From positions 1 through 24,098 of the IMG/VR virus record IMGVR_UViG_3300028025_003222: a stretch of 24,098 nucleotides of DNA. The stretch is one strand, 5' to 3'. This document shows positions 1-24,098 of this stretch, piece after piece (position 1 is the stretch's first letter; every line of letters begins with the position of its first letter). The notes under the pieces were generated by a model. The model had not been told where the DNA came from. It searched no databases and saw only the letters and a program-made list of their open reading frames with translations. This DNA comes from a virus. Both the position numbers and the translations under genes were made by a program.

Positions 1-18
1 TATAATTAGGAGAAAAAC

Positions 19-216
19 ATGGACAAAGCAAGAGAAATTATAGATTATGCTGAAAACGGCAACGCAACTGAAATGCGTGATACTTTGTATTCAGCATTAC
101 ATGATAGAGTTATGGCACATATCGAAACACACAAACAGGTGGTTGCACAAAACTTAATGAACCCACCAGAAGCAGCGGTTGAAGATGAATCAATTCAACC
201 AGAAGTTTCGACTTAA
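19..216 (+). CDS. Small prohead core protein, gp67-like
   Basis: Encodes 65 residues, mostly acidic and helical, with no cysteine and no membrane segment. An excellent ribosome binding site (TAGGAGAAAAAC) precedes the ATG. Its size, acidity and position just upstream of the prohead protease and scaffold genes match the small prohead core proteins (gp67/gp68 type) that T4-like phages place after the portal gene. In T4 such proteins sit in the scaffold core and are degraded by gp21 during head maturation. The assignment rests mainly on position and composition, because these proteins diverge quickly. Confidence 0.65.
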   Translation: MDKAREIIDYAENGNATEMRDTLYSALHDRVMAHIETHKQVVAQNLMNPPEAAVEDESIQPEVST

Positions 217-230
217 TTTTGTCATATTGG

Positions 231-238
231 TATAAATA
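231..238 (+). promoter_or_regulatory. T4-type late promoter TATAAATA
   Basis: An exact match to the T4 late promoter -10 box TATAAATA lies 28 bases before the next start codon. Such promoters are read by host polymerase carrying the phage sigma factor gp55, which is encoded further on, with the sliding clamp as co-activator. It is well placed to drive the structural genes from 266 onward. Confidence 0.75.
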
Positions 239-265
239 TTATTCAAACAATAACAGGAATTACAA

Positions 266-817
266 ATGGCAAATAAATTTTCATATCAAGTACTAAAAGA
301 TGATACTCAACATGCAGTCATCAAAATTACTGGTGAATTTGATGGTACTGGCCAAGAAAATAATGTGGCCAGAATCCAAGCAAACACTTTATATGGAGCT
401 CTAGATTATTCAAAAGCAAACCTATTATCGTCAACTGCAAATACAGGACCATTATACTATTACGGCCTAATGGTAAACCGTTTATGGTATGATACCGATA
501 CCGGAACAGGAGATGTACAGTTGTATTGGTCAAATACTAGAAGCACTTTAGCAAATTCAGGTATACCAATTATGTTATTGCAGGGTAACGGAGAATATGA
601 CGGCAATGGAAATTGGATTACAATTAAAAATCCAACAGTATCTAATACCGCAACAACATGGAATAACGGAGACATTGGAATTTGCACAAGAGGTCAAATT
701 GCAAATGCAAGTTATACAATTATTATGGAATTGCGTAAAGATAATGAACACTATCAACGTGGACAATTCAACGATCCAGCTGCCTTCAATTATGGCAGTT
801 ACGGTATGAGACCATAA
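266..817 (+). CDS. Putative virion structural protein of unknown function
   Basis: Encodes 183 residues, rich in Asn, Thr, Gly and aromatic residues and predicted beta-rich. There is no signal peptide, membrane segment or catalytic motif that I recognise. Its N-terminus (MANKFSYQVLKDDTQHAVIK) and its repeated Gly/Asn-rich turns look like a compact beta-sandwich virion protein. An exact late promoter lies directly upstream and the prohead protease follows after 8 bases, so it is expressed late with the head genes. A head decoration or accessory protein is one possibility, but I cannot name the family. The ribosome binding site is modest (CAGGAATTACAA). Confidence 0.8.
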   Translation: MANKFSYQVLKDDTQHAVIKITGEFDGTGQENNVARIQANTLYGALDYSKANLLSSTANTGPLYYYGLMVNRLWYDTDTGTGDVQLYWSNTRSTLANSGIPIMLLQGNGEYDGNGNWITIKNPTVSNTATTWNNGDIGICTRGQIANASYTIIMELRKDNEHYQRGQFNDPAAFNYGSYGMRP

Positions 818-825
818 GGAATAAA

Positions 826-1470
826 ATGAAACTTATTAGAGAACTTACCGAATCGGTACAATATTTAACGGAAGAAAAAGATGGAAAGAAAACTCTTTTC
901 ATTGAAGGTCCGTTTCTAGTTGCAGAAGCAGTTAACAAAAACAAACGCATGTATAAAGAAGAAACTATGCGTAATGAAGTTAACCGTTACAATGAAGCAT
1001 ACATTTCTAAAAACCGTGCCTTTGGTGAACTGGGTCATCCAGACACCCCATCCATCAATCTTGACCGTGTGTCTCACTTAATTGTGGGTCTACGTCAAGA
1101 AGGAAATGCTTGGATAGGCAAAGCTAAAATTCTTGAAACACCAATGGGTAATATTGCAAGAAGTCTTATCGAAGGTGGCGCACAACTAGGTGTGTCTTCC
1201 CGTGGTATGGGTTCTCTCAAGACAATCAATGGTGTTAACATAGTTCAAGATGACTTTCATCTGGCCACAGCGGCAGATATTGTAGCAGACCCTTCTGCGC
1301 CTGGTGCTTTTGTACAAGGTATTATGGAAGGTAAAGAGTGGATGATGGTAAACGGATCATGGACTGAGGTTCAATATGAAGAAGCTAAAAGAGAAATCAA
1401 ACAAGCTTCTAGTAAAGACATTGAACGTGTAAGTTTAAAAATATTCGAAAACTTCATCAAAAAGCTTTAA
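826..1470 (+). CDS. 21: Prohead core maturation protease, gp21
   Basis: Encodes 214 residues, the usual length for gp21. In T4 this serine protease cleaves scaffold, core and capsid proteins after (L/I)-x-E when the prohead matures, and then digests itself. The fold is that of herpesvirus assemblin-type proteases. The conserved GELGHP motif contains the likely catalytic His71, LGVSSRG contains the likely nucleophile (Ser124 or Ser125), and a downstream DIVADPSAPGA segment (about 151-161) is also typical of the family. It lies immediately before its substrates gp22 and gp23. A ribosome binding site (AAGGAATAAA) overlaps the end of the preceding gene. Confidence 0.95.
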   Translation: MKLIRELTESVQYLTEEKDGKKTLFIEGPFLVAEAVNKNKRMYKEETMRNEVNRYNEAYISKNRAFGELGHPDTPSINLDRVSHLIVGLRQEGNAWIGKAKILETPMGNIARSLIEGGAQLGVSSRGMGSLKTINGVNIVQDDFHLATAADIVADPSAPGAFVQGIMEGKEWMMVNGSWTEVQYEEAKREIKQASSKDIERVSLKIFENFIKKL

Positions 1471-1471
1471 T

Positions 1472-1479
1472 TATAAATA
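1472..1479 (+). promoter_or_regulatory. T4-type late promoter TATAAATA
   Basis: A second exact TATAAATA begins just after the gp21 stop codon, 30 bases before the scaffold start. It would give the scaffold and capsid genes a strong late transcript of their own. Confidence 0.75.
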
Positions 1480-1508
1480 TCCAATATAAAATCAAGGAGA
1501 TTCTCAAA

Positions 1509-2768
1509 ATGGGAAAATTTAATCTGACAGACGCCGCTAAATCGATCCTTACAGAAGGTGCAAAAGAAAACTTTGAAGCTTCTGTATCTCGTGGCCACAA
1601 AGAAGGTTCATCCAAACTACCTACATCTGTTGCCTATGGCATGAAAGATGCTGGTGAAGTTGCTGGTGAAATTAAAAAACAAGATGACGAAACTGGTGAT
1701 TACACCAAAGGTGTTCCAACAGCTACACCTCCTGGCGCAACACCACCTGTTGGTTCACAACCTGGCAGCAAACTAACTGGTCCTGCCGATTCAGAAGGTT
1801 CTGAACACAAAGCAGTTCAAGCAGCTGCAACTGACTATTCTGCCATTCGTGACCGTATCAAAGCTAAGCTTGCTCCACAAATGTTCCAAGCAAATCCAGG
1901 CGCAACATTCCAGTCTTATGCTGAAGAAAAAGTAGAAGATGAAAAAGTTGTTGCTGAAGAAAAAGAAGGCCACGAAGACGAAGCCGAAGACAAAGCAATG
2001 ATTAAGAAAATGATGAAGAAACAAAAAATGAAAGAACAGATGGACCAAGACGTAGGTGCATTACTTTCAGGTGAAGAACTATCAGAAGAATTCAAAACTA
2101 AAGCAACCACAATTTTCGAATCAGCTGTTATCGCTCGTTCACAAGCTATCTTGGAAGAAGTTGAAGAAGCAATGTACGAAGAATTCGAAGCTTCAGTTGA
2201 AGAAGTTAAAGAAGAATTGTCTAAGAAATTGGACGATTACATCAGTTACATGGCCGAAGAATGGTTCAAAGAAAATCAATTGGCAATCGAAAAAGGTCTA
2301 CGTTCAGAAATCGTTGAAGATTTCATTCGTGGTATGAAGTCACTATTCGAAGAACACTATATTGATATTCCAGAAGAAAAAGTAAACGTTGTCGAAGAAT
2401 TAACCGACAGAGTTGAAGACTTGGAATCTTCACTAAACGAACAGATCAAGTCTGCCGTTCAAATGAAGAAACAAATTAACGAATACAAAAAAACAGAGGC
2501 TATACATGCAGTATGTGAGGGCCTAACGCAGACTCAAGTGGAAAAATTAAAATCACTCGCAGAGAGTGTTGAATTTACCACCGAAGAAGAATTTGGTCGT
2601 AAGTTGGAAACATTGGTAGATTCATACTTCCAGTCTCCAATTAAAGCAATTGAAAGTTCTGCTCTACACGAAGCTGTTGAAGTTGAGGACGAAAAGAAGC
2701 CATCAGCTTCTGTTGATCCTGAAATCGCACAGTACGCACAAATCATCTCTAAATCATTGGTTAAATAA
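1509..2768 (+). CDS. 22: Prohead scaffolding core protein, gp22
   Basis: Encodes 419 residues that are strongly charged and rich in Glu and Lys. A low-complexity Pro/Gly/Thr linker lies at about residues 55-95, followed by long predicted coiled-coil helices (about 135-360). Gp22 forms the internal scaffold around which the capsid assembles and is removed by gp21. Several (L/I)-x-E tripeptides fit gp21 cleavage sites. It is longer than T4 gp22 (about 270 residues), as is common in environmental T4-like phages. Position between gp21 and gp23, composition and the strong AAGGAGA site make the call secure despite low sequence conservation. Confidence 0.92.
   Translation: MGKFNLTDAAKSILTEGAKENFEASVSRGHKEGSSKLPTSVAYGMKDAGEVAGEIKKQDDETGDYTKGVPTATPPGATPPVGSQPGSKLTGPADSEGSEHKAVQAAATDYSAIRDRIKAKLAPQMFQANPGATFQSYAEEKVEDEKVVAEEKEGHEDEAEDKAMIKKMMKKQKMKEQMDQDVGALLSGEELSEEFKTKATTIFESAVIARSQAILEEVEEAMYEEFEASVEEVKEELSKKLDDYISYMAEEWFKENQLAIEKGLRSEIVEDFIRGMKSLFEEHYIDIPEEKVNVVEELTDRVEDLESSLNEQIKSAVQMKKQINEYKKTEAIHAVCEGLTQTQVEKLKSLAESVEFTTEEEFGRKLETLVDSYFQSPIKAIESSALHEAVEVEDEKKPSASVDPEIAQYAQIISKSLVK
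2760..2767 (+). promoter_or_regulatory. Degenerate late-promoter-like box before the capsid gene
   Basis: GTTAAATA keeps the TAAATA core of the late promoter (6 of 8 positions) and lies about 45 bases before the capsid start, overlapping the gp22 stop. It might support the very high capsid expression needed. It is weaker than the two exact sites upstream and could be chance in AT-rich sequence. Confidence 0.3.
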
Positions 2769-2810
2769 ATAAACTTTACCAATAAAAGATACTTACAAGG
2801 AGAATACTAA

Positions 2811-4160
2811 ATGTATCTAACAGAAGAACTACAAAAAAAATGGGCCCCTGTTCTTGAACACGAAGGTCTAGAGTCCATCAAAGACCCATACAAGAAAGCT
2901 GTTACAGCACTTGTTTTGGAAAACCAACAACGTGAAATGGCAGCTGCTCACTCACAGTTGAACGAAACAGCACAATCTGCTGCTCCAACAAACGTTACAG
3001 GTTCTGGCATTTCTAACTACGATCCAATCTTGATTAGTTTGGTTCGCCGTGCATTGCCTAACTTGATTGCTTATGATGTTGCAGGCGTTCAACCAATGAC
3101 AGGCCCAACAGGCTTGATCTTTGCAATGCGTGCTCGTTACGATGCACAATCAGGCAGCCCTTCAAATGCAAACGAAGCATTCTACAACGAAGCAAATACC
3201 AAGTTCTCTGGTGTTGGTTCTGAAAACAACCTATACGGTTTCCGTGGTAACACATCTAAAGATACAGACGCTAATCCATTCACAAACTTTGCAACTGCTA
3301 ACGCTGTTACAACTGGTATTGGTATGTCTACTGCTACAGCAGAAGCTTTGGGTGCTGACACAGACAGCAACTTCAAACAAATGGCATTCTCAATTGAGAA
3401 AGTTACTGTTACTGCACAAAGCCGTGCATTGAAAGCTGAATACTCACTAGAACTTGCACAAGACTTGAAAGCAATCCATGGTTTGGATGCTGAAACAGAA
3501 TTGAGCAACATTCTTTCTACTGAGATTCTTGCTGAAATCAACCGTGAAGTTATCCGTACAATCTATACATGCGCTGTTGCAGGTGCTCAGTATGGTACTA
3601 CAACTGCTGGTTCTTTCGACTTGGACACAGACTCTAACGGTCGTTGGTCTGTTGAACGTTTCAAAGGTTTGATTTTCCAAATTGAACGTGATGCTAACGT
3701 TATTGCAAAACAAACTCGTAGAGGTAAAGGCAACGTGATGATCGTATCATCTGACGTTGCTTCTGCAATGGCAATGGCTGGTGTGTTACAATACACTCCT
3801 AACCTATCTGCTGACCTACAAGTTGATGACACAGGTAACACATTCGCTGGTTTGTTGCACGGTCGTATCAAGGTCTATATCGACCCATACTTCGGTGGTT
3901 ATACATCTAACCAAGAATTGGTTACACTAGGTTATAAGGGTACTTCTCCTTATGACGCTGGTATTTTCTACTGCCCATACGTTCCTCTACAAATGGTTCG
4001 TGCAGTTGACCAGTACACATTCCAACCAAAAATTGGATTCAAGACTCGTTACGGAATGGTTGCAAACCCATTCGCAACTGGCTTGACAACTGGCAACGGT
4101 GCATTGAACGCTCGTTCAAACGTATACTATCGTATTTTCCAAGTTCGCAACTTGATGTAA
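2811..4160 (+). CDS. 23: Major capsid protein, gp23
   Basis: Encodes 449 residues with the HK97-type fold of T4 gp23. Family hallmarks include the N-terminal region ending in DPILISLVRRALPNLIAYDV (about 71-90), followed by GVQPMTGPTGLIFAMRARY, and a C-terminal half with TRRGKGN and IDPYFGGY segments. The first ~52 residues act as a propeptide: L50-N51-E52 fits the gp21 cleavage rule (L/I)-x-E, giving a mature protein of about 397 residues. Codon use is markedly regular and U/C-rich, as expected for the most highly expressed gene. A strong Shine-Dalgarno (AAGGAG) precedes it and a UUCG terminator follows. Confidence 0.98.
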   Translation: MYLTEELQKKWAPVLEHEGLESIKDPYKKAVTALVLENQQREMAAAHSQLNETAQSAAPTNVTGSGISNYDPILISLVRRALPNLIAYDVAGVQPMTGPTGLIFAMRARYDAQSGSPSNANEAFYNEANTKFSGVGSENNLYGFRGNTSKDTDANPFTNFATANAVTTGIGMSTATAEALGADTDSNFKQMAFSIEKVTVTAQSRALKAEYSLELAQDLKAIHGLDAETELSNILSTEILAEINREVIRTIYTCAVAGAQYGTTTAGSFDLDTDSNGRWSVERFKGLIFQIERDANVIAKQTRRGKGNVMIVSSDVASAMAMAGVLQYTPNLSADLQVDDTGNTFAGLLHGRIKVYIDPYFGGYTSNQELVTLGYKGTSPYDAGIFYCPYVPLQMVRAVDQYTFQPKIGFKTRYGMVANPFATGLTTGNGALNARSNVYYRIFQVRNLM

Positions 4161-4190
4161 GATAGAGTCACCATTAAGAGTGACATTTAA

Positions 4191-4217
4191 AGACCACCTT
4201 CGGGTGGTCTTTTTTTT
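4191..4217 (+). terminator. Intrinsic terminator after the capsid gene
   Basis: AGACCACC and GGTGGTCT form a perfect 8-bp stem closed by a TTCG tetraloop and followed by eight uninterrupted T residues. This is a textbook rho-independent terminator that closes the head gene transcript. Confidence 0.95.
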
Positions 4218-4221
4218 GGCT

Positions 4222-4229
4222 CCTAAATA
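4222..4229 (+). promoter_or_regulatory. Possible late promoter for the tail gene
   Basis: CCTAAATA keeps the TAAATA core of the late promoter and lies just after the capsid terminator, 18 bases before the next start codon. A promoter is needed here because the terminator cuts off upstream transcription and no sigma70-type boxes are visible. It matches 6 of 8 positions. Confidence 0.4.
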
Positions 4230-4247
4230 GTGTATAGAGGAGACAAC

Positions 4248-4760
4248 ATGACTGCAATATCCAGATCACCAGAAAATACAGACTTACTTCAACCCACAAA
4301 ATTCTTATTGACTTTCAATAGAATTAGAGATACACAGTATTTTTGTCAATCAGTTAATTTACCTGGAGTTTCTTTAGGTGAAGTTAACAGAGCTACGCCT
4401 TTTTTGGACATGTATTCACCTGGTACTAAGTTAACTTATTCTCCACTTGATATTGTGTTTTTGATAGATGAAGAATTACAATCTTGGAAGAACATATACG
4501 ATTGGTTTCTTACTATGGCTGATCCAGATGGATTTGAAAAACGTGACGGTAGCAAAGAACTACAAACTAATAAACATTTTTCAGATGCAACATTAACGAT
4601 TCTAAGTGGACTAAACAATCCAATATTAAGAATACAATATACAAATGTATTCCCGTTAAGTATAAGTGATATTATATTCGACACAACTCAATCAGCGGAT
4701 AATATTATCACCGCAAGGGCAACATTTAGATACCAATCATATAATTACTTGACAGTTTGA
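4248..4760 (+). CDS. Tail-tube-fold structural protein (gp19/gp3-like)
   Basis: Encodes 170 residues from the ATG preceded by AGAGGAGACAAC. An upstream GTG at 4230 lies before this ribosome binding site and is rejected. The pattern FLLTFNRIRDTQYFCQSVNL followed by PGVSLGEVNR, a central FLIDEEL..WKNIYDWF helix (about 76-88) and a beta-rich C-terminus is that of the T4-like tail-tube superfamily. In related phages the gene between gp23 and uvsY is usually called tail tube or tail completion (gp3). I cannot decide between a tube subunit and a tube terminator. Its 3' end carries the uvsY promoter. Confidence 0.75.
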   Translation: MTAISRSPENTDLLQPTKFLLTFNRIRDTQYFCQSVNLPGVSLGEVNRATPFLDMYSPGTKLTYSPLDIVFLIDEELQSWKNIYDWFLTMADPDGFEKRDGSKELQTNKHFSDATLTILSGLNNPILRIQYTNVFPLSISDIIFDTTQSADNIITARATFRYQSYNYLTV

Positions 4761-4777
4761 TACTTTTATGATATAAT
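4749..4777 (+). promoter_or_regulatory. Consensus sigma70 promoter for uvsY-uvsW
   Basis: TTGACA (4749-4754) and TATAAT (4772-4777) are perfect boxes separated by exactly 17 bp. The -35 box lies inside the end of the tail gene. Transcription would start near 4784, shortly before uvsY, allowing host polymerase to read the recombination genes early in infection. Confidence 0.92.
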
Positions 4778-4805
4778 GTTTTGATTATGGCAATTATGAA
4801 TAACT

Positions 4806-5240
4806 ATGGAAACACTTGAACAAGTCTTAAAAATGTGGGAATCGGATGCAGTTATCGACCAAACCGAACCCAGCAGAGAACTATTAAAGATACCTGTATA
4901 TCACAGTAAGTATCTTGGCATTCTCACCAAACATAAAATTGCATCAAAGAAATCTCACTTTGATTACTTGCGTATGCGTAAAGTCAAATGGGAATACTTT
5001 ACTGGCAAAATGTCCGAAGATGAATTGGAACAATATGGTTGGGAACCATTTCAATTTGCACTCAAATCGGATATCAATACTTACCTAGAAGCAGACAAAG
5101 ACCTCATCAAATTACTTGAGAAAAAGGTCTACCATGAGGAAGTTATTTCGGTTATTGAATCTATTATGGCCGAATTGAAACAAAGAACATGGCAACTAAG
5201 AGACTTTATATCATGGGAGAAATTCATTGGTGGCCAATGA
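4806..5240 (+). CDS. uvsY: Recombination mediator protein UvsY
   Basis: Encodes 144 residues, close to T4 UvsY (137). UvsY forms hexamers that help load the phage recombinase UvsX onto single-stranded DNA coated with gp32. Visible family features are an acidic N-terminal helix (LEQVLKMWESDAVID), a conserved SKYLGILTKHK segment with following Lys/Arg-rich helix (RMRKVKWEYFTGKM), and LEADKDLIKL near the centre. UvsW follows with a 4-codon overlap, as in T4-like core clusters. The ribosome binding site is poor, so the perfect promoter just upstream may compensate. Confidence 0.93.
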   Translation: METLEQVLKMWESDAVIDQTEPSRELLKIPVYHSKYLGILTKHKIASKKSHFDYLRMRKVKWEYFTGKMSEDELEQYGWEPFQFALKSDINTYLEADKDLIKLLEKKVYHEEVISVIESIMAELKQRTWQLRDFISWEKFIGGQ

Positions 5241-6720
5241 ACATATTACGATAAACAAAGTAAACGAAGTTTACGGCAAAGTGGAGTGCGAACGCCACGT
5301 TGCAAGGGAACTATCAGAGTACTTCACATTCTTTGTGCCTGGTTATCAGTTCGTTCCAGCCTATCGGAATCGAATTTGGGATGGCAAGATTCGACTATTC
5401 AATCTACAGACCAGTCAACTATATCTTGGATTGATTCCGTATCTTACGGAGTTTTGTGATGAACGTGAGTATGCATACTCGCACGACCTGATTGAAGATG
5501 AATATTCTGTGTATCATGCACACAAGTTCTTTGATACTTTGAATCTACATTCACAAAATAAACAAATTGGTGTCAGAGAACATCAACAAAATGCGTTTAT
5601 TGAGGCCGTGCAAAAAAGGAGAGTTTTACTATTATCACCTACTGCGTCAGGTAAATCACTTATCATATACTTGTTGTTTAGACAATTATTAGATTATCAA
5701 GACCTGAAAGGCTTAATTATTGTACCAACAACATCTTTGGTTGAACAATTATATTCTGATTTTGCGGATTATTCATCCGAAAACGGATTCAATGTGGAAG
5801 AAAATGTACACAGAATTTATCAAGGTAAAGATAAGTTAACGGATAAGAATCTAACAATCTCTACATGGCAATCATTGTATAAGTTACCACCAGAATACTT
5901 CCATCAATTTCAATATGTGATTGGTGATGAAGCACACCTGTTCAAGGCACAATCTTTAACATCAATACTAACATCTTGTGTTAATGCCAAATATAGAATT
6001 GGCCTGACTGGTACACTAGACGGCACCAAAACACATAAACTGGTACTAGAAGGTTTATTTGGTCCAACTAAAAAGGTTATCACCACCAAAGAGTTAATTG
6101 ACAAAAAACAATTGTCAGCATTCAACATAAAATGTCTAGTACTAAAACACTCAGAAGAAATTTGCAAAGAAATTAAGGATAAATCATATCCAGATGAGTT
6201 GAAATATTTGATTGAATCTGAAAACAGAAATCGTTTTATTCGTAATTTAGCCATCAGTTTAGAAAAAAATACATTAGTTCTTTTTCAGATGAAAAAACAT
6301 GGTCGTGCATTATACGAAATGATTAAAGAAAAAGCAAATGATCGTAAGGTATTTTTTGTTGACGGTGATGTTGAAACGGAAGTCAGAGAAGAAATACGTA
6401 AAATTATGGAAGTAGAAGAAAATGCAATCTTTGTGGCTTCGTTTGGTACAACCAGTACAGGTACAAACATTAGAAATCTTCACAATATTATATTCACATC
6501 ACCATCAAAATCTAGAGTTAGAAATCTACAATCGATTGGTCGTGGTTTAAGACAGAATGAAGGTAAAGAAATGGCCACATTATATGATATTGCCGATGAT
6601 TTAAGAATCAAAAAACATACAAATTTCACACTCCAACATTTTATCGAAAGAGTAAAGATATATAATGAGGAGAAGTTTCCCTTCAAAATCTATAACATAG
6701 GACTTAAAAATGGCAATTAA
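5230..6720 (+). CDS. uvsW: ATP-dependent helicase UvsW
   Basis: Encodes about 496 residues of a superfamily 2 helicase that unwinds branched DNA and R-loops in T4 recombination and in the switch to recombination-dependent replication. An N-terminal DNA-binding region (WDGKIRLF, about 51-58) is typical of UvsW. It is followed by Walker A SPTASGKS (about 137-144), the GDEAH box (about 233-237), TGTLDG (261-266) and motif VI QSIGRGLRQ near residue 437. No in-frame ATG exists near the start, so translation begins at GTG 5230 or TTG 5227 behind GGGAGA, inside the end of uvsY. Alignment with the T4 N-terminus supports this start. Confidence 0.96.
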   Translation: MANEHITINKVNEVYGKVECERHVARELSEYFTFFVPGYQFVPAYRNRIWDGKIRLFNLQTSQLYLGLIPYLTEFCDEREYAYSHDLIEDEYSVYHAHKFFDTLNLHSQNKQIGVREHQQNAFIEAVQKRRVLLLSPTASGKSLIIYLLFRQLLDYQDLKGLIIVPTTSLVEQLYSDFADYSSENGFNVEENVHRIYQGKDKLTDKNLTISTWQSLYKLPPEYFHQFQYVIGDEAHLFKAQSLTSILTSCVNAKYRIGLTGTLDGTKTHKLVLEGLFGPTKKVITTKELIDKKQLSAFNIKCLVLKHSEEICKEIKDKSYPDELKYLIESENRNRFIRNLAISLEKNTLVLFQMKKHGRALYEMIKEKANDRKVFFVDGDVETEVREEIRKIMEVEENAIFVASFGTTSTGTNIRNLHNIIFTSPSKSRVRNLQSIGRGLRQNEGKEMATLYDIADDLRIKKHTNFTLQHFIERVKIYNEEKFPFKIYNIGLKNGN

Positions 6721-7063
6721 AATAATAAGATTTACGGACGGTCTAGACGTTATATGTGATTGTGAATTCACATCAAATGATATGGTAGAAATTATTGATC
6801 CAATGTTATTTGAAATACGTGGAGTCAATTTGTTATTACAAGTTTGGTTACCGATGGCTGTTGTTAAACATAACAGTGTAATGATTGGTATGGAAAATAT
6901 TCTTTGCGTGATGGATCCTACTGAGGACTTTGAAGAATACTATATCAATACAGTAACTAAATTAAATGAAGAATCTAAGAAAGAGAAGGAAGTTGTTCTT
7001 ACAGATGAAGTACTTTCAGCTTTTGAAGAAAAGGAATTCAGTAAGAATTCTTTAATGCATTGA
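6710..7063 (+). CDS. Small protein with Sm/Hfq-like beta core
   Basis: Encodes 117 residues and overlaps the end of uvsW by 11 bases. The first ~70 residues show an Sm-like pattern: a short strand with a G at the turn (FTDGLDVICDCEF), a VEIIDPM strand, VWLPMAV, and a hydrophobic closing strand MENILCVMDPTEDF. The C-terminal part is acidic and probably disordered. Similar small proteins follow uvsW in environmental T4-like phages. RNA binding is possible by analogy with Sm/Hfq folds, but no function is known to me. Ribosome binding site AGGA at suitable spacing. Confidence 0.75.
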   Translation: MAIKIIRFTDGLDVICDCEFTSNDMVEIIDPMLFEIRGVNLLLQVWLPMAVVKHNSVMIGMENILCVMDPTEDFEEYYINTVTKLNEESKKEKEVVLTDEVLSAFEEKEFSKNSLMH

Positions 7064-7143
7064 TATATTAATATCATCAGGGAACACCGTGGACTTTAAC
7101 ACATGTCAAGCCCTTTGTCAACAACTTTTTATGGTACATTTGA

Positions 7144-7689
7144 ATGAGCAAACAGAAACATTATATAAACAATCAAGATTTCCTAAAGGCACTGGTAGAC
7201 TACAAAACCAGATGTGCAGAAGCCGAAGCTGCCAATAAACCAAAACCAAACATTCCAAATTACATTGGTGAATGTTGGATGAAAATTGCCGAAGGTCTAT
7301 CACACAAACCAAACTTCATTAACTATACTTACCGAGATGAAATGGTTTCGGATGGTATTGAGAATTGTTTAATGTACTTTGAAAACTTTGATCCAACAAA
7401 GTCTTCCAATCCATTCGCATACTTTACTCAAATCATATACTTTGCCTTTCTAAGACGCATACAGAAAGAAAAGAAACAGTTGTATGTGAAGTACAAAGCC
7501 ACAGAGATGTATGGTATTCTGGATGAGTTTGAAATGTTAGAAGGTGAAGATGGTTCAAGTAAACAATTTGAACTGTATGACAATATTGCTGAATTTATTG
7601 GTAACTATGAGGACTCTAAGAAGGCGAAGAAAGCTGAAAAAGATGCCGCAAAGAAACCAAAAGGACTTGAAAAATTTATAGAGGAGTGA
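7144..7689 (+). CDS. 55: RNA polymerase sigma factor for late transcription, gp55
   Basis: Encodes 181 residues, matching T4 gp55 (185). Gp55 is a minimal sigma factor that directs host RNA polymerase to TATAAATA late promoters and needs the sliding clamp gp45 for activation. The stretch RDEMVSDGIENCLMYFENFD (about 64-83) followed by SNPFAYFTQIIYFAFLRRIQ (about 87-106) is the sigma70 region 2-like core. The C-terminal tail is Lys-rich and ends in hydrophobic/acidic residues (GLEKFIEE), consistent with the clamp-binding tail of T4 gp55. An in-frame TGA directly before the ATG fixes the start, although no clear Shine-Dalgarno is visible. Confidence 0.95.
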   Translation: MSKQKHYINNQDFLKALVDYKTRCAEAEAANKPKPNIPNYIGECWMKIAEGLSHKPNFINYTYRDEMVSDGIENCLMYFENFDPTKSSNPFAYFTQIIYFAFLRRIQKEKKQLYVKYKATEMYGILDEFEMLEGEDGSSKQFELYDNIAEFIGNYEDSKKAKKAEKDAAKKPKGLEKFIEE

Positions 7690-7691
7690 TT

Positions 7692-8102
7692 ATGAAAACT
7701 GGATTTACATGTTCTACGTTTGACCTTTTTCATGCAGGTCATGTGATGATGTTAAAAGAGGCAAAAACACAATGCGACTATTTGATTGTTGGACTACAAA
7801 TCGATCCTACGATTGATAGACCTGGCATTAAAAATAAACCAGTGCAATCGGTATTGGAAAGATTCATACAGGTAAAGGCTTGTATGTATGTTGATGAAAT
7901 TATACCATATGCCACTGAAAAAGAATTGATGGACATATTGACATCCTATCAAATAGATGTTAGAATCATAGGTGAAGAATATAGGGATAAGCAGTTCACT
8001 GGTTATCAGTTACCTATGGCAGTATATTTTAACAGTCGTCAACACAGTTTCTCAACCACTGAGTTACGACAAAGAGTATTGGAAATTGAACAGAAAAAAT
8101 GA
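7692..8102 (+). CDS. Cytidylyltransferase (glycerol-3-phosphate cytidylyltransferase-like)
   Basis: Encodes 136 residues from the ATG at 7692, behind GAGGAG. The GTG at 7686 overlaps that site and is rejected. The nucleotidyltransferase signature FDLFHAGH (HxGH at 14-17) and the C-terminal FSTTELRQR motif (about 114-122) are those of TagD-like enzymes, which transfer CMP from CTP to a phosphorylated alcohol such as glycerol-3-phosphate. Related genes occur between gp55 and gp47 in environmental T4-like phages. The real substrate is unknown; it may be a sugar or polyol phosphate used in surface decoration. The stop overlaps the next start (ATGA). Confidence 0.88.
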   Translation: MKTGFTCSTFDLFHAGHVMMLKEAKTQCDYLIVGLQIDPTIDRPGIKNKPVQSVLERFIQVKACMYVDEIIPYATEKELMDILTSYQIDVRIIGEEYRDKQFTGYQLPMAVYFNSRQHSFSTTELRQRVLEIEQKK

Positions 8103-9166
8103 AAGTAGCAATAATAACTGACCAACATTTCGGCGCAAGGAATGATTCAACACTTTTTTTAGATTTCTATGAGAAGTTTTATAGAGACACATTTTTTCCC
8201 ACGTTGATAAAAGAAAAGATTGATACTGTACTCATTCTTGGTGATACATTTGACCGTAGAAAGTACATCAATTTCTTTTCACTGAAACGTGCAAAGCAAA
8301 TGTTCTTTGATCCCTTGTTTAACATGGGTGTACAAGTTCATATGTTGGCTGGTAACCATGACACATACTTTAAAAATACCAACGATGTTAATTCGGTTGA
8401 TTTACTTCTTGGTGAGTATGGTATCACATTAAATGTTATTGACCATCCAGCCGAAATATATGTTGGACCACATAAGATTTGTATGATGCCTTGGATTTGT
8501 GCAGAAAATTATGAAGATTCTTTACAGACATTAAAAGACACCGATGCAAAGTTTTGTATGGGTCATTTTGAAATTGCGGGATTTGCCATGTATCGTGGTA
8601 TGCCATCTGAAGGAGGGTTAGACCGTGGAATTTTTAGGAAGTTTAGTCACACTTTTAGTGGTCATTACCATCACAAATCTTCTAGTGATGATATCTATTA
8701 TTTGGGCAATCCGTACGAGCTTACTTGGCAAGATTATAATGATCCTCGGGGTTTTCATTTGTTTGATTTGGATACTCACCAACTTGAATTCATAGAAAAT
8801 CCAAACAAAATGTTCCATCGTATCATTTACGATGACAAAGAACAATCAATCAAAGAGATTGATGGAAAAGATTTGAAGCCTTACACAAATACCTATGTCA
8901 AAGTGGTTGTAATAAACAAAAACAATCCGTATTTGTTTGACAAGTTCATGAATAACCTGTATAATGTAAACCCAGCAGACATTACAATTGCTGAAGATTT
9001 TACAGAATTGGAAGATGGTGATGAAGTCATCGATGAAGCGGAAGATACAATCACCATATTAAACAAGTATGTTGATGGCATTACAGAAGAAAGTATTGAC
9101 AACGACCGGTTAAAAACATTATTGAAAGAACTCTACGTAGAGGCATTGAATACTGAACAAGCATGA
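8099..9166 (+). CDS. 47: Recombination endonuclease subunit gp47 (Mre11/SbcD-like)
   Basis: Encodes 355 residues (T4 gp47: 339). With gp46 it forms the nuclease complex that resects DNA ends for recombination-dependent replication and host DNA breakdown. All calcineurin-like phosphodiesterase motifs are visible: D8-x-H10, GDTFDRR (D49), GNHD (85-88), a GHFE motif and SGHYHH. These residues bind the two catalytic metal ions. The C-terminal region carries an acidic stretch (ELEDGDEVIDEAEDT) before the gp46-binding end. It is joined to gp46 by an ATGA overlap, so the subunits are co-translated. Confidence 0.97.
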   Translation: MKVAIITDQHFGARNDSTLFLDFYEKFYRDTFFPTLIKEKIDTVLILGDTFDRRKYINFFSLKRAKQMFFDPLFNMGVQVHMLAGNHDTYFKNTNDVNSVDLLLGEYGITLNVIDHPAEIYVGPHKICMMPWICAENYEDSLQTLKDTDAKFCMGHFEIAGFAMYRGMPSEGGLDRGIFRKFSHTFSGHYHHKSSSDDIYYLGNPYELTWQDYNDPRGFHLFDLDTHQLEFIENPNKMFHRIIYDDKEQSIKEIDGKDLKPYTNTYVKVVVINKNNPYLFDKFMNNLYNVNPADITIAEDFTELEDGDEVIDEAEDTITILNKYVDGITEESIDNDRLKTLLKELYVEALNTEQA

Positions 9167-10881
9167 TTTTATTCCAAAAAATTAAGTGGAAGAATTTTCT
9201 ATCCACTGGAGCACATTTTACTGAAATTGATTTTACCAAGTCTAATAACACATTGATTATTGGCCACAATGGTGCCGGCAAGTCCACAATTTTGGATGCA
9301 TTGTGTTTCGGATTATTTGGTAAACCTTTTCGTAAGATAAACAAACCACAGTTATTAAATTCCGTCAACGGCAAAGAAGCTGTTGTTGAGGTACAATTTA
9401 ACATTGGCCAAAAGAAATACAAGGTCATACGTGGTATTAAACCAAATGTATTTGAAATTTATTTGAATGATGTATTGCTGAACCAAGATGCAGCTGCAAA
9501 AGACTATCAAGAGATACTAGAGAATAACATTCTCAAATTAAATTACAAGTCTTTTACGCAGGTTGTCATTCTTGGTTCAGCATCCTTTGTTCCATTCATG
9601 CAGTTATCGGCTGCTGACCGCAGAGCAATCATTGAAGACCTATTAGATATTCAAATATTTTCTTCAATGAACAATGTTATCAAAGAGAAGAATTCAGCCA
9701 TCAAAGATGATTTAAGTAAATCCAAGTATGCCATTTCTCTTACGGAAGAAAAGATAACTTTACAAAAACAAAACATTGAAGAACACAAAAAGAACCACGA
9801 TGCGGATATCAAACGCAAACTGGAAGAAATTGAAAAATCAAAGATGCAAATGGGAAAATTGCAAAATGATATTCAATTGATTAATAAACATATTGAGGTA
9901 TTACAGAATAAGGTTGGTGATAAGAAAGAGAAACTTGATAAAAAATCTAAGAGTCTATTTCAAATCAAAGGTAAAGTACAAACTAATATTGACCGAAATC
10001 AAAAGGAGATTGACTTCTATGAAAACAACCACGATTGTCCAACTTGCAAACAATCTATCACACCTGAATGGAAAGATTCTCAAGTACAAGAAAAGTCAGA
10101 GAAAATCACTACACAAAAAACTGGCTTGGTTGAGATTGAACAAGAGTTAAACAAAGTAACTACTGAAATGAAATCTATTACAGATATCATTACACACATT
10201 AGTGAACACAGCGGTGAAATTATTAAACACACATCTACTATATCGGCAATAAGCAATTACATCACTAAATTAAACAATGAGATAGATGAGTTGACCAATA
10301 AACAAACTGCTACGGAGGGCGGTGACCAGAAGTTAATTGAGTTGAATGCCGCATTGAATGAGTATAAGGCAAACTATGAGAGTGTTTTGATAGAAAAACA
10401 TTACCACGAATTTGCAGGTAGTTTATTGAAAGATGGTGGCATTAAGACACGGATCATTAAACAATACTTACCAATCATGAACAAGTTGATTAACAAGTAT
10501 TTAAAAGCCATGGACTTCTTTGTCAACTTCAACATTAATGAAAACTTTGAAGAAACAATTAAGAGTAGACACCGTGATGATTTCTCTTATGCCAATTTCT
10601 CCGAAGGTGAAAAGATGCGAATCGATTTGGCACTATTATTTACGTGGCGACAAATTGCCAAGTTGAAAAATAGTACCAATACAAACCTGTTGATACTTGA
10701 TGAAGTATTTGATTCTAGCCTTGATACTGTAGGCACAGAAGAATTTTTGAAGTTGATACATGAAATGGGTGCAGATACAAACGTATTTGTTATCTCACAC
10801 AAAGGTGACCAGTTGTTTGATAAATTTCGGAGTGTAATCAAGTTTGAGAAAAAGAATAATTTTTCAAGGATTGCAAAATGA
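9163..10881 (+). CDS. 46: Recombination endonuclease subunit gp46 (Rad50/SbcC-like)
   Basis: Encodes 572 residues (T4 gp46: 560). This is the ATPase partner of gp47. Walker A GHNGAGKS lies at 34-41. A long coiled coil is broken by the zinc hook C292-P-T-C295, and the ABC signature FSEGEKMRIDLALL is followed by Walker B LLILDEVFDSSLD near the C-terminus. A conserved ISHKGD switch motif closes the domain. All expected catalytic parts are intact. The start overlaps the gp47 stop and the stop overlaps the next start, both as ATGA. Confidence 0.97.
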   Translation: MILFQKIKWKNFLSTGAHFTEIDFTKSNNTLIIGHNGAGKSTILDALCFGLFGKPFRKINKPQLLNSVNGKEAVVEVQFNIGQKKYKVIRGIKPNVFEIYLNDVLLNQDAAAKDYQEILENNILKLNYKSFTQVVILGSASFVPFMQLSAADRRAIIEDLLDIQIFSSMNNVIKEKNSAIKDDLSKSKYAISLTEEKITLQKQNIEEHKKNHDADIKRKLEEIEKSKMQMGKLQNDIQLINKHIEVLQNKVGDKKEKLDKKSKSLFQIKGKVQTNIDRNQKEIDFYENNHDCPTCKQSITPEWKDSQVQEKSEKITTQKTGLVEIEQELNKVTTEMKSITDIITHISEHSGEIIKHTSTISAISNYITKLNNEIDELTNKQTATEGGDQKLIELNAALNEYKANYESVLIEKHYHEFAGSLLKDGGIKTRIIKQYLPIMNKLINKYLKAMDFFVNFNINENFEETIKSRHRDDFSYANFSEGEKMRIDLALLFTWRQIAKLKNSTNTNLLILDEVFDSSLDTVGTEEFLKLIHEMGADTNVFVISHKGDQLFDKFRSVIKFEKKNNFSRIAK

Positions 10882-11651
10882 ATTTTCATAATTATCTATC
10901 ACATCAAAGAAATATAGTTGATAAAGAAGTACAAGGATGGTTCTATCCAATAGATATTTTCCTTATGTACAGCATACTACAAGAGATACAATCGAATCTG
11001 AGTGGTGACATTTGTGAGATTGGTGTTGCTAATGGTAGAAGTGCCATTAACATCTCAGACTTTAAAAACACTAGAGATAATTTTTATCTGTATGATATAT
11101 TTTCCGAAGAACAAAGGATTATTGCCGACAACAACATTAAAAAATTTGGCCAAGGTCAAAATTTGATTTGGAAAATAAATGATACAATGGAATTATTTCC
11201 AGACGATCTAGTATTTGAAAACGAATTAAAGTTTTTACATATTGATGGTTGCCATGAACATCCTGTAGTACTAAATGATTTAATTTTATTTGCGGATAAG
11301 ATGAAAGAGTATGGAGTTATTGCTGTTGATGACTTTAATGATTGGGAATATCCTGGTGTCAATAGTGCAGTATGTGAATTTATAATGTCAAAATACAATT
11401 ATAAAAACTGGAGAATTTTTACTATAGGTAACAACAAAGCTTTCCTGTGTCAAAGAAAGTTTCACCAAAAATACCAGGAAAAACTGTTATTGTTTATAGA
11501 GAAAGCAATTAAGGAAATGGATATGCCGTTTGATGGCTTTGCTGTCAGGCCAGTATATGATGAAAATGTTTTGTTGTGTGATTCTAGATCCAAAGTGGTC
11601 GATGTGAATGAACTACAAAAAAAGTTATTTGATAAACCAACCATAGGATAA
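10878..11651 (+). CDS. SAM-dependent methyltransferase, class I
   Basis: Encodes 257 residues. DICEIGVANGRSAI (44-57) is the glycine-rich SAM-binding motif I, LYDIF (71-75) provides the acidic post-motif, and FLHIDGCHEHPVVLND (119-134) with VIAVDDFNDW (147-156) is the pattern of the Methyltransf_24/CmcI-like group, which often acts on sugars or small molecules. The last ~75 residues have no feature I recognise. Overlap with gp46 places it in the same transcript although it is probably not a recombination protein. With the nearby glycosyltransferase, cytidylyltransferase and acetyltransferase it may modify surface glycans; the substrate is unknown. Confidence 0.85.
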   Translation: MNFHNYLSHQRNIVDKEVQGWFYPIDIFLMYSILQEIQSNLSGDICEIGVANGRSAINISDFKNTRDNFYLYDIFSEEQRIIADNNIKKFGQGQNLIWKINDTMELFPDDLVFENELKFLHIDGCHEHPVVLNDLILFADKMKEYGVIAVDDFNDWEYPGVNSAVCEFIMSKYNYKNWRIFTIGNNKAFLCQRKFHQKYQEKLLLFIEKAIKEMDMPFDGFAVRPVYDENVLLCDSRSKVVDVNELQKKLFDKPTIG

Positions 11652-11654
11652 ATT

Positions 11655-12254
11655 ATGAGTACAGAAGATATTGTTTTATATAATACAGCTGAAAAGGCCG
11701 AAGTTAAAGCCACACCAGTTGAGACATTTGATTTGGTGTCACCGGACCATCCGGCTCTTTACAAGGTTCTACCTGAGTTTGATTTTGCAAATGCCACAAT
11801 CAATCCAAATGAATTTGCTTCCACATTGGTAGAAACCTGTAAGAAACATAATGGTATTGGGCTATCCGCAAACCAATGTGGATTTGAACACCGTGTATTT
11901 GTCATGGGTTCAGGTGAAGAATATGTGGCATACTTCAATCCAAAAATCATTTCATCCAAAGGTGAGGTACATATGGAAGAAGGTTGCCTTTCTTTCCCTT
12001 TCCTAAATCTAAAAATCACAAGACCTGCCGAAATCGAAGTGGAATACCAGGACTTTAATGGTGTCAATCGTACCAAAACATTTACTGGTATAACTGCTCG
12101 TTGTTTTCTCCATGAGCTTGACCATATGAACGGAATGGTGTATACTAGTCGTGCAAAACCACTTGCGTTGCAATTTGGTTTAAAGAAGTTGGATAAAATT
12201 AGACGCAAATATTTCAATCCTAAAAAGATGAATAAACTTTTAAATAGAAAATAA
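11655..12254 (+). CDS. Peptide deformylase
   Basis: Encodes 199 residues. Peptide deformylase removes the formyl group from the N-terminal methionine of new proteins. All three motifs are present: GIGLSANQ (67-74), EGCLS (109-113, metal ligand C111) and HELDH (153-157, ligands H153 and H157, catalytic E154). An N-terminal extension of about 25 residues and a basic C-terminal helix extend the core. Phage deformylases are known in marine T4-like phages, where they may favour processing of phage or host proteins made during infection. The enzyme looks intact. The stop TAA overlaps the following ATG (TAATG). Confidence 0.96.
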   Translation: MSTEDIVLYNTAEKAEVKATPVETFDLVSPDHPALYKVLPEFDFANATINPNEFASTLVETCKKHNGIGLSANQCGFEHRVFVMGSGEEYVAYFNPKIISSKGEVHMEEGCLSFPFLNLKITRPAEIEVEYQDFNGVNRTKTFTGITARCFLHELDHMNGMVYTSRAKPLALQFGLKKLDKIRRKYFNPKKMNKLLNRK

Positions 12255-13519
12255 TGGCCACACCTATAGATTATGTTGATGCTCAGTGGGATAAATGGCA
12301 GGTACTAAATGAACCTGAACGATTTGAACACATTGATACTGAGCAGTTGAAAGAAATATTGATTAAGGACCTCACGTATGCATCTCAAATGGATGTACGT
12401 GAGTATACCTTATATCAAAAGTGGTTAGAGGTACATGAGAAATATCCAACCAGAACCATCAGTACATTGTTTGAAGAAGAAGTGCAATTGGTGGATGTCA
12501 CACAAAAGAAACTGGTTGAAAAAGTTAAAAAGAACTTTTGGATGCCAGAAGGTCCGGATGACTATGAAAAACTAAAACCAAAATTAGTTTTGTCTAATGG
12601 ATCCTTGGCTGAAACGTGGAACACAGTACGTACTTTTTCTTCAACTATGAAGAACAATTCTAACATCGGCCGCAATCTTTATTACACTGTGGTTGATGAA
12701 AATACTGACAAGTATCTTGGTGTTATCTGTATATCATCCGACTTCTTGGATTTGACTCCAAGAGATAATGCAATTGGTTGGCCTAGGGATGTTAAGACAC
12801 AACAAGGTATGATTAATCACACTGCAATTGGTTCTACAATTGTTCCGTTACAACCACTTGGTTTTAATTACATGGGTGGTAAATTATTAGCATTATTGTG
12901 TCTTGCTGACACTGTACAAAATGATTGGAAAAGACAATATGGAGATGTTCTTGTTGGAGTTACAACTACTTCCCTTTATGGCAACACTAAGTCCAATGGT
13001 CTATCTCAGTATGATGGCCTTGAACACTGGAACAAAATGGGTTTCTCTAGTGGTTCGGTCGCTTTTGAACCATCCAGAAAAACCAGAGCAATGATTTATG
13101 ATTGGGTAAAAGAGAATCATACACGTAAATATTTTGAATGGTGGGAAGCCAAAAATCAAAAAGGTCTTCCACTTAAACGTGACCATAAAAATCGTACATT
13201 AAATTTTGCGTATGGTAAGTTGGGTATTCCAAAAGAACTTATCCGTACAGAACATCAGAGGGGAATCTACTTCTCTCCTCTGTACAACAACACCAATGAA
13301 TATCTTAGGAAAGAAATTGGTGATGAACAACTGGTCAAATCATTTGATACCAGTGAAGAAACCTTGGCAAACATTTGGAAAACCAAATATGCTAAAGGCC
13401 GTATTTCAATGTTGAAGAAAAAGAACAATGTATCTTATGAATCGTTGTTTTATGATGACTTGATATACCTGTCTTGGGAAGAAACCAAGACAAAATATTT
13501 GCCGCAGGTTGGCAGATAA
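12254..13519 (+). CDS. Large accessory protein with DUF4338/DruA- or Mom-like core
   Basis: Encodes 421 residues. The N-terminal third (1-110) is helical and charged. From about 135 to 275 lies a patterned core: IGRNLYYTVV, YLGVICISSDF, a DNAIGW motif (171-176), INHTAIGSTIVPLQPLGFNY, a long helix ending in DWKRQYGD, then QYDGLEHWNKMGFSSG. This order of motifs recalls DUF4338, the domain of the Druantia protein DruA, and more loosely the GNAT-like Mom family of DNA base modifiers. I judge this from motif memory only. The C-terminal 150 residues are basic and aromatic-rich. It is in frame, complete, and coupled to the deformylase gene. Function unknown. Confidence 0.7.
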   Translation: MATPIDYVDAQWDKWQVLNEPERFEHIDTEQLKEILIKDLTYASQMDVREYTLYQKWLEVHEKYPTRTISTLFEEEVQLVDVTQKKLVEKVKKNFWMPEGPDDYEKLKPKLVLSNGSLAETWNTVRTFSSTMKNNSNIGRNLYYTVVDENTDKYLGVICISSDFLDLTPRDNAIGWPRDVKTQQGMINHTAIGSTIVPLQPLGFNYMGGKLLALLCLADTVQNDWKRQYGDVLVGVTTTSLYGNTKSNGLSQYDGLEHWNKMGFSSGSVAFEPSRKTRAMIYDWVKENHTRKYFEWWEAKNQKGLPLKRDHKNRTLNFAYGKLGIPKELIRTEHQRGIYFSPLYNNTNEYLRKEIGDEQLVKSFDTSEETLANIWKTKYAKGRISMLKKKNNVSYESLFYDDLIYLSWEETKTKYLPQVGR

Positions 13520-13540
13520 TAAAGTATACCGCCAATATAC

Positions 13541-13569
13541 TTGACACACACACTAAGTAATAGTATAAT
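13541..13569 (+). promoter_or_regulatory. Consensus sigma70 promoter for the winged-helix gene
   Basis: TTGACA (13541-13546) and TATAAT (13564-13569) are perfect boxes 17 bp apart, placed about 60 bases before the next start. Together with the terminator at 13913 they define a single-gene transcription unit. Confidence 0.93.
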
Positions 13570-13626
13570 GTGAATACTTGTGAGAACAAGCTTTTTGTTA
13601 ATTAACTTTGTCATTAGGAGATTATT

Positions 13627-13899
13627 ATGACTACCAAAATTTCTGCAAAAGAAAAAATCCTTAACTACTTGAGCAAGACAGAGGGTTATAACACCCTGTC
13701 AGTTGCACAAGCTCGTGCTCGTTTTGGCATCCAAAACGTTTCTGCTCGTGTAGAAGAACTTCGTAAAGAAGGACACGTTATCTACACTAACACCAAGACC
13801 CGTGGTGATGGTTCTAAGGTATCAGTGTATCGTATGGGTACACCAACCAAAGCAATGGTTCGTACCGCACTTAGCGCTGGTTACAGCTTCAACGCCTAA
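13627..13899 (+). CDS. Small winged-helix/HTH DNA-binding protein
   Basis: Encodes 90 residues. A helix-turn-helix pattern (EKILNYLSKTEGYNTLSVAQ, then ARFGIQNVSARVEELRKEGHV at about 31-51) is followed by a two-stranded wing (IYTNTKTRGDGSKVSVYRMG). Similar small winged-helix proteins are widely conserved in environmental T4-like phages, with no function known to me. The gene has a private consensus promoter and its own terminator, a good Shine-Dalgarno (TAGGAG) and capsid-like codon choice. It is therefore probably made early and in large amount, as expected for a regulator or nucleoid-type DNA binder. Confidence 0.88.
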   Translation: MTTKISAKEKILNYLSKTEGYNTLSVAQARARFGIQNVSARVEELRKEGHVIYTNTKTRGDGSKVSVYRMGTPTKAMVRTALSAGYSFNA

Positions 13900-13912
13900 T
13901 TAGGTGAATTGT

Positions 13913-13947
13913 GGGGAGACCACTTCTAGTGGTACTCCCCTTTTTTT
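13913..13947 (+). terminator. Intrinsic terminator after the winged-helix gene
   Basis: GGGGAG-ACCACT pairs with AGTGGT-(A)-CTCCCC, a 12-bp stem with one bulged A and a TCT loop, followed by seven T residues. It ends the single-gene unit. Confidence 0.93.
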
Positions 13948-13962
13948 ATTTTTGGAGAGTAA

Positions 13963-14781
13963 ATGGAAATTTCAATTAAAAAAGAGGAACTTCAAAAGAA
14001 AAGTATTTTTGTAGCCACACCAATGTATGGTGGTATGAATCATGGACTGTATGCGAAAGCTTGTCTCGATTTGCAAGCCATCTGTATGCAATATGGTGTT
14101 CAAGTGAAATTCTCATTTCTTTTCAATGAATCCTTAATCACTAGAGCAAGAAACTATCTTGTCGATGAATTTTTGAATCGTTCGGATTGCACACACATGT
14201 TGTTTATCGATGCAGATATTCATTTTGATCCTAAAGATGTGATTGCACTTTTGGCTTTAGATAAAGATGTTATTGGTGGTCCTTATCCTAAGAAAGCCAT
14301 CAAGTGGTCTTCTGTAGCAAAAGCTATGGCAAAAAATCCAACCATGGATGCTGGATCATTGGAGAAAGTTACAGGCGACTATGTGTTCAATCCTGTAAGA
14401 GGCACTGATAAGTTTTCCGTTTCTGAACCACTTGAGGTTTTGGAAATTGGAACTGGTTTTATGATGGTCAAACGTGAAGTGTTTCCTAAATTTGCAGAAG
14501 CATTCCCACAATTGCGTTACAAACCAGATCATGTTGGCCAAGCACACTTTGATGGTTCACGTTACATTCATGCTTTCTTTGACACAATCATTGATACTAA
14601 AGATTCTGCAACAGGTGGTGGTTCAGACCGTTACTTATCAGAAGATTATATGTTCTGTCAATTGTGGCGTAAGATGGGTGGTTCAATTTGGTTGTGTCCT
14701 TGGATGCGTTTAGACCACATCGGAACATATCACTTCAAGGGAGATATGCCTGCCGTAGCAAACTTTGTTGGAGAAATGTAA
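13963..14781 (+). CDS. Glycosyltransferase, GT-A fold
   Basis: Encodes 272 residues. An N-terminal nucleotide-binding strand (IFVATPMYGGMNHGLYAKA) and the metal-binding DxD-type motif FIDADI (81-86; D83-A-D85) identify a GT-A glycosyltransferase. Further conserved-looking parts are GGPYPKK, EIGTGFMMVKREVF and a C-terminal EDYMFCQLWRKMG segment typical of the acceptor region. Sugar donor and acceptor are unknown. Possible roles are glycosylation of phage DNA, virion proteins or the host surface. It starts just after the upstream terminator behind GGAGAGTAA, with no visible promoter, and its stop overlaps the next start. Confidence 0.85.
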   Translation: MEISIKKEELQKKSIFVATPMYGGMNHGLYAKACLDLQAICMQYGVQVKFSFLFNESLITRARNYLVDEFLNRSDCTHMLFIDADIHFDPKDVIALLALDKDVIGGPYPKKAIKWSSVAKAMAKNPTMDAGSLEKVTGDYVFNPVRGTDKFSVSEPLEVLEIGTGFMMVKREVFPKFAEAFPQLRYKPDHVGQAHFDGSRYIHAFFDTIIDTKDSATGGGSDRYLSEDYMFCQLWRKMGGSIWLCPWMRLDHIGTYHFKGDMPAVANFVGEM

Positions 14782-15443
14782 TGATTGTTGGTTTACTTGG
14801 ATTCATTGGTTCAGGTAAAGGTACTGCCGGTGACATTCTTAAAGACCTTGGTTTCACTCCTGTGAGTTTTGCTAAAGGTGTTAAGGATGTTGCTGCGGAA
14901 ATGTTTGGTTGGCCACGACATTTGTTGGAAGGTGATACAGAACAATCCAGACAATGGCGAGAAAAACCAGACAAGTTTTGGACAGAAGAATTTCAGCGTG
15001 AGTTTACACCAAGATTAGCGTTGCAACTAATGGGCACAGAAGTTGGTCGTGATGTTTTTCACCAAGATTTTTGGGTAATCAAACTCAAAAATTATATGCA
15101 AAAAAATCCAAATGAAAACTATGTAATAACTGATGTACGTTTTCAAAATGAAATCGAATTTGTTCATCAACAAAAAGGTATCTTAATTGAGATACAACGT
15201 GGAATAACTCCTCACTGGTATGAAATTGCTACCAAAGCAAACCGAGGGGATCATAAAGCGGAAGAATTTATGTTGCAAAAATCTGGCATACATGAATCTG
15301 AATGGCGTTGGATTGGTGGTTTCATTGACCATCGTATTGACAATTCAGGAACATTAGAAGATTTGAAAAATAAAATGATTAAATGCTTGACAGCCTCTTA
15401 CGGATCAGGTATAATGAGTGAATTGAAACAAGGAGTATCGTAA
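14781..15443 (+). CDS. 1: Deoxynucleoside monophosphate kinase, T4 gp1-like
   Basis: Encodes 220 residues. It phosphorylates dNMPs to dNDPs to supply phage DNA synthesis. The P-loop GFIGSGKGT (7-15) stands at the N-terminus, and the lid/substrate region includes RLALQLMGTEVGRDVF and VITDVRFQNEIEF, both typical of T4 gp1 relatives. The start is the ATG overlapping the preceding stop (TAATG); upstream in-frame extension would run into the glycosyltransferase and is rejected. The end of the gene carries the promoter for the sliding clamp gene. Confidence 0.93.
   Translation: MIVGLLGFIGSGKGTAGDILKDLGFTPVSFAKGVKDVAAEMFGWPRHLLEGDTEQSRQWREKPDKFWTEEFQREFTPRLALQLMGTEVGRDVFHQDFWVIKLKNYMQKNPNENYVITDVRFQNEIEFVHQQKGILIEIQRGITPHWYEIATKANRGDHKAEEFMLQKSGIHESEWRWIGGFIDHRIDNSGTLEDLKNKMIKCLTASYGSGIMSELKQGVS
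15387..15415 (+). promoter_or_regulatory. Consensus sigma70 promoter for the sliding clamp operon
   Basis: TTGACA (15387-15392) and TATAAT (15410-15415), 17 bp apart, lie within the last 60 bases of the dNMP kinase gene. Transcription would begin near 15422, a short distance before gene 45, and probably continues through the replication genes to regA. Confidence 0.92.
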
Positions 15444-16120
15444 TGAAATTATCTAATGAGACCTTAACGGTTCTTAAAAACTTTGCCAACATTAATCCTG
15501 GCATTGAGTTTAAAACTGGTAAGAAATTGACAACCATTTCCGCAACCAAGACTGTCTTGGCAAAAGCCGGAATTAAAGATGACTTTCCACAAGACTTTTG
15601 TATCTATGATTTAAATCAATTTTTGTCGGTTCAATCTCTGTACAAAGACGGTGAAATTGATTTCGATAACGAACATGTTATCTTTAAAGTTGGTCGTAAA
15701 AAACTAAACTATCGTAAGACTGCAAAGAGTATGATTGTTACACCACCAGATAAAGATTTGAATCTTCCTTCCGTGGATGCATCATTCACTCTGAAAGAAG
15801 AAGAATTGGCTTCTGTACTCAAGACAGCAAGCATTCTACAATCACCAAATATCGCAATTACATCTGATGGTGAAAAGATTTACATTACAACATGTGATGC
15901 AAAAGATAACTCTGCTCATACCGATTCAACAGAAATTGCTGATGGTAATGGCAAAAAGTTCAAGGCATTATTCTTAACTGAAAACTTTAAGATGATTGCC
16001 GGTACCTATGAGGTACAAATTTCTTCAAAAGGACTATCCTATTTTAGAAATACAAAAGAAGATATGCAATACTGGATTGCTATCGAAGCTAAAGAATCTG
16101 ACCTAACTTTTGGAGAATAA
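15443..16120 (+). CDS. 45: DNA polymerase sliding clamp, gp45
   Basis: Encodes 225 residues (T4 gp45: 228). It forms a trimeric ring around DNA, tethers the phage polymerase, and also activates gp55-dependent late transcription. The N-terminal LSNETLTVLKNFANINPGIE and the C-terminal YWIAIEAKESDL strand are typical of T4-like clamps. The protein is acidic overall with two repeated clamp domains. It starts at TAATG overlap with the kinase gene behind AGGAGTATCG, and its own consensus promoter suggests high early expression. Clamp loader genes follow within 1 kb. Confidence 0.96.
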   Translation: MKLSNETLTVLKNFANINPGIEFKTGKKLTTISATKTVLAKAGIKDDFPQDFCIYDLNQFLSVQSLYKDGEIDFDNEHVIFKVGRKKLNYRKTAKSMIVTPPDKDLNLPSVDASFTLKEEELASVLKTASILQSPNIAITSDGEKIYITTCDAKDNSAHTDSTEIADGNGKKFKALFLTENFKMIAGTYEVQISSKGLSYFRNTKEDMQYWIAIEAKESDLTFGE

Positions 16121-16121
16121 T

Positions 16122-16301
16122 ATGATTTGGATCACAGAAGCAACAAGCGGCAACAAGATTGCCATTAATCCCACATACATCGTGGCCGTCTTCATCATTT
16201 CCGAAGGTGACCAAAAAGGTAAAACAGCAATCAACTTAACCAATGGAAATGTTGTTGTTGAAGAATCTGATTTTGATGTTGTTGGAATGATGGGTGTATA
16301 A
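16122..16301 (+). CDS. Small FlbD-like protein
   Basis: Encodes 59 residues. I start it at the ATG at 16122, behind TGGAGAATAAT, rather than at an in-frame ATG four codons earlier that lies inside gene 45 (starting at 16110). The protein resembles the FlbD fold: a first strand MIWITEATSGNKIAINPTYI, a central strand ending in TAINLTNGNVVVEESDFDVV. In bacteria FlbD-like proteins are tied to flagella, but short homologues also occur in T4-like phages with no known role. The stop overlaps the next start (TAATG). Confidence 0.7.
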   Translation: MIWITEATSGNKIAINPTYIVAVFIISEGDQKGKTAINLTNGNVVVEESDFDVVGMMGV

Positions 16302-16576
16302 TGACTAAAGTAAATACACTGTTCGGTTCTTTTGATGATGATGCATTAAAAAAACTTAAAGGTTATGTAGATGAAGCTGTTCTTCACATGCATAAAAATG
16401 ATTCCAACAATGCAGCAATCAAAGACATTATTGACCTTGCATATGATGAGTTGAAGATTCCCAAAAAGATTCTCAAACGCATGGCAAAGACTCAGCACAA
16501 GAATTCATTTCAAACTGAAGTTGCTGAATCTAAAGAATTTGAAGCATTATATGAAAGTATGGTGGAGGTGAAGTAA
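16301..16576 (+). CDS. dsbA: DsbA-like double-stranded DNA-binding protein
   Basis: Encodes 91 residues, close to T4 DsbA (89 residues), a double-stranded DNA-binding protein reported to act at late promoters; it is unrelated to the disulfide oxidase of the same name. The second half follows the T4 protein closely in pattern: IKDIIDLAYDELKIPKKILK followed by a helix ending in EFEALYESM. Position directly after the sliding clamp, which itself activates late transcription, suits this role. It is TAATG-coupled on both sides. Confidence 0.72.
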   Translation: MTKVNTLFGSFDDDALKKLKGYVDEAVLHMHKNDSNNAAIKDIIDLAYDELKIPKKILKRMAKTQHKNSFQTEVAESKEFEALYESMVEVK

Positions 16577-16773
16577 TGGGTGAAATACGAACATGGTTTG
16601 ATAGAGACCAATATGTTGCTGTTTTGGAAAAAGAAATTCAAGTTTTAAAAACACGTTACAATCCAAATAATGAAGGTACTGGTCACTTTAACACAACAAT
16701 TTCTGTTTTAGAAAAACGTGTTGAAGAAATTAAACAAGAAATGAACTGGCCATTTCCAGATGCAACAACTTGA
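16576..16773 (+). CDS. Small coiled-coil protein of unknown function
   Basis: Encodes 65 residues, mostly helical with heptad-like spacing (YVAVLEKEIQVLKTRY and TISVLEKRVEEIKQEM), ending in a Pro/aromatic-rich tail. I do not recognise a family. Comparable short helical proteins appear between gp45 and gp44 in related phages. It is coupled upstream by TAATG and overlaps the next gene by 14 bases, so it belongs to the replication operon. Confidence 0.7.
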   Translation: MGEIRTWFDRDQYVAVLEKEIQVLKTRYNPNNEGTGHFNTTISVLEKRVEEIKQEMNWPFPDATT

Positions 16774-17101
16774 AATTCAATTTTTCTTTCCATTGACGGA
16801 TCAAACCAAACTAGATTTGGATTTTACTCCAAGTGAACAATGGATTGCAGACTGGCGAAAGATTCAATGGCAACCCATCGATGTGATGAGCCCTTTATTG
16901 ATTGGTAATGGCGGCACTGGCCTTACTATATCATCGTCATCACCAATGGCAGGTTCTTTTGTTATAAGACCTAGTGAAAAGAATGTTGGTAAGTGGGAAA
17001 TCACAAGCGGAATGTTTGTGTATAGGCCCACTAAGCCAAATGCAGTCGTAAGATTTTTTGCCAAGCTTTTACTTGGTTTTAAATGGCATGACGAAATTTA
17101 A
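16760..17101 (+). CDS. Conserved protein of unknown function in the replication operon
   Basis: Encodes 113 residues. It begins MQQLEIQFFFPLTDQTKLDL, has a Trp-rich segment (EQWIADWRKIQW, about 26-37) and a Ser/Gly-rich middle, then ends with a basic-aromatic helix (AVVRFFAKLLLGFKWHD). The C-terminal helix is amphipathic or membrane-associating rather than a clear transmembrane segment. The family is unknown to me. It sits between the clamp and the clamp-loader ATPase and overlaps its upstream neighbour by 14 bases. Confidence 0.72.
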   Translation: MQQLEIQFFFPLTDQTKLDLDFTPSEQWIADWRKIQWQPIDVMSPLLIGNGGTGLTISSSSPMAGSFVIRPSEKNVGKWEITSGMFVYRPTKPNAVVRFFAKLLLGFKWHDEI

Positions 17102-17121
17102 TTATATTATGGAGTATTTGA

Positions 17122-18054
17122 ATGTCACACATTTTATGGGTCGAGAAGTACCGTCCTAAAACCATTGAAGATTGTATTCTTCCTGATGGTATCAAAGCAA
17201 CATTTCAGGAGTATGTGAACCGCAAAGAGATTCCCAATCTCTTGTTGGCCGGTTCTGCTGGTGTTGGTAAAACTACAATTGCAAAGGCTCTCTGTGAAGA
17301 AGTCGGTTGTGATTACATTATGATTAACGGTTCAGATGAATCGGGTATTGATGTTCTACGGAACAAAATCAAAAACTATGCCTCATCAATGTCCTTGTCT
17401 GGTGGACGCAAGGTCGTTATCATTGACGAAGCAGACTATCTAAATCCAAATTCAACTCAACCTGCCATGCGTGGTGCGATTGAGGAGTTTGCATCCAACT
17501 GTTCTTTCATCTTCACATGTAACTTTAAGAACAGAATTATCGATCCAATACATTCTCGTTGTACTGTTGTTGACTTTAAAATCAATGGCAGTAAACAAAA
17601 GATGGCAGCTGCCTTCTTCAAACGTGCTGAGTGGATTCTAGAACAAGAAGGCATCACCTACGATAAATCCGTGGTCGCTGCGGTAATTACCAAACACTTT
17701 CCCGACAATCGCCGTGTTCTTAATGAATTGCAGCGTTATAGTGTTAGTGGCACAATTGACAAAGGTATTCTTGCATCAGTTTCCGATGTGCAGCTAAATG
17801 AATTGGTGTCTTCACTTATGAACAAAGACTTTGCGTCTTGTCGTAAATGGGTGACAAACAACCTTGACAATGACGTTACAAGAATCTTCAGAAACATCTA
17901 TGATGGCCTGTATGAGAAGTTGAAACCAAATTCTGTGCCACAAATGGTACTAATTTTGGCCAAGTATCAGTATCAATCAGCCTTTGTTGCGGATCATGAA
18001 ATCAATTTGATTGCCTGTCTGACAGAAATTATGGTTGAATGTGAATTCAAATGA
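17122..18054 (+). CDS. 44: Clamp loader ATPase large subunit, gp44
   Basis: Encodes 310 residues (T4 gp44: 319). Four copies with one gp62 open and load the gp45 clamp onto DNA using ATP. AAA+ motifs are all visible: WVEKYRPKTIED at the N-terminus, Walker A GSAGVGKT (44-51), Walker B VVIIDEAD (98-105) and the SRC motif with its arginine finger (145-147). Sensor 2 is likely within DNRRVLNELQRY (near 193-204). The stop overlaps the gp62 start as ATGA, which couples synthesis of the two subunits. Confidence 0.97.
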   Translation: MSHILWVEKYRPKTIEDCILPDGIKATFQEYVNRKEIPNLLLAGSAGVGKTTIAKALCEEVGCDYIMINGSDESGIDVLRNKIKNYASSMSLSGGRKVVIIDEADYLNPNSTQPAMRGAIEEFASNCSFIFTCNFKNRIIDPIHSRCTVVDFKINGSKQKMAAAFFKRAEWILEQEGITYDKSVVAAVITKHFPDNRRVLNELQRYSVSGTIDKGILASVSDVQLNELVSSLMNKDFASCRKWVTNNLDNDVTRIFRNIYDGLYEKLKPNSVPQMVLILAKYQYQSAFVADHEINLIACLTEIMVECEFK

Positions 18055-18440
18055 GTCCGTTCGATTATGCCGATTACATCCTGAGAAAGAAGTCACCAGA
18101 AGGTGACCTAGATTTCAAGGATTATGCACCTTTCCTAATCAATAGGTCTTTGTCCAACCACTTAGATTGTGTCTTGTACGCCAATGACATGAACCTATGG
18201 CCAGGAATCGACAAAGACATGCAATACCAGTATCTTCTAAATAGTATCAGGCCTATGAAACGAAAGTTCGTTCCATGGCAAAAGGCCAATTCTGAGAAGG
18301 ATATTGAGTGTGTAAAAATTTATTTTGGGTATTCCAACTCAAAGGCTAAAGAAGCTCTCCGTATCCTCACTGATGAACAAATCGCTGATATAAAAACAAA
18401 AATAGATACAGGCGGAGTGAAGAATAATGATAGACATTAA
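18051..18440 (+). CDS. 62: Clamp loader small subunit, gp62
   Basis: Encodes 129 residues, clearly shorter than T4 gp62 (187), as is usual in environmental T4-like phages. Gp62 bridges the gp44 ring and contributes to clamp opening. The N-terminal SPFDYADYILRKK and the central NRSLSNHLDCVLYANDMNL with following WPGI are characteristic. It is translationally coupled to gp44 and overlaps regA by 14 bases. Confidence 0.93.
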   Translation: MSPFDYADYILRKKSPEGDLDFKDYAPFLINRSLSNHLDCVLYANDMNLWPGIDKDMQYQYLLNSIRPMKRKFVPWQKANSEKDIECVKIYFGYSNSKAKEALRILTDEQIADIKTKIDTGGVKNNDRH

Positions 18441-18834
18441 AGATTTAGTTGAAGTAACACTGGATGACAAAGATGATTTTCTAAAGGTACGTGAGACACT
18501 GACCCGTATTGGTGTTGCATCCAAGAAAGATCAGACATTATATCAATCTTGCCACATTCTCCACAAACGTGGACAATACTATGTGGTACATTTCAAAGAA
18601 CTATTTGCCTTAGATGGCAAACCAACCGACATTACCGAAAACGACCTATCACGTAGGAATGCCATTGCAAACCTATTGGAAGATTGGGGTTTGGTAAAGA
18701 TAGTCAACAAAAAACAAACCGAGGTGCCACCACCAATTTTCCTATCACAGGTTAAAATTCTTTCTCATAAAGAGAAGAATGAGTGGCAATTAACTCCCAA
18801 GTACAACATTGGTAAAAAACCGAACGGTTCTTGA
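18427..18834 (+). CDS. regA: Translational repressor RegA
   Basis: Encodes 135 residues (T4 RegA: 122). RegA binds around the start codons of many early messages, including those for the clamp and clamp loader, and blocks ribosome access. The N-terminal IDIKDLVEVTLDDKDDFLKV, RETLTRIGVA, the conserved CHILHKRGQYYVVHFKELF (about 42-60) and RRNAIANLLEDWGLV (about 76-90) are diagnostic. It closes the operon, as in T4. Its last codons overlap the -35 box of the Hsp20 promoter. Confidence 0.95.
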   Translation: MIDIKDLVEVTLDDKDDFLKVRETLTRIGVASKKDQTLYQSCHILHKRGQYYVVHFKELFALDGKPTDITENDLSRRNAIANLLEDWGLVKIVNKKQTEVPPPIFLSQVKILSHKEKNEWQLTPKYNIGKKPNGS

Positions 18835-18859
18835 CATTCAGTATAAATAATGATATAAT
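18831..18859 (+). promoter_or_regulatory. Consensus sigma70 promoter for Hsp20
   Basis: TTGACA (18831-18836) overlaps the regA stop, and TATAAT (18854-18859) follows at 17 bp. Transcription would begin near 18866, producing a structured leader of about 145 bases before the Hsp20 start. Confidence 0.93.
18842..18849 (+). promoter_or_regulatory. Late promoter TATAAATA nested inside the sigma70 promoter
   Basis: An exact late box lies between the -35 and -10 boxes of the sigma70 promoter. Late start would be about 10 bases upstream of the early one, so the same gene could be read both early and late, though polymerases would compete for the site. Confidence 0.65.
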
Positions 18860-18865
18860 CTCATT

Positions 18866-18986
18866 CGGGATGGGAAAAAGGTGCTCTACCTACCTTAGGA
18901 GCGTTTAAAGCGGTCACAACGATAAGGTGACACTGGATACCGTAACCAGTACCTTAACCGATATGCCTTCGGGGTATCAATTTTTT
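18866..18986 (+). ncRNA. Structured 5' leader with terminator-like hairpin
   Basis: Several hairpins stand in a row: GCTC/GAGC (18883-18886 with 18899-18902), GTCAC/GTGAC (18913-18917 with 18927-18931), ACTGG/CCAGT (18932-18936 with 18946-18950), and a UUCG hairpin at 18960-18978 followed within two bases by six T residues. The last could be a weak terminator or attenuator ahead of the Hsp20 ribosome binding site (TAGGAG at about 18999). No known riboswitch class is recognised. It may act as a regulated leader or yield a small RNA. Confidence 0.55.
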
Positions 18987-19009
18987 AATCTCGCTTTTAG
19001 GAGAAAACT

Positions 19010-19462
19010 ATGACAAATCTTATGAAAGATTTTTTCGGTGCCGATTTCGGCCGCATTCAACCATTCACAGTAGGTTTTGATGAGACATTAGAACTTATGC
19101 GTGAAGCAGCAACGATAGCTGCAAAATCCGTATCGTATCCTCCATACAACATCAAACAAGTAAAAGAAAACAAGTACGTCATTGAAATGGCTGTTGCTGG
19201 TTTTTCCAAGTCTGATATTGAAATGACTTTGGAGGGAAATAAACTCGTAATCAAAGCTGCATCAAAAGATGAAGATAACGGTGATTACCTATACCGAGGT
19301 ATTGCCAACCGTGCATTTGAACGAACCTTTACTCTCGCAGATAAAGTAGAAATTAAAGATGCAGAAATGATTAATGGTATGCTTAAAGTTTGGCTAGAAA
19401 ACATGGTCAAGGTTCAAGACGCCGTTAAAAAAATTACCATCAAGGAAAAAGAAGATAAATGA
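19010..19462 (+). CDS. Small heat shock protein Hsp20 (IbpA-like)
   Basis: Encodes 150 residues with a central alpha-crystallin domain (about 45-135). It shows YNIKQVKENKYVIEMAVAGF, the strand KLVIKA, the IANRAFERTFTLADKVEI segment typical of the IbpA/Hsp20 class, and MINGMLKVWLE near the end. Such chaperones hold unfolding proteins in oligomers, without ATP. Hsp20 is a common auxiliary gene of T4-like environmental phages, probably helping virion assembly or stress survival of the infected cell. The C-terminal I-x-I-type anchor appears as ITIKE. Strong ribosome binding site; the stop overlaps the next start (ATGA). Confidence 0.96.
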   Translation: MTNLMKDFFGADFGRIQPFTVGFDETLELMREAATIAAKSVSYPPYNIKQVKENKYVIEMAVAGFSKSDIEMTLEGNKLVIKAASKDEDNGDYLYRGIANRAFERTFTLADKVEIKDAEMINGMLKVWLENMVKVQDAVKKITIKEKEDK

Positions 19463-19620
19463 TTCGAAAAATAATTAACTCTTTACTAAAAAGTATTAGA
19501 GGTGATTATGGTAGTCTATTAGAATCATATATCACCTCTAGAAATCCTCAGAATGAAAGTGACGTAGAACGTTACACCCGTGAATACCATGACCGTATTG
19601 TCCAAAACAGATACTACTAA
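19459..19620 (+). CDS. 53-residue protein, DUF3563-like
   Basis: Starts MIRKIINSLLKSIRG and ends VERYTREYHDRIVQNRYY. It overlaps the Hsp20 stop by ATGA, which supports real translation. The pattern LLESYITSR..NESDVERYTREYHDR recalls the short DUF3563 family, in which an ESYL-type segment is followed by D-E/R-rich helix residues, and small proteins of this kind occur in T4-like phages. No function is known. Its size hides it from most gene callers. Confidence 0.65.
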   Translation: MIRKIINSLLKSIRGDYGSLLESYITSRNPQNESDVERYTREYHDRIVQNRYY

Positions 19621-19642
19621 TTGGTAAATGAAAAGGGGTTGC

Positions 19643-19671
19643 TTGACAACCTCTTTCTTTTGATATATAAT
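19643..19671 (+). promoter_or_regulatory. Consensus sigma70 promoter for the 60-aa gene and tRNA
   Basis: TTGACA (19643-19648) and TATAAT (19666-19671) are 17 bp apart. The expected start near 19678 leaves only about 3 bases before the ATG at 19681, so the first product would be leaderless or nearly so. The same transcript covers the tRNA at 19864 and may extend into rubrerythrin. Confidence 0.92.
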
Positions 19672-19680
19672 CAAATCATT

Positions 19681-19863
19681 ATGAAAACCGAAAAACAATA
19701 CATCAAAAAAGTTCGTGTCAAAACCACGTTGGAGAATTACTACATCTGTTCACCAGAGACTAAAGAGATTGATGGTGTACAATTTGTTTATGTAATCAAA
19801 AACATTGGTATTAGGGAAACACCCAAACTAATGCGAAAAGAATCATTAGAATACGTCAAATAA
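19681..19863 (+). CDS. 60-residue basic protein of unknown function
   Basis: Starts MKTEKQYIKKVRVKTTLENY and is rich in Lys. It looks beta-rich (VKTTLENYYICSPETKEIDG, then VQFVYVIKNIGIRE). A longer reading from TTG 19621 would span the promoter and is rejected. No Shine-Dalgarno is visible between promoter and ATG. The stop codon directly abuts the tRNA. The family is unrecognised; codon use is ordinary for the region. Confidence 0.6.
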   Translation: MKTEKQYIKKVRVKTTLENYYICSPETKEIDGVQFVYVIKNIGIRETPKLMRKESLEYVK

Positions 19864-19938
19864 GGGTCTATAGCTTAATGGTAAAGCAGTGAACTCATAA
19901 TTCATTGAGTCTAGGTTCAATTCCTAGTGGACCCACCA
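19864..19938 (+). tRNA. tRNA with CAU anticodon (Met or Ile2)
   Basis: A full cloverleaf: acceptor GGGTCTA/TGGACCC, D-arm GCT/AGC, anticodon loop CTCATAA, T-arm CTAGG/CCTAG with loop TTCAATT, discriminator A and encoded CCA. The G1-C72 pair excludes initiator tRNA. The sequence alone does not tell elongator Met from an Ile tRNA that reads AUA through lysidine at C34. It starts on the base after the preceding stop codon. Confidence 0.93.
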
Positions 19939-19957
19939 TTTTTTATTAGGAGTTAAT

Positions 19958-20407
19958 ATGTCAGTTACAATTAAAAACCTTGAGTCTGCATTGGCTGGAG
20001 AAAGTCAAGCACACATCAAATATCGTTATTTTGCTAAGATTGCTCGTGAAGAAGGTTATGAAGATGTTGCAAAACACTTTGAACACACAGCAGATCAAGA
20101 GATTCTACATGCATGGGGTCATCTTGAGTTGTTGGTTGGTAAACCATCTACTAAGGAATGCTTAGAACTTGCTATTGAAGGTGAGACATATGAGTTTACT
20201 ACAATGTATCCAAATATGAAATCAGAAGCAGAAGTTGAAGGTAATCAAGAAGCTGTTCGTGAAGCATCACATCAAATTGCCGAAAGTCAAACACATGCAG
20301 AAGAATTCCGTGCAGTGCTTGCTAAGGCAGAGAAACGTTTTGCTGCATTGGCTAAAGTAGAAAAGCGTCATGCGGAAGCATATCAACAAAAATTAGGAGA
20401 ACTATAA
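19958..20407 (+). CDS. Rubrerythrin, ferritin-like diiron domain only
   Basis: Encodes 149 residues. Rubrerythrins reduce hydrogen peroxide at a diiron site in a four-helix bundle. ALAGESQAHIKYRYFAKIAR (11-30, E15), ADQEILHAWGHLELL (E48-x-x-H51) and EGETYEFTTMYP (E76-x-x-E79) match the classic ligand pattern; a late E135-x-x-H138 in VEKRHAEAY may complete it, though spacing in the second half differs from the Desulfovibrio protein. The usual C-terminal rubredoxin domain is missing here and is encoded by the next gene. Good ribosome binding site (TTAGGAG). Confidence 0.93.
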   Translation: MSVTIKNLESALAGESQAHIKYRYFAKIAREEGYEDVAKHFEHTADQEILHAWGHLELLVGKPSTKECLELAIEGETYEFTTMYPNMKSEAEVEGNQEAVREASHQIAESQTHAEEFRAVLAKAEKRFAALAKVEKRHAEAYQQKLGEL

Positions 20408-20538
20408 TGAGTGAAAGAATTTACGTTTGTGTAGTTTGTGGTCACCAACTGTCTGAGGCAGATTGGTTATCTTTGCCAGATTCTGTTAATTGTCCAGAAT
20501 GTGGTGTTTCTAAAGAAGATTATGTGTTGATGGAATGA
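20407..20538 (+). CDS. Rubredoxin-like protein, 43 residues
   Basis: Starts MSERIYVCVVCGHQLSEADW and ends SKEDYVLME. Two knuckles, C8-V-V-C11-G and C29-P-E-C32-G, are the iron-binding motif of rubredoxin domains. The protein is shorter than typical rubredoxins (about 52) and lacks part of the loop. It overlaps the rubrerythrin stop as TAATG, so the two are coupled, and together they rebuild the two domains normally fused in rubrerythrin. It is likely the electron donor to its neighbour. The stop overlaps the next start (ATGA). Confidence 0.85.
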   Translation: MSERIYVCVVCGHQLSEADWLSLPDSVNCPECGVSKEDYVLME

Positions 20539-21023
20539 AACAAAAATTTCGTGATGCGTATATGAAAGTGGCCGAGACATTCGCAGAATTGTCCTCGGCT
20601 GTTAGGCTTCATGTTGGTGCCATTGTAGTCAAAGATGACAGAATTATTTCAATTGGTTACAATGGTATGCCCTCAGGTTGGGATAACAATTGCGAGAATA
20701 CCGAATACGTTGGCAGTGACGAACAAATCCCTTCTCCAGATGAGATGAAACGATTGGGATTCACTGGTACTGACCAGGGGTGGTATCGTTTAAAAACTAA
20801 ACCAGAGGTCCTTCATGCTGAAACAAATGCGATTGCCAAGTTGGCTAAATCTACCGAATCTGGTATGGGTGCTACTATGTTTATTACCCATGCTCCATGT
20901 TTGGGTTGTGCCAAACTTATATACCAAAGTGGTATTAATCACGTTCTATACCGGAACTCTTATCGGAGTGATGATGGTATCAAGTTTTTGGAAAAAGCAT
21001 CCGTCCAAGTAGAAAAAATGTAA
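20535..21023 (+). CDS. cd: Deoxycytidylate (dCMP) deaminase
   Basis: Encodes 162 residues. It converts dCMP to dUMP, feeding thymidylate synthesis. The zinc site is intact: H94-A-E96 in VLHAETNAI and P-C122-L-G-C125 in APCLGCAK. The N-terminal AVRLHVGAIVVKDDRIISIG and GYNGMPSG are typical of the T4 Cd family, and an extra CENTE..SPDEM loop carries the family's second, structural metal region in part. With dNMP kinase it adapts the nucleotide pool. Its start overlaps the rubredoxin stop. Confidence 0.96.
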   Translation: MKQKFRDAYMKVAETFAELSSAVRLHVGAIVVKDDRIISIGYNGMPSGWDNNCENTEYVGSDEQIPSPDEMKRLGFTGTDQGWYRLKTKPEVLHAETNAIAKLAKSTESGMGATMFITHAPCLGCAKLIYQSGINHVLYRNSYRSDDGIKFLEKASVQVEKM

Positions 21024-21026
21024 TCA

Positions 21027-21034
21027 TCTAAATA
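21027..21034 (+). promoter_or_regulatory. Possible late promoter TCTAAATA
   Basis: Matches the late box at 7 of 8 positions, just after the deaminase stop and 33 bases before the metallopeptidase start. No sigma70 boxes are seen in this short gap, so late expression of the following two genes is plausible. Confidence 0.45.
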
Positions 21035-21035
21035 A

Positions 21036-21057
21036 CTAAGGGTAATGGTGCCCTTAG
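21036..21057 (+). promoter_or_regulatory. Hairpin covering the ribosome binding site of the metallopeptidase gene
   Basis: CTAAGGG (21036-21042) and CCCTTAG (21051-21057) form a perfect 7-bp stem with an 8-base loop. The downstream arm contains the first bases of the Shine-Dalgarno AGGAG (21056-21060), so folding should limit ribosome access. It could act as a translational switch. Confidence 0.55.
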
Positions 21058-21066
21058 GAGACCAAG

Positions 21067-21579
21067 ATGATTATTCGTGTGGTTAACTGTCCGGACAAAG
21101 ATTTTAAGCCCTACGTTGAAAGAGCTGCCCAATTCTACGCCAAGGAATTGATACCCAACACACGAATTAGAAATCATTGTACAACTGAAATTAAGTTTTG
21201 TACCAAAATAAATGAATATGGTTTTGCAAGTATTGAAGATTACAATACAAGAAAAGAACCTCGTAAATTCCTAATAGAAATACATCCACACATTGGATCC
21301 AGAAGAATACTGGAAACATTGGCCCACGAAATGGTTCATGTGAAACAATACATTGATGGTGAAACCAATGATGAATTGACTAGATGGAGAGGTAAGAGAG
21401 TTGATCCCGACAAGATTGATTATTGGATCCAACCATGGGAAATAGATGCTTACGGCCGTGAACCAGGATTACTTACAAAGTTTGCTGTGTCTGAACATTT
21501 ATGGGAAACATTTACCGATTTTATCGATCCTTCTGGTCCAATAAATTATAATCCAATTGCATGGAAAGTTAGCACATGA
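21067..21579 (+). CDS. Zinc metallopeptidase, SprT-like
   Basis: Encodes 170 residues. ETLAHEMVHVKQYI carries the HExxH zinc motif (H87-E88-M-V-H91), and E125 in PWEIDAYG, 34 residues on, is the likely third ligand of a gluzincin. The surrounding pattern (ILETLAHEMVH..DELTRWRGKR..IDYWIQPWEIDAYGRE) is that of a phage family common in marine T4-like viruses. No signal peptide is present, so it acts in the cytoplasm or in virions. The substrate is unknown. Its ribosome binding site lies in a hairpin. The stop overlaps the next start (ATGA). Confidence 0.85.
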   Translation: MIIRVVNCPDKDFKPYVERAAQFYAKELIPNTRIRNHCTTEIKFCTKINEYGFASIEDYNTRKEPRKFLIEIHPHIGSRRILETLAHEMVHVKQYIDGETNDELTRWRGKRVDPDKIDYWIQPWEIDAYGREPGLLTKFAVSEHLWETFTDFIDPSGPINYNPIAWKVST

Positions 21580-22115
21580 GTGTTGAAGCAGACATTTACA
21601 CATATGGACACACTCAAATAAGTATTGTAACTAATGCACCAGATGCAAAAGTCAAACTTGGAAAATTTTGTTCTGTTGCTATTGGTGTGAAAGTTTTTCT
21701 TGGCGGTAATCATAGAAGTGATTGGATCACAACGTTTCCTTTTGGACATACAAGTAAAGAAATTTTTAATGTGAGTGCTGTCGAAGGCCACGGCAAGGGT
21801 AACGGCGATATAATTATTGGCAATGATGTTTGGTTAGCTAGAGATTGCACACTCATGTCTGGTATAACAATTGGTGATGGTGCGGTTGTTGCAGCATACT
21901 CTCATGTTACGAAAGATGTTCCACCATACACAATGGTTGGTGGAAATCCAGCCAGACCAATCAAACTTAGATTTGAACAAAGAATTGTTGATGCATTAAT
22001 GGAGTTAAAATGGTGGGATTTGGAGATTGATGCCATAAAATCAATGATTCCTACATTATGTTCCGAACCAAATTATGATGTAATCCAAGGATTAATACAA
22101 AAATATAAAAAATAA
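21576..22115 (+). CDS. Hexapeptide-repeat O-acetyltransferase (CatB/Vat-like)
   Basis: Encodes 179 residues with a left-handed beta-helix: LGKFCSVAIGVKVFLGG (28-44), IIIGNDVWLARDCTLMSGIT (79-98) and IGDGAVVAAYSHVTKDVPPY. The catalytic histidine is H46 in GGNHR, and the extended TTFPFGHT loop is typical of the xenobiotic/sugar acetyltransferase group. The C-terminal helical part (RFEQRIVDALMELKWWD) closes the trimer. Acetyl-CoA is the expected donor; the acceptor may be a surface sugar. An antibiotic substrate is conceivable from the family, but nothing here supports it. Confidence 0.9.
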   Translation: MSVEADIYTYGHTQISIVTNAPDAKVKLGKFCSVAIGVKVFLGGNHRSDWITTFPFGHTSKEIFNVSAVEGHGKGNGDIIIGNDVWLARDCTLMSGITIGDGAVVAAYSHVTKDVPPYTMVGGNPARPIKLRFEQRIVDALMELKWWDLEIDAIKSMIPTLCSEPNYDVIQGLIQKYKK

Positions 22116-22129
22116 TTTTAAAAAACCGC

Positions 22130-22158
22130 TTGCCAAGGCTCAAAGTTTACTATATAAT
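22130..22158 (+). promoter_or_regulatory. Sigma70 promoter for the ncRNA candidate
   Basis: TTGCCA (22130-22135; 5 of 6) and TATAAT (22153-22158) are separated by 17 bp. No gene follows for 800 bases, only a structured region ending in a terminator. Confidence 0.85.
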
Positions 22159-22164
22159 ACAAAC

Positions 22165-22363
22165 ATATTTAATTTTTAGAAAGAAAAAAGTGTCTCTCAT
22201 ATCCCATAAACCCTTTACGTTGCAGTCAGAGTATCGCACAATTAATTGTGGTGATAGCTCATGGGCGCCGGCCGGGTTTTGTGTGAAGATGGAGAACTAA
22301 AACAAAAGTTCTAAAAAAGACTCCAAACACAAGACCCTAGACCTAAAAAATCTAGGGTTTTTT
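22165..22363 (+). ncRNA. Candidate stand-alone non-coding RNA, about 200 nt
   Basis: The stretch has its own promoter and terminator but no open frame longer than about 17 codons. A strong hairpin joins GAGTATC (22229-22235) to GATA-G-CTC (22253-22260) through an inner CACAA/TTGTG stem. Downstream TTGTGT (22279-22284) pairs with ACACAA (22327-22332), enclosing GGAG/CTCC (22291-22294 with 22321-22324) and an AGAACT/AGTTCT-type inner stem. Between them lies an unusually GC-rich patch (GGGCGCCGGCCGGG, 22263-22276) in an AT-rich phage. No known RNA family is recognised. Confidence 0.65.
22335..22363 (+). terminator. Intrinsic terminator of the ncRNA unit
   Basis: CCCTAGA (22335-22341) pairs perfectly with TCTAGGG (22351-22357), followed by six T residues. 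The 9-base loop is A-rich. Confidence 0.92.
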
Positions 22364-22390
22364 GTTTGTTGTTTCAATACAACAGTGTAG

Positions 22391-22419
22391 TTGCCTAGGC
22401 ATAAGACTTCGCATATAAT
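22391..22419 (+). promoter_or_regulatory. Sigma70 promoter for the tRNA cluster
   Basis: TTGCCT (22391-22396; 4 of 6) and TATAAT (22414-22419) are 17 bp apart. The start near 22426 coincides with the first base of a boxA-like leader. Confidence 0.82.
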
Positions 22420-22425
22420 ACACAT

Positions 22426-22451
22426 TGTTCTTTAAAAATTTGTTGTAGTTT
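22426..22451 (+). promoter_or_regulatory. BoxA-like leader, copy 1
   Basis: A 26-base sequence beginning TGTTCTTTAAAAATT is repeated exactly at 23361-23386, each time between a promoter and a tRNA. It resembles the rRNA operon boxA (about TGCTCTTTAACAA), the RNA site bound by NusB and NusE for antitermination. It is probably borrowed from a host rRNA leader. Confidence 0.7.
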
Positions 22452-22453
22452 AT

Positions 22454-22527
22454 TGGGGTATAGCATAGTGGTAGTGCTGCGGACTTTGAATCCGTAGGTC
22501 CTTGTTCGATTCAAGGTACCCCAGCCA
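22454..22527 (+). tRNA. tRNA-Gln (UUG)
   Basis: Acceptor TGGGGTA/TACCCCA with the U1-A72 pair typical of glutamine tRNAs, anticodon loop CTTTGAA, T-loop TTCGATT, discriminator G and encoded CCA. Confidence 0.95.
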
Positions 22528-22561
22528 TATAAAAACATACTATTAGTGTGTTTCTATATGG
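22525..22561 (+). repeat. tRNA-flanking hairpin, copy 1
   Basis: CCATATA pairs with TATATGG, and the inner AAACATAC with GTGTGTTT (one G-U pair), so the CCA end of tRNA-Gln lies inside the stem. A sister structure follows tRNA-Glu. It may be a processing site. Confidence 0.7.
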
Positions 22562-22566
22562 TTAAT

Positions 22567-22656
22567 GGAAGTGTGGTCGAGTCTGGTTTATGGCAGCAGT
22601 CTTGAAAACTGCCGATCCGCAAGGGTCCGAGAGTTCGAATCTCTCCACTTCCACCA
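22567..22656 (+). tRNA. tRNA-Ser (UGA)
   Basis: Class II tRNA: acceptor GGAAGTG/CACTTCC, anticodon stem GCAGT/ACTGC with loop CTTGAAA, long variable arm, T-loop TTCGAAT, encoded CCA. Confidence 0.94.
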
Positions 22657-22662
22657 AAATTC

Positions 22663-22752
22663 GGAGAGTGGGCAGGATGGTAATGCAGCGGATTGCTAAT
22701 CCGTAGATTTACGAAAGTAGGTCACAGGGTTCGACTCCCTGACTCTCCACCA
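22663..22752 (+). tRNA. tRNA-Ser (GCU)
   Basis: Class II tRNA: acceptor GGAGAGT/ACTCTCC, anticodon stem GCGGA/TCCGT with loop TTGCTAA, variable arm with GAAA loop, T-loop TTCGACT, encoded CCA. Confidence 0.93.
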
Positions 22753-22757
22753 ATTTA

Positions 22758-22849
22758 TGGACTTGATGTGTCAATTGCCTGATGCTGGCATGAAATTCCC
22801 TAATAGCATAGGGGAAAGAAGTGGGTTAGATTCCCATTGTTGTCCACCA
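22758..22849 (+). ncRNA. tRNA-like element of unknown identity
   Basis: It starts 5 bases after tRNA-Ser and ends in GTCC-A-CCA. The outer stem is only TGGAC/GTCCA. A T-arm-like hairpin (GTGGG/CCCAT) has loop TTAGATT in place of TTCGATT, and a TTCCCTA/TAGGGGAA hairpin stands where a variable arm would be. No 7-base anticodon loop with a proper stem can be drawn. It may be a decayed tRNA or a small stable RNA like the non-tRNA species of the T4 tRNA cluster. Confidence 0.4.
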
Positions 22850-22857
22850 GTTTTTAT

Positions 22858-22949
22858 GCCAGCGAGACTTGGTAGTCAGAGAGGTCTTATACACCTTTTA
22901 GCGCCAGATTAGCGTTCTTGAGAGAGTTCGATCCTCTCCGCTGGTACCA
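22858..22949 (+). tRNA. Atypical class II tRNA, anticodon UAU by position
   Basis: Acceptor GCCAGCG/CGCTGGT (with a G1-U72 wobble), T-arm GAGAG/CTCTC with canonical loop TTCGATC, discriminator A and CCA. The D-arm is a GACT/AGTC stem with only a 4-base TGGT loop. The anticodon stem GAGGT/ACCTT holds loop CTTATAC, so bases 34-36 read UAU (Ile, AUA codons). The 24-base variable arm with CGC/GCG stem is unlike any normal Ile tRNA. Charging identity is open. Confidence 0.6.
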
Positions 22950-22957
22950 AATGAAAG

Positions 22958-23203
22958 ATGAATATGTGGAATATTAAAATTGAAAATGGAATGATATTAA
23001 ATGCAAGTCCAACTTTGGATGATGCAATGAAGTTTGCTAAGAGTTATAACAAGTTTGTAACAATCACCGATGGCACTACAGAGATTGTAGGTAAGTTTGG
23101 TGTTGATGCAGTAGAAGAAAAAGTTTTACCAGATGGTGAAACATACGATTGGACCATGCGGCGTGATGAAACACACCGTGGTTCACGTAGAAAATTAGTG
23201 TAG
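22958..23203 (+). CDS. Small protein of unknown function within the tRNA cluster
   Basis: Encodes 81 residues, starting MNMWNIKIENGMILNASPTL; a second ATG two codons on is equally possible. The protein looks like a compact alpha/beta domain (a strand WNIKIENGMI, a helix LDDAMKFAKSYN, a strand FVTITDGTTEIVGKFGVDAV) with a basic tail (MRRDETHRGSRRKLV). Composition and codon use resemble nearby genes, so I take it as real, although the ribosome binding site is weak. Its TAG stop overlaps the first 4 bases of tRNA-Cys. No family recognised. Confidence 0.65.
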   Translation: MNMWNIKIENGMILNASPTLDDAMKFAKSYNKFVTITDGTTEIVGKFGVDAVEEKVLPDGETYDWTMRRDETHRGSRRKLV

Positions 23204-23275
23204 GTGTGACCCGAAAGGCTAGGGAACGGATTGCAACCCCGTTTTATGCAGGTTCGATTCCTGTCACCTACTCCA
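23200..23275 (+). tRNA. tRNA-Cys (GCA)
   Basis: Acceptor GTAGGTG/CACCTAC, anticodon loop TTGCAAC (GCA), T-loop TTCGATT, CCA. The discriminator is U, the main identity base of cysteine tRNAs. One A-C mismatch closes the anticodon stem at the loop side. Confidence 0.9.
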
Positions 23276-23280
23276 AACAC

Positions 23281-23296
23281 GTTGTAGAAATACAAC
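23281..23296 (+). repeat. GNRA-loop hairpin after tRNA-Cys
   Basis: GTTGTA and TACAAC form a perfect 6-bp stem with a GAAA tetraloop, 5 bases after the tRNA. No T-run follows, so it is more likely a 3' processing or stabilising hairpin than a terminator. Confidence 0.5.
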
Positions 23297-23303
23297 AGAC
23301 TGG

Positions 23304-23332
23304 TTGACAGAGATTCATGGTTGTGTTATACT
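23304..23332 (+). promoter_or_regulatory. Sigma70 promoter for the second tRNA group
   Basis: TTGACA (23304-23309) and TATACT (23327-23332; 5 of 6), with the 17-bp spacer seen at all other promoters here. Start near 23339, about 20 bases before the second boxA-like leader. Confidence 0.85.
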
Positions 23333-23360
23333 TCATCTATGAATTGAGAAATCAATCAAA

Positions 23361-23386
23361 TGTTCTTTAAAAATTTGTTGTAGTTT
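23361..23386 (+). promoter_or_regulatory. BoxA-like leader, copy 2
   Basis: An exact 26-base copy of the sequence at 22426-22451, again directly before a tRNA (Glu). Confidence 0.7.
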
Positions 23387-23389
23387 TTT

Positions 23390-23464
23390 GCACCTATCGT
23401 CTATCGGTTAGGACGCTGCCCTTTCAAGGCGGAAAGAGGAGTTCGATTCTCCTTAGGTGTACCA
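23390..23464 (+). tRNA. tRNA-Glu (UUC)
   Basis: Acceptor GCACCTA/TAGGTGT with a G1-U72 wobble, anticodon loop CTTTCAA, T-loop TTCGATT, discriminator A and CCA. The D-arm and anticodon stem (TCGTCTA, GCCCTTTCAAGGC) closely follow bacterial Glu tRNAs. Confidence 0.94.
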
Positions 23465-23559
23465 TATAAAAACACATTATCGTATGAAGCTGTAGCGACA
23501 GTAGTCGTTGGGTGGTCGGCAAATAGTCCGCTAACTCAATATAGTGTGTTCCTATATGG
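23462..23559 (+). repeat. tRNA-flanking hairpin, copy 2, with inserted loop
   Basis: CCATATA/TATATGG and AACACATTAT/ATAGTGTGTT repeat the stem found after tRNA-Gln. Here about 60 bases (23479-23539) fill the loop and themselves fold into short stems such as CTGT/ACAG and CGAC/GTCG. No coding potential is seen. Confidence 0.6.
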
Positions 23560-23565
23560 TAATTT

Positions 23566-23640
23566 GGGGGTATAACTTAACGGCTAAAGTAGTAGGCTTT
23601 TAACCTATTAATCAGAGTTCGATTCTCTGTGCCCCTACCA
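23566..23640 (+). tRNA. tRNA-Lys (UUU)
   Basis: Acceptor GGGGGTA/TGCCCCT with a G1-U72 wobble, anticodon stem GTAGG/CCTAT with loop CTTTTAA, T-loop TTCGATT, discriminator A and CCA. Confidence 0.93.
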
Positions 23641-23649
23641 AAAAATCAT

Positions 23650-23734
23650 GGAGACACGGCAAAGTGGGAGAGTTGCGGCAGACTGTAAATCTGTTCTTTC
23701 GGGTGAGTAGGTTCGAATCTTACTGTCTCCACCA
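23650..23734 (+). tRNA. tRNA-Tyr (GUA)
   Basis: Class II tRNA: acceptor GGAGACA/TGTCTCC, anticodon stem GCAGA/TCTGT with loop CTGTAAA, variable arm with TTTCGGG, T-loop TTCGAAT, discriminator A and CCA. Confidence 0.95.
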
Positions 23735-23930
23735 AATCCCGTTACTATTTTCGTAAAAATAGCGTTTGATTAGCGATAGAGATCCGGTGGCAGAAAACCG
23801 TTAGCGAGAGAAATACTCAGGCTCTGATAGGCAGATTCCTAACTGCACACAGACGTTAGAATAAAATGGATGGACAGAGTAACTGCTCAATTAAGGGCTG
23901 GCGTGGAACCCAGTAGCTTATACTAATTTT
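23735..23930 (+). other. Unassigned structured stretch between tRNA-Tyr and tRNA-Asp
   Basis: No gene or standard tRNA is found. A perfect hairpin CTATTTT-CGTA-AAAATAG lies at about 23750-23767, followed by possible CGGT/ACCG, GCAG/CTGC and CTGG/CCAG stems. The region is probably part of the tRNA precursor, or an unrecognised small RNA. Confidence 0.4.
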
Positions 23931-24005
23931 GGTCTCAAAGTGTTCACGGACGCACGTATGCCTGTCACGCATAAAGAAGGGGATCGTTACCCCTTGGGAC
24001 CGCCA
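23931..24005 (+). tRNA. tRNA-Asp (GUC) with unusual T-loop
   Basis: All stems have canonical length: acceptor GGTCTCA/TGGGACC, D-arm GTGT/GCAC, anticodon stem TATGC/GCATA with loop CTGTCAC, T-stem AGGGG/CCCCT. Discriminator G suits aspartate; CCA is encoded. The T-loop reads ATCGTTA, so positions 54 and 58 are A and U instead of the near-universal U and A. Confidence 0.8.
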
Positions 24006-24013
24006 GATTTTAT

Positions 24014-24088
24014 TCCTCAGTAGCTCAGCGGTAGAGCAAACGGCTGTTAACCGTTCGGTCATTGGTTCGATCCCAGTCTGAGGAGCCA
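24014..24088 (+). tRNA. tRNA-Asn (GUU)
   Basis: Acceptor TCCTCAG/CTGAGGA, D-arm GTAGCTCAGCGGTAGAGC, anticodon stem AACGG/CCGTT with loop CTGTTAA, T-loop TTCGATC, discriminator G and CCA. Very close in pattern to bacterial Asn tRNAs. Confidence 0.96.
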
Positions 24089-24098
24089 AGTTTTAGGA

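Follow-up and report, generated by a model that had tools for sequence, protein, structure and literature searches.

A candidate transcription attenuator ahead of a phage tRNA array, with a leader peptide that contains nearly every amino acid

Proposed Mechanism

The unit that precedes the tRNA genes of a 24,098-base virus record (IMG/VR IMGVR_UViG_3300028025_003222, positions 1 to 24,098; the whole stretch is called the window here) is probably a ribosome-mediated transcription attenuator that leads the phage tRNA operon and senses a shortage of any charged tRNA. The analysis was computational throughout. The leader holds a conserved ORF whose peptide samples about 20 amino acids, its 2:3 and 3:4 pairings covary, and it is linked to a tRNA array. 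Translation, stalling, read-through and the triggering signal are predicted steps. In the proposed mechanism, a ribosome would translate a leader ORF of 30–44 residues holding every, or nearly every, amino acid. Undelayed, it would cover region 2 when it reached the stop codon, leaving region 3 free, so that the 3:4 terminator would form before the tRNA genes. Were one or another charged tRNA in short supply, the ribosome would stall upstream of region 2, pairing of 2:3 would block the terminator, and RNA polymerase would continue into the tRNA array, allowing the phage to make its own tRNAs. One short peptide would in this way act as a sampler of all tRNAs, and the signal would be depletion of host tRNAs, for example by tRNA-cutting defences.

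Layout of the Locus

T4-like structural and replication genes are encoded in the window. The parts of the leader and of the tRNA region are as follows.

22130–22158, + strand: leader promoter, TTGCCA-17-TATAAT, 11 of 12 consensus matches; TATAAT kept in most homologues
22190–22300, + strand: leader ORF, GTG start, 36 amino acids, VSLISHKPFTLQSEYRTINCGDSSWAPAGFCVKMEN; TAA stop at 22298–22300
22205–22213, + strand: region 1, CATAAACCC, candidate partner of region 2; folds, with a weak swap test
22229–22260, + strand: core hairpin within the leader ORF, GAGTATC..GATAGCTC; conserved hairpin with frozen codons
22274–22284, + strand: region 2, GGGTTTTGTGT, 3′ part of the ORF and putative antiterminator strand; covarying pairing with region 3
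22327–22337, + strand: region 3, ACACAAGACCC, putative antiterminator partner overlapping the 5′ arm of the terminator; covarying pairing with region 2
22331–22363, + strand: intrinsic terminator (3:4), AAGACCCTAGA...TCTAGGGTTTT at 22331–22361, then a U tract; −13.0 kcal/mol
22391–22419, + strand: second promoter, TTGCCT-17-TATAAT, 5′ of the tRNAs; 10 of 12 consensus matches
22426–22450, + strand: boxA-like leader, GTTCTTTAAAAATTTG..., found in many related loci
22454–24088, + strand: tRNA array (Gln, Ser, Ser, Ile, Cys, Glu, Lys, Tyr, Asp, Asn), called by ARAGORN/Rfam

An earlier note on this DNA had described a promoter with a 17-bp spacer and a terminator enclosing a stand-alone unit. Both signals were recovered at the positions listed; the unit itself did not prove to stand alone, being tied to the tRNA array, and most likely constitutes the leader of the tRNA operon. 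In relatives, the array extends past the point at which it ends in the window. Some further elements of the region were recorded. The boxA-like element is a 25-nt sequence, GTTCTTTAAAAATTTGTTGTAGTTT, repeated identically at 23361–23385; both copies lie after promoters and before blocks of tRNAs, and the element resembles the leaders that direct antitermination in bacterial rRNA operons. Between called tRNAs, positions 22757–22850 are tRNA-like with a TCCACCA end and were called by neither ARAGORN nor Rfam, and an 81-amino acid ORF within the array (22958–23203) has no PHROGs match. Farther upstream lie a rubrerythrin/ferritin-like protein (19958–20407; Pfam 6e-17), close to an Hsp20 gene (19010–19462), and a conserved 170-amino acid protein with an HExxH-like motif (21067–21579), which adjoins the leader in these phages and has a weak, below cut-off similarity to SprT/M91 peptidases.

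Homologues and Coding Evidence

The 170-amino acid neighbour protein was used as the query to collect 80 IMG/VR loci. In about 50 of these the leader unit was found by nhmmer directly 3′ of the neighbour genes, and further contigs were added by two DNA-pattern scans. Automated searching of IMG/VR yielded 85 distinct homologous units encoding 74 distinct peptides of 30–44 residues; 48 homologues were checked by hand and aligned, and clade tests were carried out on four clades, A–D. No convincing relative of the unit was found in the named-phage collection, nor did the leader peptide match PHROGs or Pfam. When Rfam covariance models were run on the window, only tRNA reached gathering scores, with other families falling far below theirs.

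The earlier note had seen no credible gene in this unit, a claim with which the ORF at 22190–22300 is at odds. Its frame is open in every aligned homologue (48/48), and gaps in the nucleotide alignments inside clades A–D are of 3, 6 or 9 nt only; lengths vary between clades with the frame kept. Start codons are either ATG, mostly 6–9 nt 3′ of the −10 box and hence at or near the predicted transcription start, or ATG, GTG or TTG after a Shine–Dalgarno-like site. Only in the leader ORF frame did BLOSUM scores exceed those of column shuffles, with p 0.03 in both larger clades; the p values of this codon-aware test are modest because codons are frozen at the nucleotide level too: Tyr TAT in 48/48, Arg CGC in 35/35, Glu GAG in 33/33 and Asp GAT in 36/36. 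Most leader coding sequences also fold better than synonymous redraws. Taken with the open frame, the start signals and the frozen codons, this fold makes the leader RNA appear to be translated and structured at once, and its translation is very likely, since the conserved ORF has either a site resembling a ribosome-binding site or an ATG where the transcript is predicted to begin. The patch of G and C at 22263–22276 to which the earlier note had drawn attention is indeed unique in the window, but it comprises merely the codons for W-A-P-A-G and is not conserved.

A conserved frame with its own promoter and terminator, together with a conserved EYRT...SW core, could also be expected of a real short early protein, such as a host-takeover peptide, for which the RNA pairing would be secondary. 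We regard this as unlikely, since codons such as TAT and CGC stay frozen while residues change, the set of amino acids rather than their sequence is conserved, the end of the ORF covaries with the terminator arm, and the peptide lacks database matches.

Alternative Helices

The leader RNA of the window folds better than its dinucleotide shuffles (z −3.9). The nested complementary arms that had been proposed for this unit held up on comparison: the core hairpin at 22229–22260 is retained in homologues with altered pairs (CGC..GCG versus CAC..GTG), and region 2 pairs with region 3. In all homologues, region 2 pairs with the terminator's 5′ arm at a mean of −20 kcal; relatives do so with other letters, for example GGGTCTTATGT/ACATAAGACCC in L015, GGGGTTGTGGA/TCCACAACCCC in L061 and GGGTTAGGTGA/TCACCAAACCC in L121. 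A partner-swap test was employed on 38 representatives, in which native 2:3 pairs averaged −19.2 kcal and swapped pairs −14.8 kcal (z −8.9, p 5e-5); the effect was also seen within clades (z −7.4 in clade B and −2.7 in clade A/D). The same test gave z −10 for the 3:4 terminator. The 1:2 helix folds in many homologues, with a weak result in the swap test (p 0.016–0.075; z −2.2 belongs to p 0.016). An alignment of the 2:3 strands whose register had been chosen by eye was kept out of the evidence. The earlier note had staked its reading beforehand on covariation among homologues, and compensatory changes were found.

Because 2:3 takes in part of the terminator's 5′ arm and covaries, its formation excludes that of the terminator, as in trp-type attenuators. 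Folding of modelled nascent RNA was consistent with such a switch: with a ribosome footprint stalled upstream, the probability of 2:3 was 0.91, and with the footprint at the stop codon it was 0.26, a pattern with which 71 of 73 units agreed. The window is itself a weaker example, with a 2:3 probability of 0.63 when the ribosome is at the stop codon. Points against this reading are that 2:3 is also predicted with no ribosome on the modelled nascent RNA (0.82), while support for 1:2 is weak, and that the terminator is frequently the favoured structure at equilibrium, which means that the switch has to work kinetically. Judged from these comparisons of sequence, the covarying helices are very likely those that compete with one another in a transcription attenuator rather than the fold of a free small RNA.

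The proposal of the earlier note, a dedicated non-coding regulatory RNA, thus survives in part. A structured RNA running from promoter to terminator, with a strong fold, a conserved core hairpin and compensatory change, is what it predicted and what was found; the ORF, however, is very likely translated, and the helices are of the attenuator type. Indels in multiples of three within clades, an open frame with start signals in all homologues, the tie to tRNA arrays and a covarying helix that takes in the terminator arm all speak against a purely non-coding RNA, which we consider the least probable of the alternatives weighed here.

Amino Acid Content of the Leader Peptide

The leader peptide of the window fits all 20 amino acids into 36 residues, counting the GTG start as Met (p 0.001 versus protein windows). 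Across 24 representatives, the mean number of distinct amino acids was 19.4, compared with 15.7 in windows of the same length from phage proteins, and among the 74 distinct peptides all 20 amino acids are present in 43 and 19 in a further 20. Shuffling residues within the columns of the alignment of distinct peptides gave a mean of 17.7, and the five other frames of the leader DNA gave 15.1–16.8. The real peptides exceeded column permutations at p 0.0002 in clade B and likewise in clade A+D. The permutation tests carry no phylogeny correction, and shared ancestry is controlled only in part by these comparisons. An example of compensation is provided by L026, where R and H have been swapped between two positions and both are retained. 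The exceptions are clade C peptides, which contain 16–18 amino acids and are without Ala and Gly, some of them also without Gln or Ile.

Upstream of region 2, where a stall would be effective, homologues sample a mean of 18.4 amino acids, and the codons there form a broad set with no run of any one codon. Val, and often Gly, are present only inside or beside region 2, positions at which a stalled ribosome would not make region 2 available. Sensing of each amino acid by the leader is suggested by the composition of the peptide. An attenuator could instead read general translation speed or ribosome availability, or a single frozen codon (Tyr UAU), with the coverage of 20 residues a by-product; the invariance of UAU (48/48) and the inability of stalls inside region 2 to act for Val and Gly would suit such a device. 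Its probability appears low to us, much as for the early protein, because neither column permutations nor the other frames nor protein windows reach this coverage, which is seen again in an unrelated leader from vibriophages (below).

Linkage to tRNA Genes

For the comparison of tRNA counts, only loci with at least 3 kb after the neighbour gene were included. The median number of tRNAs in these 3 kb was 11 with the leader and 2 without it, and at least seven tRNAs were found in 22 of 23 leader loci versus 2 of 16 leaderless loci (Fisher 1.1e-7). No credible alternative leader was found in the loci without one. Between the terminator and the first tRNA, 11 of 48 loci have no promoter match; in the remaining loci, of which the window is one, another promoter match lies between the terminator and the tRNAs, and in many a boxA-like leader as well. 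Read-through is therefore not the sole source of tRNA transcripts in most loci, and the switch may add to a basal tRNA supply. A match between the tRNAs that a given cluster carries and its leader's codons was also considered; it was hinted at in clade C, where L033 has gained both a Gln codon and tRNA-Gln, and was contradicted by L040.

Relation to Known Systems

The trp, his, leu and ilv attenuators of enteric bacteria consist of a short leader ORF, alternative helices 1:2, 2:3 and 3:4, and an intrinsic terminator, and the operon downstream is functionally related to the compound sensed; ilv leaders are multivalent, covering three amino acids. The phage leader resembles them in its short ORF, overlapping alternative helices (2:3 and 3:4, with 1:2 a candidate), intrinsic terminator and related downstream genes. 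It differs in sampling nearly all 20 amino acids rather than carrying runs of a single control codon, in being phage-borne and followed by tRNA genes instead of biosynthesis genes, in often having an ATG at the predicted transcription start, and in matching no Rfam leader family. T-box riboswitches control a terminator in response to uncharged tRNA, features that the phage leader would share; they bind one tRNA directly and have no ORF, whereas the phage leader has an ORF and no Rfam match. No other attenuator known to us has a leader peptide that covers close to the full set of 20 amino acids.

The reason for which phages encode tRNAs is a matter of long-standing debate. If the proposed mechanism is true, phage tRNAs would be produced as needed, at times of charged tRNA scarcity, which would fit counter-defence over codon usage alone, and the leader would have a broader range than any attenuator of which we are aware. 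Phage tRNAs have been put forward as a counter-defence against tRNA-cutting immunity, replacing the tRNAs that are cut (PMC10264068 and PMC11555353), and one section of PMC11555353 concerns a strong promoter for tRNA-Tyr. Leaning on this published work, we suggest that the leader may serve this purpose. The leader switch itself is not described in PMC10264068, going by its terms, or in the abstract and section headings of PMC11555353, and no report of such a leader was found in the literature searched, the coverage of which leaves out most subscription journals.

A Similar Leader in Vibriophages

Four tRNA-rich cultured phages were scanned for similar leaders. KVP40 has a 37-amino acid ORF with 19 amino acids and a Shine–Dalgarno-like site, followed by a terminator and then a tRNA-Pro array; in the same scan, no such leader was found at the tRNA arrays of DLP6, Aeh1 and XacN1. 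Leaders of 37–38 amino acids with 18–20 different amino acids, followed by a terminator and, where annotated, next by tRNA, are found in the vibriophages KVP40, nt-1, F86 and K567. KVP40-type leaders in relatives at only about 53% identity still contain 19 amino acids, and that of PVA8 contains 20. The vibriophage sequence could not be aligned with the leader family of the window, and its 2:3 helix is weaker (−9 to −12), drawing on no single conserved segment. Given this less clear antiterminator and the scanning of several phages, convergence with the leader family of the window is treated as suggestive. On balance, we lean toward the view that at least two unrelated phage leader lineages have evolved a universal aminoacyl-tRNA sensor, in which loss of any tRNA (e.g. 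to host anticodon nucleases) would open the attenuator and turn on the phage tRNAs. In the KVP40 record (NC_005083, 178766–178930), the leader ORF is unannotated, and a hypothetical protein is annotated over it on the opposite strand.
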